Assembly: GCA_947627005.1 (NCBI GenBank)
Contig: CANQUJ010000001.1
Coordinates: 1-64,000, forward strand
From: an uncultured Clostridia bacterium
Lineage (GTDB): Bacteria > Bacillota > Clostridia > Oscillospirales > Ruminococcaceae
Length of the DNA stretch: 64,000 bases
Reading direction: 5' to 3'
Below are positions 1 to 64,000 of this stretch, one piece after another. Positions within the stretch are counted from its first letter, which is position 1. Every line of letters starts with the position of its first letter. Made by a program: the position numbers and the translations under genes. The notes beneath the pieces are model-generated. The model worked only from the letters and a program-made list of their open reading frames with translations. It was not told the origin of the DNA and ran no database searches.

Positions 1-335
1 AATCCGCAATATACCGCTAAAAGCCGTATGGCTATTTTTTTGAAATCAATACCCAGTCCATATAGGTCTGTTATCCCCTCGGACGCGGGCTTAAGCTCTT
101 CGGTGTTCATCTCTTCGGCGGTAGAAAGCTCCATAATGCGGTGGAGCGGGGCGCGGAATCTGTCAGAAAGGCCGGAGAGAAACTCTTCTCTTGTTCTTAG
201 AATATTTTCGGCGCGGTATCTCTCTTTAGTGCTGATGATTATAAACAGCGCGAACGCGGCGATCATCGGAATAAGGGTCGCCGAGCTTATTATAAGCTGT
301 TTGTAGCTGTCTTTAAGGAATTCGCTTTGCGAATA
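1..335 (-). pseudogene. 5'-truncated two-component sensor histidine kinase fragment (TM helix plus degenerate HisKA region), continues off the window start
   Basis: Minus strand reads SYKQLIISSATLIPMIAAFALFIIISTKERYRAENILRTREEFLSGLSDRFRAPLHRIMELS, resembling a TM segment followed by a HisKA-like 'FLSxxSHELRTPLxxI' motif. The frame is closed upstream by TAG (minus strand, at 336-338) with no start or sensor domain. Confidence 0.5.
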
Positions 336-830
336 CTATTTTAGACGCCCACCCCCTTCCCCCTCCCGCGGGGAGGGGGATCCGCCCGCCGGGTTTATAT
401 TTAAAATGAGATCTAATCCCGCCCACAACATCCCGCCGCTAAAAGGAATCGCGCGAAGCGCGATACTATTTTTAGTCACCCCGCCACCGCGAAACTTTGC
501 GCGAAAGTATAAAATAGCGCTGCCCCCTCCCCTCGAGGGGCGGGGGCACGAGCGAAGCGAGAGGGGTGGGGTGCAAGCGACGCCCGAAACAAAGAAATAA
601 AGGTCTTGTTTGTCAGCGTCGCTGCGAGCCCGCCTTTCGGCGGGCTCCCAACTCGGGCGGAGCGATTAGAAATAGCATACCCCCGAACGAGCGGTTAGCG
701 AGTTCGCGGGTATACATTTTACGCGTAGGCCGGCGGGCGGGATTATCTACGTCCAATGCATCTTTTATAATGGACTTGCGGCATTTTCGGGCGGGCGCAT
801 AACGCTTAGCTTTCATCACCCTGCCTCCAT
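318..830. repeat. Hairpin-rich intergenic repeat region (MITE/REP-like), probably non-coding
   Basis: Two similar hairpin+tail units: ATTCGC-TTT-GCGAAT-ACTATTTTAG (about 320-343) and ATCGCGC-GAA-GCGCGAT-ACTATTTTTAG (about 448-475). Further hairpins include CCCCTCCCCTCGAGGGGCGGGG and GAGCCCGCCTTTCGGCGGGCTC. Confidence 0.5.
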
Positions 831-960
831 TTAGGGCTTCCCCCTCGCGCTTCCGCTTAATTCGAAAATCGCCTGCTTATTCTCCCCCACCCTTTGACAA
901 ATAGCTCTTACGGTGCTATAATATTTTAATACTTTCCGATGATCTTCGAGGTGGTGCAAA

Positions 961-3072
961 ATGTTCCGCAGAATTGTCGCTTTTCTGCTTGCTTTTTCGG
1001 TCGCGGCGGCTTCGGCTTTTTGCGCGGCGGCGGCCGCGTTTGCCGACTCCGGCGAGTCGGAGCTTAATTCCGAAGAGCGAAATTACATTGAAAATCACAA
1101 AACGCTTAAAATCGGCTATGTTCAGGACAGAATACCCGTTTCGTTTACCGACGAAAACGGCGAGCTTGCCGGTATCTCAAGATATATCTTCGACCGCGTA
1201 AGCGAGCTCTGCGGGATAGATTTTGAATATGTTCCGCTGCCGGCGGGCGAGGTTACATACGACTACCTCATCGAAAGCGGGCTCGACCTTGTCTCGAGCG
1301 TTGAATACAACAAAGAAAACATCAACGCCCGCGGAATACTCATCAGCAACCCTTATTTGACGAGCAGAAAGGTCGTAGTCGCAAGAGAGGGGCTTGAATT
1401 CAGATACGACGCAAACCTTTCGGTCGCGGTTTTGACCGGCTCGCAGACTATACGAAAGGTCCTCGGCGAGGCATACCCGAATTTCGAGCTTATCGACTAC
1501 CCCTCGATTACCGCCTGTATCGACGCGGTAAATTCGGGCGAGACCGACCTTATGATCCAAAACCAATACGTCGTCGAATATCTAATCTCTAAGCCGATAT
1601 ACGACAAGCTGAACGTAATTCCCGTCCTTGGGATGGAGGACCAGCTCTGTTTTTCGGCGGTGGTCGCTTTCGGGGACTATGAGGGAAGCAGCGAGGAAGA
1701 CGGCCGAACCCTTATCGGGATACTTAACAAGGCGATTTCGCAGATTTCGGAGGACGAGATCGGGACCTATACAATCGAGGCGATAATGGACAACCAGTAT
1801 CGCTACAATCTCTCCGACTTTTTATATCGCTACCGCCTTTCGGTCAATATAATCGCGGGCGCGGCGGCGGTGATCATAATTCTTGCGGCGTTGCTCGTAA
1901 GGCTTCATATAAAATTCGTCGAAAACAAGGCGAACGAAAAGGCGAGGTCGCAGTTTTTGTCGACTATGAGCCACGAGCTCAGGACCCCGCTTAACGGAAT
2001 AATCGGGCTTAACCGCCTTATGCTTGACAACCCGGGGGACAAGGAGCGCCTCTGCGAATATCTTCGGCAGTCGGACGCCACGGCGAACTATCTTCTTTCG
2101 CTCGTAAACGATATGCTCGATATGTCGGGGCTTCAGGACGGCAGCCTTGAGCTTGTCGTCAAGCCGACCGACCTTAACCTTGTAATCGGAACGGTAAACT
2201 CGATCGCGGAGAACGCGATGACCGCGAAGGGGATAAAATATTCGTTTGAATCAAAGCTCGAATACCCCTATGTTTTGGGGGACGATATCCGTATCCAGCA
2301 GGTTTTGCTCCATCTTTTGGACAATGCCGGGAAGTTTACCGGCAGGGGCGGAAGCGTAAGCCTCTCGGTTCGGCAGGAGCTTAACCCCGACGGAAAGGTC
2401 ATGACCTTCGCCGAAGTAAGCGACACCGGCAGAGGAATGAGCGAAGAGTTCCAAAGCCGGATATTCGACGCCTTTGCCCGCGAGCTTGAAACCGTCTCAA
2501 AGGGCAACCAGGGCGCGGGGCTCGGGCTTCCGATAAGCCGCCGGCTTGCGCTTATGATGGGCGGAGACCTTAGCTTTGTAAGCCGAAAGGGCGAGGGAAG
2601 CAGATTTACATTCAGCTTTGCGGCGGACAAGGCCGAGAAGCCGGAGGATTCGCAAAAGACCGCCGAGCTTAGGCCGGAGGAAAAGCCGAGGGTTTTGGTC
2701 GCCGAAGACAACGAGCTTAACGGAGAGATCATAATCGAGCTTTTGAGGGAATACGGCTACGAATCGGACCTCGCCGAAAACGGAAAGGTCGCGCTTGAGA
2801 TGTTTGAGAAGTCGGCGCCAAACGAATACGGAGTTATTCTTATGGACCTCTTGATGCCCGAGATGGACGGATTCGAGGCCGCCAAGGCTATCCGCCTTTT
2901 AAAGAGGGAGGACGCGAAAACCGTCAAGATATTCGCATGCACTGCAAACTCTTCGGACGAAGACAGGTCTAAGGCGCGTTCGAGCGGAATGGACGACTTT
3001 ATCACCAAGCCGGTCGACGTAAGAATACTTATAGAAAAAATGGGCGGGGCGAACGATCGCCGAAATATATAA
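961..3072 (+). CDS. Hybrid sensor histidine kinase/response regulator with extracytoplasmic SBP_bac_3-like domain
   Basis: Signal peptide, solute-binding-like ectodomain, TM helix, HisKA (FLSTMSHELRTPLNGIIGLNRL), HATPase (DTGRGM, GAGLGLPISRRL), receiver domain (VLVAEDNELN, ILMDLLMPEMDGFEAAKAIR). Confidence 0.93.
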   Translation: MFRRIVAFLLAFSVAAASAFCAAAAAFADSGESELNSEERNYIENHKTLKIGYVQDRIPVSFTDENGELAGISRYIFDRVSELCGIDFEYVPLPAGEVTYDYLIESGLDLVSSVEYNKENINARGILISNPYLTSRKVVVAREGLEFRYDANLSVAVLTGSQTIRKVLGEAYPNFELIDYPSITACIDAVNSGETDLMIQNQYVVEYLISKPIYDKLNVIPVLGMEDQLCFSAVVAFGDYEGSSEEDGRTLIGILNKAISQISEDEIGTYTIEAIMDNQYRYNLSDFLYRYRLSVNIIAGAAAVIIILAALLVRLHIKFVENKANEKARSQFLSTMSHELRTPLNGIIGLNRLMLDNPGDKERLCEYLRQSDATANYLLSLVNDMLDMSGLQDGSLELVVKPTDLNLVIGTVNSIAENAMTAKGIKYSFESKLEYPYVLGDDIRIQQVLLHLLDNAGKFTGRGGSVSLSVRQELNPDGKVMTFAEVSDTGRGMSEEFQSRIFDAFARELETVSKGNQGAGLGLPISRRLALMMGGDLSFVSRKGEGSRFTFSFAADKAEKPEDSQKTAELRPEEKPRVLVAEDNELNGEIIIELLREYGYESDLAENGKVALEMFEKSAPNEYGVILMDLLMPEMDGFEAAKAIRLLKREDAKTVKIFACTANSSDEDRSKARSSGMDDFITKPVDVRILIEKMGGANDRRNI

Positions 3073-3086
3073 AAGGGGATAATTTT

Positions 3087-4250
3087 ATGGACAGAAACAC
3101 TTTGGATTTTCGATGCGCTTGGGCGGCGCCGCCGCTTAACGAAGAGGCGGAGCTTCCGAAAAAGCTTCCTCTCGGCGGAAATACGATAAGATATCAGCTT
3201 CAGGTATCTTGCGGCGGAAAGGGGATCAGACTGACCTTTTCAAACGAATATTCAAAGACAACCGACCCGCCGGAGATTCCGCTTGAGATAGAATCGGTGC
3301 ATATCGCCAAGCTTAAAAAGCCGGGCGAGCCGGATATTTATACCGAGAGCGACGCGGAGGTTACCTTCGACGGAAAAAAGAGCGCTTTGGTCCCGGCCGG
3401 GGGAACGATAACCTCGGACTGCGCGGGGTTTGAATTTGAAGCCCTCGATTTTTTGGCGGTAAGCGTTAAATTCGGGAAGATACCGGAGCACCCCGCCTGC
3501 CACCGCGAGGCGGACTGCGGAAGCTGGCTTTTCGAGGGGGATAAAGTATCCGAAAACCTTGCGCCGAGCGAATTTCTTTGGAGCTATTTCTCTCTTTGCA
3601 GGGCGGACGCGCTGACCTCGGCCGAGATCGAGACCCTCGTCTGCTTCGGCGATTCTATAACCGACGGCGCGGTGTCGACCTTCAACGGATTCGACGCCTG
3701 GCCGAATATTCTGGCGCAGGGCCTTGCGAAGGACAAGTCGACCGAGAGGATATCGGCGGTGAACTGCGCGATAGCCGGCAACGCGATTTGGGGCGGATAC
3801 GGAGTCGCCGCGAAAATCAGATTCAAAAGAGACGTTTTGGACATTCCGGGGGTAAAATACGCGATAATTCTTATCGGCACGAACGACATTCCGGGCGCGC
3901 AAAGGGACACCTCGGAGGAGATGATGGCGGAATACAAGGCGATGCTCGAGGCCTGCCACAGCAGGGGGATAAAGGTATACGCAGGGTCGATTACGCCGTT
4001 TTGGAATAACGACTGGTGGAGATCCGAGCTTCACGAGCAGATCCGCAAAAAGGTGAACGACCGGCTTATGAGCGACGACAGCGGCTTTGACGGGCGGATA
4101 GATTTCGCTTCGGCGACCGCCGACCCAAGCTGCCCCGCAGCGCTTAAGGCGGAATACGATTCGGGCGACGGACTTCACCCGAGCGCCGCCGGCCACCGAG
4201 CGATGGGCGAGGCCGCGCTTAGGGCGATGAAAAGATACCTTGGGAAATAA
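3087..4250 (+). CDS. SGNH/GDSL-family hydrolase (predicted cytoplasmic)
   Basis: GDS block (VCFGDSITDG), IGTNDIPG block, C-terminal DGLHPSAAGHRAM; no signal peptide. Confidence 0.85.
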   Translation: MDRNTLDFRCAWAAPPLNEEAELPKKLPLGGNTIRYQLQVSCGGKGIRLTFSNEYSKTTDPPEIPLEIESVHIAKLKKPGEPDIYTESDAEVTFDGKKSALVPAGGTITSDCAGFEFEALDFLAVSVKFGKIPEHPACHREADCGSWLFEGDKVSENLAPSEFLWSYFSLCRADALTSAEIETLVCFGDSITDGAVSTFNGFDAWPNILAQGLAKDKSTERISAVNCAIAGNAIWGGYGVAAKIRFKRDVLDIPGVKYAIILIGTNDIPGAQRDTSEEMMAEYKAMLEACHSRGIKVYAGSITPFWNNDWWRSELHEQIRKKVNDRLMSDDSGFDGRIDFASATADPSCPAALKAEYDSGDGLHPSAAGHRAMGEAALRAMKRYLGK

Positions 4251-4280
4251 AAAAGCAGACTCGTAAGAGTCTGCTTTTTT
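4249..4280. terminator. Rho-independent terminator
   Basis: AAAAAAGCAGACTC-GTAA-GAGTCTGCTTTTTT immediately after the SGNH hydrolase stop. Confidence 0.85.
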
Positions 4281-4400
4281 ATTCAGAAGTCAGAGGTCAT
4301 AGGTCGGAAATCAGAAGTTAGAAGGACAGAAGGGCCGAAATCGCAGAAAGTTCCGAAAACGATTTCTGTTCTCTGACAATCTGATTTCTGTTTTCTGAAA
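4281..4400. repeat. Heptad-repeat intergenic element, copy A (full-length type)
   Basis: CAGAAGT-CAGAGGT-CATAGGT-CGGAAAT-CAGAAGT-TAGAAGG, then core GGGCCGAAATCGCAGAAAGTTCCGAAAACGATTTCTGTTCTCTGACAATCTGATTTCTG; core shared with copies at 46984, 49921 and 57050. Confidence 0.8.
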
Positions 4401-4424
4401 AAAGCGGACTAAAGTCCGCTTTTT

Positions 4425-5549
4425 TCACAGCGCTTTTATCCCGAACATAAACAGGAGCAGGATAAACAGGAAGCCGAAGTTGAACGCCGAGAAGTATTCG
4501 ACGTAGTATTTCGCGTGGTGGGGGTGGTGCTTGGTGTATTCGCGGAAGGTTATAAGCGAGGCGAGAGAGGCGATGAGCGTCCCGATTCCGCCGATGTTTA
4601 CTCCGACCAAAAGGTCTGGATAATTTGTCGTAAACTGCGAGAGGAGTATCGCCGAGGGGACGTTTGAGATAAACTGGCAGGAGATGACGCTGAACAAAAG
4701 GGTGCTCTTTTCCAACAGGGAGGAGAAGAACCCGCGGACCGCCTCGATCCGCGCCATATTTCCGGCGAAGACGAAGAAGAAAACAAAAGTCAGAAGCAGG
4801 GGATAGTCGACCATTTTAAGCGCCTTGCGGTCGACGAACAAGAGCACCGCAGGTATCACGATAAGGCCGATCCAGTAGGGGATACCGCGAAAGACTATCG
4901 CGATGGCGAGGGCGAACAAGACGAGATAGAGCGCGGTCTTCTTCGGCTCGAGGCTTAGCTTTTCCTCCTCGAACTTAAGCGGCTCGTTCTTTACGAAGAC
5001 GAAGCAGCAGAGGGTTATAAGGGATATCGCAAGGCAGAAGGGCGGCGCCATTATGGTCAGAAATTCGCCGACGGGGATATTGAATTTGGTGTAGAGATAG
5101 AGATTCTGCGGGTTGCCGAATGGGGTCAACATTCCGCCGAGGTTTGCGGCGATGTTCTGCATTATAAAAGTGAACGCCATATATTTTCGCTTCCGCGAGG
5201 CGGTAAGAACGAAATAGCCGAGCGGCAGAAAGGTTAAAAGCGCCATATCGTTGGCGATGAGCATCGAGCCGATAAAGGTTATGTATACCAGCGCGACGAC
5301 GCACATTCGCGCGGTTTTAAAGCGCTCGACGATCTTTTCGGCGAGAACATAGAAGAAATTTACGTTTTTAAGCGCGCAGACCACCGCCAGAACGCAGAAA
5401 AGGCAGGTGAGCGTTTTAAAATCGAAATAGCCGAGATATTCGCGGTCGGGCGGAACTATCAGAGAGGTTATTATCGCGGCGAAAAGCGCCACGAACATGA
5501 CCGTGTTTTTCTTGAAGATATCCCTTGCGGCGGAAATTATCTTTTTCAT
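4425..5549 (-). CDS. SLC13/ArsB-NhaD-type anion permease (ion transporter superfamily)
   Basis: About 11 hydrophobic helices; motifs such as FIGSMLIANDMALLTFLPLG and NIAANLGGMLTPFGNPQNLYLY typical of citrate/arsenite-type permeases. Start moved to MKKII (5549). Confidence 0.8.
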   Translation of the reverse strand: MKKIISAARDIFKKNTVMFVALFAAIITSLIVPPDREYLGYFDFKTLTCLFCVLAVVCALKNVNFFYVLAEKIVERFKTARMCVVALVYITFIGSMLIANDMALLTFLPLGYFVLTASRKRKYMAFTFIMQNIAANLGGMLTPFGNPQNLYLYTKFNIPVGEFLTIMAPPFCLAISLITLCCFVFVKNEPLKFEEEKLSLEPKKTALYLVLFALAIAIVFRGIPYWIGLIVIPAVLLFVDRKALKMVDYPLLLTFVFFFVFAGNMARIEAVRGFFSSLLEKSTLLFSVISCQFISNVPSAILLSQFTTNYPDLLVGVNIGGIGTLIASLASLITFREYTKHHPHHAKYYVEYFSAFNFGFLFILLLFMFGIKAL

Positions 5550-5724
5550 AAAGCTTCCCTCTTTCGCATATTCGCAAAACGAATTTATTTTACTACTTTC
5601 AAACCGAAAAATCAACACCGAAGCGAAGATTTTTGAGAATTTTTATCTTTGACTCAAAATAATTCGCGAGCGCGGAAGAGTGCGGCTTAATGTCATAAAA
5701 TATTGACTTTTTGCGAGAAAGGGC

Positions 5725-5755
5725 TTGACAAATCTCGGGGGGGGGGGTATATAAT
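5725..5755 (+). promoter_or_regulatory. Promoter-like sequence with poly-G tract in the spacer (putative phase-variable promoter)
   Basis: TTGACA (5725-5730), AATCTC plus 11 G plus TA (19-bp spacer), TATAAT (5750-5755). Confidence 0.6.
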
Positions 5756-5869
5756 ACGGCTTATCCGCCCCGCCCGGTTTTCGGGAATCCGCGAAAAAGG
5801 GCGGTTCGGCGGGGATTAAAAACGCCCTAATAGCTAATTTTCAAGGCTATATTTTGTTGATAAAGTACA

Positions 5870-5898
5870 TTGACATTTTCTCTATATCGGATTATAAT
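5870..5898 (+). promoter_or_regulatory. SigA-type promoter upstream of the EAL gene
   Basis: TTGACA-N17-TATAAT (5870-5875, 5893-5898). Confidence 0.7.
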
Positions 5899-5999
5899 TT
5901 AATTTGGAGTTAGAGGTTTTTGTGCAGAATTGCATAAAATTTACAGCATTTACAATTTCTTCTTATAAGATAAACGATAAAGACTACATATGAAAAGAG

Positions 6000-8612
6000 A
6001 TGGGCAGAATGACAGACCGTATCAGCGCAAAGTGGGACGAACTTTTCGGCAAGGGGTGGAAGGAGATCATGAAGATCTGCCCCGAAATAGGCGGGTTTAT
6101 GCTCGACCGGGCCGAGCGTTCGGCCGTATTGGACGATAACGCCGCCAAGCTTGCGGAGACTGACTCGCAGCCCGACTATGACGCGATGGTCGATTATCTC
6201 GACATTTTGTCTTCAGACAATAAGGCATTCGCAAGGCTTTTGCCGCAGCTGTTTTACGACGACGGCGAATTTGCGGCCGGGATTTTAAGGTGGCACTACG
6301 ACTTTTCGGGCGAGCAGGCGAAGAACGTCGTCCCGATGTTCGAGCGCAGTCAGCTTGTATCGGCGATAAAACAGGCCAAAAAGCCCTCGCTTTTGGCGCT
6401 TTTGAACTTTGAAATGTCGGACAAGAGCGAGCCGGGCGACGCGCGCATTTTCGGGTCGTTGGCCGCGGTTATAAGCGTTATGCCGGAGGGCGCGGCTTTC
6501 TGTTCTAACTACGGGACCTGCTTCTGGCTGTTTGTCCCCGAATTTTCGGGTGACGGCGAGGCGCTTATAAACGAGGCGCGGATAGCCGTTACCTCGAGCG
6601 GGCAGGCGGACGGGATCGCCGGAAAGAACGAGACCGGCAGATATATGACCTTTGAAGCCGGAATCGGAACGCCGGACGGGTCTGCGGAGCAGAGAATGTC
6701 TACCGCAGAATTCGCGCTGTATCAAGCCGACATAGAGGGGCCGGAGCGGACCGTCGTATATTCTTCGGAGCAATACGAGATTTATCGGGGCGACTATGAA
6801 AAGATGAGCAAGTTCTCTAAGCTTGTGAACGAGAACCTGTTTATCTACCACTTCCAGCCGATAGTCAGCGCGAAGAACGGCAGCGTAGTCGCGTATGAAA
6901 TGCTTATGAGAAGCGACCCTTCGATCGGAATGTATCCGCTCGAGATCTTGGACTGCGCCGACAAGGCGAAGCGCCTTTACGACATCGAAAAGGCGACCTT
7001 GCGCAACGCCTTGAGCATTATGGAGAAAAACCAGGACGTCTTTAAGACCAAAAAGCTTTTCGTAAACTCGATAACCGCCCATATGCTTACCGACGAGGAC
7101 TGGAACGCCCTTGTTTCGCGGTACGGCGAGCTTATGGAGAAGATGGTAATAGAATTTACCGAGCAGACCGAGATCAACGACGAAAGCATAGAATCCATAA
7201 GAATGAGGCTTTTGTCCTCTAACATCAAGTGCGCGATAGACGACTTCGGGACCGGGTATTCGAACACCTCGAACCTTATAAGATACAGCCCCGACTTTGT
7301 TAAGATAGACCGCACCCTTATCGAGGGGATAAACAACAAGCCGAACGTAAGAAAGCTTGTTTCGGGGATAGTCGAATTTATCCACGCGAACGGATATCAG
7401 GCGCTGGCCGAAGGGGTCGAGACTTATGAAGAGCTTCAGGTCGTGATCCAGCTCGGGTGCGACCTTATCCAGGGCTACTACGTCTCGAAGCCGAAGCCGA
7501 TCATGCTGTACGAGGTTTCGGACGGCGTTTGCCGCGACATCGAAACGATAAATCTTATAAATACTACAAGCATTTCTCGGCCGTATTACCCCGAGAACGG
7601 CGAGACCGTCGACCTTTGCATGATTAAAAGCGACGGTTACAGCTCGGTATTCATAGAAGTCGGCGAGGTTAAATTCGTCGGCCGAAGCGACATTTATCTC
7701 GACACCGTGTTTATCATCAAGGGCGGGATCGAGACGAAGCTTTCGTTTGAAAACGTAAGAGTCAAGACCGAAAGAGAGGCCCCGGCGATATCTTTGGGCG
7801 ACGGCTCGAAGGTGGATATAGACCTTATCGGAGAGAATATTCTTGACGGCAAGGGGATATACGTCCCCGAATCGGCCTCGCTTAGGCTTGCGGGGGACGG
7901 TTCGCTTGAAGTCATATCCAACCTTGAAGACTGCTACGCGATCGGAGTTACGAGCCTTGAATCGCCCGGAAACATAGTTATAGATATGACCGGAAAGCTT
8001 ACGGTTAGGGCGAACGGCGACGTTGTAGTCGGCATAGGCGGCGGAAAGAACGAATCCTCGACCGCGATCCGGCTTTTGGGCGGAAAGGTAGCGGTATACT
8101 GCTCCGGAAGGTCATGCGTCGGGGTCGGGATATCCTCGGGCAACGCGATAGTTGACATTGACGACTGCGAATGTGAGATGGAGATGACCGCGCCCGAGAT
8201 AGTCGGCGTCGGGGCGACTGCGAGGAACGTAGACATCAGCATCAAAAATTCGAGCCTTAAAGAGGTCTTCAGCGGAATTAGAATCGCGGGAATCGGAACG
8301 ATAGAATACGGCAGCGGAAGGATCTCGCTTTATAAGACCGTCACCGACGACGTTATGAAGGGCAGGATTGTAAACTGCATCGGCACGAGAAGCGGAAACA
8401 CCGGCTGCCACTTGAACGAATCATATGTTACGCTTTACTGCGAGAGCGGCTCGGTTTCGGGCGTGGGCGACATGTTCGGCTCGGGCGACGTTTCGATTTT
8501 AAGGTCGAAGCTTAATTTCGACTTCCGCACCGGCGACGGCTTCGCCTACGGCAGCCGCACCGGAATAACGAAATGCGAGCAGACCGAGGAAACGATAAAG
8601 ATAAACGAATGA
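6000..8612 (+). CDS. EAL-domain (c-di-GMP phosphodiesterase-like) protein with degenerate GGDEF-like N-terminus and repetitive beta-strand-rich C-terminal domain
   Basis: EAL motifs (AYEMLMRS, EFTEQTE, CAIDDFGTGYSNTSNL, FVKIDRTLI, ALAEGVETYEEL, QGYYVSKP); C-terminal ~350 aa of short G/V/I-rich repeats; no signal peptide. Confidence 0.88.
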   Translation: MGRMTDRISAKWDELFGKGWKEIMKICPEIGGFMLDRAERSAVLDDNAAKLAETDSQPDYDAMVDYLDILSSDNKAFARLLPQLFYDDGEFAAGILRWHYDFSGEQAKNVVPMFERSQLVSAIKQAKKPSLLALLNFEMSDKSEPGDARIFGSLAAVISVMPEGAAFCSNYGTCFWLFVPEFSGDGEALINEARIAVTSSGQADGIAGKNETGRYMTFEAGIGTPDGSAEQRMSTAEFALYQADIEGPERTVVYSSEQYEIYRGDYEKMSKFSKLVNENLFIYHFQPIVSAKNGSVVAYEMLMRSDPSIGMYPLEILDCADKAKRLYDIEKATLRNALSIMEKNQDVFKTKKLFVNSITAHMLTDEDWNALVSRYGELMEKMVIEFTEQTEINDESIESIRMRLLSSNIKCAIDDFGTGYSNTSNLIRYSPDFVKIDRTLIEGINNKPNVRKLVSGIVEFIHANGYQALAEGVETYEELQVVIQLGCDLIQGYYVSKPKPIMLYEVSDGVCRDIETINLINTTSISRPYYPENGETVDLCMIKSDGYSSVFIEVGEVKFVGRSDIYLDTVFIIKGGIETKLSFENVRVKTEREAPAISLGDGSKVDIDLIGENILDGKGIYVPESASLRLAGDGSLEVISNLEDCYAIGVTSLESPGNIVIDMTGKLTVRANGDVVVGIGGGKNESSTAIRLLGGKVAVYCSGRSCVGVGISSGNAIVDIDDCECEMEMTAPEIVGVGATARNVDISIKNSSLKEVFSGIRIAGIGTIEYGSGRISLYKTVTDDVMKGRIVNCIGTRSGNTGCHLNESYVTLYCESGSVSGVGDMFGSGDVSILRSKLNFDFRTGDGFAYGSRTGITKCEQTEETIKINE

Positions 8613-8670
8613 CGAAGATTGAGAAAAGAAGAGCCCCTTTCCGAAAGGAGAGGGGCGATTTCTGCGGCTT

Positions 8671-9570
8671 TTAAATGTCTTTATATTCGGAAGAGGGGAA
8701 GGATGGCCTAAGCTTTGATACGATTCTGTCGAGAATATGCCGCCAGAATTTGTTGAACCACCCGAATCTGCCGAAGAGCCTTACAACGGTCGGGCTTACG
8801 GCATAGTAGACTTTGATAAAAGCTCTGCCGAAAAAGGTGGAGCTTAGTTTTTCGTCGCGGTAGCGCCTTAGCACCCGGACCTCGGGGCAGTCGTACGAGC
8901 CGTATACTGCGGTCGCGATATAGCAGCCCTTTTTTGCGGCGGGCTTGTCTTCGGCAGGCGGGGTGGAAGGAAAGGCGGCAATCTCTGCCTCGTTTATCAA
9001 GCTGAAATGGTGTATTCTTTTTACCGGAAGCGCCGCAAGCTGTTCGTCGATCCGCTTTTTAATGTATTCGGGCTGAACTCCGTAGCTTGTCCAAAGCTTG
9101 ATGATAGGGATCCCGGCCTCTTCGCATATTTTCGCGACCTTTTCGTCGCGCTCGCGCCTGTAGCGGTCGAGATGAGACTGATCGTTAATTTCTATGACGA
9201 TTTTCGGCGCGTAATCGCAGTCGGTGATTAAAAAATCGACGTTGCGAAAAAGCTCGTTGCGAAATCTTGCGCCGTCGGTGCGGTCGATGAACGAGGCGAG
9301 ATTTATCTGTGGAAATATGTGATATTCGGCGGGCAGAGCGGCGGATATCGCCTTAAAAAATTCGTTCTCGCTTTTTGAAATAAGCCTATCGCGCGGGGAG
9401 TAAAGGTATTCGTCTGCGTTGATATCCTTGACGGTTTTGCAGGGCGCGCCGGCGTAATGCCACTCGCCGCAAAGGGGGCATTTGATTATTTCGCCGCTTT
9501 CGCGCTTTTGGTTACATTCTTTGCAAAGCGGGTATTTCCCGCTTTCGGCTCCGCATATCCGACACTTCAT
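8671..9570 (-). CDS. Zinc-ribbon + DUF2726 (nuclease-like) + CFI-box C-terminal domain protein
   Basis: N-terminal CRICG..CKEC and CPLCGEWH; DUF2726-like 'LISKSENEFFKAISAALPAEYHIFPQINLASFI...VDFLITDCDYAPKIVIEINDQSH'; C-terminal 'CYIATAVYGSYDCPEVRVLRRYRDEKLSSTFFGRAFIKVYYAVSPTVVRLFG'. Confidence 0.75.
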   Translation of the reverse strand: MKCRICGAESGKYPLCKECNQKRESGEIIKCPLCGEWHYAGAPCKTVKDINADEYLYSPRDRLISKSENEFFKAISAALPAEYHIFPQINLASFIDRTDGARFRNELFRNVDFLITDCDYAPKIVIEINDQSHLDRYRRERDEKVAKICEEAGIPIIKLWTSYGVQPEYIKKRIDEQLAALPVKRIHHFSLINEAEIAAFPSTPPAEDKPAAKKGCYIATAVYGSYDCPEVRVLRRYRDEKLSSTFFGRAFIKVYYAVSPTVVRLFGRFGWFNKFWRHILDRIVSKLRPSFPSSEYKDI

Positions 9571-9733
9571 AAAAATCATTCCTTTTAAAAAATAGCCGCG
9601 TGCGCGGCGAAATCGCCGGTTTTGCGGGCTTGGCCGATCGAGCGGCAAAATGGCGAAGGGAACGCAATAATCCCGGAAAAATTATATCATATTGTTTACA
9701 TATTTTCAAGTGAGATTTAAATAAAATATGGCC

Positions 9734-9762
9734 TTGATTTTTTCACCCGCATATGCTATACT
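9734..9762 (+). promoter_or_regulatory. SigA-type promoter for the cysE-cysS operon
   Basis: TTGATT-N17-TATACT directly upstream of the T-box leader. Confidence 0.65.
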
Positions 9763-9780
9763 GCATATAATATCCAAAAG

Positions 9781-9992
9781 CCGTGAACGGGCAGAGTAGC
9801 TTATCTTTGATACCGAAGAGAGCGGGGGGCGCTGAAATCCCCGCGTATCGGGGTCTGCGAAGTGCGCCCGCAAGCTCGGCGGGGGAATCGAGTATCCCGC
9901 CGCGTTCGCCGCGTTAAGGCATCGAGTGAAAATCGGAGTGGAACCGCGTTTTATAACGCCTCCTTCGCCTTTGCGGCAAGGGGGATTTTTTA
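9781..9992 (+). ncRNA. T-box leader (tRNA-Cys-sensing) with terminator
   Basis: Typical T-box 5' region (GAACGGGCAGAGTAGC...GAAGAGAGCGGGGGGCGCTGAAATCCCCGC), candidate specifier TGC in GGTCTGCGAAGTGCGCCC, T-box GGAGTGGAACCGCG, terminator CTCCTTCGCCTTTGCGGCAAGGGGGATTTTTT. Downstream genes are cysE and cysS. Confidence 0.9.
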
Positions 9993-10032
9993 CATTCCGG
10001 GCCCTTATTTCATTTTGAAAAGAGGAATTCTC

Positions 10033-10692
10033 TTGAATCTTAAATCTTTTTTTGACCGCGTCGTCGAAGACGTAGACTCGGTTCGCGAGCGCGACCCGGC
10101 GGCGAAGTCCCGACTCGAGGTTTTGCTGACCTATTCCGGCGTTCACGCCGTTTTGATCTATCGCCTCGCGCACAAGCTGTATGTAAACCAATTTAAACTC
10201 ACCGCACGCGCGCTCTCGCAGCTCGGAAGACTTCTCACCGGGATCGAGATCCATCCCGCCGCGAAGATCGGCAGGGGGCTGTTTATAGACCACGGCGCGG
10301 GGGTGGTCATCGGCGAAACCGCCGAGATCGGCGACAACTGTCTTTTGTATCAAGGGGCGACCCTCGGAGGAACCGGCAAGGGCAAGGGCAAGCGCCACCC
10401 GACCCTCGGCAACAACGTGATGGTCGGCTGCGGGGCGAAGGTTTTAGGACCGTTTAAAGTCGGCGACAACGCAAAGATCGCCGCAAACGCCGTAGTGCTC
10501 GAGGCTGTGCCCGCAAACGCGACCGCAGTCGGCGTTCCCGCAAGGGTGGTAAGGCGAAACGGCGTTCGGGTCAACGACCTCGACCAGGTCCATATCCCCG
10601 ACCCCGTATCGCAGGAGCTTTGCCGCCAGCGCGCAAAGATAGAAGAGCTTGAGCGCGAAATTGAAACGCTTAAAAATCAAAAGAAGGACTGA
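10033..10692 (+). CDS. cysE: Serine O-acetyltransferase
   Basis: Left-handed beta-helix acetyltransferase ([60 protein letters not shown]). Likely TTG start at 10033 after AAGAGGAATTC. Confidence 0.93.
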
Positions 10693-10697
10693 TATAA

Positions 10698-12107
10698 ATG
10701 AAGCTTTACAACAGCCTTACAAGGACAAAGGACGAATTTAAGACCCATACTCCCGGCCGGGCAGAGATGTATACCTGCGGGCCGACCGTTTATCACTACG
10801 CCCACATCGGCAACCTGCGGTCGTATATTATGGAAGACGTTTTGGAAAAATATCTTCGCTGGTCGGGGTATGAAGTCAACCGCGTTATGAACATCACCGA
10901 CGTCGGGCATCTGACCTCGGACGGCGACACCGGCGACGACAAAATGCTCAAAGGCGCGAAGCGTGAGCATAAGACGGTTATGGAGATCGCGAAGTTTTAT
11001 ACCGACGCTTTCTTCGCCGACTGCGAAAAGCTTAATATCCGCAAGCCTAAGACTATCGTTCCCGCGACGAGCTATATCGGCGAATTTATAAAGGTCATCT
11101 CCTCGCTGATCGAAAAGGGCTATGCCTATGAGGCGGGCGGGAATATATATTTCGACACCTCGAAGCTTGAAAAATACTACGTCTTCAACGATTTTTCGGA
11201 GGAAGACCTTGCGGTCGGCGTTCGCGAAGGGGTCGAGGCGGACGGCAACAAGCGCAACAAGACCGACTTCGTTCTTTGGTTCACAAAGTCGAAGTTCGAG
11301 GATCAGGAGCTTAAGTGGGAGTCGCCCTGGGGGATAGGATACCCCGGGTGGCACATCGAGTGCTCATGCATTTCGATGAAAAACAACGGCGAATATCTCG
11401 ATTTGCACTGCGGAGGAATCGATAACGCATTCCCGCATCACACCAACGAGATCGCGCAGTCGGAGGCTTATCTCGGGCATGAGTGGTGCCGCCAGTGGTT
11501 CCATGTGCACCACCTTAACACCGAGGGCGGAAAGATGTCTAAGTCGAAGGGCGAATTTTTGACAGTCTCGCTTTTGGAGCAAAAGGGCTACGACCCGCTC
11601 GCTTACCGCTTCTTCTGCCTTCAGAGCCACTATCGCAAGGGGCTTATGTTCAGCTGGGAGAATCTTGACAACGCCGCGGCGGCTTATTCTAAGCTTATAG
11701 ACAGAATCTCGCGGCTTAAGCAGGAGGGAAGCGGCGAAGACGAAAAATGCGCCGCCCTGCGCCAAAACTTTAAAGAGGCGATGGACAACGACCTTAACAC
11801 CTCGCTTGCGATAACCGCTTTATACGACGTTCTGAAGTCGGATATCCCGGAGGGAGACAAGCTTGGGCTTATCGCGGACTTTGACAGCGTTTTGTCTTTG
11901 GGGCTTATCGACAGGGCGAAAAAGCTTTCTTCGGCGAAGCCGAACGACGAAGAGATCCCGGCGGAGATAGCCGAGCTTATCGAAGAGCGAAAGGCCGCGA
12001 GGAAAGAGAGGAACTTCGCCCTTGCGGACGAGATCAGAGACAAAATCTCGGCGCTCGGGTATATAGTCGAAGAGACCCGCGAGGGGACTAAGATTCGCCG
12101 CGCTTAG
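10698..12107 (+). CDS. cysS: Cysteine--tRNA ligase
   Basis: MYTCGPTVYHYAHIGNLR, GWHIECSCIS, GGKMSKSKGEF (KMSKS). Confidence 0.97.
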   Translation: MKLYNSLTRTKDEFKTHTPGRAEMYTCGPTVYHYAHIGNLRSYIMEDVLEKYLRWSGYEVNRVMNITDVGHLTSDGDTGDDKMLKGAKREHKTVMEIAKFYTDAFFADCEKLNIRKPKTIVPATSYIGEFIKVISSLIEKGYAYEAGGNIYFDTSKLEKYYVFNDFSEEDLAVGVREGVEADGNKRNKTDFVLWFTKSKFEDQELKWESPWGIGYPGWHIECSCISMKNNGEYLDLHCGGIDNAFPHHTNEIAQSEAYLGHEWCRQWFHVHHLNTEGGKMSKSKGEFLTVSLLEQKGYDPLAYRFFCLQSHYRKGLMFSWENLDNAAAAYSKLIDRISRLKQEGSGEDEKCAALRQNFKEAMDNDLNTSLAITALYDVLKSDIPEGDKLGLIADFDSVLSLGLIDRAKKLSSAKPNDEEIPAEIAELIEERKAARKERNFALADEIRDKISALGYIVEETREGTKIRRA

Positions 12108-12127
12108 ATTTTGAAGGAGAAAAAACC

Positions 12128-12742
12128 ATGAAATTTCACTATATGGGAAAATTCGACGGCAACCCCGAAAACCTCCCGACGCGCGAGCACGAGGAGGGGT
12201 ATGTGCCCTTTAAAGAACCCTCGGCCGAAAAGCTGCCGATAGTTGTGAACCTTCTGGCGCTCGCGATAACGGTTATTCTGATGATACCCGTTGTGATACT
12301 CGGAAAGGGCGGAAGGGCCGCGTTTTTGGACAGTTACGGGATAATCCCGTTTATGCTGATTTTCGTCGGGATATGCCTTGTCGGCACGTCTGTCGTTCTG
12401 CCTCACGAGTTTTTACACGCGACATGCTTCAAGGGCGACGTGTATATGTACACCAACCTGAAGCAGGGGCTTTGCTTTGTGGTCGGGCCGGAACTTTTTT
12501 CAAAGGCGAGGTTCGTGATAATGTGCATGCTCCCGAACATCGTTTTCGGGATAATACCGTATATAATATGGATAATCTTCCCGGACCTTTGGTATATAGG
12601 GCTTTGGGGCGCGATGGCCGTCGGAATGGGCGGGGGCGACTATATGAACGCCTTTAACGCGCTCGTACAGGTTCCGAAGGGCGCGAAGACGTATATGAAC
12701 GGAATGAACAGCTTTTGGGTCAAGACCGATAAGGAGATTTAA
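12128..12742 (+). CDS. DUF3267-family membrane protein (putative zincin-like)
   Basis: Multiple TM helices with HEFLHATCFKG. Confidence 0.75.
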   Translation: MKFHYMGKFDGNPENLPTREHEEGYVPFKEPSAEKLPIVVNLLALAITVILMIPVVILGKGGRAAFLDSYGIIPFMLIFVGICLVGTSVVLPHEFLHATCFKGDVYMYTNLKQGLCFVVGPELFSKARFVIMCMLPNIVFGIIPYIIWIIFPDLWYIGLWGAMAVGMGGGDYMNAFNALVQVPKGAKTYMNGMNSFWVKTDKEI

Positions 12743-12744
12743 AG

Positions 12745-13539
12745 ATGGCCGAAGAATACAAAAACCCGAACAAAAGGGTCCCGAACCCGCTTAAAAACAA
12801 GTCTTTCGCAAGATATCTCGGGATATCCCTCGTCGCGATATTCGTCATTCTGATCTTTCTGTTCTTTATCTGGGCCGCAGGGGCGAGGCAGCGGGGGATC
12901 CCGGACGAAATCGACTTTATACAGCTTAAAACGCCGGAGGATTCGGCGCCGGTGGCGGTGTTCGAGACGAGCGCGGGGACTATAAAGGCGGTGCTCTTCC
13001 CCGAAGAGACGCCGGAATACTACGCGTATTTTAAAAATCTCGTCGAATCGGGCTACTACGACGGAACCTACGTCTGCGCGGCGGTCGACGGGGCTTACGC
13101 CCTTGGCGGAACAAAAAATCCGAACCCCGACGAGGCGCAGACCGAGGATTCGGATATGACCCAGATCAAGGCGGAGATTTCGGACAACCTTTGGCCGCTT
13201 AAGGGCGCGCTGTGCTCGTTTATCGGCTCGAAATTCGGAAAGAACTACGCCGGCTCGAGCATTATCTTCATCAACGACGTTACGGTGGTCAACGCGGCAT
13301 ATATGGACGAAAGCGCGCTTAAACGCGCCTACGGCGATCAGCTTGGCGGGGCGTTTTCGGAATACGGCGGGATACCCACCTTTTCAAACGAATACACCAT
13401 CTTCGCGCAGGTATACGACGGCTGGGACGCTTTTGAGGCGATTTTGGGGGCGGAGGTTTTGGAGAGCGGCCAGCCCGCCGAGGACATAGTTTTTGAGAGG
13501 GTATACCTTTCAACCTACGGCGAACAGAAGCCGGAATAA
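12745..13539 (+). CDS. Cyclophilin-type peptidyl-prolyl isomerase-like protein, N-terminal TM anchor
   Basis: VAVFETSAGTIKAVLFPEETPEYYAYFKNLVESGYYDGT and GGTKNPNPDEA; active site divergent from canonical cyclophilins. Confidence 0.7.
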   Translation: MAEEYKNPNKRVPNPLKNKSFARYLGISLVAIFVILIFLFFIWAAGARQRGIPDEIDFIQLKTPEDSAPVAVFETSAGTIKAVLFPEETPEYYAYFKNLVESGYYDGTYVCAAVDGAYALGGTKNPNPDEAQTEDSDMTQIKAEISDNLWPLKGALCSFIGSKFGKNYAGSSIIFINDVTVVNAAYMDESALKRAYGDQLGGAFSEYGGIPTFSNEYTIFAQVYDGWDAFEAILGAEVLESGQPAEDIVFERVYLSTYGEQKPE

Positions 13540-13558
13540 AAAACTTTTCAAAAAACTA

Positions 13559-13587
13559 TGGACATTCGCGAGTTTTTATAGTATAAT
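13559..13587 (+). promoter_or_regulatory. SigA-type promoter upstream of the SurA/PrsA-like lipoprotein
   Basis: TGGACA-N17-TATAAT. Confidence 0.6.
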
Positions 13588-13644
13588 AAGCGGGTATGCC
13601 GAAGATTCGGCGAAAAAACTGATTTCTGAAAAGAGGAAAACCGA

Positions 13645-14847
13645 ATGAATCTTTTAAAAAGAATTGCCGCCGCGGTTATGGTTGTCTGCGTTCTGCTTTC
13701 GTTCGCGGGCTGCGGCGATACCACTTGGATAGCCGAGATCGACGGCGAAACAGTTCCGAGCGGGCTTTATATCTACTACCTTTCCGAGGGGTACGGCGCC
13801 GCGGTCGGCGAGCTTTATCAGCAGAACAGCGACTATGCGATGCACTATCTTTATTACGCCAACTACGGATATGTCGACACCTCGATTTTAGACGTTGCGC
13901 TTGAAAGCGGGCAGACGGTTAGGGAATACATCGCCGCATACGCGCTCGATATGTGCAGACAGGCGAAGGTTGTGGACAAGCTCTTCGACGAGATCGGTCT
14001 TACCATACCCGAGGAGGACCAGGACCTTATCGACAGCCAGGTAAGAAGCGCCTGGAACTCTAACGGCGAGATGCTCGAATCGAAGGGCGTAAGCCAGACC
14101 TCGCTCGAGGCGGCGATAGTCGCGAAATATAAAGAAAACGCCGTATTCGACAAATACTACGAGATCGGCGGACTTAACGGAACCACCGAGGAAGAGATCG
14201 AGGCATATTTCAGCGACAATTACGCAAGAGTCAAATATATGACCTTCACCTTTGCCGACAATATCGACGACGCAGTCGACGACGAGAGAAAGGACGAACA
14301 GTATAACCTTGCGCAGTCTTATCTCGAGCGCGCCGAGGCCGGGGAGTCGATGGACGACCTTATCGCGGAATACAACAAAGTCCAAGCCGCCGCTAACGGC
14401 GAGACTGCGGACGAAGCCGAGTCCGAAGAAGAGGCCGAGCCCGAGACCGACGATACCGCCGGCGAGACCGAAGAGGATTCGACCGACGAGACCGCCGAGG
14501 AAGACGATACCGCCGAAGCCGAGGAAGAGACCGACGAATACGCCAACGAGATTATTTTGAGCAAAGACGCCCAATATCCGACCGAGAAGTTCGTAAACTA
14601 CGTCTTCACCGCTTGCGAGGTCGGCGGATACACCGTTATCCAGGACGATACCTGCTTCTATCTCGTACAAAGGCTTGACGTTTTGGAGCGCGAGGGGCTT
14701 TACGACAACTACCGCGATTCCATTCTCGTCGAGCTGTTCGACAGCGACTACACCAAGCTTATAAACGACAAGCTTGCGGAATACGAAGTCGTCATCAACC
14801 AAAAGTCGGTAGACCGCTATAAAGTCGACGACGTTTTTGAGGACTGA
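13645..14847 (+). CDS. Lipoprotein, SurA/PrsA-like foldase N-terminal domain, with acidic low-complexity insert
   Basis: Lipobox LLSFAGC; IAEIDGETVPSGLYIYYLSEGY; acidic segment ADEAESEEEAEPETDDTAGETEEDSTDETAEEDDTAEAEEETDEY. Confidence 0.7.
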   Translation: MNLLKRIAAAVMVVCVLLSFAGCGDTTWIAEIDGETVPSGLYIYYLSEGYGAAVGELYQQNSDYAMHYLYYANYGYVDTSILDVALESGQTVREYIAAYALDMCRQAKVVDKLFDEIGLTIPEEDQDLIDSQVRSAWNSNGEMLESKGVSQTSLEAAIVAKYKENAVFDKYYEIGGLNGTTEEEIEAYFSDNYARVKYMTFTFADNIDDAVDDERKDEQYNLAQSYLERAEAGESMDDLIAEYNKVQAAANGETADEAESEEEAEPETDDTAGETEEDSTDETAEEDDTAEAEEETDEYANEIILSKDAQYPTEKFVNYVFTACEVGGYTVIQDDTCFYLVQRLDVLEREGLYDNYRDSILVELFDSDYTKLINDKLAEYEVVINQKSVDRYKVDDVFED

Positions 14848-14911
14848 GATTTAAATAGCGCAAAAAACCGGCGCTCTCTTTATCGGAGAACGCCGGATTT
14901 ATTATGCCTTT

Positions 14912-16294
14912 TTATTCTTCTTCGCAGACCCGAACGATAGCCTCGGCGAAGATCTTGGCGTTTTCTATAAGAGCGTCGACCCGAATAAATTCGTCCGCGC
15001 CGTGGATTCGGTTGTCTTCGCCTTCGATCTCGCAGCCGAAGGCGACCCCGCCCTCGGTTCCGTGAACGTAAGTTCCGCCGCCGATGGCAAGACATTCGCC
15101 CTTTTTGCCGGTCACGGCCTCGTATGCCGAGAGAAGCTTTTTTACGAACGGGCTGTCGGCCGAAACGCAGTGCGGCTCGCTTCCGCCGATTTTGTGCTCG
15201 AATCCCGCCCTTTCAAGCGCCGCGCCGAGTCTTTTTGAGACTTCTTTGACGCTTCCGCAGATCGGGAACCTTATGTCAATCCCGCCGGAAAATTCGCCGT
15301 TCTCGTAGTCTAAAATGCTGAACGCGAGGGTCAGCGCGCCGGAGGTTTCGTCTTTCATCGCGACCCCGGCGGTTTTGCCGTCGGTCTCTTTATAAGGAAA
15401 TTCGCGCGCAAGAGCGCAAAGCCTTTCCCCGGCCTCTCCGCCGAGGTCTATAAGGCTTAAAAGCTTTATAAGCGCGGTCAGCGCATTGTCGCCGACGTCG
15501 GGGGTAGAGGCGTGGGCGCTCGTCCCGACTGCGCTTATGACCGTTTCTTCGCCGGCTTTTTTTACCTCGAATTTGACGGTGCAGCCGGCCTTTTTTATCG
15601 CGGCGGAGATTTCTTCTTCGCCGACCCCTTTAAGCGCCGCAGAGGCCGAGGCCGGAACGGCGTTTATAGTCCTTCCGCCGTGAAGATAAACAAGCTTTTC
15701 GGAGCTTGCCTTTGCGGTAAATCTTGCGCCGATATGCCCCTTTTCGATGTTAATAAGGGGGTAGCTCGCGTCGGGGGTAAAGAGCCAGCGCGGGGTCTTC
15801 GCGTGGGCCTTGAAGTAGGCTATGTCCGAAGAGCCGCACTCCTCGTCCGTCCCGACGATAAGCTCGAAGCCGTGTTTAAGCCTGACGCCCGAGTCTTTAA
15901 GGGCTTTCATCGCATAGATGACCGAGACCGCCGGGCCCTTGTCGTCCATCGCGCCCCGCCCGAAAAGCTTGCCGTCTTTGATCTCTGCCTTAAACGGGTC
16001 TAAGGTCCAGCCGTCGCCGGCGGGGACTACGTCTAAATGCGCGAGTATTCCGAGAAGCGGCTCGCCGTCGGTAAAGCTTGCCGTGCCGGCATAGCCGTCG
16101 ATATTTTCGGTCTTAAACCCGAGCTCGCGGCATATTTCGAGCGTTTTGTCGAGACATTCGCGGGCGGGTTTGCCGAACGGCGCGCCCTCGGCGGGCTCTT
16201 GCCGATAGCTCGGATAGGAGATCAGCTTTGAAAGGGTCTCGCAGATCTCGCCGCGCATGCCCTCGATTCTCTCGAAAATATTCTGCATTTCCAT
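14912..16294 (-). CDS. M20 family dipeptidase (PepV/Sapep-like)
   Basis: GILAHLDVVPAGDGWTLDPF, LFGRGAMDDKGP, VGTDEECGSSD; start set to MEMQNIF. Confidence 0.9.
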   Translation of the reverse strand: MEMQNIFERIEGMRGEICETLSKLISYPSYRQEPAEGAPFGKPARECLDKTLEICRELGFKTENIDGYAGTASFTDGEPLLGILAHLDVVPAGDGWTLDPFKAEIKDGKLFGRGAMDDKGPAVSVIYAMKALKDSGVRLKHGFELIVGTDEECGSSDIAYFKAHAKTPRWLFTPDASYPLINIEKGHIGARFTAKASSEKLVYLHGGRTINAVPASASAALKGVGEEEISAAIKKAGCTVKFEVKKAGEETVISAVGTSAHASTPDVGDNALTALIKLLSLIDLGGEAGERLCALAREFPYKETDGKTAGVAMKDETSGALTLAFSILDYENGEFSGGIDIRFPICGSVKEVSKRLGAALERAGFEHKIGGSEPHCVSADSPFVKKLLSAYEAVTGKKGECLAIGGGTYVHGTEGGVAFGCEIEGEDNRIHGADEFIRVDALIENAKIFAEAIVRVCEEE

Positions 16295-16307
16295 AAAAAT
16301 CGCTCCT

Positions 16308-18179
16308 TTACATATTCTTTTTAACAAGCGCCATCGCCGATATCGGCGGAACGACCACGCCCTCGCAGAAGGTCGCAAGGGGGTCGGTCGAAGCCTTTAC
16401 GTCGCTGACGTGAAGATTCCATTCGCCCTCGGGAAGAATGAACATCTTTGCGCGGGGGACGGGGTTTATCAGAATCAAAAGCTCTTCGCTTCCGCTAAGC
16501 TTTATCGCGACGGTGCCGTCCGGCGAATTTAAAACCTCGCTCGCGTGCTCGATATCCCAAAAGCTTCTTAGCCGAAGGATAGGGTGGGCCTTTCTGAACG
16601 CTATAAGCCCCGCGAAATAGTCGGATTCGCGGCGGTTGGGGTCGAGCATATACCACTTAAGGCCGTTTACGTCGTCCGGCGAACAGTAGCTGTTGTGGTC
16701 GAATTTGCCGTCGCCGAGGGATTTGGAGCGCATAAATTCCTGACCCGCGTGGATAAATGGTATCCCCTGCGCCAAAAGAACAAGCGCCCCGGCAAGGCGA
16801 GCCATCTTTTTGCGGTCTTCCTCGTGGCAGCAGCCGACCGAAAGGGTGAGCTTGTCCCAAAGAGTCAGATTGTCGTGGACTTCGCAGTAGTTGATTATCT
16901 GGCAGGGCGAGCCCGCCCAGCCCGCCGAGCCGAGCAGCCCGGTTATTATCGACTGGCGGAAGTGGAAGTTTCCGCTTATATAGCCGAGGTCTTCGTCCCT
17001 AAAGGTGTCGCCTTTAATCGCGTCGCGGTAATTGTCGTTAAAATAGGCGTACTGCGGGGTGTATCTCGCGTTTTGCTTAAACGCCGCCTTTTCGTATTCA
17101 AGGGCGCTCGCGCCGCCCGTCCAGCCCTCGCCGTATACGAGCGCCGAGGGGTTTATCTCATGCAGACGCTTTTCGATGAGGTTTAAGGTGTCTATATCAA
17201 TAAGCGCCATAAGGTCGAATCTGAATCCGTCGATCTTATATTCTCTTGCCCACCAAAGAACAGAGTCGATTATATATTTTCTGACCTGCTCGCGCTCCGA
17301 GGCGAGCTCGTTTCCGCAGCCCGAGCCGTTTGAAAAGCTTCCGTCCTGCCAACGGCGGTAGTAGTATCCGGGGTAGGTAAGGTTAAGGCAGGAGTCTTCG
17401 GTTCGGTAGGTGTGGTTGTATACAACGTCCATTACAACGCCGATTCCGGCCTCGTGAAGGGATTTTACGAGCTTTTTAAGCTCTTTGACCCTAAGCGCCG
17501 GGTCGGAAGGGTCGGCGGAATAAGAGCCCTCGGGAACGTTGTAGTTAGAGGGGTTGTAGCCCCAGTTATATGACCGCTTGGGGTTCAGCTCGTCGACTCC
17601 TTCAAAGTCGAACACCGGCATAAGCTGAACGTGGGTTATCCCCAGCTTTTTAAGATGCCCGAGGCAGGTCGGCTCGCCGGAGGGCAGGCGGCTTTCGGTC
17701 TCGCAAAAGGCGGTGAATTTCCCCCTCTCCCATGCCGGGATCTTTCCGGTCGGGTCGGAGGAAAAATCCCGCACCGAGAGCTCGTATATGACCGCGTCGG
17801 CGGGGCTTTTAAGCTTGACGTAGCTCTCGTTTTCCCAGCCGTCCGGGTCGGTCTTTTTAAAGTCGATTATACAACCGCGCTTGCCGTTCGCCCCGACGGC
17901 TTTCGCGTATACGTCTACCGCCTCGGCGGTGTTGCCGCCGTATGTAAACGCGTAGGTATAATAGAGCCCCTCGAGCCTTTTGGGGTATTCGTAGCTCCAG
18001 ACTCCGTCCTGGCCGAGGGCCATCGGGATAACGTCGCAGGGGGCGTCTTCTTGGTTGCCGTAGAGCATAAGCTTTGCTTCTTCGGCCTTGGGGGCGTATA
18101 CCGCGAAAGAGGTAGAATTCTCTTTGAGTTCGGCCCCGAGGGGGCGGGCGCTTTTTTCTTCGATATCGTTAAAATGCAT
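16308..18179 (-). CDS. pulA: Type I pullulanase
   Basis: YNWGYNPSNYNVPEGSYS signature, VVMDVVYNHT, DGFRFDLMALID, GEGWTGG, plus N-terminal CBM48-like region. Confidence 0.95.
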   Translation of the reverse strand: MHFNDIEEKSARPLGAELKENSTSFAVYAPKAEEAKLMLYGNQEDAPCDVIPMALGQDGVWSYEYPKRLEGLYYTYAFTYGGNTAEAVDVYAKAVGANGKRGCIIDFKKTDPDGWENESYVKLKSPADAVIYELSVRDFSSDPTGKIPAWERGKFTAFCETESRLPSGEPTCLGHLKKLGITHVQLMPVFDFEGVDELNPKRSYNWGYNPSNYNVPEGSYSADPSDPALRVKELKKLVKSLHEAGIGVVMDVVYNHTYRTEDSCLNLTYPGYYYRRWQDGSFSNGSGCGNELASEREQVRKYIIDSVLWWAREYKIDGFRFDLMALIDIDTLNLIEKRLHEINPSALVYGEGWTGGASALEYEKAAFKQNARYTPQYAYFNDNYRDAIKGDTFRDEDLGYISGNFHFRQSIITGLLGSAGWAGSPCQIINYCEVHDNLTLWDKLTLSVGCCHEEDRKKMARLAGALVLLAQGIPFIHAGQEFMRSKSLGDGKFDHNSYCSPDDVNGLKWYMLDPNRRESDYFAGLIAFRKAHPILRLRSFWDIEHASEVLNSPDGTVAIKLSGSEELLILINPVPRAKMFILPEGEWNLHVSDVKASTDPLATFCEGVVVPPISAMALVKKNM

Positions 18180-18275
18180 CTTATCCGTTCCTTTTGAAAA
18201 AATTCTCTACCGTAGTATTATATTCCGTTTTGCCGCCGATTTCAATAGCAAATTTCCCGGTTTTTCAATAAGCTG

Positions 18276-18304
18276 TTGATTTTGGGCGAAAGGTCTGTTA
18301 TAAT
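18276..18304 (+). promoter_or_regulatory. SigA-type promoter
   Basis: TTGATT-N17-TATAAT followed by AAAGGAGG and ATG at 18327. Confidence 0.65.
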
Positions 18305-18326
18305 TCATAAAAAGGAGGTTTTTGTT

Positions 18327-19367
18327 ATGGCGGAATTTGTTGTAAAAGCAAACGACCCGAGGCTGAGCTATACCGGAAGGATAGAGATAGCCCCCGAAGG
18401 GGCGACTTTTTGCTGGTGCGGCTCGAAGATATATTTCGGATTTAAGGGGACTAAGGTCTCGATCAAGGGGAAGAACCTTAACTTTGGACCGGAGAGCTTT
18501 ATCGGCGCGGTAGTCGACGGAAAAGAGCTTTGCTTTAAGCTCGGCGGAAGCTGCGACTTCGACATCGTTTTGGCCGAAGACCTTAAAGAGGGCGAGCACG
18601 AGGTTACCGTATACAAGCGAATGGAGGGGCACTATTTCACAATTTCGGAGATAGTCGCCGACGGCGAGCTTTTGCCCCCGAAAGAAAAGCCGAAGAAGAG
18701 GATAGAGGTATACGGGGATTCGGTTTCGGCGGGGTCGGTGGTCGACGCGATAGATTATATCGCCAAGCCCGACCCGGAGGACCACAACGGAAGATTCGAC
18801 AACGCGCTCCACGCATACCCGCAGCTTGTGGCGAAGATGCTTCCGGCAGAGGTATACGACACCTCGCAGGGGGGAATAGCAATCTTTGACGGCACCGGCT
18901 ATTTTGAAATGCCGAACACAAGAGGGGTGGAATCATGCTTCGATAAGCTTAGATACAGCAGCTATCACCCGACCTCGGACTGGGATTTCGGCTTTGTTCC
19001 CCACGTTGTTATTATGGCGATAGGCCAGAACGACGCCTATCCCGACCCGGACGTTTTAAAAAACGAAGACGGCTACGAAAGATGGGTGAATAAATATATC
19101 GAGATCATAAACGCGATAAGGTCGCACGCCCCGAAGTCGGCGGTTGTTTTGGCGCTGACTGTTTTGATGCACGACCCGGCTTGGGACGACGCCCTTGAAG
19201 ACATCAAAAACCGCCTCGGAGGAGAGGGCGGAAGGGCGTATCACTTTATGTATTCCCGCTGCGGAAAGGCCACCCCCGGTCACCCGAGATATCCCGAGCA
19301 GATAGAGATGGCCGAAGAGATGACCGCGTTTTTAAGAACCCTTCCCGAAGAGATCTGGGAGGATTGA
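18327..19367 (+). CDS. SGNH/GDSL hydrolase, CE2-like (acetyl-xylan-esterase-type) two-domain enzyme
   Basis: N-terminal jelly-roll-like region then RIEVYGDSVSAGSVVDAI, IMAIGQNDAYPD, CGKATPGHPRYPEQIEMA; strong RBS before ATG at 18327. Confidence 0.8.
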   Translation: MAEFVVKANDPRLSYTGRIEIAPEGATFCWCGSKIYFGFKGTKVSIKGKNLNFGPESFIGAVVDGKELCFKLGGSCDFDIVLAEDLKEGEHEVTVYKRMEGHYFTISEIVADGELLPPKEKPKKRIEVYGDSVSAGSVVDAIDYIAKPDPEDHNGRFDNALHAYPQLVAKMLPAEVYDTSQGGIAIFDGTGYFEMPNTRGVESCFDKLRYSSYHPTSDWDFGFVPHVVIMAIGQNDAYPDPDVLKNEDGYERWVNKYIEIINAIRSHAPKSAVVLALTVLMHDPAWDDALEDIKNRLGGEGGRAYHFMYSRCGKATPGHPRYPEQIEMAEEMTAFLRTLPEEIWED

Positions 19368-19475
19368 AAACTGTAACCGATTTTTAATCTTTTTCCCCTT
19401 TTCAAAGCGGCGAAAATTTGTTATAATCAAAGAATATCAAGCGAAAAAAGTCGGAATTGAAAGCGAGGTCGTTTT

Positions 19476-20843
19476 ATGCGCGGCATTAAAAGAATAATCT
19501 CCGCGGCGGTCGCCGTCGCGCTGATTTTTGCGACTACAATAAACGTCTTCGCGGCGGTAAGCTTTACCCCCGATTTCGACGTTTATTCAGAGGCGGCTTT
19601 GCTTATAAATCTCGACACCGGCGACGTTATGTATCAAAAAAACGCCGACGAAAGGCTTACCCCGGCTTCGCTGACAAAGATCATGACCGCGGTTTTGGTT
19701 CTTGAACACTTTCAGGGCGATATCTCGGCCCTGTCGACCACCCGGGTCTCGGGCGGATACGAATGTTACGACGAGCTTTATATGACCGGCGCCTCTACGG
19801 CGGATATCCAGCCGTATGAAGAAGTCTCTTATAAAGACCTTTTATACGCGCTTATACTCCGCTCGGCCTGCGAGGCGGCGAATATAATCGCGGTGAACAT
19901 AGGCGGAAGCCTTTCCGGCTTCGCCGAGATGATGAACCTTAAGGCAAAGCAGCTCGGGATGAACGACACCCACTTTACCAACGCCCACGGCCTGTTTTTT
20001 GAAGACCACTACACCACCGCGAACGACCTTGCGATTTTGACCCGCTACGCGATGAGCCTGCCGCTGTTTACAGAGATCGCATGTTCGGCGACTTATACGA
20101 TGAGCGAAACCTCGTATCACGAGGAGCGCACCATAAGCCACACCAACTTGATGATGCTTAAGGGCAGCGAATACTACTATGAATACGCAAAGGGGATAAA
20201 GACCGGAACGCTTGACGAGGCCGGAAGATGCCTTATCTCTACCGCATATAAAGACGGTTACAGCTATCTTTTGATAACTCTCGGCGCGCCGCAGCAGAAT
20301 GAAAACGGCGAAAACGTGATGTATAACATGATCGACCACAAAAACATATACGAGTGGGCGTTCGATTCTTTTGAATACACTACGGTTATAAGCGGGACAG
20401 AAGAGATTGCCGAGGTGCCGGTGGAATACGGCGACGGAGTGGACTATGTTATAGTCCGCCCGAACGCGGAATATTCGAGGATTTGGAGCAAAAGGATACC
20501 CACCGATTCGGTTTATCGCGACATTAAGCTTAGCGAAAACGTCATCGCGCCGGTAAAAAAAGGCGACGTTTTGGGGGTGATGGAGCTTCAATACGGAGGG
20601 GAGACCCTTGCGACGATAGAGCTTGTCGCGACCGCGGACGTCGCGAGATCCGTCCAGAAAGAGACTATCGCCAAAGCGCAGAGCTTTATCGGCTCGAAGG
20701 AATTTTTCAACGCCGCAAAGTATTCCCTCGCATTTTTTCTCATATACACGATACTGATAATAATTTTAAAGATAGTCGTCGCAAGGAGCAACAAAAAGCG
20801 CTCGAAGATGTACGGCGCCCCGAAAAATATGAGAAGAAAATAG
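19476..20843 (+). CDS. D-alanyl-D-alanine carboxypeptidase (DacF/PBP5-like, S11)
   Basis: Signal peptide, SLTKIMTAVL (SxxK), SACEAAN (SxN), KTGTLDEAGRC (KTG), C-terminal TM. Confidence 0.93.
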   Translation: MRGIKRIISAAVAVALIFATTINVFAAVSFTPDFDVYSEAALLINLDTGDVMYQKNADERLTPASLTKIMTAVLVLEHFQGDISALSTTRVSGGYECYDELYMTGASTADIQPYEEVSYKDLLYALILRSACEAANIIAVNIGGSLSGFAEMMNLKAKQLGMNDTHFTNAHGLFFEDHYTTANDLAILTRYAMSLPLFTEIACSATYTMSETSYHEERTISHTNLMMLKGSEYYYEYAKGIKTGTLDEAGRCLISTAYKDGYSYLLITLGAPQQNENGENVMYNMIDHKNIYEWAFDSFEYTTVISGTEEIAEVPVEYGDGVDYVIVRPNAEYSRIWSKRIPTDSVYRDIKLSENVIAPVKKGDVLGVMELQYGGETLATIELVATADVARSVQKETIAKAQSFIGSKEFFNAAKYSLAFFLIYTILIIILKIVVARSNKKRSKMYGAPKNMRRK

Positions 20844-20854
20844 ACAAAAAACTA

Positions 20855-20892
20855 AAGGGCGGGCTTCGCTAAGAGGTCCGCCCTTTTTCTTT
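20855..20892. terminator. Bidirectional terminator between convergent dac gene and glucan-synthase-like gene
   Basis: AAAGGGCGGGC...GTCCGCCCTTTTTC stem-loop with T-tract. Confidence 0.7.
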
Positions 20893-23800
20893 AAGTCTTG
20901 CCTTTATCGGCGCGGAGGGGCTTAAAGTCGTCATTCCGCTTTCGGTCTTTGCGCCGCAAAGGTCTTCGCGAAGGGCTTTAAGATACCACGCCGCCGAGCC
21001 GGTGTATATCGACCATCCGCCCCGGCCGAGGCAGTTTTTGTTTGAATAGACGTCGCCGCAAAGATAGTAGGGCTCGGTCTTGTATTTTAAATATCCGCCG
21101 TCTTTAGAGCGGTTTATCGGGTTGAGCGCCGCAAGGATCCCCTCGCCCTCGTTTATAAGCCCCGCCTTGATGCAAGCCGAGCCGAGCCACACCGCGCCGT
21201 GGGTGTATTGCCCGCCGTTTTCTCTTATCCCCTCGGGGTAGTTTCTTATATACCCCGGGTTCGGCTCGGAATCGTCGGAAAAGGGCGGAGCGAACAGCTT
21301 TATCACCCCGCGCTTAAGGTCGGCGAGGGCTTCGCAGGCGGATTCGAGGGCCTGTTTCGTAAAGCCGTCTTCGCCGAGGCCGGCAAATTCGGCGAAGGAC
21401 TGCGAAATCGAGTCGATCTTACATTCCTTCGATTTTATCGACCCCAGCTTCGAGCCGTCGTCGAAATACCCCCTAAGATACCACTTAGGGTCGCGGCCGA
21501 AGCTTTCGACCGACTCTTTTAGCGCCGCCGCATATTCTTTCAGCGAGGCGGAATATTCGCGGTCGCCGCGCGATTCGGCGAGCTTTGAAAACCTATTTAA
21601 AACGATGATATAAAATTCAGTCAGCCAGACGGATTCGCCCTCGCCGTTTTTCCCGACGTTTCCGAAGCCGTCGTTCCAGTCGCCCGAGCCTATGAGCATA
21701 AGCCCGTGGGCGCCGGTCTTTCCGGCCCGAAAGTCTATCGCCCGGCGGCAGTGTTGATAAACCGCTTCGCGGCGGGCGGTTCTGAATACCTCGCCGTAGC
21801 GCTCGGTTTGACTGTCCGAAAGCTCGAGGCCGTCGCAATAGGCGGTTTCAAGCGAGAGCAGCCCGAAATCGCCGGTCTTTTCGACATATTCGCAGGCCGC
21901 GAACGGAAGCCAAAGCGCGTCGTCGGAGATTTTGGTTCTTATTCCCCGCGTTTTGCGCCCCGGCATTATATGCCACCAGTGCAAAACGTCGCCCTTAAAG
22001 AATTGCGCGCAGCAGCAGCGGAGTATCTGCGTTTTAAGGGCGGAGGGGTTTTCGTCGACTATTCCGAGGGCGTCCTGAAGCTGGTCTCTGAATCCGTAGG
22101 CGCCGGAGCACTGGTAAAACCCGGTCCTCGCGTAGATCCTTGCGTGAAGCGCCTGATACCGCAGCCAAACGTTCATCATAAGGTCGGTCGGGCGGTCGTC
22201 GGTTACGATCTCGAGCTTATTCTCGCGGGCGTCGGTCTGTTTGACGAAAAGCCCCGGCATGGCCTCGGCGGCTTTTTCGGAGAGGCCGTATGAGATATAA
22301 AAGCAGACCCTTTTTCTTCCGGCAGACCTAACAGAGACTATCCCCGCCAAGGTTTCGGAGGGCTCGATTTTATCGCTCTTTTCGCCGGATAAAAACGCCT
22401 CGCGGTTTGTCGAGACAGAGCAGGGCTCGGAGCAGGAGATAAACATAAACCCCGCCGTCTCGGAGGCGTAGGAGGCCAGCAAAAGGCCGTTTTCGCGCTT
22501 TTTTGGGATTATCGCCGCGCAAGAGCGCCTGTCGGGGCCCATACATGGCTCGGTATAGAGCGAAAGCGTTCCCTCGGCCTTTGAAATCAGCTCGACGGTT
22601 ATTCTTTTGCAAAGCCCCTTTTCCGAGACTTCCACCGCGGTTTTGGCCTCGTAACCGTCGCCCTTTGAAAAATATTCCGCCTTATAGGGCGAAAAGACCG
22701 CCGCAGCGCCCCTTATAACGTCGTAAAGCTTGCCGCCCATCTCAAGTATAAGCCTTTCGCCGAGGTTGTCCCGCGCGGGGTCGTTGTCCCAGGGGGTAAG
22801 GCGGTTTTCCTGCGAATTAAAAGCGTAGGTGAACCCGAGCGACCCTTCGGAGACGAGAGTTCCGAAAACGCGGTTTGAAAGGATATGGCACCAGGGGAGC
22901 GGCGGCTTTTCGTTTATGACGTAGCTTTCGCCGAAAAACCCGCCGCAGGCGACCGGGTAATCCGTTTTCTGCAAAATCGGAGAAGAGGGGAGTATCTCTC
23001 TGAATTTTTTGGGCTTTATCTCGCTTTGAGGCGGGATTATTTCGCCCTCGCAGATTCGGCAGGTCGAAGTGCAGACGAGCTCGAACAGCCCCTCGCGCGA
23101 TCTCGAAAGGTCTAAGGGCAGGATCCCGCCGCTTGAATAGACCGAGCCTTCAAGCCCGGCCTCTCTTGCCGCCGAGATCAGCGCGGAATAGTGTTCGCGC
23201 TCGTAGCGGCCCTTGTCGTCGAACGCGAAGACGAGCTGAAAATCCACCCCGCAAAGCCGCAAAAGCTTATAAGCCCCAAGATATGCCGAAAGCTTCTGCG
23301 AGTCGTTGTTTCCGTTAAGGGCGACCGAAACGAGCGGAAGCTCGGTGGAAATCGAGAGCTCCCAAAGGGCGCTTAGCGGAAGCCGGTTGCTTTCTATCGC
23401 CCTTTTTCGGCGCTCCGGCATTTTTGTTTCAAAGAGTATATCCGGCAAAAGCGACGAGGCCACCCGCCCGGCGGCGGTGTCGAGCCGTGGGGATCGGCAG
23501 AGCTTCGGCTTTTTTCGCCTTATCTCCGAAACGCGGTTTATAAGTTCGTCGTAAGAGTCGGCGCAGAGGATAAACATCGTAAGCTCGGCCTCGGATTTAG
23601 GCGGCAGGGTTATCTGCGCGGAAATAAAGATACAAGGGTCGGGCTCGGAAATAAGGCTCGGGGGAATATCCGCGAAGCCGGTTTTAAGGCCGTATAGGCC
23701 GGCAGGGCGGCTTAAAACCTCGCCCCTGTCGAAGCTTACGGTCTGTTTTATATCTTCGATAAACCCTACGCCGATATAGATTTTTTTATCTTCGCCGACC

Positions 23801-26800
23801 CTCGAGGCGACGGCTATATCCCAGCGCGGGTCGCGCTCGAATCTTAAAAACAGCTTTGAAAAGGCGGGGTGCGCCCTTTCGGCGGCGTCGTTTTGCAACG
23901 AGGGCTCGATATAGCTTATTATCGAGGAGGGAAGAGGGGAGGCGGTCTCGTTTTTAAGGGCGAAGGTCCTAAGCTCGCAGGGGTATTCGGAGTGAAGGCT
24001 TATTTTCATCCCGGAAGAGAGCTTTTTCGTGCAGCGGTAATATGCCGCAAAATCCTCTCCGAACTCTGCGGTAAGGTCGTCGGCGCCCTCGGGCGGAAGC
24101 CCGAACATAAGCGCCTCGCCGCCGTCGCTTATAAAACAGCGGACGCCCTTGGGGCGAAAGATCGGGTCGCGGGTTTTAAGATATACGTTTTTCGAGCGAT
24201 AAAGCGCCGCGCAGCAGCCGTTGTCGGCGGCGGCAAGGGTAAGCTCGCCGTTGCACAAAAGCTTTACCCGAGGGGAGATAAGGTCGAAGGTATCGAAGCT
24301 TTCGGTCTCGATACGGCGGGGCTCCGGCTCGGAGATCTTCGGGCGGATGAGGTTGTTTTCAAACACCGCAGTTCCGAGGTGGAACCGCTCGTCCAAAAGT
24401 TCGAGCGCGCCCTTTGCCCGCAGATCGCGCATAAACCGCCTTTGCATGATTCCGTTAGAAAGAATGTTGTCGCATGAGACTATGCTCATTCCGACGTGGT
24501 GGGCCATATAGCTTCGCACAGGCTGCGGCTTTTCGGAATCGGGCGCGGTAAAATCGAGGGCTTCGTATAGCCCGAAGCTGCCGTACATGCCGTAATCTTT
24601 GAGCTTTCTAAGGTTTTCGACCCCTTCGCCGCCCGAATAGCAGAGCGAGATAAAGGTAGAATACGGCGAAACGACGTAGTCCCGCTCGAGCCCGCGCCTT
24701 ATCCCGGTGTTCGGAACTCCGTGCGCCATATAGCGATAGTTAAGGGCGCTGTCGAAGCTGTAAAAGCCGCTCTCGGATATCCCGTAGGGGCGGTTGAGGC
24801 TTTTCGCGTAGCGCTGCTGAACGCCGAGGGCGTATTTTAGGCTTTCGGCAAAAAGCGAGCCCTCGGGGCTTTTTAAGAATATCTCCGGCATGAAATATTC
24901 AAACATCGTGCCGGAATACGAGGCCGCGCCGCCGAAAAAGCCGGAGCTTAGCATCGCGCGGGAGAGCCTTTGCCAGTGGCTTTTGGGGACCTGCCGCGAG
25001 GCGATCGCCCAAAACGAGGTCAGCCGCGCCTCGCTCATAAGGCAGTCGTAGCAGGCCCTGCCGCGCTCGCCGGTCTCGGGGTCTATCCCGATCGCCATAA
25101 GCCCGCGAACCGGGTCGTAGAACGCCGAGAGGTCGGTCGAGTCGATAAGGCTTTCAAGCCTTTTTATCAAAGAAGTTACCCTTTGGGCCGGCTCGAACTC
25201 TTTAAGCCCCTCTTTAAGCGCGACGAGGCAGCAGACGAAATTTCCGCTGTCGACGCTTGAGACGAACGGCCTCGGGCAGATTTTAAGCGTTTCGGTGTCA
25301 TACCAGTTATACAGGTTGCCTTTGTATTTTTCGAGCCGCTCGACCGTCGCGACGGTTCTTTCTATCCGCTCGACCGCGGCGGCGCGGCTTATAAGTTTGC
25401 GGTCGCAGGCGGCGAGGACCGAAAGAAGATACAGCCCGATGTTTGTCGGCGAGGTTCGGCGGGCGGTTCGGTATACCGGCGCGAGCTGGATATTGTCGGG
25501 CGGAAGATAGTTGTCCGGCCGGCCGACCGCGCTTTCAAAGAACCCCCACATATCCGCAGTCTGTTTTATAAGCTCGCGGCTGTCGCGATATTTAAGCCTC
25601 GGTTCCAAAGACTCCGACTTTTCGCAGTCGAAGACCAAAACCGCCGGGGCGACAGAAAAAATCGCGCCCCAAAGCCTTATGAAATAATCGGGAGAGAACA
25701 AAAGCGAAAGGCTTAAAAGCTCGGGGAGGATATAAAACCCGAGCGGGCTTTGCTCGGCTTTGTCCGAGGCTTCGGAGGTCGTCCAGTCGAGAAGCCGCCT
25801 TTTGGTAATAAGCCTTATAAGAGCGGCCGCAATCGCGCGGGAGGAGACCACCGCGAGAGTCGGGAGAGTTATAACGCTGTATAGGATATATCTTAAATTC
25901 TGCGAGGCAGAGCTTATCAGCCCGGAATAAAACCGTCTGCCGAGGGCGCGGTCGTTGAGCGCCGAAAAGGCGGTCGAAAGGATCGGCGGAAGAAGCCACA
26001 TCAGCAAAGCCGAGGCGGCGACTATCGCCGAAGAGGCCGAGGCAAAGAGAAAACTTATAAAAAAGCAGAGAAAAACCGAAATCGGCGCGGCGGCGCGGCG
26101 AAGATTGTCCAAAAGCTTCAATTTTGAAAGGATACCGTATTTTTTCGAGAAAATTTCGGGGATATTCTGAAAGTCGCCGCGGATCCAGCGGTCGAGGCGG
26201 CGATAATAGCTCTGCGGGCTTGAGGGAAACCCCTCGGTAAAACAGATATCTCCGGCGTAGGCGGTCTTCATAAGCTCGCCCTCTAAAATGTCATGAGAGA
26301 GTATCCTTTCGCTGTTAAGACGGGGCGCGGTCTCTTTAAGCGCGCGGACGTTTATAAGCCCCTTCCCGCAGAAAGTCCCCGAGCCGAAAACGTCCATATA
26401 AAGGTTAGAGGCTTCTTCGTCGTAGCTCGATTTCGAGCCTATTCCGCCGAGGCTTTTTGAAAATTCCGAGCGCAGAGAATCTTTAAGCCGTGTAACTATT
26501 CTCGGCGCGACTATTCCGAAGCCCCTTACTACCCGGCCGTCTTTTATAACCGCTCTGTTCGCGGGGTGAAGGGCTATCGCCAAAAGCTCGCTTACCGAAT
26601 CCATAAGCGGAAGGGTGTCGCTGTCGACGGCGCAGAAATATTCCGTTCCGACTATCGACCCGAACGCGCCGAGAGTCGCGTAAAAATCGCCCTCGCCGCA
26701 CAGGGTGTATTCCGCAAGGTCTAAAAGCGCGCCCCGCTTTCTAAGCCTTCCCATATACTCCTGCTGGGTCTCGGAAAAGCTTCTTTTTCTTACGAAGCAG

Positions 26801-27939
26801 GAAAATTTTCCCTCGGCGGTCTCGTTGAGTTTGGTTATCGTTTCGGCGAGGCTTTCGATTATCGCGCGGTCCTCCGAGACGGTCGGGACCTGTTCGGGGG
26901 AGAGGTCTATAAGCGCGCAGACGGATATGTTTTTCGCGGGATTCAGACAGTGAAGCCTTAAAAGCCGGTCGTAAAGCGAGGCGGCGTCCTCCGGGTCGAA
27001 GGCGACCGAAGAGAGGACTATCGCGGTTTTGGCGGACCGAACCTCTGGCGATGAAACGCTTAGCCGCATAAGCCTTTCTGCGCGGCGATTGCGGGTCAGA
27101 ACAAAGTCGCTTAGCGGGCGCAGGGCCTCGATCGCCGGAAGAAACAAAAGCGCCGCCGCAAGAGGAATATCCGCCCAAAAGGCGATAGAGACGGATATAA
27201 TCGCCGCAAAAACCGCCAGCCCCGCCGCGGCAAGGGCAGCGGAGCCCTCTTTAAGCCGCTTTTTCTTAAAAACGGCGAGGCTTTCGACGTCGATATCCGA
27301 ACCCGCGTATTTTTCGATAAGCTCGTCGCAGAGCTTGAGCTCGTCGAGCCCGAATTTAAAGGAGGTTTTATATATCGCCTCGCGGTATAAAAGCCGGGTC
27401 TTCGGATCGCTTTTTCGATATGCGCCGTCGGCCGAAAGCTTTATCGCGACGGGGTTTAAAACGTCGTTGATCCTGTCCGAATCTATGCTCGAAAGGTCGC
27501 TTAAAAGGGTCATATAGCGGATAAGCGAAAGGTCGCGGCGCTCTAAACGGTCGCAGATCTTCTCGACGAGGGAGTATATAAGCGAGAATTTTAGGTATTC
27601 GAGCTCGCAGCCGAATATTCTTCGCGAAGCGCAGACCCCGCGAAGAATGAGGATAATTTCGTCGGTATCGGGGAAGGCTTCTTTCGAGGCGGAAATGATC
27701 GCCTCGGCAAGCTCGAACCCGCCGTTGAAATATATGAGCTTTTCGGGGAAATCCCCGGCCTTTGAGCCTGCGGCGCTTAAAATCGTGTGGAAATTGTCCG
27801 CAAAAAATACGAGAGGCTCGCTTGAAACGCCGGACGCGCAGAGCTCGGAATAGGTTTTTTTAAGGGCTCGAACTCGTTTCGAGGTTCTTTTTGAGAGGCT
27901 GTTAAGGCTTACAAATCCGCCGGCGGCGCCGTTTTTCAT
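20869..27939 (-). CDS. NdvB/Cgs-like giant protein: GT84-type glycosyltransferase, glycoamylase-like and GH94-type phosphorylase domains (cyclic beta-1,2-glucan synthase-like)
   Basis: 2356 aa; GT84-like FCAVDSDTLP...ILEGELMKTAYAGDICFTEGFPSSPQSYYRRLDRWIRGD; glycoamylase-like SGFYSFDSALNYRYMAHGVPNTGIRRGLERDYVVSPYST; GH94-like FYQCSGAYGFRDQLQDALG, GSGDWNDGFGNVG, ENGGQYTHGAVWLGSA; several TM helices. Confidence 0.88.
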   Translation of the reverse strand: MKNGAAGGFVSLNSLSKRTSKRVRALKKTYSELCASGVSSEPLVFFADNFHTILSAAGSKAGDFPEKLIYFNGGFELAEAIISASKEAFPDTDEIILILRGVCASRRIFGCELEYLKFSLIYSLVEKICDRLERRDLSLIRYMTLLSDLSSIDSDRINDVLNPVAIKLSADGAYRKSDPKTRLLYREAIYKTSFKFGLDELKLCDELIEKYAGSDIDVESLAVFKKKRLKEGSAALAAAGLAVFAAIISVSIAFWADIPLAAALLFLPAIEALRPLSDFVLTRNRRAERLMRLSVSSPEVRSAKTAIVLSSVAFDPEDAASLYDRLLRLHCLNPAKNISVCALIDLSPEQVPTVSEDRAIIESLAETITKLNETAEGKFSCFVRKRSFSETQQEYMGRLRKRGALLDLAEYTLCGEGDFYATLGAFGSIVGTEYFCAVDSDTLPLMDSVSELLAIALHPANRAVIKDGRVVRGFGIVAPRIVTRLKDSLRSEFSKSLGGIGSKSSYDEEASNLYMDVFGSGTFCGKGLINVRALKETAPRLNSERILSHDILEGELMKTAYAGDICFTEGFPSSPQSYYRRLDRWIRGDFQNIPEIFSKKYGILSKLKLLDNLRRAAAPISVFLCFFISFLFASASSAIVAASALLMWLLPPILSTAFSALNDRALGRRFYSGLISSASQNLRYILYSVITLPTLAVVSSRAIAAALIRLITKRRLLDWTTSEASDKAEQSPLGFYILPELLSLSLLFSPDYFIRLWGAIFSVAPAVLVFDCEKSESLEPRLKYRDSRELIKQTADMWGFFESAVGRPDNYLPPDNIQLAPVYRTARRTSPTNIGLYLLSVLAACDRKLISRAAAVERIERTVATVERLEKYKGNLYNWYDTETLKICPRPFVSSVDSGNFVCCLVALKEGLKEFEPAQRVTSLIKRLESLIDSTDLSAFYDPVRGLMAIGIDPETGERGRACYDCLMSEARLTSFWAIASRQVPKSHWQRLSRAMLSSGFFGGAASYSGTMFEYFMPEIFLKSPEGSLFAESLKYALGVQQRYAKSLNRPYGISESGFYSFDSALNYRYMAHGVPNTGIRRGLERDYVVSPYSTFISLCYSGGEGVENLRKLKDYGMYGSFGLYEALDFTAPDSEKPQPVRSYMAHHVGMSIVSCDNILSNGIMQRRFMRDLRAKGALELLDERFHLGTAVFENNLIRPKISEPEPRRIETESFDTFDLISPRVKLLCNGELTLAAADNGCCAALYRSKNVYLKTRDPIFRPKGVRCFISDGGEALMFGLPPEGADDLTAEFGEDFAAYYRCTKKLSSGMKISLHSEYPCELRTFALKNETASPLPSSIISYIEPSLQNDAAERAHPAFSKLFLRFERDPRWDIAVASRVGEDKKIYIGVGFIEDIKQTVSFDRGEVLSRPAGLYGLKTGFADIPPSLISEPDPCIFISAQITLPPKSEAELTMFILCADSYDELINRVSEIRRKKPKLCRSPRLDTAAGRVASSLLPDILFETKMPERRKRAIESNRLPLSALWELSISTELPLVSVALNGNNDSQKLSAYLGAYKLLRLCGVDFQLVFAFDDKGRYEREHYSALISAAREAGLEGSVYSSGGILPLDLSRSREGLFELVCTSTCRICEGEIIPPQSEIKPKKFREILPSSPILQKTDYPVACGGFFGESYVINEKPPLPWCHILSNRVFGTLVSEGSLGFTYAFNSQENRLTPWDNDPARDNLGERLILEMGGKLYDVIRGAAAVFSPYKAEYFSKGDGYEAKTAVEVSEKGLCKRITVELISKAEGTLSLYTEPCMGPDRRSCAAIIPKKRENGLLLASYASETAGFMFISCSEPCSVSTNREAFLSGEKSDKIEPSETLAGIVSVRSAGRKRVCFYISYGLSEKAAEAMPGLFVKQTDARENKLEIVTDDRPTDLMMNVWLRYQALHARIYARTGFYQCSGAYGFRDQLQDALGIVDENPSALKTQILRCCCAQFFKGDVLHWWHIMPGRKTRGIRTKISDDALWLPFAACEYVEKTGDFGLLSLETAYCDGLELSDSQTERYGEVFRTARREAVYQHCRRAIDFRAGKTGAHGLMLIGSGDWNDGFGNVGKNGEGESVWLTEFYIIVLNRFSKLAESRGDREYSASLKEYAAALKESVESFGRDPKWYLRGYFDDGSKLGSIKSKECKIDSISQSFAEFAGLGEDGFTKQALESACEALADLKRGVIKLFAPPFSDDSEPNPGYIRNYPEGIRENGGQYTHGAVWLGSACIKAGLINEGEGILAALNPINRSKDGGYLKYKTEPYYLCGDVYSNKNCLGRGGWSIYTGSAAWYLKALREDLCGAKTESGMTTLSPSAPIKARLKEKGRTS

Positions 27940-28038
27940 GAAAATACTTCCTTTCGGGCAGGCATTTTTAGGTTAGTTTTCCCGCAGGAAGGGGAAATAT
28001 ACCGCCGGCGAGAGGGAAGCGGGGGGTGAAAAAATCGC

Positions 28039-28067
28039 TTGACAGGTTAAAAGTATTGTGTTATACT
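28039..28067 (+). promoter_or_regulatory. SigA-type promoter
   Basis: TTGACA-N17-TATACT upstream of the CNNM/CorC-type gene. Confidence 0.65.
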
Positions 28068-28151
28068 TGCAACGTGTATAATTGTGCGCGAATGGCAGAC
28101 ATTTGTGCGTAAATAGCGTTTTTATACACAGAAAGGTTTGATATTCTTTTT

Positions 28152-29420
28152 ATGGACGTGTTCATAATAGTCATACTTTTGATCCTGTCCGCATTGTTCT
28201 CGGCTTCGGAAACCGCGCTATCTTCGGTCAATAAGGTGCGCCTTAGAAGCTATGCCGACGACGGCAGCAAGCGGGCAAAAATGGCTATTAAACTTACCGA
28301 CAATTTTGACAAAACACTCACCACGATCCTTATCGGCAACAACGTTGTAAATCTCGCGTCGACTACCGTCGCGACGGTTATGATAACCGTTCGGTTCGGC
28401 GCAAAATATGTGGCGGCGTCGACCGCCGTTATGACCGTTCTGGTCATCATTTTCGGAGAGATTATCCCGAAAAACATAGCAAACGAATTTTCAGAGAAGG
28501 TATCAATGTTCATCGCCTATCCTCTCTACGGTCTGCTGGTTATTCTTACCCCGCTCGTCTGGCTTCTGATAAAGCTTAAAAACCTTGTCATAAAGCTTTG
28601 CGGCGGCTCGGACGACAGCCCGACCATGACCGAGGAAGAGCTGAAATATATCATCGACGAAATAGAGGACGAAGGGGTACTCGACGAAAACGAGAGCGAC
28701 CTTGTAAAGTCGGCGCTCGAATTTTCGGACATCACCATCAGCGAGATTCTGATACCGAGGGTTAATATCTCGGCGGTCGAGATTGACCAAACCCCCGAAG
28801 AGATCAAAGACGCCTTTATAACCTCTCATTTTTCAAGGCTTCCGGTCTATGAAAAAACCATCGACTCGATCGTAGGCATAATCCACGAAAAAAACTTCTT
28901 CGATATGTATCTTAACGGCAGAAGGGATATCCGCGAGATAATACAAAAGCCGCTCTACATATTCGAGCTCACCACGATCTCGGATATAATGCAGCAGATG
29001 CAGCGCGAGAAAACCCATATGGCCGTTGTGGTCGACCAATACGGCGGAACGCAGGGCATAGTCACGATGGAGGACATTATCGAAGAGCTTGTCGGTGAAA
29101 TATACGACGAGACCGACGAGGAAGACACCTCGTTCGTCAAACTCGGAGAGGACGAATACGAGGTCTCGGCGGACCTTTCGATCCGCGACTTTTTGGACAA
29201 TATCGGCCTTTCGCCGGACGTTATCGAGACCGACTGCAACTCTATCGGCGGGCTTGTGATGGAAAACCTCGACCATATTCCCGACCCGGGCGAGGAAGCA
29301 AGCTGCGGGCGGTTCAGATTCAAGGTGGTATCGGTAGACGAGCAGCGTATCCAGCGGGTTCACATTAGCGTTCTTCCCGAGCAGACCGACGACGAAGAGC
29401 CGGAAAAAGAGGAAAACTGA
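28152..29420 (+). CDS. CNNM/CorC (hemolysin-C-like) transporter: DUF21 + CBS pair + CorC_HlyC
   Basis: ILSALFSASETALSSVNKVRLRS, IFGEIIPKNIANEF, SRLPVYEKTIDSIVGIIHEKNF, VVVDQYGGTQGIVTMEDIIEELVGEIYDE. Confidence 0.93.
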   Translation: MDVFIIVILLILSALFSASETALSSVNKVRLRSYADDGSKRAKMAIKLTDNFDKTLTTILIGNNVVNLASTTVATVMITVRFGAKYVAASTAVMTVLVIIFGEIIPKNIANEFSEKVSMFIAYPLYGLLVILTPLVWLLIKLKNLVIKLCGGSDDSPTMTEEELKYIIDEIEDEGVLDENESDLVKSALEFSDITISEILIPRVNISAVEIDQTPEEIKDAFITSHFSRLPVYEKTIDSIVGIIHEKNFFDMYLNGRRDIREIIQKPLYIFELTTISDIMQQMQREKTHMAVVVDQYGGTQGIVTMEDIIEELVGEIYDETDEEDTSFVKLGEDEYEVSADLSIRDFLDNIGLSPDVIETDCNSIGGLVMENLDHIPDPGEEASCGRFRFKVVSVDEQRIQRVHISVLPEQTDDEEPEKEEN

Positions 29421-29433
29421 AAATTATAAAAAT

Positions 29434-29468
29434 AAAAAGAGCCTCTCAAGCGAGAGACTCTTTTTTTG
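29434..29468. terminator. Rho-independent terminator
   Basis: AAAAAGAGCCTCTCAAGCGAGAGACTCTTTTTTT. Confidence 0.75.
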
Positions 29469-29482
29469 CGCGATTCGGAAGA

Positions 29483-29722
29483 TTATTTCTTTTTTCCGAA
29501 GAGATTTTTAAGCCCGCCGAGCTTTGCGCCGAGGTCGTCGGCCCCGAGCTTGGCTTTGATGCCGTCTACGACCTTTTCGAGCTGGTCGTCGGGAAGGTCA
29601 ACCCCCGCGAGTTCTTCGACGGTTTTGACTGGTTCTTTTTTAAACTGTTCGAGCAGTTTGTCGTCGGATTTAATCTTGCCGACTACTTCTTCTACTTTTT
29701 CCTTAATTTCTCCGATGTCCAT
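29483..29722 (-). CDS. Small conserved-looking protein (about 79 aa), leader-peptide/Nif11-like composition
   Basis: MDIGEIKEKVEEVVGKIKSDDKLLEQFKKEPVKTVEELAGVDLPDDQLEKVVDGIKAKLGADDLGAKLGGLKNLFGKKK; strong SD (AGGAGG on minus) before ATG at 29722. Confidence 0.75.
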   Translation of the reverse strand: MDIGEIKEKVEEVVGKIKSDDKLLEQFKKEPVKTVEELAGVDLPDDQLEKVVDGIKAKLGADDLGAKLGGLKNLFGKKK

Positions 29723-29782
29723 AACAATAACCTCCTGTGGACTTGATAAGGATATTATAATACTACTGCGGGAAAAAGTCAA

Positions 29783-29821
29783 ATTAGAAATCAGAGGTCA
29801 GAAGTCGGAAATCGGAGGTCA
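29783..29821. repeat. Heptad-repeat tract, partial copy
   Basis: TAGAAAT-CAGAGGT-CAGAAGT-CGGAAAT-CGGAGGT. Confidence 0.7.
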
Positions 29822-29828
29822 AAATTTA

Positions 29829-30362
29829 AAGTTTTCGATCCAACCTTTTTCAAAAGGTTGGCGAGATTCCAAAGGCGAGAAGCCTTTGGTCGCAGCCCGC
29901 AGGCTGCGAAAGCCCCCAAACCGAAGGCGCTCCGAATTGGGTGAATTGAAAAAACAGTCCTGTGGACTGTTTTTTCAAGAGGGAAAGCCCTGCAAGAGAG
30001 GGCTTTCCCTTTATATTCGCGGCTGCGAGAGCAGTCGCGCACCTCAACGTTGTGTTTTCGACTCTTTAACCCGCAGCTCCGACAGGAGCTGCAAGCCTTA
30101 TAATTTTCTCGCCTGCGCTCAAAATCGGGGAGCCCCCGACGAGCAAGCGCCTCGACCGCAGGGGACCCCTTGATAGGGTCCCCTGCGCCCGAACAGTCCA
30201 CCGGACTGTTCGGGCTACCCTCCTGATCTTTTTTCGCTTTTTAAAAAGAGCACGCTCGGCCGCGTGCTCTTTTTTGGGGCTTTCGCGCTCTGCGGAGCGC
30301 GACGAGGGCTTCTCGCCCTCGACCCCGCAAGCCTTTTGAAAAAGGCTTGAGCGAAAACTTTT
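29829..30362. repeat. Hairpin array bounded by two inverted copies of a three-hairpin element
   Basis: Copy 1 (+, 29829-29917) and copy 2 (-, 30276-30362) share AAGTTTTCGnTC...CTTTTTCAAAAG...GGCGAGAAGCC...CCGCA..GCGAAAGCCCC with different but self-complementary stems. Hairpins between them include CGCAGGGGACCC-CTTGATA-GGGTCCCCTGCG and CCCGAACAGTCC-ACC-GGACTGTTCGGG. Confidence 0.8.
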
Positions 30363-30482
30363 AGTTTGGTGCACCCTTTCTCGCCTCTCTCAACCCGAGA
30401 ATTTTCAAAAATATGTGCATAATCCACAAAACGGCGGGCTTAAATTCTCTGAAATTCCCATTCCCAAATGCTTGAAAATCTA

Positions 30483-30511
30483 TTGCAATTTGAAAAAACC
30501 GGTGGTATAAT
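30483..30511 (+). promoter_or_regulatory. dcw operon promoter
   Basis: TTGCAA-N17-TATAAT upstream of mraZ. Confidence 0.65.
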
Positions 30512-30551
30512 TTCGGTATCAAGTGGTATTTAGTGTTAATTAGCGGTAAAA
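30501..30551 (+). promoter_or_regulatory. Putative MraZ operator (about 10-bp-spaced direct repeats)
   Basis: GGTGGTATAA / TTCGGTATC / AAGTGGTATT / TAGTGTTAAT / TAGCGGTAAA: (T/C)G(G/T)TA core repeated five times at 11, 10, 10, 10-bp spacing. Confidence 0.6.
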
Positions 30552-30575
30552 TCGCTCGAAAGGGGGGTGGATCTT

Positions 30576-31022
30576 ATGCAGGAACGCGCGGATATTTCCA
30601 AGATGATGAGCGGCGAATTGCCGTATACAATCGACTCTAAGGGCAGAATGAGCTTCCCCCAGCGCTTTCGCGACGTTATCGGCGACAGATTCATCCTTAC
30701 AAGGGGCGCGGATCGCCGCCTTGTGGCCTATTCCGAAGAAAAATGGAATCAGCTTATGCTCAAAATCTCGGCGATGAAAGAGGGCCGCGAAAAAGAGATT
30801 TTAAAGCAGATATACATCAAAGGCGCAATACCGGTAGAGGCGGACAAGCTCGGAAGAATCCTCGTTCCGCAGGCACTTAGAGAATACGCCGCCCTTATGA
30901 AAGACGTTTACGTCGTCGGGGCGATGGACACCGCCGAGATCTGGGATAAATCCCTTTACGAATCATTCACTCAATCTATCGCGCCGGACGAGCTTTACTC
31001 CGCTCTCGGGGCTCTGGAGTGA
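30576..31022 (+). CDS. mraZ: Transcriptional regulator MraZ
   Basis: GELPYTIDSKGRMSFPQRFRDVIGDRFILTRG..., KLGRILVPQALREYA; first gene of dcw cluster. The ORF track extends to GTG 30567; ATG 30576 preferred. Confidence 0.93.
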   Translation: MQERADISKMMSGELPYTIDSKGRMSFPQRFRDVIGDRFILTRGADRRLVAYSEEKWNQLMLKISAMKEGREKEILKQIYIKGAIPVEADKLGRILVPQALREYAALMKDVYVVGAMDTAEIWDKSLYESFTQSIAPDELYSALGALE

Positions 31023-31029
31023 TCAAAAG

Positions 31030-31956
31030 TTGGACTTTAAACATCTTCCCGTCCTTTTGGACGAAACCATAGAAGGGCTTAACATAAAGCCCGACGGCGT
31101 CTACGTCGACGGAACGGTCGGCGGAGGGGGCCATTCATACGAAATAGCGCGCAGGCTTGAAAGCGGCAGGCTTATCGCCGTCGACCGCGATCCCGACGCT
31201 ATAAAAGCCGCGGGGGAGCGCCTCTACGGCTTGAACGTTAAGCTTGTGCGGTCTAACTATTGCGATATCGACGGCGTTTTGCGCGCCCTCGGCATCGAAA
31301 AAATAGACGGAATGATTTTAGACCTCGGAGTGTCGAGCTGGCAGCTTGACAACCGCGAGCGCGGATTTTCATACCACGACGACGCGCCGCTCGACATGAG
31401 AATGAGCAAAGAGGGCGTTTCCGCCGCAGACATAGTAAACGGCTGTTCATACGAACAGCTTCGCCGCATCATCTTTGAATACGGCGAAGAAAAATACGCC
31501 AAAAACATCGCCTCCAATATAGTAAAGTTGCGTGAATCAAAGCCCATCGAATCTACTGCGGAGCTGGCTGACATAATTTCAATGTCGGTTCCGCAGAAGG
31601 CTCGGCGGGACCGCAACCCATGTCGAAAGACTTTTCAGGCTTTAAGAATAGAAGTAAACAACGAGCTCGGCTCGCTTTCAGAAGCGCTCGACAAGGCGTT
31701 CGAGCTTTTAAACGTCGGCGGAAGGCTTGCCGTTATAACCTTCCACTCTCTTGAAGACCGGCTCGTTAAACAGCGCTTCGCCGGGTTCTGTCAAGGGTGC
31801 ACCTGCCCGCCGGAATTTCCGGTCTGCGTATGCGGGAAGACCCCCCGGGCGAGGCTTATAAACAAAAAACCGATAGAACCCTCTGCCGAAGAGCAGCGGA
31901 TAAACCCGCGCTCGAGATCGGCAAAGCTTAGGATATTGGAAAAAATCAAGGACTGA
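31030..31956 (+). CDS. rsmH: 16S rRNA (cytosine(1402)-N(4))-methyltransferase
   Basis: HLPVLLDETIEGLNIKPDGVYVDGTVGGGGHSYEIARRL, DLGVSSWQLDNRERGFSYHDDAPLDMRM, AVITFHSLEDRLVKQRF; TTG start. Confidence 0.96.
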   Translation: MDFKHLPVLLDETIEGLNIKPDGVYVDGTVGGGGHSYEIARRLESGRLIAVDRDPDAIKAAGERLYGLNVKLVRSNYCDIDGVLRALGIEKIDGMILDLGVSSWQLDNRERGFSYHDDAPLDMRMSKEGVSAADIVNGCSYEQLRRIIFEYGEEKYAKNIASNIVKLRESKPIESTAELADIISMSVPQKARRDRNPCRKTFQALRIEVNNELGSLSEALDKAFELLNVGGRLAVITFHSLEDRLVKQRFAGFCQGCTCPPEFPVCVCGKTPRARLINKKPIEPSAEEQRINPRSRSAKLRILEKIKD

Positions 31957-31979
31957 CAAGTTATTTAGGAGGAGAGAAA

Positions 31980-32465
31980 ATGGCAAACCGCGGCAATCTT
32001 GCTTACGACCTTTCGGTATACGAGCCAAAAAAGAAGCCCTCCCCGCAGGAACAGCAGTCCGAGATAAAAATGCAGAAAAACCCCATGCCTTTAGCGCGCC
32101 GCGAAAGCGCCTTTAAGTTTGCTTTTAAGGCTTTTCTGATTCTTCTTATGCTCTGCGCGATATTATACGGAAAAGTAGAGACCAACGCCCTTTTCGGCGA
32201 GATAAGCGAGCTTGAGAGCGAGCTTAAAAGCCTTCAGACCGAAAACATAACCCTTGCGGCGGAGTATGAGTCGCGGACCTCTCTTAAAAACGTAGAGGAC
32301 TACGCCGAGAACACCCTCGGGCTTAAAAAACTCGACAAATCGCAGATAGAATACGTCGAGATACCCGGCGACAGCGTTATCGAGATAGTCGAGGCCGAAA
32401 ACAAGAACATCTTCATAAGAATACGCAACTGGATAAACGAGATTAAAGAACATATCGGCGCATGA
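31980..32465 (+). CDS. FtsL/DivIC-like septum formation protein
   Basis: Single TM + coiled coil (ISELESELKSLQTENITLAAEYESRTSLKNVEDYAENTLGLKKLDKSQIEYVEIP) between rsmH and the PBP gene. Confidence 0.75.
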   Translation: MANRGNLAYDLSVYEPKKKPSPQEQQSEIKMQKNPMPLARRESAFKFAFKAFLILLMLCAILYGKVETNALFGEISELESELKSLQTENITLAAEYESRTSLKNVEDYAENTLGLKKLDKSQIEYVEIPGDSVIEIVEAENKNIFIRIRNWINEIKEHIGA

Positions 32466-32594
32466 CGAATATCGGCGCCGAGCGGATAATATGATAATAA
32501 GGACAGGGAAAAAGTTGAGCTTTGCAATATCGGCACGGCAGCAGGCTTGACTTTTTTGCATAGCGGAATTTTTGGCGAAAGGCGGCGAAAGCGA

Positions 32595-34877
32595 ATGGAA
32601 AAATCGACAAAATCAATGAAAAAGCGCTTGTTCGGCGTTGTTTTTATTATAATGCTCGCCGTAATGGCTTATATCGCGTTTACGATGTATAAAGTCGCCG
32701 TAAAAGAGAGCGGAAAATACCAGGCTCTTGCGAACGACCAGCAGTTTAAAACGATGACAGTCGCCGCGAACAGGGGGACGATTTACGACGCAAACGGCCA
32801 GATCCTCGCCCAAAGCGTCACCGTTTATACGGTATACGTCGACCCGCTGACCTTCCAAAGCCAGATCAGCGAGCAGCTTAAAAAGGTCAGCGACGGAAAA
32901 TTGAGCCCGGATAAGACGGTAGACTTTGAGCGCGAGATAGTTTCGGCGCTGTGCTCGAATCTCGACGTCACCGAGGAAGAGGTCAGAGAAAAGCTTTATA
33001 AAAACAACAGATACCAGGTCATCGCGAAGGACGTTGACAAAGATACCGCCACCGCGATAATGGACAGACTTAGCGACCTCGGAATCATATCGGTCGGCGC
33101 GGCGCCCACCGCGAAGAGATACTATCCGAACAACGACCTCGCCGCAAACGTCATCGGCCACCTTCACTACGACGGCTACGGAATATACGGGCTTGAAAGC
33201 TATTACGACGACTACCTTACCGGGGTCGACGGAAAGATCATAACCGCGATAGACGCCTTCGGAAGGGAGATACAGTACCGCTATAAACAAAGCTACGACG
33301 CGCAGGACGGCGATTCGATATATACGAATATCGACACGACCATTCAGTATTACACCGAAAAGGCGCTCAAATCTGCGGTAGAGATTAACAACGCCAAAAA
33401 CAAGGGCTGCGCGATAGTTATGGAATGTAAGACCGGCAAGATACTCGCCATGGCGACCGAGCCGGACTACGACCTTAACAACCCCGCGGAGATTTACGAC
33501 CAAAAGACCGCCGCCGCGCTTAGCGCCCTTGCGGAAATCGGCGACGAAGAGGGCTATAACGCCGCAAGGTCGGAGGCATGGAACCTTCAGTGGACCAACA
33601 AGGCGATATCCTCGCTTTATTACCCCGGGTCGGTATTCAAAGTTGTGACCGGCTCGGCGGCCCTTGAAGAAAGGGCGATCTCGCTTTTGGACACCTATTA
33701 TTGCAACGGCTCGGTGACGGTCGTCAAGGGCGTTCCGCCGATGCACTGTTGGACGACGAGCGGCGGCCACGGGACCCAGAATTTCGTTCAAGCGATGACA
33801 AATTCCTGCAACCCGGCGTTTATCGCAATCGGCCAAAAGCTCGGCGCAAAGGCGTTTACAGACTACTTTAAGGCATACGGACTTACCGAAAAAACCGGTA
33901 TCGACCTTCCGGCCGAGACTTCGAGCATATATATCCCATATTCGAGAATGACCACCATCGACCTCGCGGCGAGCTCGTTCGGGCAGGCCAACAAGATAAC
34001 CCCGCTTCAGATGATAACCGCATACGCGGCAGTGGTAAACGGCGGATATCTCGTAACGCCCTACGTAGTGAACAAAATAGTCGACGCGGAGGGGAATATA
34101 GTAAAAGAATTTACCCCGACCATCAAGCGGCAGGTAATATCCGAAGAGACTTCGGCGATCATGAGGGACACCCTTGAGACGGTTGTCACCGTAAACCAAG
34201 GCTCTAACGTTTATATCGAGGGCTACGATATCGGCGGAAAATCCGGGACCTCGCAGAAGCTCGACGAAAAGGGCGGCGAAACGAAATACGTCTCGTCATA
34301 CTGCGCGTTTTATCCCGCCGAAGACCCGGAGATCATAATGCTCGTTATGGTCGACGAGCCCACCGCCGGAAGATACTACGGCTCTGCGGTCGCCGCGCCG
34401 GTGGTATCCGAAACCTTCCAAGAGATTCTGCCCTATCTCGGCTACTATGCCGAATACAGCGAGGAAGAGCTTGAAAACCTTGATATAACCGTCCCGGACG
34501 TCACCAACGGCGACGTGGCATCTGTCAAGGCGACCCTTGAGGCCCTGGGACTTGAGGCGGAGACCGTCGGCGACGGCGAAAAGGTCATAAGGCAGGTCCC
34601 CTCGGCCGGAAACGCCATGCCTCGCGGCTGCACGGTTGTTTTGTATACCGAAGAGGGCGCCGAGCCGAAATACGTCAAAGTCCCCGACCTTACCGGCAAG
34701 GATATAGAATACGCCAACCGCAAGCTTTCGGAGCTTGGGCTTAACCTTAAGCCTCTCGGCGGGGCGGTAAGAAAGAGCGGCGCAAAGTGTTCCGGCGTTA
34801 TGACCCATATGGGCGAAGAGGTAGAGGTCGGAACGATAATAGAGGCTTACTTTATAGTCGACGACGAGACCGGCTGA
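32595..34877 (+). CDS. Penicillin-binding protein 2 (FtsI/SpoVD type) with two PASTA domains
   Basis: YYPGSVFKVVTGSAAL (SxxK-type), TNSCNPAFI, GKSGTSQ (KSGT); C-terminal PASTA (VTVPDVTNGDVASVKATLEALGL; VKVPDLTGKDIEYANRKLSELGLNL). ATG at 32595. Confidence 0.93.
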   Translation: MEKSTKSMKKRLFGVVFIIMLAVMAYIAFTMYKVAVKESGKYQALANDQQFKTMTVAANRGTIYDANGQILAQSVTVYTVYVDPLTFQSQISEQLKKVSDGKLSPDKTVDFEREIVSALCSNLDVTEEEVREKLYKNNRYQVIAKDVDKDTATAIMDRLSDLGIISVGAAPTAKRYYPNNDLAANVIGHLHYDGYGIYGLESYYDDYLTGVDGKIITAIDAFGREIQYRYKQSYDAQDGDSIYTNIDTTIQYYTEKALKSAVEINNAKNKGCAIVMECKTGKILAMATEPDYDLNNPAEIYDQKTAAALSALAEIGDEEGYNAARSEAWNLQWTNKAISSLYYPGSVFKVVTGSAALEERAISLLDTYYCNGSVTVVKGVPPMHCWTTSGGHGTQNFVQAMTNSCNPAFIAIGQKLGAKAFTDYFKAYGLTEKTGIDLPAETSSIYIPYSRMTTIDLAASSFGQANKITPLQMITAYAAVVNGGYLVTPYVVNKIVDAEGNIVKEFTPTIKRQVISEETSAIMRDTLETVVTVNQGSNVYIEGYDIGGKSGTSQKLDEKGGETKYVSSYCAFYPAEDPEIIMLVMVDEPTAGRYYGSAVAAPVVSETFQEILPYLGYYAEYSEEELENLDITVPDVTNGDVASVKATLEALGLEAETVGDGEKVIRQVPSAGNAMPRGCTVVLYTEEGAEPKYVKVPDLTGKDIEYANRKLSELGLNLKPLGGAVRKSGAKCSGVMTHMGEEVEVGTIIEAYFIVDDETG

Positions 34878-34955
34878 TTTTATAAATCGTTTTATATAAC
34901 GAGAGCGATAGGGCGCGGGGGGTTCCCCCGCCGCTCTTGCCCGAAAGGAAAGAGT

Positions 34956-36389
34956 ATGAGACTTTACGCGCTATTAAAAGGGATAGCCGAGACGGCGCTT
35001 CCCGATATCGAGATCACGGGGCTTTTCTCCGATTCCAGAAAGGAAATGGGGGAGGGAAGTCTTTTTGTATGTTTAAGCGGAAGAAAATTCGACGCGCACT
35101 CCGCGATACCCGAACTTAGAAAAAAGGGGGTCTCGGCCTTTGTGGTCGAGCGCGACTGCGGAATCGAGAACCAGATAATAGTCAAAGACTCTCGCGAGGC
35201 GCTCGCAAGGCTTTGGGCGAATTTTTACGGCAACCCGCAGCGCAGCCTTAAGATGATAGCCGTTACCGGCACCAACGGCAAGACGACGATCACCACCGTC
35301 ATAAAAAAGCTTCTGACGGCTTTGGGACATAAGGTCGGGCTTATAGGCACCTGCGCCAACGAGATCGGCGACGAGGTTTTGCACGCCGAGCGCTCGACCC
35401 CCGAGCCGGACGAGATGTTTCTTCTTTTGAGGAAGATGGTGGATTCGGGCTGCGAATACTGCGTTATGGAGGCCACCTCGCAGGGGCTTGAGCAGCGTCG
35501 CCTTTGCGGGATAGAGTTCGAGCTTGCGGCGTTTACAAATCTCACCCAAGACCACCTCGACGTTCACGGCAATATGGAAAACTACTATCAGGCCAAGAAA
35601 ATCCTCTTCGGCCAATGCAAGACCGCGCTTATAAGCCTTGACGACCCGAGCGGCGAGCGGCTTATGAGAGAGATATCCTGCCCGAAATTCGGATTTTCGA
35701 TAGAAAAAGAGGCGGATTTTTACGCCGACGCGATATGCCTTAGGCCGCACGGGTCGATCTATTGGTATTGCCGGGGCGGCAAGGCGAGAAAGACCGAGAT
35801 TCGCCTTCCCGGGGGATATAACGTATCAAACACCCTTTGCGCGCTTTCGGCGATAGAGCTTTTGGGGTACGACCCGGACGTCTTCGTACCGATGATAAAA
35901 AATATAGACGGCGTTCGCGGAAGGTGCGAGGTAGTCCCGACCGGCCGGGATTTCACCGTTATTTTGGACTATGCCCACACCCCCGACGCCCTTGAAAACA
36001 TTCTTTCAAGCGTTAAAGAATGTGCCGAGGGGCGGGTTGTCTGCCTGTTCGGCTGCGGGGGCGACCGCGACCCGATAAAGCGCCCGATAATGGCGCAGGC
36101 CGCCGCGAAATACGCGGATTTTCTGATCGTAACCTCCGATAACCCCCGAAGCGAAGACCCACATTCGATTATCGTTCAGATACTCGAAGGTCTTAAAGGG
36201 ACGACAACCGAGTATATTGAAATAGACGAGCGCCGCGAAGCAATCTTTTGGGCGATTCAAAACGCGCGGCCGAAGGATACGATAGTTTTGGCCGGAAAGG
36301 GCCACGAAGACTACCAGATACTTCGCGACGGAAAGATTCACTTCGACGAGCGCGAGGTAGTCGCCGAAGCCCTCGAAAGTCTGAAATAA
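34956..36389 (+). CDS. murE: UDP-MurNAc-L-alanyl-D-glutamate--2,6-diaminopimelate ligase
   Basis: VTGTNGKTTITTVIKKLL, DYAHTPDALENIL, TSDNPRSEDP (DNPR, meso-DAP specificity). Confidence 0.95.
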   Translation: MRLYALLKGIAETALPDIEITGLFSDSRKEMGEGSLFVCLSGRKFDAHSAIPELRKKGVSAFVVERDCGIENQIIVKDSREALARLWANFYGNPQRSLKMIAVTGTNGKTTITTVIKKLLTALGHKVGLIGTCANEIGDEVLHAERSTPEPDEMFLLLRKMVDSGCEYCVMEATSQGLEQRRLCGIEFELAAFTNLTQDHLDVHGNMENYYQAKKILFGQCKTALISLDDPSGERLMREISCPKFGFSIEKEADFYADAICLRPHGSIYWYCRGGKARKTEIRLPGGYNVSNTLCALSAIELLGYDPDVFVPMIKNIDGVRGRCEVVPTGRDFTVILDYAHTPDALENILSSVKECAEGRVVCLFGCGGDRDPIKRPIMAQAAAKYADFLIVTSDNPRSEDPHSIIVQILEGLKGTTTEYIEIDERREAIFWAIQNARPKDTIVLAGKGHEDYQILRDGKIHFDEREVVAEALESLK

Positions 36390-36412
36390 AAATACGGAAG
36401 GAAAACCTTATT

Positions 36413-37426
36413 ATGCCGTTCTGGATAAATCTTATAGTCGGGGCCATTTCGGCGGCGGTTTCGGCGGGCTTCGGATTCATACTGATACCCTATCTTAAAA
36501 AACTAAAGGTCGGGGCGCATATTTTGGAGATCGGCCCGCGCTGGCAGAAGGACAAAGAGGGCACCCCCCTTATGGGCGGATTTATGTTCGCCGCTTCGAC
36601 CGTTATCGCGAGCGCGGTAGGGTATCTTCTTATATCGAAGTTCAGAGAATCGAGGTTGATCGACCCGCCGGAAAATTCGCTTTTAAAGCTTGCCGTCGGG
36701 ATAGGCGCGGCGCTGCTGTTTATGCTGATAGGCTTTATCGACGACTACATCAAGGTCGTCAAAAAGCGGAACCAGGGCTTTAACGTCGCCGCGAAAAGCG
36801 TCTGCCAAGTTATCGTGACGGTCGCGTATCTCGCCGCGCTGCGGCTTTTGGGGAACACCACATCGGTCGTCATTCCGTTTATCGGCGAGGTAGACTTCGG
36901 ATTTTTCTACTACATAATAATGTTCGTGGCGATATACGGCTTTGTAAACGCCGTGAATCTTACCGACGGGGTCGACGGCCTTTGCGGCTCGGTGACTCTT
37001 GTATATTCCGCGACCTTCGCGCTTATCCTCGCGATGCTCGACGACTGGGAATATTCCGCGTTCGCGATGGCGGTCGCGGGGGGCTGCCTCGGGTTTTTGG
37101 TATGGAATCTTCACCCGGCAAAGGTCTTTATGGGCGACACCGGCTCGATGTTTTTGGGCGGCTGCGTGGTCGCGCTCGGCTTTGCAAGCGGGCTCGAACT
37201 GTTGATCCCCCTCGTCGGGATAATCTATCTCTGTGAAGCTTTAAGCGACGTTATTCAGATCGGAAGCTATAAGCTTAGGCACAAAAGGGTCTTTAAAATG
37301 GCGCCGATACACCACCACTTTGAGCTTTCGGGCTGGAGCGAATATAAAATAGTCTTCGTATTTTCGGGGATCACCCTTGTCGCGGGGCTTTTGGGAGTAT
37401 TGGCGACGGCGCTTTATACGAAATAA
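36413..37426 (+). CDS. mraY: Phospho-N-acetylmuramoyl-pentapeptide-transferase
   Basis: KEGTPLMGGFMF, GFIDDYIKVVKKRNQGF, NAVNLTDGVDGLCG, FKMAPIHHHFELSGWSE; ATG 36413 follows GGAAGGAAAA. Confidence 0.96.
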   Translation: MPFWINLIVGAISAAVSAGFGFILIPYLKKLKVGAHILEIGPRWQKDKEGTPLMGGFMFAASTVIASAVGYLLISKFRESRLIDPPENSLLKLAVGIGAALLFMLIGFIDDYIKVVKKRNQGFNVAAKSVCQVIVTVAYLAALRLLGNTTSVVIPFIGEVDFGFFYYIIMFVAIYGFVNAVNLTDGVDGLCGSVTLVYSATFALILAMLDDWEYSAFAMAVAGGCLGFLVWNLHPAKVFMGDTGSMFLGGCVVALGFASGLELLIPLVGIIYLCEALSDVIQIGSYKLRHKRVFKMAPIHHHFELSGWSEYKIVFVFSGITLVAGLLGVLATALYTK

Positions 37427-37444
37427 TTTTAAGGGGGAAAAGCC

Positions 37445-38722
37445 GTGGCGCAGCAGCGTTACAACTATATATTAAGCCGCGGCGAACCCGCCGGCGGCGA
37501 AGCGGCCCAGGCCCGCGTGGGCGAAGAAAAGCGCGTTAAGCGCGCGCAAAAAAAGCCCAAGACCAAAGAGCCCGGGCTTAGAATATACGACGGCAGCCTT
37601 GATATGGTATTCTTCGCGGTCGTAATCGTTTTGCTCGTATACGGAATCATTATGATGTTCTCTGCAAGCTATATCGCGGGGCTTTCGTCTTCGGCGCACG
37701 ACGGCTATATGTACGTCAGAACGCAGGGCTTCGCGGCGGTGGTCGGGGTCGTTATGATGATATTCATCTCGTTTTTCGACTACCACATTCTCTCAAACTC
37801 TAAAATAGTTTTTATCGGCTTTTTGGGCGGCCTCGCGCTTTTGACCTATACCTCGTTCTTCGGCGACGCCGTAGCGAAAGCGCGCCGCTGGATAACGATA
37901 GGCGGCTCGCCGGAGGGCGGCGGGCTTTCATTCCAGCCCTCGGAACTTATGAAGCCGATTTTGATAGTTATTCTCGCGTTTTTGATTTCTAAGTCAAAGA
38001 CCCCGGCCCTTGGGAAGAGGGACCTTACGAGATATATCTTCATCTTTCTCGCGGTCTGCGGAAATATGGTCTTGCAGCGCCACATCTCGGGGCTTATTCT
38101 TATGGTTACGATAGGCTTCGTCGTGATGTTCGTCGGCGGGGTACCGATAAAAGATCTTATTAAAATCGCTGCGATACTCGGCGTCATCGGCGCGGTGGGC
38201 GTTTTGCTTATAAGCATGCTCGGGATAATCGACCTTTCCTACGTCTTCGACCGCTTTACGAGCATGTCTACCGCCGACAGCGGCGAGATGACCGCCGAAA
38301 ACTGGCAGACCGCCCAGTCGCTTATCGCGATAGGCTCGGGCGGGTGGTTCGGAACCGGGTTCGGCGAATCGAAGCAAAAATACCTCTGGCTGCCCGAATC
38401 GCAGAACGACTTCATCATCTCGGTCATAGTCGAAGAGCTCGGCTATCTCGGCGGTCTTGTCGTGGTAATTTTATTCGGCCTTTTGGTATACAGAGGGTTC
38501 TATATTGCGAAAAAGGCGCCGGATAAATTCGGCATGCTCGTCGCGGCGGGGATAACCTTCCAGATCGGGCTTCAGGCGTTTTTGAACATCGGCGTAGCCT
38601 GCAACGCCTTCCCGAACACCGGCGTTTCGCTTCCGTTCTTCAGCTCGGGCGGAACGGCGCTTTTGATACAGCTTGCCGAAATGGGAGTTGTTCTCGGAAT
38701 ATCGCGGCAATGCGAGATTTAG
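37445..38722 (+). CDS. ftsW: Peptidoglycan glycosyltransferase FtsW/RodA/SpoVE family
   Basis: Polytopic SEDS protein; LWLPESQNDFIISVIVEELGYLGG, GVSLPFFSSGGTALLIQLAEMG; position in dcw cluster; GTG start. Confidence 0.93.
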   Translation: MAQQRYNYILSRGEPAGGEAAQARVGEEKRVKRAQKKPKTKEPGLRIYDGSLDMVFFAVVIVLLVYGIIMMFSASYIAGLSSSAHDGYMYVRTQGFAAVVGVVMMIFISFFDYHILSNSKIVFIGFLGGLALLTYTSFFGDAVAKARRWITIGGSPEGGGLSFQPSELMKPILIVILAFLISKSKTPALGKRDLTRYIFIFLAVCGNMVLQRHISGLILMVTIGFVVMFVGGVPIKDLIKIAAILGVIGAVGVLLISMLGIIDLSYVFDRFTSMSTADSGEMTAENWQTAQSLIAIGSGGWFGTGFGESKQKYLWLPESQNDFIISVIVEELGYLGGLVVVILFGLLVYRGFYIAKKAPDKFGMLVAAGITFQIGLQAFLNIGVACNAFPNTGVSLPFFSSGGTALLIQLAEMGVVLGISRQCEI

Positions 38723-38737
38723 AGGGGGTAGACCTTT

Positions 38738-39877
38738 ATGCTTAAAGTGATTCTTTCGGGCGGGGGCTCTGCGGGGCATGTCAATCCCGCGCTCGCAATA
38801 TCAGAAATAATAAAAGAAAACCGCCCCGACGCAGAATTTTTATACGTCGGAACGCCGAACGGAATGGAGCGCCGGCTTGTCGAAAGCGCGGGCTTTAATT
38901 TCGCGGGGATAAAGGTCGCCGGGTTTCAGCGGCATTTAAGCCTTAAAAATATCGGCAGAAACATCAAGGCCGCGGCGTATCTTTCAACCGCCGGGGCTAA
39001 GGCCGCGAAGATCCTAAAGGATTTCAAGCCGGATATAGTAATCGGGACGGGCGGATACGTCTGCGGGCCGATAGTAAGAAAAGCCGCGAAGATGGGCATA
39101 AAAACCGTCATACACGAACAGAACGCTTTCCCGGGGCTTACCACAAAGCTTTTGGCGCCGGACGTGGACAAAATCATGCTGACCGTCTCTAAGGCGGCAG
39201 ACAGGCTTGACGAGCCGCATAGAAAAAAATGCGTCGTGACCGGCCTGCCGGTAAGAAAGGGCTTCGCCGAAGACGTTATTTCAAAAGACGAGGCAAAAAG
39301 GCGGCTCGGGCTCGACGATTCGGTATGTATTCTCTCTACCGGCGGAAGCCTTGGGGCAAGGGCGATAAACGAGGCCGCGCTTGAGCTTATGGATTGGTAT
39401 ATCCGCGACGGGGTCAAAGTCAACCACATTCACTCATTCGGAAAGAACAACCGCGAGGAATTTGAGCGGCGGCTTAAAGAGAATAATATCGACCTTTCGG
39501 AGCACCCGAATTTTATAGTCAAAGAATATATCGACGATATGTCGACTTGTATGGCGGCGGCGGATCTTGTCATAAGCCGCTGCGGAATGGGCGCGCTCAC
39601 CGAGATCGAGGCCGAGGGAAAGGCTTCGATACTGATTCCGTCGCCCTATCTCGCCGAAAACCACCAGTATTACAACGGCCTTGTTTTACAGAGCGCCGGC
39701 GCTGCGGTTTTATACGAGCAAAAGGACATCGCCCCCGGGCTTATCGCGAAGACCGTCGAGGGGCTTATAAAAGACCCCCACGCCATCGACGAGATGTCTC
39801 ATCACGCGAGCGAGCAGTTTATCAAAGACACGCCCGAGAGGATCTGGAAGGTTATAGAAGAGGAATTAAGGGCCTAA
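38738..39877 (+). CDS. murG: UDP-N-acetylglucosamine--N-acetylmuramyl-(pentapeptide) pyrophosphoryl-undecaprenol GlcNAc transferase
   Basis: LSGGGSAGHVNPALAI, GTGGYVCGPIVRKA, STGGSLGARAINEA, SRCGMGALTEIEAEGKASILIPSPYLAENHQYYN. Confidence 0.95.
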   Translation: MLKVILSGGGSAGHVNPALAISEIIKENRPDAEFLYVGTPNGMERRLVESAGFNFAGIKVAGFQRHLSLKNIGRNIKAAAYLSTAGAKAAKILKDFKPDIVIGTGGYVCGPIVRKAAKMGIKTVIHEQNAFPGLTTKLLAPDVDKIMLTVSKAADRLDEPHRKKCVVTGLPVRKGFAEDVISKDEAKRRLGLDDSVCILSTGGSLGARAINEAALELMDWYIRDGVKVNHIHSFGKNNREEFERRLKENNIDLSEHPNFIVKEYIDDMSTCMAAADLVISRCGMGALTEIEAEGKASILIPSPYLAENHQYYNGLVLQSAGAAVLYEQKDIAPGLIAKTVEGLIKDPHAIDEMSHHASEQFIKDTPERIWKVIEEELRA

Positions 39878-39882
39878 AGTAA

Positions 39883-39954
39883 CGCAAAATCCCCGATTCA
39901 CATATTATGCAACGAAGAACCGTTCGCATAACAGGTTGAAAAGGGGAATTTGCG
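39883..39954 (+). promoter_or_regulatory. Two-part stem-loop in the murA 5' region, predicted to occlude the RBS
   Basis: CGCAAAATCCCC (39883-39894) pairs 11/12 with GGGGAATTTGCG (39943-39954), ending immediately before the GTG start at 39955; inner stem TTATGC-AACG...CGTT-C-GCATAA. Confidence 0.55.
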
Positions 39955-41214
39955 GTGACAGAATCAAGGCTTTACATAGAGGGCGGAAGAAAAATATGCG
40001 GCGAGATCGGCGTTCACGGCGCTAAAAACAGCGTTCTGCCGGTTTTGGCGGCAACGCTTTTATCCGGCGGGGTATGCGTTATACATAACTGCCCCTCGCT
40101 TTCGGACGTTTTTTCCTCCTGCCGGATACTTCGCTCGCTCGGCTGCAAATGCAGGCGGGAGGGGGACAGAGTAGAGATAGACGCCGGGGCGATCTCAGAC
40201 TACGAAATAAGCGAGCAGCTTATGCGCGAAATGCGCTCGTCGATAGTCTTTTTGGGCGCGATACTCGGGCGATTGAGAAGATGCAGGCTGTCCTTCCCGG
40301 GCGGGTGCGAGCTTGGCCCCAGGCCGATAGATATCCACCTTTCGGGCTTAAAAAAGCTCGGAGCTGAAATTTACGAAGACCACGGGGTCTTGGATTGCAC
40401 TCTTGCGGGGGCGGTCTCGGGGGCGGATATAACCCTGCCGCTGCCGTCGGTCGGCGCGACCGAAAACATCATGCTCGCGGCGGCGATAGGCTCGGGCCTT
40501 ACGGTTATACGAAACGCCGCCAAAGAGCCGGAGATAGCCGACCTTGCGGGGTTTTTAAACGCCTGCGGGGCGGATATATCGGGGCAGGGGACTTCGACAG
40601 TCTCGATAAAGGGCGTAGAGCGGCTTCATGGCGCGGAATATACCGTCATGCCGGACAGAATAGTCGCGGCGACTTATATGGGCGCGGCGGCGATAACCGG
40701 CGGAGAGCTTATGCTCCGCGGAGTGAGACCCGCAGATATGTACTCGACGGTGGCGGTTTTTGAACAGATGGGCGCGAACGTGTACCCATACTCCGACAGG
40801 ATATACATAAGCGCAAAGAAGCCGCTCAACGCGGTGAAAACGATAAGAACGATGCCTTACCCCGGGTTCCCGACCGACTGCCAGCCGATCATGATGGCGG
40901 TATTGACGAGGGCGAGGGGGACCTCGGTTATAGTCGAGAACATATTCGAGAACAGATTCAGAGCTGCGCCCGAGCTTAGAAGGCTCGGCGCGGATATTAA
41001 GGCCGAGGGAAAGGTCGCGGTCATAGAGGGGGTGCCGAAGCTCTCGGGCGCGGCGACCTTGGCGACCGACCTTAGGGCGGGGGCGGCGCTTGTTTTGGGC
41101 GGGCTTGCCGCCGAGGGGACCACCACGGTATCGAATATACACTATATCGACAGGGGATACGAATCCATCGAAACGGCGCTTAGATCCGTCGGCGCAAGGA
41201 TAAAAAGAACTTAG
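39955..41214 (+). CDS. murA: UDP-N-acetylglucosamine 1-carboxyvinyltransferase
   Basis: GAKNSVLPVLAATLL, PGGCELGPRPIDIHLSGLKKLGAEI, PGFPTDCQPIMMAVL; GTG start. Confidence 0.94.
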   Translation: MTESRLYIEGGRKICGEIGVHGAKNSVLPVLAATLLSGGVCVIHNCPSLSDVFSSCRILRSLGCKCRREGDRVEIDAGAISDYEISEQLMREMRSSIVFLGAILGRLRRCRLSFPGGCELGPRPIDIHLSGLKKLGAEIYEDHGVLDCTLAGAVSGADITLPLPSVGATENIMLAAAIGSGLTVIRNAAKEPEIADLAGFLNACGADISGQGTSTVSIKGVERLHGAEYTVMPDRIVAATYMGAAAITGGELMLRGVRPADMYSTVAVFEQMGANVYPYSDRIYISAKKPLNAVKTIRTMPYPGFPTDCQPIMMAVLTRARGTSVIVENIFENRFRAAPELRRLGADIKAEGKVAVIEGVPKLSGAATLATDLRAGAALVLGGLAAEGTTTVSNIHYIDRGYESIETALRSVGARIKRT

Positions 41215-41230
41215 AAAGGAAGAGCGAAAG

Positions 41231-42118
41231 ATGAAGGACGTTGTTAAAACGGCGAACAATGCCCCGCAGGGCGGAAGGCCGCGCCGCCGCAGGCGGAATA
41301 TGTCGCTTTATTATCTTATGCTTTTCGTTATAGGGATAGTCATATTTCTGATACTCGCGAGAACGGTTTTCTTTAATATCGAGGAATACGACGTAAGCGG
41401 AAATTCGATCTATACCGCCGACCAGATATTGAGCGCCGGCGGACTTAGAGAGGGGCGGAATATGTACGGCATAAACCTTGACAGAACCGCCGAAAGGATC
41501 AAAAACAGCCTTATATACATTGACGACGTTAAGCTTAGAAGAAAGCTTCCGAACCGCTTTATCGTCGAAGTCACCGAGGCGAGGGCTTACGCCTGCTGCC
41601 AATACGAGGATTCGCGCTACGCGATAATCACCAAGAGCGGAAGATATCTTGAAGTAGAACAGCTCGGCGCGAGGGCGGGGCTTATCCTCGTCACCGGAAT
41701 GGAACTTAAAGACGTTGCCTTAGACAAGGAATTTCAGTCGGCCGACGAGACCAAAAAGACGATTTTGTTCGAGCTTTTGGATTCGATCTCGGAGATATGC
41801 GACGGAAAGATAACCTCGATAGATATGACCGACCGAACCAACATTATGATGGTTTACGACGGCAGGATAGACATAGACTTCGGAAGCTCGCTCGACTATG
41901 AATATAAGCTTAGATACATAACCGCGCTTATCGAAAACAACCTTGAACCGGAGGCCGAGGGAACGGTTATATACCACAGCTCGGCGGCGGGGGCCTCGTT
42001 TATAAGAAAAGAGGATATGGAGCTTACCGAGCAGGAGCGCCTTGCGGCCTTGGAGGCCGAGAAAAACAAGGCCGAAGAGGGCGACCCCCCCGAGGGCGAG
42101 GGCGGCGAAGAAGAATAG
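41231..42118 (+). CDS. ftsQ: Cell division protein FtsQ/DivIB (POTRA)
   Basis: TM + POTRA (FFNIEEYDVSGNSIYTADQILSAGGLREGRNMYGINLDRTAERIKNSLIYIDDVKLRRKLPNRFIVEVTEA). Confidence 0.9.
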   Translation: MKDVVKTANNAPQGGRPRRRRRNMSLYYLMLFVIGIVIFLILARTVFFNIEEYDVSGNSIYTADQILSAGGLREGRNMYGINLDRTAERIKNSLIYIDDVKLRRKLPNRFIVEVTEARAYACCQYEDSRYAIITKSGRYLEVEQLGARAGLILVTGMELKDVALDKEFQSADETKKTILFELLDSISEICDGKITSIDMTDRTNIMMVYDGRIDIDFGSSLDYEYKLRYITALIENNLEPEAEGTVIYHSSAAGASFIRKEDMELTEQERLAALEAEKNKAEEGDPPEGEGGEEE

Positions 42119-42277
42119 TCGGCGAGAAATTGCATTTCGGTCGAAATTTGATAAAACTTTCCTAAAAATTATTCTTAAAAACTATTGCCAAACAAGAATT
42201 TATGTGGTAGTATAATACTATATTTAGATTTTACGCTGTGCGTCAGTGATTATATATGGATATTGGAGGAAGTCAAA

Positions 42278-43348
42278 ATGGGATTCATCATGGAAAACGA
42301 AGGCATTGATTTGGCGAAAATAAAAGTAGTCGGAGTAGGCGGAGGCGGCGGAAACGCCCTTAACTGCATTGTTTCGACCGGAATCCAGAACGTCGAATAT
42401 ATCGCGGTGAACACCGACGCGCAGGCGCTTAAGAATTCTAAAGCGACCCAAAAGATCCAGATAGGCCAAAAGCTTACCCACGGCCTTGGCGCCGGCGGAA
42501 GGCCGGAAGTAGGCGAGGGGGCCGCGCAGGAATCGAAGGACGAGATTTGCGACGCGCTTAAAGGCGCGGATATGATATTTATAACCGCAGGTATGGGCGG
42601 CGGGACCGGAACCGGCGCAGCGCCGGTAGTCGCCGAGATCGCGAGGGATATGGGAATACTCACCGTCGCGGTTGTCACCAAGCCCTTTATGTTTGAGGGC
42701 GCGAAAAAGCTTGCGCAGGCCGAGCGCGGGATCGACTCTCTTCTTAAAAACGTCGACTCGCTTGTGGTCATCCCCAACCAAAAGCTTTTGACCGGCAAGG
42801 AAAACCTTACTATGAGGCAGTCCTTCGCTTTGGCGGACGATATCCTTAAGACCGCAGTCCTTTCGGTCACCCAGCTTATTCTCTGCCACGGCTGGATCAA
42901 CGTCGACTTTGCCGACGTTCAGTCGATCATGAAAGATTCGGGCTATGCGCATATGGCGATCGGCCACGGCGAAGGAAAAGACAAGGTCGCCGACGCGGTT
43001 CAGCAGGTCATCTCCAGCCCGCTGCTCGAAACCTCTATCAAAGGCGCGAAGAGATTGCTGCTTAACATCACTATGTCGGAAGACATCGGGACCGGCGACG
43101 TCACCGAGCTTACCGAGGCCATCACCAAGGCCGCCGCGCCGGACGTCAACCTTATCTTCGGCGCAGACTTCAATGCCGATCTTAGCGACACTATCGACAT
43201 TATCGTCATCGCCGCGGACTTTGACGAATATCAGACTTCCGACGGCGAGCCGGTTTCGGAAGACGGCGAGGCCGACCCGGACGACCCGAACAAGACCTCG
43301 GGCGACCCGTTCTACGACGGCCTGTGGAACTTCCTCGGGAACAAGTAA
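42278..43348 (+). CDS. ftsZ: Cell division protein FtsZ
   Basis: KVVGVGGGGGNALNCIV, NTDAQALKNS, FITAGMGGGTGTGAAPVVAEIA; ATG 42278 after GGAGGAAG. Confidence 0.95.
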   Translation: MGFIMENEGIDLAKIKVVGVGGGGGNALNCIVSTGIQNVEYIAVNTDAQALKNSKATQKIQIGQKLTHGLGAGGRPEVGEGAAQESKDEICDALKGADMIFITAGMGGGTGTGAAPVVAEIARDMGILTVAVVTKPFMFEGAKKLAQAERGIDSLLKNVDSLVVIPNQKLLTGKENLTMRQSFALADDILKTAVLSVTQLILCHGWINVDFADVQSIMKDSGYAHMAIGHGEGKDKVADAVQQVISSPLLETSIKGAKRLLLNITMSEDIGTGDVTELTEAITKAAAPDVNLIFGADFNADLSDTIDIIVIAADFDEYQTSDGEPVSEDGEADPDDPNKTSGDPFYDGLWNFLGNK

Positions 43349-43419
43349 TTTCGGACAACCGACAAATGCGGCAGCGGCTTTGGCACTTCCGCAAGAAAAA
43401 TTGCATAGGCTGATTGAGC

Positions 43420-43446
43420 CGCCGACGGAAACGTCGGCGGCTTTGA
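43420..43446 (+). terminator. Terminator after ftsZ
   Basis: AGCCGCCGACG-GAAA-CGTCGGCGGCTTTG. Confidence 0.65.
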
Positions 43447-43527
43447 GGTTGGGGGGAGTCATGCGGATATACCTTTTACCACCTCCGCGCCCTGCGCACG
43501 CTCTATTTAAAATTCCTCATTCAATTT

Positions 43528-43575
43528 TCCCTCCTCTGCCCTCTGCCAATCCGACCTCTGTCTTCTGCCTTCTTG
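43528..43575. repeat. Heptad-repeat tract, inverted orientation
   Basis: CCTCTGC-CCTCTGC-CAATCCG-ACCTCTG-TCTTCTG-CCTTCTT. Confidence 0.6.
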
Positions 43576-43688
43576 GCGCGCTTCGGCGCTAACTTTCCCC
43601 CCCACCCGGTTGACTTTTTCGCGCGGCGGTAATATAATATGGAATATGCATTATATTTGCGGCTTTGCCGCCGAAAGGAATTGAGATA

Positions 43689-45074
43689 ATGGGCAGATAT
43701 TTCGGCACCGACGGTTTCAGAGGCGAGGCGAACGTCGGCCTTACCGCCGACCACGCCTTCAAGGTCGGAAGATTTTTGGGCTGGTATTATTGCGAGAAAA
43801 AGCGCCGCGGCGGGGTCGACGAGCCCGCGCGAATAGTTATCGGGAAGGACACCCGGCGTTCGAGCTATATGTTTGAATACGCCCTTGTCGGCGGGCTGAC
43901 CGCTTCGGGGGCCGACGCCTATCTTCTTCATGTAACGACTACTCCCTCGGTCGCCTATATAACCAAAACCGACGACTTCGACTGCGGCATTATGATCTCG
44001 GCGAGCCACAACCCTTTTTACGACAACGGAATCAAGCTTATAAACTCTAACGGCGAGAAGATGGACGAAGAGACCATCGCCCTTGTCGAAGACTATATCG
44101 ACGGCAGGGTCACCGCTTTCGGCGAAGAACTTTCCGAACTGCCCTATTCTTTGCGCGACAATATCGGCAGAACGGTCGACTATGTGGCCGGAAGAAACCG
44201 CTATATCGGCTATCTCATCTCCCTCGGGATCTATTCTTTCCGCGGGGTAAAGGTCGGGCTCGACTGTGCGAACGGCTCGAGCTGGAACATTGCAAAATCG
44301 GTGTTCGACGCCCTCGGGGCGAAGACATACCTCATCGGCGCCGAGCCGGACGGCCTTAACATCAACAACGGCGTAGGGTCGACCCATATCGAAAGCCTTC
44401 AAAAGCTTGTGATTGAAAAGGGCCTCGACGTCGGCTTTGCCTATGACGGCGACGCCGACCGCTGCCTCTGCGTAGACGAAAAGGGGAACGTCGTCACCGG
44501 CGACCACATTCTTTATATTTACGGAAAATATATGAAGGAGCGCGGAAAGCTTCTTACAAACACCGTCGTGACCACGGTAATGTCCAACTTCGGGCTTTAT
44601 AAGGCGTTCGACGAATGCGGAATAGGCTACGCCAAGACCGCCGTGGGCGACAAATACGTCTATGAATATATGCAGAAAAACGGCTGCCGCCTCGGAGGAG
44701 AGCAGTCGGGGCACATTATCTTCACAAAATACGCCTCGACAGGCGACGGAATACTCACCAGCCTTAAGATGATGGAGGTAATGCTCGCCTCGAAAAAGAA
44801 GATGAGCGAGCTTTGCGACGGCCTTACCATATATCCGCAGCTATTGGAAAACGTAAGAGTCAAAGACAAGGCCGCCGCCCTCGGCGATTGCGACGTTAAA
44901 GCCGCGATACGCGCGGCGGAGGAAGAAGTCGGAACATCCGGCAGGATACTCGTTCGCGAGAGCGGGACAGAGCCGCTTATAAGGGTTATGGCAGAGGCCG
45001 AGAGCGAGGAATTTTGCAAAAAGCTGGTCGGCGGAATAGTCGACGTCATCAAGAAAAAAGGTCACGCTTTATAA
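43689..45074 (+). CDS. glmM: Phosphoglucosamine mutase
   Basis: GRYFGTDGFRGEANVGLT, ISASHNPFYDNGIKLINSNGEKM, AYDGDADRCLCVDEKG, GEQSGHIIF, RESGTEPLIRVMAE. Confidence 0.94.
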   Translation: MGRYFGTDGFRGEANVGLTADHAFKVGRFLGWYYCEKKRRGGVDEPARIVIGKDTRRSSYMFEYALVGGLTASGADAYLLHVTTTPSVAYITKTDDFDCGIMISASHNPFYDNGIKLINSNGEKMDEETIALVEDYIDGRVTAFGEELSELPYSLRDNIGRTVDYVAGRNRYIGYLISLGIYSFRGVKVGLDCANGSSWNIAKSVFDALGAKTYLIGAEPDGLNINNGVGSTHIESLQKLVIEKGLDVGFAYDGDADRCLCVDEKGNVVTGDHILYIYGKYMKERGKLLTNTVVTTVMSNFGLYKAFDECGIGYAKTAVGDKYVYEYMQKNGCRLGGEQSGHIIFTKYASTGDGILTSLKMMEVMLASKKKMSELCDGLTIYPQLLENVRVKDKAAALGDCDVKAAIRAAEEEVGTSGRILVRESGTEPLIRVMAEAESEEFCKKLVGGIVDVIKKKGHAL

Positions 45075-45112
45075 CGAAAAGCTGAATATATTGACGAAAT
45101 GAGGAAGAATTT

Positions 45113-46951
45113 ATGTGCGGAATAGTCGGATTTACCGGCAAAAGGCAGGCCGCCCCGGTTTTGCTCGACGGCCTTGCAAAGCTTGAATACCGCGGCTACG
45201 ATTCGGCGGGAATCGCCGTAAGGGACGGCAAAAAGCCGATCGAGATCGTCAAGGCCAAGGGCAAGCTTAAAATACTTATGGAGATGACCGACAGCGGCGC
45301 GGCGGTATCCGGGAACTGCGGGATAGGCCACACGAGATGGGCTACCCACGGCGAGCCCTCGGTCACCAACGCCCACCCCCATTCTTCGGACGACAACAAC
45401 GTCGTCGGGGTTCACAACGGCATTATCGAGAACTATCAGGAGCTTAGAGAAAAGCTGATCAAAAACGGATACAACTTCGTAAGCCAGACCGACACCGAAG
45501 TCGGCGTAAAGCTTGTAGACTACTACTACAAAAAATACAACGGCGGCCCGATAGACGCCCTTGCACGCGCGATGACGAGGATTCGCGGCTCGTACGCTAT
45601 GGAGCTTATGTTCGCGGACTATCCCGACGAAATCTACGCGATAAGAAAAGACAGCCCGATGATAGTCGGCGTTTCGGACGGCGAAAGCTATCTCGCCTCC
45701 GACGTTCCCGCGATTTTAAAATACACGAGAAACGTCTACTATGTCGGCGACCTTGAGATTGCAAAGCTTTCAAAGGGCGAGGTCAAGTTTTATAACATCG
45801 ACCGCGAGGAGATCCAAAAAGAGCTCACCGAGATCAAGTGGAACGCCGAGGCCGCAGAAAAGGCGGGCTATGAGCACTTTATGCTCAAAGAGATTCACGA
45901 GCAGCCCAAAGCCGTCAAAGACACCGTAAATTCTGTGGTTAAAGACGGCAAAATCGACCTTAGCTCGGTCGGCCTTTCAAACGACGACCTTAAAAAGATC
46001 GAGAGAATATACATCGTCGCCTGCGGCTCGGCCTATCATGTCGGAATGGCGGCGCAGTACGTCATCGAAGAGCTCTGCTCGGTCCAGGTTCGGGTCGAGC
46101 TCGCGTCGGAATTCAGATACAGAAAGATGACCCTTTTTGAAAACAGCCTCGCGATTATAATAAGCCAATCGGGCGAGACGGCGGACAGCCTTGCCGCGCT
46201 TAAAATGGTCAAAAGCAAGGGGATAAAGACCCTCGGGATAGTAAACGTCGTCGGTTCGAGCATCGCGCGTGAGGCGGACAACGTCTTCTATACCCTCGCC
46301 GGGCCGGAGATTTCGGTCGCCACCACAAAGGCATACAGCAGTCAGCTTGCGGCCTGCTATCTCTTTGCGATCCAGCTTGCGTATTCAAAGGGCGAGATAT
46401 CGGAAGAGGAGTATTCGAGGCTTATAGCCGAAGTCGAAGCCCTGCCCCAAAAGATCGAAAAGATTCTTGAAGACAAAGAGAGGATACAGTGGTTCGCCTC
46501 GAAGTTCGCGGCGGTAAAAGACGCGTTCTTCATCGGCCGGGGAATAGACTACGCAATCGGGCTTGAGGGCAGCCTTAAGATGAAGGAGATAAGCTATATA
46601 CACTCCGAGGCCTACGCCGCTGGCGAGCTTAAGCACGGCCCGATAAGCCTTATAGAAAACGGCACGCTCGTAATCGGGGTATTGACCCAAGAGGCGCTTT
46701 ATGAAAAGACGGTCTCGAATATGGTCGAGGTCAGAAGCCGGGGCGCGTATCTTATGGGGCTTACGAGCTATGGGAACTATTCGGTCGAAGACATCGCCGA
46801 CTTTACGGTGTACGTTCCCTCGGCGGACCACCTGTTTATCGGCAGCCTTGCGGTTATACCGCTTCAGCTTATGGGATATTATGTAAGCTGCGCCAAGGGC
46901 CTTGACGTAGACAAGCCGCGAAACCTCGCCAAAAGCGTCACGGTGGAATAG
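45113..46951 (+). CDS. glmS: Glutamine--fructose-6-phosphate aminotransferase (isomerizing)
   Basis: MCGIVGFTGKRQAAPVLLDGLAKLEYRGYDSAGIAV, HTRWATHGEPS, two SIS domains, C-terminal DKPRNLAKSVTVE. Confidence 0.97.
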   Translation: MCGIVGFTGKRQAAPVLLDGLAKLEYRGYDSAGIAVRDGKKPIEIVKAKGKLKILMEMTDSGAAVSGNCGIGHTRWATHGEPSVTNAHPHSSDDNNVVGVHNGIIENYQELREKLIKNGYNFVSQTDTEVGVKLVDYYYKKYNGGPIDALARAMTRIRGSYAMELMFADYPDEIYAIRKDSPMIVGVSDGESYLASDVPAILKYTRNVYYVGDLEIAKLSKGEVKFYNIDREEIQKELTEIKWNAEAAEKAGYEHFMLKEIHEQPKAVKDTVNSVVKDGKIDLSSVGLSNDDLKKIERIYIVACGSAYHVGMAAQYVIEELCSVQVRVELASEFRYRKMTLFENSLAIIISQSGETADSLAALKMVKSKGIKTLGIVNVVGSSIAREADNVFYTLAGPEISVATTKAYSSQLAACYLFAIQLAYSKGEISEEEYSRLIAEVEALPQKIEKILEDKERIQWFASKFAAVKDAFFIGRGIDYAIGLEGSLKMKEISYIHSEAYAAGELKHGPISLIENGTLVIGVLTQEALYEKTVSNMVEVRSRGAYLMGLTSYGNYSVEDIADFTVYVPSADHLFIGSLAVIPLQLMGYYVSCAKGLDVDKPRNLAKSVTVE

Positions 46952-46983
46952 AAAAAAGCAGACCCGCAAGGGTCTGCTTTTTT
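46952..46983. terminator. Rho-independent terminator after glmS
   Basis: AAAAAAGCAGACCCGCAAGGGTCTGCTTTTTT. Confidence 0.85.
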
Positions 46984-47096
46984 CAGAAAACAGAACACAG
47001 AAATCAGAAATCAGAAGTTAAGAGGAAAGAGCGTGCCTAAATCTCACAAATCCGTAAAAACAGCTTCTGTTCTCTGACCTCTGTCAATCTGTCAGT
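46984..47096. repeat. Heptad-repeat intergenic element, copy B
   Basis: CAGAAAA-CAGAACA-CAGAAAT-CAGAAAT-CAGAAGT..., then CACAAATCCGTAAAAACAGCTTCTGTTCTCTGACCTCTGTCAATCTGTCAGTCTG; overlaps the stop codon of the downstream minus-strand gene. Confidence 0.75.
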
Positions 47097-48306
47097 CTGC
47101 CAGCATTTCCGCGGTGGCCTTGGCCATCGCTTCGTATCCCGCGGCGCTCGGGTGTATGCAGTCGCCGCTGTCGTATACGGCTTGAAGCTTAGAGGGGCTT
47201 TCGACGTAGCACAGAAGGTTCGAGAAGTCTACATATCCGTCGAAGCCGGAGCCCTCGCCCGCGATAAATTCGTTGACGCCGAGGCGGACGCTCTCGTGAA
47301 GCTCGGAATAATAGGCGGTGTTGCCCTCGAACGGGGTCAAAGTCCCCGCGTATATGCTTATTCCGCGCTCGTGGCAGGCTTCGATCAGCTTTTTGTATTC
47401 CTCGGCCATCTCCTTCGAGATGTCGTATTGCGCCGAGGGAATGTCGTTAGCGCCGATCAGAATCACGACCTTATGCACCCCGGGGATATTCAAAACGTCC
47501 CGCTCGAAGAGCTTTTCAATCGAATCCGAGCCGAAAAGCGAGGCGTTTTCGGTCGCGCACTCTATAACCGAGAAGCGCTTTGAAGAGTCCCCGTTTTGCA
47601 TTATTTTCGACAAGCTCTCGGCCCAGCCGTTAAAACGGTTGTAGGTCGACCCGTAGCTGTCTGCGATCGAATCGCCGAAGCAAACAACCGTTTCGGTCCC
47701 GGCGGGGGCATAGGTATCCGCCCTGTTTAAAAAATACAGGCTCGACATAAGCTCCATCGTCTCAAAGGTTTCGTCCGAAACATGGTCTCCGGGGACTATC
47801 CAAGAGGTGCAGCCGGCCTCGCGGTGGCAAGTAAGCCTTGTGGGCGCGCTTTCAAGCTTTATCGTTACGGCGAGGATATCGAGCGGCTCGAACGAAAAGT
47901 CGAGCTCGTCGGTCAGCGCGGTTTTCCCGGCGGGGATAGTCACGCTTTCGCTTCCGCCGAAGGTAAGCGCCTTGTCGGTCGAGGGGTCGGTCTTGGGGCT
48001 TCCCGCCGAATTAAGGCGGGCGATATGGACGGAAGACATAACAAGGCTTTTGTCGCCGTATTCGTTTGAAAACGAGAGCCTTATTTTATCCCCGCCGACA
48101 GAGACCTTTATCTGCTGCCTAAGGGTGTTTCCGTCGAGGGCGGGGTTTTGGGGGATCTGCTCGGCCTCGGCGACTTCGGAGGAGGCCGCCCAGGTTGCGT
48201 ACCAGCCGTCGGCCGGCTCGATTTCGACCCGCTTCTTTTCGCAGCCCGAGGCGCCGAAAGCTACCGCAAGGCAGAGCATCGAAACGGCGATCTTTTTTAT
48301 GAACAT
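47092..48306 (-). CDS. SGNH/GDSL hydrolase lipoprotein, paralogue of the 3087-4250 gene
   Basis: Lipobox AFGASGC; ETVVCFGDSIADSYGSTYNRFNGW, ILIGANDIPSAQYD, DCIHPSAAGYEAM; N-terminal domain aligns by eye with the 3087 protein. Confidence 0.85.
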   Translation of the reverse strand: MFIKKIAVSMLCLAVAFGASGCEKKRVEIEPADGWYATWAASSEVAEAEQIPQNPALDGNTLRQQIKVSVGGDKIRLSFSNEYGDKSLVMSSVHIARLNSAGSPKTDPSTDKALTFGGSESVTIPAGKTALTDELDFSFEPLDILAVTIKLESAPTRLTCHREAGCTSWIVPGDHVSDETFETMELMSSLYFLNRADTYAPAGTETVVCFGDSIADSYGSTYNRFNGWAESLSKIMQNGDSSKRFSVIECATENASLFGSDSIEKLFERDVLNIPGVHKVVILIGANDIPSAQYDISKEMAEEYKKLIEACHERGISIYAGTLTPFEGNTAYYSELHESVRLGVNEFIAGEGSGFDGYVDFSNLLCYVESPSKLQAVYDSGDCIHPSAAGYEAMAKATAEMLAD

Positions 48307-48373
48307 AAGCCTCAACCTCCGAGATTTGATATATAATATGATATCACATTTCGTCAAAAAGGTCAATAGAATA

Positions 48374-48541
48374 TAGAAGTTAGATGTGGCCGAAGCGGCC
48401 ACATCAGAAGACAGAAGCGAGAAGTCAGATGTCAGAACTTATAGGTGTCGCCTTCGGCGACGTTTTTAAATACTGCAAATAATGCGTGCGGAATGGACGC
48501 TTCTTAGAAGTTAGAGGATAGAGGATAGAAGATAGAGGGCG
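48374..48541. repeat. Heptad-repeat tracts (two) with intervening hairpins
   Basis: CAGAAGA-CAGAAGCGAGAAGT-CAGATGT-CAGAACT, and TAGAAGT-TAGAGGA-TAGAGGA-TAGAAGA-TAGAGGG; perfect hairpin GATGTGGCCG-AAG-CGGCCACATC. Confidence 0.65.
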
Positions 48542-48556
48542 GCTGATTTCTTCTAC

Positions 48557-48585
48557 TTGCAATTTTTGCGACAGTGTGATATAAT
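48557..48585 (+). promoter_or_regulatory. SigA-type promoter for apgM
   Basis: TTGCAA-N17-TATAAT. Confidence 0.6.
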
Positions 48586-48702
48586 AATCGCTGCGCGATT
48601 ATTATGTTTTATTTTTAGTCGCCCTTTTGCTCCTCGGCTTCGCCGAGAACCGCAAAAGGTGGCGAATTATACGCTTTAATTTCAGTCGGAGGAGAGATTG
48701 AT

Positions 48703-49917
48703 ATGAAATATGTTGTTTTGCTCTGCGACGGCATGGCCGACAGGCCGGTCGCCGAGCTTGGGGGAATGACCCCGATGCAAAAGGCGGTAAAGCCGAATAT
48801 CGACAGGCTTGCCGCGCGGGCCGAGGTCGGCCTCGTCAAAACCGTCGCCGACGGCCTTAAGCCCGGAAGCGACGTCGCGAATCTTTCGGTTTTGGGATAC
48901 GACCCCGCGATCTATTATTCGGGGCGCTCTCCGCTCGAGGCGGGCTCTATCGGTATCGACATGAAGCCGACCGACGTTTCGCTTCGCTGCAACCTCGTGA
49001 CCCTTTCGGACGAGGAAAATTATGAAGACAAGACGATGGTCGACTATTGCGCGGGGGATATTTCAACCGCCGACGCGAAGATTTTGGTCGACTCTTTGAA
49101 AGAGGTCTTCGACAACGACGAGTTTACCCTTTATTCCGGCGTAAGCTATCGCCATTGCCTTATCTGGAACAACGGCACCCTCGACCTCGGAACGCTTACC
49201 CCGCCGCACGACATCACCGGCAAGCCGATCAAGGGGCATTTGCCGGATCACCCCAACGCCGCCAAGCTTTACGATATGATGAAGCGCAGTTACGACGTTT
49301 TGAAGAATCACCCGCTCAACCTTGAAAGGGTCAAAAAGGGCGAGCGCCCCGCGAACTCGATGTGGTTCTGGGGCGAGGGGGTAAGAAAGCCGCTCGCCTC
49401 GTTTAAAGACAAATACGGCGTCAGCGCGACTATGATCTCTGCGGTAGACCTTTTAAAGGGAATCGGCAAATTTTCGGGAATGAAGGTCGTAAACGTCGAC
49501 GGCGCGACGGGGTATCTTGACACCAATTTCGAGGGCAAGGCCGAGGCCGCGATCAAGGCCCTTAAAGACGGCGGAGATTTCGTTTATATCCACGTCGAGG
49601 CGCCGGACGAGTGCGGCCACCGCCACGAGATCGAAAACAAAGTGAAGTCGATAGAGCTTATCGACGAAAAAATCCTCGGACCGCTTCTTAAAGCCCTTGA
49701 GGAATACGACGACTACAAGGTGATGATCCTTCCCGACCACCCGACGCCGCTCGAGCTTAGGACCCACACCAACGACCCGGTGCCCTATCTGATTTATCAT
49801 AAAAAGGCCGAAAAGCCGGGCGTAACGGTCTTCTGCGAGGAGACCGCCAAGGCGATCGGCATATTCGCCCCGATAGGCCACGAGCTTATGGATAGGTTCA
49901 TAAAAAGCAGCCGTTAG
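48703..49917 (+). CDS. apgM: Cofactor-independent phosphoglycerate mutase (archaeal-type ApgM family)
   Basis: MKYVVLLCDGMADRPVAELGGMTPMQKAVKPNIDRLA, YYSGRSPLEAGSIGI, HVEAPDECGHRHE, ILPDHPTPLELRTHTNDPVPYL. Confidence 0.93.
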   Translation: MKYVVLLCDGMADRPVAELGGMTPMQKAVKPNIDRLAARAEVGLVKTVADGLKPGSDVANLSVLGYDPAIYYSGRSPLEAGSIGIDMKPTDVSLRCNLVTLSDEENYEDKTMVDYCAGDISTADAKILVDSLKEVFDNDEFTLYSGVSYRHCLIWNNGTLDLGTLTPPHDITGKPIKGHLPDHPNAAKLYDMMKRSYDVLKNHPLNLERVKKGERPANSMWFWGEGVRKPLASFKDKYGVSATMISAVDLLKGIGKFSGMKVVNVDGATGYLDTNFEGKAEAAIKALKDGGDFVYIHVEAPDECGHRHEIENKVKSIELIDEKILGPLLKALEEYDDYKVMILPDHPTPLELRTHTNDPVPYLIYHKKAEKPGVTVFCEETAKAIGIFAPIGHELMDRFIKSSR

Positions 49918-49920
49918 GCG

Positions 49921-50042
49921 GCTTTTTAGAAGATAGAAGATAGAGGGTAGAAGGTAGAAATTAAAAGGATAGAAAGTCGGAAATCGAACAAAGCCGCAAA
50001 AACAACTTCTGCCCTCTGACTCTCTGATATCTGACAATCTGA
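49921..50042. repeat. Heptad-repeat intergenic element, copy C
   Basis: TAGAAGA-TAGAAGA-TAGAGGG-TAGAAGG-TAGAAAT..., core GAAAGTCGGAAATCGAACAAAGCCGCAAAAACAACTTCTGCCCTCTGACTCTCTGATATCTGACAATCTG. Confidence 0.8.
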
Positions 50043-50073
50043 AAAAGCAGACCCTTGCGGGTCTGCTTTTTTC
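50041..50073. terminator. Rho-independent terminator between convergent apgM and thiT
   Basis: GAAAAAGCAGACCCTTGCGGGTCTGCTTTTTTC. Confidence 0.85.
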
Positions 50074-50657
50074 TACGCTTCCTTCGGGGAGAAGAACTGC
50101 TTTGTCTGCGGAAGCTTTAAAAGCAAAACTGTCACGGCGACGGTCAGAACGAGCTCGATTCCCATATAAACGCCGTTGTAGATTATGCTGTATACCCATT
50201 CGTTGTCGGTCGAGAATGCCTCCCAGATCTTGCCGACGGAGTGCCAAACCGCCGCGCCGCTTATAACGTGGCTTACATAGCGAAGGAATATCGCCAAAAC
50301 CGTTCCGGCGACCATTCCGCCGAAGCTTTTGTTGCCGAACACGCCCGAAAGGCCGAGGACCGTAAAAGCTACGATATAGTCGAAAAGAATACAGGCGATG
50401 AGCATTCCCCCGGTAAGGCCCCAGCCGAAGAGGCCGTCCATAACGCCCTGCAAAAACTGTACGAGCGAGAAGACGAATGCCGCCAAAAGCCCGCATTTGA
50501 CCCCGCGGCGGATTCCGTACAGGGTTATCGGAAGCATCGAAAGAAGCGTTACCGAGCCGCCCCACGGGAATTTTACGATCCTTACGAAGCAAAGAACAGT
50601 CGCCAGCGCGACCATTACCGCGCCCTCTACAAGGGCAAGAAGTTTTTTGTTTTTCAT
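50073..50657 (-). CDS. thiT: Energy-coupling-factor thiamine transporter S component ThiT
   Basis: Six-TM S-component (GAVMVALATVLCFVRIVKFPWGGSVTLLSMLPITLYGIRRGVKCGLLAAF; SHVISGAAVW) preceded by TPP riboswitch. Confidence 0.9.
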   Translation of the reverse strand: MKNKKLLALVEGAVMVALATVLCFVRIVKFPWGGSVTLLSMLPITLYGIRRGVKCGLLAAFVFSLVQFLQGVMDGLFGWGLTGGMLIACILFDYIVAFTVLGLSGVFGNKSFGGMVAGTVLAIFLRYVSHVISGAAVWHSVGKIWEAFSTDNEWVYSIIYNGVYMGIELVLTVAVTVLLLKLPQTKQFFSPKEA

Positions 50658-50688
50658 TTATTGTTCCTCCTTAAGGTCGGGGCAAATG

Positions 50689-50829
50689 AAAAAGCCCCCA
50701 AAATGATTTTGTCATTCCTGAGGGCAAATCAACATAATAAAGCAAAAGCTCCCTACGCCGGTATTAACCGAATCAGGTTTAAGGGTCAAAGATCGCATCT
50801 TTATCTCAACTCGTCGACGAGTCCCCCTG
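50689..50829 (-). ncRNA. TPP (THI-box) riboswitch with downstream terminator
   Basis: Minus strand: GGGGGACTCGTCGACGAGTTGAGAT...GACCCTTAAACCTGATTCGGTTAATACCGGCGTAGGGAGC, then GCCCTCAGGAATGACAAAATCATTTTGGGGGCTTTTT. Confidence 0.93.
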
Positions 50830-50885
50830 TTTTGACCGAATTATGATACCACAGCCGCGCGGTTTTGTCAACACGTTTTCGCAAA

Positions 50886-50928
50886 AAAAGCTGCGGAGCC
50901 GCGCGATTACGGCTCCGCAGGCTTTTTA
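50886..50928. terminator. Stem-loop terminator
   Basis: AGCTGCGGAGCCG-CGCGATTA-CGGCTCCGCAGGCTTTTT. Confidence 0.6.
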
Positions 50929-51160
50929 TGAAAATGAAAGTAAGGAGGAAAGGAAGATGTCTGATTAAATATCGGGCGGCTCGGGGAAGACAATTCGGGA
51001 AGAATAAATCCGCCCCGACCGTCGTAACTGTATAAACCGCTTCTTGTCTCGGTGTGATTAAAGTATACCTCGCCGCTTCGGCAAATTCAAGAACAGAGCG
51101 GTTACAAATGGTTACGGAATTGTTACAGTTTTTGGGAAGAGTTACAAAAGGATTACACAG

Positions 51161-51222
51161 GAGAGAAAGCAGAAATCGGAAATCAGAGGTCAGAGGTCGG
51201 ACTTCTAACTTCTATCCTCTAC
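51161..51222. repeat. Heptad-repeat tract with inverted continuation
   Basis: CAGAAAT-CGGAAAT-CAGAGGT-CAGAGGT-CGG then ACTTCTA-ACTTCTA-TCCTCTA. Confidence 0.7.
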
Positions 51223-51273
51223 GCTTGACTTTTCCCTTCCGCGGATATATATTAAAGAAAAGGGGGCGGGAAA

Positions 51274-52422
51274 ATGGATATTCGCGAATTTATGCCGCAG
51301 AATAAGCTCGTCTGCGCGGTTCTGGCCTGCGGCGGAAAAAGCGAGCGTATGGGCGAAAACAAGCTTCTGATAAAGCTTCGCGGAAAAAGCGTTATAAGGC
51401 GCTCGGCCGAGGCTTTGCGCTCATGCGAATACGTCAAAAAACTCATAGTCGCCGCACCGCCCGAGCTTTTCGGGGCGTATAAGTCAGAGCTTTCGGGGCT
51501 CGATATCCCGATATTTTTCGCCGAGGCCGGTGAGACGAGAACAAAATCGGTCGCCAACGCAGCAAAGCTCTGCGACCTCGATATAATAATGATCCACGAC
51601 GGCGCAAGGCCGCTCGTCCCGCCCGAGGATATCCGCCGCTCGGTCGAAGACTGTTTTAAATTCGGCAGCTCGGTCGTCTGCACTCCGCTCAAAGACACCC
51701 TTCGGTTTTACGACGGCGAAAAAAGCCTCTGCCCCGAAAGAAGCTGTTTATACACCGTTCGCACGCCGCAGACTTTTTCGTCGAGCCTGTTTAAATACGC
51801 TCTCGAGCGCCGCAAGGGCGACTATACCGACGACGCCCAGCTTATCGACGAGCTCGGAATAGCGCCGCATATAACGATCGGCGGCTATAAAAACATCAAG
51901 CTTACCACCCGCGAGGACATAGCCGTCGCGGAGGAATATCTCGGAGGGAAGAATATGAGAATAGGTCAAGGGTACGACGTTCATAAGCTTGTCGAGGGGC
52001 GAAGGCTTATCCTCGGCGGGGTGGATATCCCCCACGAAAAGGGCCTTTTGGGCCATTCCGACGCCGACGTTTTAGTCCACGCGATAATGGATTCTCTGCT
52101 CGGGGCGGCCGCCCTCGGTGATATAGGAAAGCTCTTTCCGGATACCGACCCGAAATATTCCGGCGCGAACAGCCTTTCTCTTTTAAAAGAGGCAGTAAAA
52201 GCCGTCCGCGCGGCGGGGTATGAGATATGCAACATCGACGCGACGGTTGTCGCGCAGGCCCCCAAGCTTAGCCCGCACATACCTAAAATGGTCGAAAATA
52301 TCGCCGGGGCTGCGGGGATTCCCGCCTCGAAGGTCTCGGTCAAGGCTACCACCGAAGAGGGCCTCGGGTTTTCGGGCAGAAAAGAGGGGATAGCCGCGCA
52401 GGCGGTCTGTCTTTTGGAGTAG
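51274..52422 (+). CDS. ispDF: Bifunctional IspD/IspF (MEP cytidylyltransferase / MEcPP synthase)
   Basis: N-terminal IspD ([27 protein letters not shown]..., [12 protein letters not shown]); C-terminal IspF ([46 protein letters not shown]...). Confidence 0.95.
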
Positions 52423-52458
52423 AAAAATTAAAAAAATCAAAAAATTTTTCAAAACCCC

Positions 52459-52487
52459 TTGCATTTTTTAAAAGGATTTGTTATAAT
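52459..52487 (+). promoter_or_regulatory. SigA-type promoter for the tRNA-Gln pair
   Basis: TTGCAT-N17-TATAAT. Confidence 0.6.
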
Positions 52488-52521
52488 AACAAAGCTGTGT
52501 ACGCCGTCCGTCCGGCGATAT

Positions 52522-52597
52522 TGGGATATAGCCAAGCGGTAAGGCAGCGGACTTTGACTCCGTCATTCCGGTGGTTCGAATCCACCTATCCCAGCCA
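52522..52597 (+). tRNA. tRNA-Gln (anticodon TTG)
   Basis: Acceptor TGGGATA/TATCCCA, anticodon loop CTTTGAC, T-loop GTGGTTCGAATCCAC, encoded CCA. Confidence 0.95.
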
Positions 52598-52610
52598 TTG
52601 ATTCCCATAC

Positions 52611-52686
52611 TGCGGCATCGCCAAGTGGTAAGGCACTGGACTCTGACTCCAGCATTCCCTAGGTTCGAATCCTAGTGCCGCAGCCA
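52611..52686 (+). tRNA. tRNA-Gln (anticodon CTG)
   Basis: Acceptor TGCGGCA/TGCCGCA, anticodon loop CTCTGAC, T-arm TAGGTTCGAATCCTA, encoded CCA. Confidence 0.95.
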
Positions 52687-52715
52687 ACGCGCCCCCTTTT
52701 TCGGGCGCGTTTTTC
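52687..52715 (+). terminator. Terminator after the tRNA pair
   Basis: ACGCGCCCCCTTTTTCGGGCGCGTTTTTC. Confidence 0.8.
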
Positions 52716-52807
52716 TTTTTATTTTAAAAAAATTTAAAAAAATCGCAACCGCGCGGGCGGTTTTGTCGGGTATGATATCAGAACGCGAAAAAAGGAGCGA
52801 GTGAAAA

Positions 52808-53362
52808 ATGCAGGACGAAAGGATAGTCGAACTGTTTTGGCAGAGGGACGAAACGGCCATATCCGAATCCGAGGGGAAGTATAAAAGCTATCTTTCAAAG
52901 ATAGCCTATTCGATTTTAGCCGACTTTGAAGACGCCCGCGAGATCATCAACGAGACTCTTCTGCGCGCGTGGAACTCTATCCCGCCGCAGCGCCCGAATA
53001 TGCTTAAAACATATCTCGGCAAGATAGCGAGAGAGCTTTCGCTGGATATGTATCGAACAAAGCACCGCAAAAAGCGGGTCGCCTCGGAATTTACCGTCTC
53101 GCTCGACGAGCTTGGCGACATTGTTTCGGAGGATTTCGAGGGGGATATCGACCTTAAGCTTTTGGGCGAGGCCATCGACCGCTACTTAAAAACCGTCTCG
53201 TACGAGGCGCGGACAGCCTTCGTTCAGCGATATTTTTTCGCCGACTCGATAAAGGAGATCTCAAAAAGGCAGGGCGCGAGCGAATCGGCGGTTAAAAGCC
53301 TGCTCTTCAGGACCCGCCGAGGGCTTAAGGAATATCTTTCAAAGGAGGGGTACGAAATATGA
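52808..53362 (+). CDS. ECF-type RNA polymerase sigma factor
   Basis: Sigma70 region 2 (LSKIAYSILADFEDAREIINETLLRAWNSIPPQRPNMLKTYLGKIARELSLDMYR) and region 4 (FVQRYFFADSIKEISKRQGASESAVKSLLFRTRRGLKEYL). Confidence 0.9.
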   Translation: MQDERIVELFWQRDETAISESEGKYKSYLSKIAYSILADFEDAREIINETLLRAWNSIPPQRPNMLKTYLGKIARELSLDMYRTKHRKKRVASEFTVSLDELGDIVSEDFEGDIDLKLLGEAIDRYLKTVSYEARTAFVQRYFFADSIKEISKRQGASESAVKSLLFRTRRGLKEYLSKEGYEI

Positions 53363-56300
53363 AAAAGCTTGATTTTTCACAGTCGCTGAATTATCTTTCT
53401 TACGAGACCTTGGCCGAGGCCGAGGCCGCCGAAGCTTCGCCTAAAAAGAAAAATCCTGCCGTGCTGAAATATACAGCAATTGCCGCCTGCGCCGCGATAG
53501 TCGTCTTCGCAGGGGTGGGCATAGCGCGGGGGATACGCGTTGAGAGAAAACAGCCCGACGTTTCGTCCCCACAGAGCGAGATTATTTCGCCCGAAGAGCC
53601 GGTCGCCGAAGACGGCCTGCCGATGCTTAAATTCCCTGAAGATAGCCCGGAAAGCGGCGGCAGAGAGGTGTTTCTTAAAAACGGCGTTGAAGACCTTATG
53701 GGCGCGGAACCGCTTCTTCCGTCCGATATCCCCGAAGAGATGCCGGTATATAAAAGCCCGACCGAATTATACGGCGGGGTATACCCAGAAAGCGTCGACG
53801 CCGAAAGAATGAGATCGCTTCTTGAAAAATACGCCGCCGCTTGGGGGCTTGACCTCGCGGAGCTTGAAATAACCGAGGAAAACCCCTTCTCGGAGTATTC
53901 CGCCGACGACCTCGACGGGATTTTTTCCGAAACCGACGGCGTTGCGGTCCCCGAGGGGGGTTATCAGCCGCAGAAAATGAGCGCCGGCGCGGGCGGAATC
54001 ACCGTTTCGGCGAGTCAATACGGCGCGAGCGCGACCGTAGAGATCGCCGACCCGCCCGACTTTGAGAGCGAAAGCGAGCTCGCGGAATACGTCCTTGAAA
54101 ACTACCGCGACAAGCTTTTAATGACCGCCCCGGAAATTAACATCTCCGGCGGAGAAAGAGACGAAAACGGCGCGCAGAGCTTTTCGGCGAGCTTCTTCGA
54201 GGGCTCGGGCAATGCGCTCGAAAGGCTTTTGAACCTTGAATTTCGCTCGGTAGGGGTGCGTTTAGACGGCAATTCGCTGATTTTTGAATATCGCGACGAG
54301 GGCGGCGAAGAAATCGGCGGCTACCCGACCGTGACCCCCGATGAGGCGGTCGAGCTTTTTGAGCAGGGATTTTACCTCGGCGCGGAAGAAACCGACGTCA
54401 GAGAGGTTGAAAATATCGAAAAAATCGAGCTCGGATACGTCTCTGGCAGTTCGGAATTTAGGTTCCCCTGCTATCGGCTTTGGGTCTACGACCCCGACGG
54501 CGCGATCGAGCGGGTTATGAATATGAAGCTCTACAACGTCTATACCGTCCCCGCGATAGAGCCGCGATACTTCGAGGAAAGCGGCCTTTCGACGAGCGAA
54601 GAGGTCAAACTTATGCCGTTCTCGGCTTCGGATATTCCGGCGTATCGGAACTTAGGATATTATGACGGCGCGATGAGCGACGCAAAGCCCGCGACATCTG
54701 CCGACGAGAGCCTTGAAGAACTGTTTTCTGACAGAGACTTCAACGCGCAGATAGGCTCGTTCTATAAGGTCAGGGTCAATGAGGTTTTAGACGGCGGCGA
54801 AGCGCTTTGGCTGAACGGCTATACGATCGGCGCGCAGGACGATCAAGCCACTTTTTACCGCGCGACCGTTCTTTACGACTACTTTGCCGAAAAGGCGATG
54901 GATAAGGATATAATTTTCAGAATGTCGGGGAGCGTTAAAATTCAGGAAAGCGGTTCGCCCCCATATACCTCGGGCGACGAGGCGGCGCTTCTATTGTTCC
55001 GCGATTCCGAGGTGTCCGACTTTAACCGCGCGTTCAAGTGCTATGCGTTTGTGTATGACGTTGAAGATATCGGCGGCGGGGAATACCTTCTTGCAAGGGG
55101 GCAGAGGGTCCCGGAGCTTGAAGACGGCCTTACCGACTATTTGACGGACGAAACCGCGAGCATAGTCACCTCTTCGACATATAATCCCGCAGTTTATCAC
55201 GGCGCGTACGACCCCGAAGAGCTCGCCGAAAAGCTTAAGGAAATAGTCGACGGAGCGGAGAAAACGCCGCTTGAAAACCTTAGCGAGGGAAGATTCGGCC
55301 CCGGGGTTCCGGGGTTCGGCGGCAGCTTTAAAGAAGAACCTATCGAAGTCGCGGCGCTCGAATATTCCTCCGAGCCGATCTACGAGAGGCGGATAACTAT
55401 CGACACAGTGCCCGCAATGGGGCCGCCGATGGACCTTGAATATGTTCTGAACGACTTGAGCGGGCAGTTTTCGGGGATAGCGTATGAGATAACATATGTC
55501 TACACCCGCGAAGAGGCGGAAAATCTTCACGAGGATTTCGCCGATTCTCTGTACGAAAGCAGAACGCTCTATCGCGCTCACGCTTTCTACGACGTTCTAA
55601 ACGACAAACCGCTCGACTACTACTTCGACGTAGCGGGGTGGGGCTCGGCAGATATGCAGGAGGACGGATATCCGCCCCAAGCCGTCGGCGACAGGATGCT
55701 CTCGTTCTTCAAAGTGGACGATTCCGAGGTAAAAGTCCCGAACAGCAACTTTGAATTTATGCTCTTTGAGATCGACGGCGTTAAGGTCGCCTACCACATC
55801 GGCAACAGCCGTATTCGGTTCGAGAGCGCGGCATATCCGAACCTCGACCTTGAAATGGCAGAGAGCGAGATGGAGATCGTCACGACCACCTCTAACAACC
55901 CTATCCGCTTCACCCAGAAATCGACCTTGCAGAGCGTCTCGGAGTTTATGAGAGCCGAGCTTTATAACCGCGGACTGTTCACGCCCGACGGCGCGAGCGC
56001 CGAGAGCCTGCCGATTCTGAAAATCGCCCCCGCCGAGGTCTCGCTCGGCGACGAGGTCTATTCGGCCGGCGGCGTTTCGGGGCTTGAAAACGGCAACCCT
56101 TGGGGCTTGCTCGAAATTTCCGAGGGCGATACCCTGCCGGTCTACGAGCGGGTTATGAGCAGAAATCTCGAGCTTAACGGCATGATTGAAAACGTAGACA
56201 GGGATTTTATGCGCGAGGCTTTGAGGTTCTACGCGATAGGCTTCGGCTTCGACCCGGACGAAATCGAGATCGAGGAGGACCGCCTTACCCCCGAGGAGCT

Positions 56301-57054
56301 TGAAAAGCTTTCGGAGAGCACCCGAACCGAGCTGCCCGAGGAATACGCCGAGCCCACCCGAATGAGCTTTGAAAAGGGCGGCGTAAAGGTCGAAATTTCG
56401 GTCGCCGACGGAATGTATTATCGGGTCGACATCGACGTCGACGGCGGCTTTAAGCTGCGCGACGGCGCGAAGGTCGGGTTCTATTTTGGCGCGACCCGAG
56501 ACGAGGCCGAAAAAGCCGAGGCGGCGCTTTGGGCGAGATACGAGTGGCTGCTCGGCAACAACGACGCGGGAAAAACCGCAGTCAACGGCGGTCAAAGCGA
56601 AAACTGCTTCGTTACGATGTATCACCCCTGCGTCGGCGAGCTTATACCCTATGACGACGGCGCACTGCCCGAACTCGACCGAAACGACGTCGTTAAAACG
56701 ATTATCAATTTCAGCCTTAACAACATCGACTTTATGGACGACGGAGCGATTATCTGCTACGGGATCCCCGGGGCGTTTGCGAAGCAGTACCGCAAGGTCG
56801 GCGACTATCCGATGATAACCCCCGAAGAGGCGAGGGCGCTTATCGACGAGGGCGGATACGTTTGGACGGCGTTTGAAGATTCGGGCAGAACCGCCGCCGA
56901 CGTCGAATATACCGAGCTGGTCTACGGCCGCGACGGCGTTCCGTATTATAAATTCTACTGCTCGGCCGAGGGTTGGCGCGGCTGCAAGGCCGGCGACTAC
57001 GGCGTATATTACGTCCCCGCGATAGCGCAGGAATATATTGAATTAGAGGATTGA
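53359..57054 (+). CDS. Single-TM protein with giant ectodomain, putative anti-sigma/sensor partner of the ECF sigma factor
   Basis: Overlaps the sigma stop by 4 nt (ATGA); cytoplasmic N-terminus, TM (YTAIAACAAIVVFAGVGIARGI), then about 1150 aa with internally duplicated modules. Confidence 0.6.
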   Translation: MKKLDFSQSLNYLSYETLAEAEAAEASPKKKNPAVLKYTAIAACAAIVVFAGVGIARGIRVERKQPDVSSPQSEIISPEEPVAEDGLPMLKFPEDSPESGGREVFLKNGVEDLMGAEPLLPSDIPEEMPVYKSPTELYGGVYPESVDAERMRSLLEKYAAAWGLDLAELEITEENPFSEYSADDLDGIFSETDGVAVPEGGYQPQKMSAGAGGITVSASQYGASATVEIADPPDFESESELAEYVLENYRDKLLMTAPEINISGGERDENGAQSFSASFFEGSGNALERLLNLEFRSVGVRLDGNSLIFEYRDEGGEEIGGYPTVTPDEAVELFEQGFYLGAEETDVREVENIEKIELGYVSGSSEFRFPCYRLWVYDPDGAIERVMNMKLYNVYTVPAIEPRYFEESGLSTSEEVKLMPFSASDIPAYRNLGYYDGAMSDAKPATSADESLEELFSDRDFNAQIGSFYKVRVNEVLDGGEALWLNGYTIGAQDDQATFYRATVLYDYFAEKAMDKDIIFRMSGSVKIQESGSPPYTSGDEAALLLFRDSEVSDFNRAFKCYAFVYDVEDIGGGEYLLARGQRVPELEDGLTDYLTDETASIVTSSTYNPAVYHGAYDPEELAEKLKEIVDGAEKTPLENLSEGRFGPGVPGFGGSFKEEPIEVAALEYSSEPIYERRITIDTVPAMGPPMDLEYVLNDLSGQFSGIAYEITYVYTREEAENLHEDFADSLYESRTLYRAHAFYDVLNDKPLDYYFDVAGWGSADMQEDGYPPQAVGDRMLSFFKVDDSEVKVPNSNFEFMLFEIDGVKVAYHIGNSRIRFESAAYPNLDLEMAESEMEIVTTTSNNPIRFTQKSTLQSVSEFMRAELYNRGLFTPDGASAESLPILKIAPAEVSLGDEVYSAGGVSGLENGNPWGLLEISEGDTLPVYERVMSRNLELNGMIENVDRDFMREALRFYAIGFGFDPDEIEIEEDRLTPEELEKLSESTRTELPEEYAEPTRMSFEKGGVKVEISVADGMYYRVDIDVDGGFKLRDGAKVGFYFGATRDEAEKAEAALWARYEWLLGNNDAGKTAVNGGQSENCFVTMYHPCVGELIPYDDGALPELDRNDVVKTIINFSLNNIDFMDDGAIICYGIPGAFAKQYRKVGDYPMITPEEARALIDEGGYVWTAFEDSGRTAADVEYTELVYGRDGVPYYKFYCSAEGWRGCKAGDYGVYYVPAIAQEYIELED

Positions 57055-57146
57055 AATTAGAAATTGAAAGGATAGAAAGACCGAAATTGCACAAATTTCC
57101 GAAAACAACTTCTGTTCTCTGACAATCTTATATCTGTCAATCTGAA
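57050..57146. repeat. Heptad-repeat intergenic element, copy D
   Basis: TAGAGGA-TTGAAAT-TAGAAAT..., core GAAAGACCGAAATTGCACAAATTTCCGAAAACAACTTCTGTTCTCTGACAATCTTATATCTGTCAATCTG; merges into the 3' end of the upstream CDS. Confidence 0.8.
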
Positions 57147-57174
57147 AAAAGCAGCCTTCCGGCTGCTTTTTTCA
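57144..57174. terminator. Rho-independent terminator
   Basis: GAAAAAAGCAGCCTTCCGGCTGCTTTTTTC. Confidence 0.85.
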
Positions 57175-57259
57175 TGGAAACGACTTGGACGTTTTTATTT
57201 TTAAGCGGTGTAAAATAATCTAAGTAACCTGGTTATTATATTTTTTCGGAGGGGATCTT

Positions 57260-57955
57260 ATGGGAATGGGAAGCGCGATAAAAAGCGTATTCGTAAACTA
57301 TATGAATTTTGAGGGCCGCGCGAGGCGAAGCGAGTTCTGGTATTTCTCGCTGTTCAGCTTTTTGGTCTCATGCGCGCTGGCGTTTTTGTTCCCGATAAAC
57401 ATCGTCTGGTCGCTCGCGGTTTTGGTGCCTTCTCTCGCCGTAACTTGGCGCAGGCTTCATGATATCGGCAAAAGCGGGGCCTACGCCGCCTTCGCGCTGA
57501 TTCCGATAGTCGGGGCGATATTTTTGATAATCTGGTGCACCGAAGACAGCCAGCCCGGGGATAACCAATACGGCAAAAACCCGAAGGGCGAATACGGCGC
57601 GCAGCAGCCATATTCTTCGGCTGCGGCCCCTGTCGCGGACTGTTTGCTGGCCGTTCAATGCCTTAGCGGCCCGCTTCAGGGCCAAGTCTACCGCCTTAGC
57701 CGCCAAGGGCTTACCATCGGCACCGAAGTCGGCTGCACTATAAGATTTCCGGCCGGAACCCCCGGAGTCAGCCGCCGGCACTGCGAAATAGTCTTCCAAC
57801 AAGGGGTGCCCGTGCTTACAGACCTCGGCTCGAGCTACGGAACGACGCTTGCCGACGGTAAGCGTCTTCCGCCCCGCTACCCCGAAAGAATCTCGGCCGG
57901 GACCCGCTTTTACGTCGGAAGCCCGAACGTAGTTTTTCAGATAATAAACGTTTGA
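57260..57955 (+). CDS. DUF805 membrane domain + FHA domain protein
   Basis: DUF805 (FVNYMNFEGRARRSEFWYFSLFSFLV...LAVTWRRLHDIGKSGAYA) and FHA (LTIGTEVGCTIRFPAGTPGVSRRHCEIVFQQGVPVLTDLGSSYGTTLADGKRL). Confidence 0.9.
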   Translation: MGMGSAIKSVFVNYMNFEGRARRSEFWYFSLFSFLVSCALAFLFPINIVWSLAVLVPSLAVTWRRLHDIGKSGAYAAFALIPIVGAIFLIIWCTEDSQPGDNQYGKNPKGEYGAQQPYSSAAAPVADCLLAVQCLSGPLQGQVYRLSRQGLTIGTEVGCTIRFPAGTPGVSRRHCEIVFQQGVPVLTDLGSSYGTTLADGKRLPPRYPERISAGTRFYVGSPNVVFQIINV

Positions 57956-57996
57956 CCGCGTTATTATAAAGAATTTTTATTTCAGGAGGAATCATT

Positions 57997-58653
57997 ATGC
58001 CCGAAATCCGTCAGAAAATCATAAGCTGCCCGTCGGGGCACTACTACGACGCCAACAAGTATTCAAGCTGCCCCTATTGCGCAAGCGGCTCTTTCTCGCA
58101 GACCACCGACCCGTTCGCCGAAATAGGCGGGTCTTCGGCCGGGGGCGACTTCGCGAAGACCGTATACCCCGGCGCTTCGGCGACCGGCGGATTTTCCGAG
58201 ACCCTGCCGCCCGATCCCTCATCTGTCGGCGGGTCGTATAATTCGGATATGAGCAAGACCACCTACGTCGTTCCCGGCGACGCCGGCGGCGACGAAGTCC
58301 TTCTTCCATGCGTGGGCTGGCTCGTTATGGTAGAGGGCCCCTGCCGCGGCAGAGATTACAGAATCCACACCGGCTATAACTATATCGGAAGGACCTCGGG
58401 CGATATCTGCATAACCGGCGACGGCACGATCTCGGGCGAGAGGGATTCGAGCATAACCTACGTCTATCAGACCAACAAGTTCTATATCGCCCACGAGCAG
58501 GGCAAAAACGTTCTGCTCGTAAACAACGTCCCGGTGATGGGCTCGGGGACCGAGCTTCACAACTTCGACGTCATAACCCTCGGGACCTCTAAGCTTATAT
58601 TCGTAGAGCTTTGCGGCGACAAGTTCTCATGGGAAGACAAGGAGAGAGTCTGA
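57997..58653 (+). CDS. FHA-like domain protein with N-terminal zinc-ribbon-like motif
   Basis: N-terminal ISCPSGHYYDANKYSSCPYC; C-terminal FHA-like YNYIGRTSGDICITGDGTISGERDSSITY...NVLLVNNVPVMGSGTELHNFDVITLGTSKLIFV. Confidence 0.8.
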   Translation: MPEIRQKIISCPSGHYYDANKYSSCPYCASGSFSQTTDPFAEIGGSSAGGDFAKTVYPGASATGGFSETLPPDPSSVGGSYNSDMSKTTYVVPGDAGGDEVLLPCVGWLVMVEGPCRGRDYRIHTGYNYIGRTSGDICITGDGTISGERDSSITYVYQTNKFYIAHEQGKNVLLVNNVPVMGSGTELHNFDVITLGTSKLIFVELCGDKFSWEDKERV

Positions 58654-59633
58654 TGGCCTTAACCTTGATTTTATCTGCCGGAAGCCTTCCCGGGTGGGCG
58701 CTGCCGGCGGCCTTGGGCGGCGCTGCCGCGGTCTTTTTGGTGTTGACCCTTATCCTTCTTTTCGCGATTATAAACGACCGAAAAGGGCCGGGCGGCCGAA
58801 AGACCGGCGAAGAAGTCGTTTCGGTCTCGGTCGGAAAGCTTCACGAGCAGGGCAAGCGGCAGTATCAGCAGGATTCCTTCGGGATATCCGATTCGTCGCT
58901 GATGAGCAGTCACGGAGTTTTGGCGATAGTCGCCGACGGAATGGGCGGCCTTGCCGACGGCGACAAGGTAAGCTCGAAGGCGGTCGAAAAGATACTCGAC
59001 GACTTCGTTATGTATAACGGAAAAGGCACCCACGAGCAGGCGCTCGCGGTTTTGGCCCACCAAGCCGTCTCGACGGTGAACGGCCTTTTGGGCGAAAGCA
59101 ATCTTAGAAAAAGCGGCTCGACCCTTGTCATGGGGCTTATCAAAAACGGCCTCTTCGGGTTCGTCTCGATAGGCGACAGCAGAATCTGTCTTTATCGCGG
59201 CGGAACGCTTATACAGCTTAACCGCGAACACATCTATCGCAACGAGCTTATTTTAAGGGCGGTAAACGGCGAGCTGCCCCTTTCGGAGGTTTATTCGGAC
59301 AAAAACGGCCCCGGCCTTACGAGCTATCTCGGAATGGGCGAGCTTAAGCATATCGACCTTCCGGCCTCGCCGATAAAGCTTTTGGGCGAAGACAAAATAA
59401 TTCTTATGAGCGACGGCGTTTACAACGCGCTATCTTCCGAAGAGATAATTTCCGCGCTCGAAAACCCGCCGGAGCGGGCCGCAGAGCTTCTTAAAGAAAT
59501 GATCGAGGCCAAGGCGTTCGGGAATCAGGACAACTATACGGCGGTTATAATCGAATGTAGAACCGACCCGCCGAAGAGCAAAAAGCCGGAAGTAAAGCCC
59601 GAACCGATACCTAAGACCGAGCTTCCGGCCTAA
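58653..59633 (+). CDS. PP2C-family Ser/Thr phosphatase with N-terminal TM
   Basis: TM helix then GKRQYQQDSFGIS...LAIVADGMGGLADGDKVSS...FVSIGDSRICLYRGG...LMSDGVYNALSSEE...GNQDNYTAVIIEC; start codon overlaps the upstream stop (TGATG). Confidence 0.9.
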   Translation: MALTLILSAGSLPGWALPAALGGAAAVFLVLTLILLFAIINDRKGPGGRKTGEEVVSVSVGKLHEQGKRQYQQDSFGISDSSLMSSHGVLAIVADGMGGLADGDKVSSKAVEKILDDFVMYNGKGTHEQALAVLAHQAVSTVNGLLGESNLRKSGSTLVMGLIKNGLFGFVSIGDSRICLYRGGTLIQLNREHIYRNELILRAVNGELPLSEVYSDKNGPGLTSYLGMGELKHIDLPASPIKLLGEDKIILMSDGVYNALSSEEIISALENPPERAAELLKEMIEAKAFGNQDNYTAVIIECRTDPPKSKKPEVKPEPIPKTELPA

Positions 59634-59651
59634 ATCGAAAGGAGCGGTCAG

Positions 59652-60368
59652 ATGATCGAATATGCAAGCTATTCCGATATAGGCGGCCGCCCCTGCAACG
59701 AGGATAGGATCGGAATAAAAGACCTTGGGGGCGACAGGTTTTGCGCCGTTTTGGCGGACGGACTGGGCGGCCACGGCGGGGGCGACGAAGCCTCTAAGGC
59801 CGCGGTAGAGGCGGTTTTGGCCGGCTGGAACGGCACGGCGACGCCCGCCCTTCTTTCGGAGCTTTCGCAGGAGGCGCACCGAAGGATATTAAAGCTTCAG
59901 ACCCCCTGCTGCAAAATGAAATCCACCCTCGCGATTTTGGCGATAGAGGGAAAAAGGATCGACCTTGCCCACGCCGGCGACTCGAGGATATACCGCTTTT
60001 TTAACGGCAGACTGGTTTTTCAGACAAAAGACCACAGCGCCTCTCAAATAGCGGTTATGCTCGGTCAGATCACCCCCGACAAAATAAGGTTTCATGAGGA
60101 CAGAAGCAGGATCTTCAGGGCCTTGGGGCAGGACGGCGACTTTAACGCGGATACCCTTGAAGAAAGCCTTCCGGCCGGAAAACACGCCTTTTTGCTCTGT
60201 TCCGACGGCTTTTGGGAATACGTTTTGGAAGAAGAGATGGAAAGAGAGCTTAAAAGGGCGCCCTCGGCCGAAAAATGGCTTGAAGAAATGAGAAAAATAC
60301 ACAAAAGCCGGATCCCGCCGGACTGCGACAACAACTCCGCGGCGGCGATTTGGTATGATTTAGCTTGA
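59652..60368 (+). CDS. PP2C-family Ser/Thr phosphatase (soluble)
   Basis: YSDIGGRPCNEDRIGI, CAVLADGLGGHGGGDEAS, AHAGDSRIYRF, LLCSDGFWEYV, DCDNNSAAAIWYD. Confidence 0.9.
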   Translation: MIEYASYSDIGGRPCNEDRIGIKDLGGDRFCAVLADGLGGHGGGDEASKAAVEAVLAGWNGTATPALLSELSQEAHRRILKLQTPCCKMKSTLAILAIEGKRIDLAHAGDSRIYRFFNGRLVFQTKDHSASQIAVMLGQITPDKIRFHEDRSRIFRALGQDGDFNADTLEESLPAGKHAFLLCSDGFWEYVLEEEMERELKRAPSAEKWLEEMRKIHKSRIPPDCDNNSAAAIWYDLA

Positions 60369-60387
60369 GCGGGAAAGGAAGGAAAGT

Positions 60388-61779
60388 ATGAAAAAATTTA
60401 TGAGAGCTGCGGCTATCATTGTTTCGGCGGCTGTTCTTGCGCTAAGCCTTTGCGCCTGCGGAACGCCGAAGCTTAAGGCTTCGGAGGCGAGAAGCGGCAC
60501 CGTAAGGGTGGTAAGCTATCAGACCGGAAGCGTTTACTATTATGACGGCTCGGGCTGGAGCAAGCTTGACGAAGGGTTCTCGACGGTCGGGACGGGCTCT
60601 GCGTTCGGGGTCGGCGAGGCGGGCGAGCCGACGAGAGTTTTTGCGACAAACCGCCACGTCATCGAGCTTTTCGACCAAATCTACGAGCTCGACGGGCTTT
60701 ACATAAGATACGTCGCCGAATCCGCGAGCACATATATCCTTCGCGACGACTACTCTTATTCCGACAACGTAGGCTTCGATTTCTCGCGAATGATCCCCTG
60801 CGATATAATCTATAAGGGAGGAGAGGCAGACCCCGACCTCGCGGTCATCCGCGCGGCGGAGGACGTTCCGGACAGGATCGCTCTCGCCCTTCACCCCGAC
60901 ACCTCGCTTATCGAGGCGGGGGATAAAGTATACGCCCTCGGATACCCCGGGACCTCTGACGAATGGGTTATCGACGAATTTTCGGGGCAAAAATACCTCG
61001 GCAGCGTAGAGAGCGTTACCGTCACCGACGGCGTTATTTCGCTCCACTCTTCGTTTAACAACGGCAGCGCGAACGTAAATATTATCCAGCACACCGCGAA
61101 CATCAACCACGGAAATTCCGGCGGCCCGCTTATCGACGAAAACGGCGCGGTAGTCGGGGTGAACACCTGGGGCTGGGGGACCGACGCTTCGACCGGAGAC
61201 CTCGGCACCAACGGCTCGATAGAGATAGAATATCTTGTCGACGTTCTGGAAAAGCAGCGCATACCCTATGAAATATACAGCGCCGGGGCCCCGAACATCG
61301 TCTTGTTTGCCGGGGCGGCGGCGGTCGCGGCGGCGATAGTCGCGGTTGTCGTCATAGTCAGCGGCTCTAAAAAGAAAAAGGCGGCCGCCCCCGCGCCGGA
61401 ACAGGGATTTGTTCCGGCATACAGCCAAGCCGGCGCCGGGCTTATGAACGAAGACAGCGGCTTCAGGGTCCAGGGCGTTTCGGGTGTCCACCAAGGAAAG
61501 CGCTACGCCGTTATGGCAGGAAAGCCGATGACCTTCGGAAGAAACCCGGGTTCGGTGATATCCTTCCCGGACGGCACCCCAGGAGTCAGCGGAACGCACT
61601 GCACGGTTTGGTATGAGAACGGAAAGATTTTTATAAGAGACAACGGCTCTACCCACGGCACGTTTATCGGCCAAACTAAAATAGCCGCCAACAGCGCGGT
61701 TCAGCTTAACGCCGGAGACAGCTTTGCCGTAGGCTCTCAATCGGAGAGATTTACGATAGCCCTAAAGGGAGGAATCTGA
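60388..61779 (+). CDS. Trypsin-like (S1C) serine protease with TM and C-terminal FHA domain
   Basis: Signal peptide; catalytic-triad contexts FATNRHVIELF, DPDLAVIRA, NHGNSGGPLIDENG; TM; FHA (MTFGRNPGSVISFPDGTPGVSGTHCTVWYENGKIFIRDNGSTHGTFIGQTKI). Confidence 0.88.
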   Translation: MKKFMRAAAIIVSAAVLALSLCACGTPKLKASEARSGTVRVVSYQTGSVYYYDGSGWSKLDEGFSTVGTGSAFGVGEAGEPTRVFATNRHVIELFDQIYELDGLYIRYVAESASTYILRDDYSYSDNVGFDFSRMIPCDIIYKGGEADPDLAVIRAAEDVPDRIALALHPDTSLIEAGDKVYALGYPGTSDEWVIDEFSGQKYLGSVESVTVTDGVISLHSSFNNGSANVNIIQHTANINHGNSGGPLIDENGAVVGVNTWGWGTDASTGDLGTNGSIEIEYLVDVLEKQRIPYEIYSAGAPNIVLFAGAAAVAAAIVAVVVIVSGSKKKKAAAPAPEQGFVPAYSQAGAGLMNEDSGFRVQGVSGVHQGKRYAVMAGKPMTFGRNPGSVISFPDGTPGVSGTHCTVWYENGKIFIRDNGSTHGTFIGQTKIAANSAVQLNAGDSFAVGSQSERFTIALKGGI

Positions 61780-61780
61780 T

Positions 61781-64000
61781 ATGGCGGAGCTTTGCCCGCA
61801 CTGTCTTGAACAGAGGCCGGAGGGGGCGGAATTTTGCCCCAACTGCGGCGGAGCGAGAATTTCGCAGAACGATTCGAGATTTTTGCCGGTAGGAACGGTT
61901 TTAAACGGCAGCAAGAACCATTCGTTTTTGATCGGAAAGGTGATCGGCAGCGGCGGATTCGGTATCACCTATATCGGGAAGGAGACGCTTTCAAACCGCC
62001 TTGTGGCGATAAAGGAATATTTTCCGCTCGTCTGCAAAAGCGTAAGGCAGGGGCTCGGGGTAGCCCCGACCGTAAACCGCGAGGCATACGACCACGGCCT
62101 TAAAAGCTTTTTGCGAGAGGCGAGTATGCTTCGCGCGGTGGTGAATATCCCCTCGATAGTCCATGTTTTGGACTGCTTCGAGACCGGGAACACCGCCTAT
62201 ATGGTTATGGATTACCTGAACGGGACCACCCTTCGCGGGGTTACCGATTCTCGCGGGGCGATACCCTTTTACGAGCTTCTTCCCAAGCTTAGGGTGTTGA
62301 TGAACGGCCTTGAAGAGCTTCACAACGCCGGGGTTTTGCACCGCGACATCGCGCCGGACAATATTATGCTCATGCCGGACGGAAATTTAAGGCTTTTGGA
62401 CTTCGGCTGCGCGAGATCTATGGAAGACGGCAGGGCGATGACGGTTATTTTAAAGCCCGGGTTCGCCCCGATAGAGCAGTATCAGACCCGCGGGCAGGGC
62501 CGGTATTCCGACATATACGCCCTTTGCGCGACGATTTATTATTGCATAACCGGCGGGAAAGTCCCCGCCGGCGCGCCGGAGAGAATTGCCGCCCAAAGCG
62601 GCGGGACCGACCCGCTTATAAAGCCCTCAGCCCTCGGCGCGAAGATATCATACGAAAACGAGCAGGCGCTTTTGTGGGGGCTTGCGATAAGGCCGGAAAA
62701 CCGCCCGCAGAGGATATCCGACCTCGCGGCGAGGTTTATCGACGAGCCCGACCCGAATTTCTACGCGAAGATCGAGCCCGCGCCCTATACCGCGCCGACT
62801 TCTTGCGAGCCCGCCTCGGCGCAAAGCCCGATTTCTATGGAATCCCCCGCCGAAAAGCCGGCGGAGAGCGCCGCCAAGACGGAGGGATTCGCCAAAAAGC
62901 TGTTTAAAAACAAGCCCGCGATGATAGCGGCCTCGGCCGCGGCGGTGTTTTTGATAGTCGCGGCTGTCGCGATATTCGCAAGGGGCGGAAAGGCCGAGAA
63001 AAAGCCGAGCGGCGGGGGATATGCCCCAAGTCCGCAGACCGCGGCAAGGCCGGCCGACCTTGACGAAGACCCGGAGCTTAACTCCGAGCCGAGAACGGTC
63101 GAATATCAGAACTACGTCTTCGAGATAGTCGGAAAAACCGCCTCGCTCGTCTCGTATACCGGCAGCGAGCAGACCGTTCGCATACCCGACAAATACAGCG
63201 GCGCGGTTATAATCAACATTCGGGCCGGCGCCTTTGACGACGTCGACGCCGTCGAAAAGGTGGTTTTGCCCGATGATTTGAAGACGATAGAAGACGGCGC
63301 GTTTACCGGCTGCGACGGCCTTTTTGAGATAGAGACTTCTTCCGGCGCGGCGGCGAATTCGCCCTTTAAAGACTGCCCGAATCTTCGGGTTATAACCTAT
63401 GACGGCGACAAGCCGGACTGGAAGTCCGAGAGCGATATCTCGGTCTTCCCGAAAGAGCACAAGGAAGAGGTGTTCTTCTACTCCGCCTCGGAAGAGCCGA
63501 GCCAAGTCATAATAGACCGCTATTACGTCGACGGAGACGACGTTTTATACGGCATAAACGACGTTTTAAGCTATGCGGTGGTTTTGGATATCCCCGCGGA
63601 AATCGAAAAGTGGGTCATTCCGGAGAGTATCGACGGGGCGAACGTCTCGTGGATATCGGACGGCGCGTTCGGAAGAGTCGGCGAAGACTTCGAGCTTGTA
63701 TATACCGGCGACGCGACGGCTTGTATGAGCGCGGACTCTTACGAGAATATAAAATATTCGATCGGGGATTTAAACGGCCTCGCGAAGTTTTACATTTCGG
63801 ACGGCATGCTCGTCGAGATCTGCGACAGGATCAACGACGCGCGCGGCGGCGACGGCCCGCATCTTTGGATGGACGAAGAGTATTCCACCCTGGCGATAAC
63901 CTGCTGCAACCACGTCGCGTTTAACCTTTACGAGAGCGAGGAGCAGCTTCAGCGGGAATTGATAGACCTTATCAACGAGGACTACTCGGACAGGGTCATA
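61781..64000 (+). CDS. Ser/Thr protein kinase with N-terminal zinc ribbon, TM and extracytoplasmic LRR_5-like region (continues past window end)
   Basis: ORF open to window end (absent from the ORF track because no stop). MAELCPHCLEQRPEGAEFCPNCG; IGSGGFGITYIGKE..VAIKEY; LHRDIAPDNIML; LRLLDFGCARS; TM KPAMIAASAAAVFLIVAAVAIFA; BspA-like 'VVLPDDLKTIEDGAFTGCDGLFEI'. Confidence 0.9.
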   Translation, partial: MAELCPHCLEQRPEGAEFCPNCGGARISQNDSRFLPVGTVLNGSKNHSFLIGKVIGSGGFGITYIGKETLSNRLVAIKEYFPLVCKSVRQGLGVAPTVNREAYDHGLKSFLREASMLRAVVNIPSIVHVLDCFETGNTAYMVMDYLNGTTLRGVTDSRGAIPFYELLPKLRVLMNGLEELHNAGVLHRDIAPDNIMLMPDGNLRLLDFGCARSMEDGRAMTVILKPGFAPIEQYQTRGQGRYSDIYALCATIYYCITGGKVPAGAPERIAAQSGGTDPLIKPSALGAKISYENEQALLWGLAIRPENRPQRISDLAARFIDEPDPNFYAKIEPAPYTAPTSCEPASAQSPISMESPAEKPAESAAKTEGFAKKLFKNKPAMIAASAAAVFLIVAAVAIFARGGKAEKKPSGGGYAPSPQTAARPADLDEDPELNSEPRTVEYQNYVFEIVGKTASLVSYTGSEQTVRIPDKYSGAVIINIRAGAFDDVDAVEKVVLPDDLKTIEDGAFTGCDGLFEIETSSGAAANSPFKDCPNLRVITYDGDKPDWKSESDISVFPKEHKEEVFFYSASEEPSQVIIDRYYVDGDDVLYGINDVLSYAVVLDIPAEIEKWVIPESIDGANVSWISDGAFGRVGEDFELVYTGDATACMSADSYENIKYSIGDLNGLAKFYISDGMLVEICDRINDARGGDGPHLWMDEEYSTLAITCCNHVAFNLYESEEQLQRELIDLINEDYSDRVI

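Follow-up and report, generated by a model that had tools for sequence, protein, structure and literature searches.

The described elements closest to the repeat reported here come from several settings. BOX elements of Streptococcus pneumoniae (PMC3049150), likened here by their description, are composite, modular and intergenic, consist of stem-loops in a variable number of modules, and need no protein of their own. REP, BIME and REPIN sequences (PMC3116915, PMC3733652, PMC8266576) are intergenic palindromes that occur as inverted pairs and show complementary changes in their stems; the REP survey of PMC3733652 mentions neither Firmicutes nor Clostridia. Prokaryotic MITEs (PMC10969869) are short and non-coding, have inverted ends and are present in one species and absent from another. 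Short, intergenic, nested palindromes whose stems vary around fixed loops are found in Volvox organelles (PMC2670323) and, as double-hairpin elements, in fungal mitochondria. In hairpins, finally, a template-switch mutation alters the two arms in a single step, so that the pairing stays perfect (PMC8794818). In their structure and placement these repeats resemble an element that we describe from an uncultured Clostridia bacterium, and the template-switch mechanism is a candidate for it.

The element lies at 29828-30361 of the window (the whole stretch of 64,000 nt that was analysed), flanked by a small ORF on the minus strand (29483-29782) and by mraZ, which begins at 30567. It also sits between two predicted promoters, both of which point outward, and is outside both. 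Further off, the window contains a 2356-aa ORF (20869-27939, minus strand) that by eye resembles a cyclic glucan synthase. A preliminary description had reported two inverted copies of a three-hairpin unit, and both are indeed present, at 29828-29916 (plus strand) and 30276-30361 (minus strand). If the hairpins are called A, B and C, their stems differ between copies 1 and 2 but each is fully paired, as had been claimed (CCAACC/GGTTGG vs CAAGCC/GGCTTG in A, CCAAAGGC/GCCTTTGG vs CGAGGGC/GCCCTCG in B, CGCAGCC/GGCTGCG vs CGCGCTC/GAGCGCG in C), while both copies have the same loops, TTTTTCAAAA, GAGAA and CGCA. A CAGTCC/GGACTG hairpin occurs twice between them (29946-29978 and 30187-30215), and other hairpins appear in the repeat listing. 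The region has no long ORF, in agreement with its description as non-protein. Its parts are as follows:

29828-30361, no strand assigned: whole two-sided element, class I half on the left and inverted class II half on the right
29828-29861, plus strand: head AAAGTTTTCG and hairpin A (CCAACC / loop TTTTTCAAAA / GGTTGG)
29869-29889, plus strand: hairpin B (CCAAAGGC-GAGAA-GCCTTTGG form)
29891-29908, plus strand: hairpin C (CGCAGCC-CGCA-GGCTGCG)
29917-29945, plus strand: class I linker D (CAAACCGAAGGCGCTCCGAATTGGGTGAA)
29946-29978, plus strand: hairpin E (TTGAAAAAACAGTCC / GGACTGTTTTTTCAA)
29980-30010, plus strand: hairpin F (AGGGAAAGCCCT / AGGGCTTTCCCT)
30018-30039, plus strand: hairpin G1 (CGCGGCTGCGAGAGCAGTCGCG)
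30073-30092, plus strand: hairpin G2 (GCAGCTCCGACAGGAGCTGC)
30152-30192, minus strand: class II hairpin F' (GCAGGGGACCC / GGGTCCCCTGC)
30187-30215, minus strand: class II hairpin E' (GCCCGAACAGTCC / GGACTGTTCGGGC), overlapping the outer edge of F'
30243-30274, minus strand: class II extra hairpin in linker D' (AAAAAGAGCACGC / GCGTGCTCTTTTT)
30284-30301, minus strand: hairpin C' (CGCGCTC-CGCA-GAGCGCG)
30303-30321, minus strand: hairpin B' (CGAGGGC-GAGAA-GCCCTCG form)
30328-30361, minus strand: hairpin A' and inverted head (CAAGCC / GGCTTG ... CGAAAACTTT)

The same anatomy recurs throughout the family. The order in each half is the head AAAGTTTTCG, hairpins A, B and C, a linker, hairpins E and F and often one to three G hairpins, and the linker distinguishes two classes of halves, class I with GGTGAAT and class II with CAGGAGGGG. 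Two-sided copies combine a class I and a class II half (10 out of 10 scored), are mostly 470-860 nt long and carry terminal inverted repeats, i.e. their inverted A-B-C heads; their internal ORFs are short and none is a real one. One-sided copies, in which one inverted head is missing, occur for each class. In other species hairpin C is sometimes absent, or the stems are different, and the order of the hairpins is unchanged.

Several individual copies have peculiarities of their own. L011 (G000:C2:115500-115551, where G000 is the genome of origin) is a single near-perfect palindrome that looks like two fused heads and is possibly the deletion scar of a two-sided copy. A solo hairpin A stands 45 nt before a full head, in direct orientation, in L027, L028 and L037, and truncated heads occupy the same place in L019, L034, L035 and L040; insertion may favour the point where such solo and truncated heads stand. 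Insertion of a second palindromic repeat (TGCAAGCCGGTTTTGTAGCCAATCGG...) before hairpin E is seen in L024, L032 (G000:C16, around 10200-10300) and L033, and that of a third repeat (TGCCGCGAAAGTCGGGCAAAGGCGAAGCC...CGTCGTTTGACC) at hairpin F in L026, L034, L014 and L024. Degenerate 7-8-mers in runs (AGAAGTCAGAGGTC / TTAGAAGTGAGA) adjoin many copies (window 29783-29825, flanks of L015, L016, L022, L031, L084 and L136) and in other species are also seen within some linkers. We also asked if the end modules of one copy avoid identical B hairpins, and the effect was not significant (1 out of 10, p 0.06-0.12).

The preliminary description had anticipated further copies, and the genome of origin (2.07 Mb in 48 contigs) contains 116 pieces matching the element in about 35 places, with 42 matches to the 93-base A-B-C module. 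Within the genus the element is clearly present in 13 out of 30 species searched (G003, G004, G005, G007, G010, G011, G015-G018, G020, G022 and G028); two of the remaining species have one marginal match each and the rest have none. It is also found in two other genera of the same family, and the exact head pattern occurs in more than 109 stretches from rabbit, ruminant and chicken gut Clostridia, Ruminococcus and relatives. The head pattern had no match in IMG/VR, the element had none in the plasmids searched, and the phages searched gave one weak 88-base match. No description of this repeat family was found in the open-access literature. We take the element to belong to a widespread and so far undescribed family of modular palindromic repeats, probably non-autonomous and mobile, which appears to be a common component of the genomes of uncultured gut Clostridia.

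The covariation noted between the two window copies proved to be real when 70 distinct modules were compared. Pairing extends to 98.4% of the cells in helices A and C, and 167 changes are double-sided, as opposed to 83.2% and 44 in shuffled controls, and the covariation score of 0.386 lies above all 500 shuffles (0.091+-0.008) and all slid registers (at most 0.039). RNAalifold, unaided, recovers the same two hairpins, A and C. The head pattern behind the more than 109 stretches fixes several A columns, though not the four most variable, and the C search expression fixes the loop and the outer pair, so the invariance of these fixed columns is partly ascertained, whereas the pairing of the free columns is not. 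By copy number, A-B-C matches and covariation alike, the hairpin pattern is far above chance.

A conspicuous property of the modules is that the arms of a hairpin are locked together while neighbouring hairpins assort freely. Among 37 modules of the genome of origin the left arm of each hairpin is linked to its right arm, with a normalised mutual information of 1.00, 0.74 and 0.74 for A, B and C, respectively (z 25, 14 and 13). The arms of E and F are likewise locked. In contrast, the right arm of A and the left arm of B, about 7 nt apart, are unlinked (p 1.0), as are the right arm of B and the left arm of C, which are separated by 1-2 nt only (p 0.28), although with 37 modules and few types a weak linkage could escape. 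Of the 12 possible combinations of the common A, B and C types, 11 were found. The spacer after A seemed by eye to pair with the sequence after C, and was dropped as a candidate since the types are unlinked in this genome (p 0.47). Mismatched hybrids are rare (the solo A of L027, C of L022, B of L024 and B of L034). This pattern is consistent with mutation or exchange altering one arm, which then guides the correction of the other, or with the loss of mismatched products.

According to simple ORF calling all places are intergenic, and the flanking genes show no uniform orientation: 14 places are antisense, 7 sense, 6 divergent and 5 convergent. In G010, the closest genome searched, 800 kb were examined for matching places. 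Where the 223-nt copy L039 stands, G010 has 9 nt; the flanks are too diverged to read a target-site duplication, and the site bears out the earlier expectation of a bounded element with an empty site in a relative. The G010 places matching L032b and L014 have no module either. At the mraZ site the element is absent from G010 and G005, and G003 has a class II copy.

We consider it fairly probable that the element is an intergenic, non-coding and non-autonomous repeat, built as a row of palindromes and similar to MITE, REP or BOX, which spreads by means of some enzyme and whose arms are matched by template-switch copying, by exchange and by a need for the folded form. The full form would be two-sided, with class I and class II halves opposed and each headed by AAAGTTTTCG and A-B-C, and the one-sided copies would be partial forms. 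The enzyme would presumably recognise the folded heads in single-stranded DNA; the loops and flanks are fixed, perhaps for the sake of this recognition, and the stems would be free to vary provided that both arms match. Judging from the patterns above, the match may be kept by short template-switch copying from one arm to the other, a process that has been published to keep hairpins perfect (PMC8794818), and also by short exchanges between copies, with mismatched hybrids remaining rare. The concerted change of the arms is most likely due to template switching together with exchange between copies, with selection at the RNA level as the main rival.

The latter explanation holds that the element is a structured RNA, mobile or not, whose A-to-C strand is transcribed and whose compensatory changes are driven by selection on RNA folding. 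The strong covariation of the stems and the conserved loops speak for it, as do the GCAA/GAAA/GAGA-type loops that are frequent in the class I linker D (a GNRA loop in this linker was rejected as proof of RNA, as many D sequences are without a clean GNRA stem). Mismatches in all stems of 184 module windows also point this way, since on the A-to-C strand G-T exceeds A-C (38 vs 19, p 0.016), a weak sign that this strand matters as RNA or as single strand. Taken by themselves, however, the A and C helices have a G-U to A-C ratio of just 7:4, and G-U accounts for only 7 out of 1097 standard pairs (0.6%), compared with 17 out of 262 (6.5%) in 22 tRNAs taken from these same loci and counted over their acceptor and T stems. 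Because G-U is about ten times rarer than in tRNAs (Fisher p 4e-8), it is strict DNA symmetry that is kept and not classical RNA pairing. In addition, the best match of an Rfam search was far below the gathering score, the orientation to genes follows no rule and the window copy stands between outward-facing predicted promoters, so on balance we regard a structured RNA as unlikely. Somewhat less doubtful, if still tentative, is ordinary gene conversion among copies, combined with selection against unpaired hairpins and without copying from arm to arm; this overlaps the explanation that we prefer, the copying step being the sole difference. It agrees with the discrete stem types common to several copies, with the free assortment of hairpins and with the rarity of mismatched hybrids. 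It is harder to reconcile with the fact that one B loop is found with differing stem pairs (GAGAA with CCAAAG and CGAGGG; CGGCG and CAGCG likewise), a combination that requires change in both arms while the loop stays, or with the single CGCA loop that carries about 20 different, fully paired C stems across species with almost no intermediates. It could also be imagined that a dedicated process works on single-stranded DNA in its folded state and swaps whole hairpins, elements being shuffled rows of interchangeable hairpin cassettes with junctions in the 1-2 nt linkers, but we think this distinctly improbable.

Two further explanations concern known classes of repeats and signals. REP/BIME-type repeats mobilised by a TnpA-REP (RAYT) transposase would also be intergenic palindromes with fixed loops, variable stems and inverted dimers, and the genome of origin has one Y1_Tnp gene. 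However, no GTAG or CGTC tag was found at the hairpin foot (the aligned modules start with AAGTTTTCGNT before hairpin A, and none of the hairpins A, B and C has a constant tag at its foot), Y1_Tnp was undetected in the carriers G003, G005, G007 and G010, and the IS200-like Y1 locus of the genome of origin, rejected as a source, shares only chance matches of 11-13 nt with the element. We therefore see very little prospect for this explanation, which is already largely refuted. As candidate mobilisers, Y1_Tnp and RVT_1 were both discarded, as each occurs in some of the carriers only and their distribution does not track the element. Y1_Tnp has ten matches in G004; the other genomes of the genus that were searched have between none and two. 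An autonomous form with a gene between the heads was not recognised in the two-sided copies examined; L136 is a 3.4 kb pair of heads whose longest ORF has 297 aa. That the elements are cis-acting transcription terminators or mRNA stabilisers at gene ends deserves the least credence: A and T runs do flank hairpin E, but terminator-like sites are not above shuffles (3 vs 2.6), and of the 32 sites scored only 5 are convergent, with many lying upstream of genes.

The preliminary description had left two causes side by side, selection on structure or a templated generation of hairpins. Given that G-U is near-absent, that gene orientation is not fixed and that the window copy is outside both flanking promoters, a templated process at the DNA level together with a requirement for the folded form is favoured over classical RNA selection. 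Present in many hosts at dozens of copies per genome, the family is a natural experiment on paired arm change: with arms locked and neighbours assorting freely, sequence alone allows one to tell template switching from gene conversion, and either from selection on folding. The element may also influence genes, for instance mraZ, which in the window has a copy in the spacer upstream of it.

It is instructive to return to the described systems. Unlike BOX (PMC3049150), the Clostridia element has an inverted A-B-C head at both ends, two fixed halves (I and II) and variable stems with fixed loops. REP, BIME and REPIN sequences differ from it in having one hairpin rather than three to seven different ones in a fixed order, and the Clostridia element has neither the GTAG/CGTC tag nor a consistent Y1 transposase. 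In contrast to MITEs (PMC10969869), it is built internally of perfect palindromes with concerted stem change, and no parent transposon was found among the loci examined. The Volvox and fungal repeats belong to organelle DNA, while the present one is bacterial, ordered and composed of two defined halves, and template switching, described for RNA genes in PMC8794818, is here proposed for a dispersed DNA repeat. The Clostridia repeat works like a REP, MITE or BOX, without fully fitting their defining criteria.
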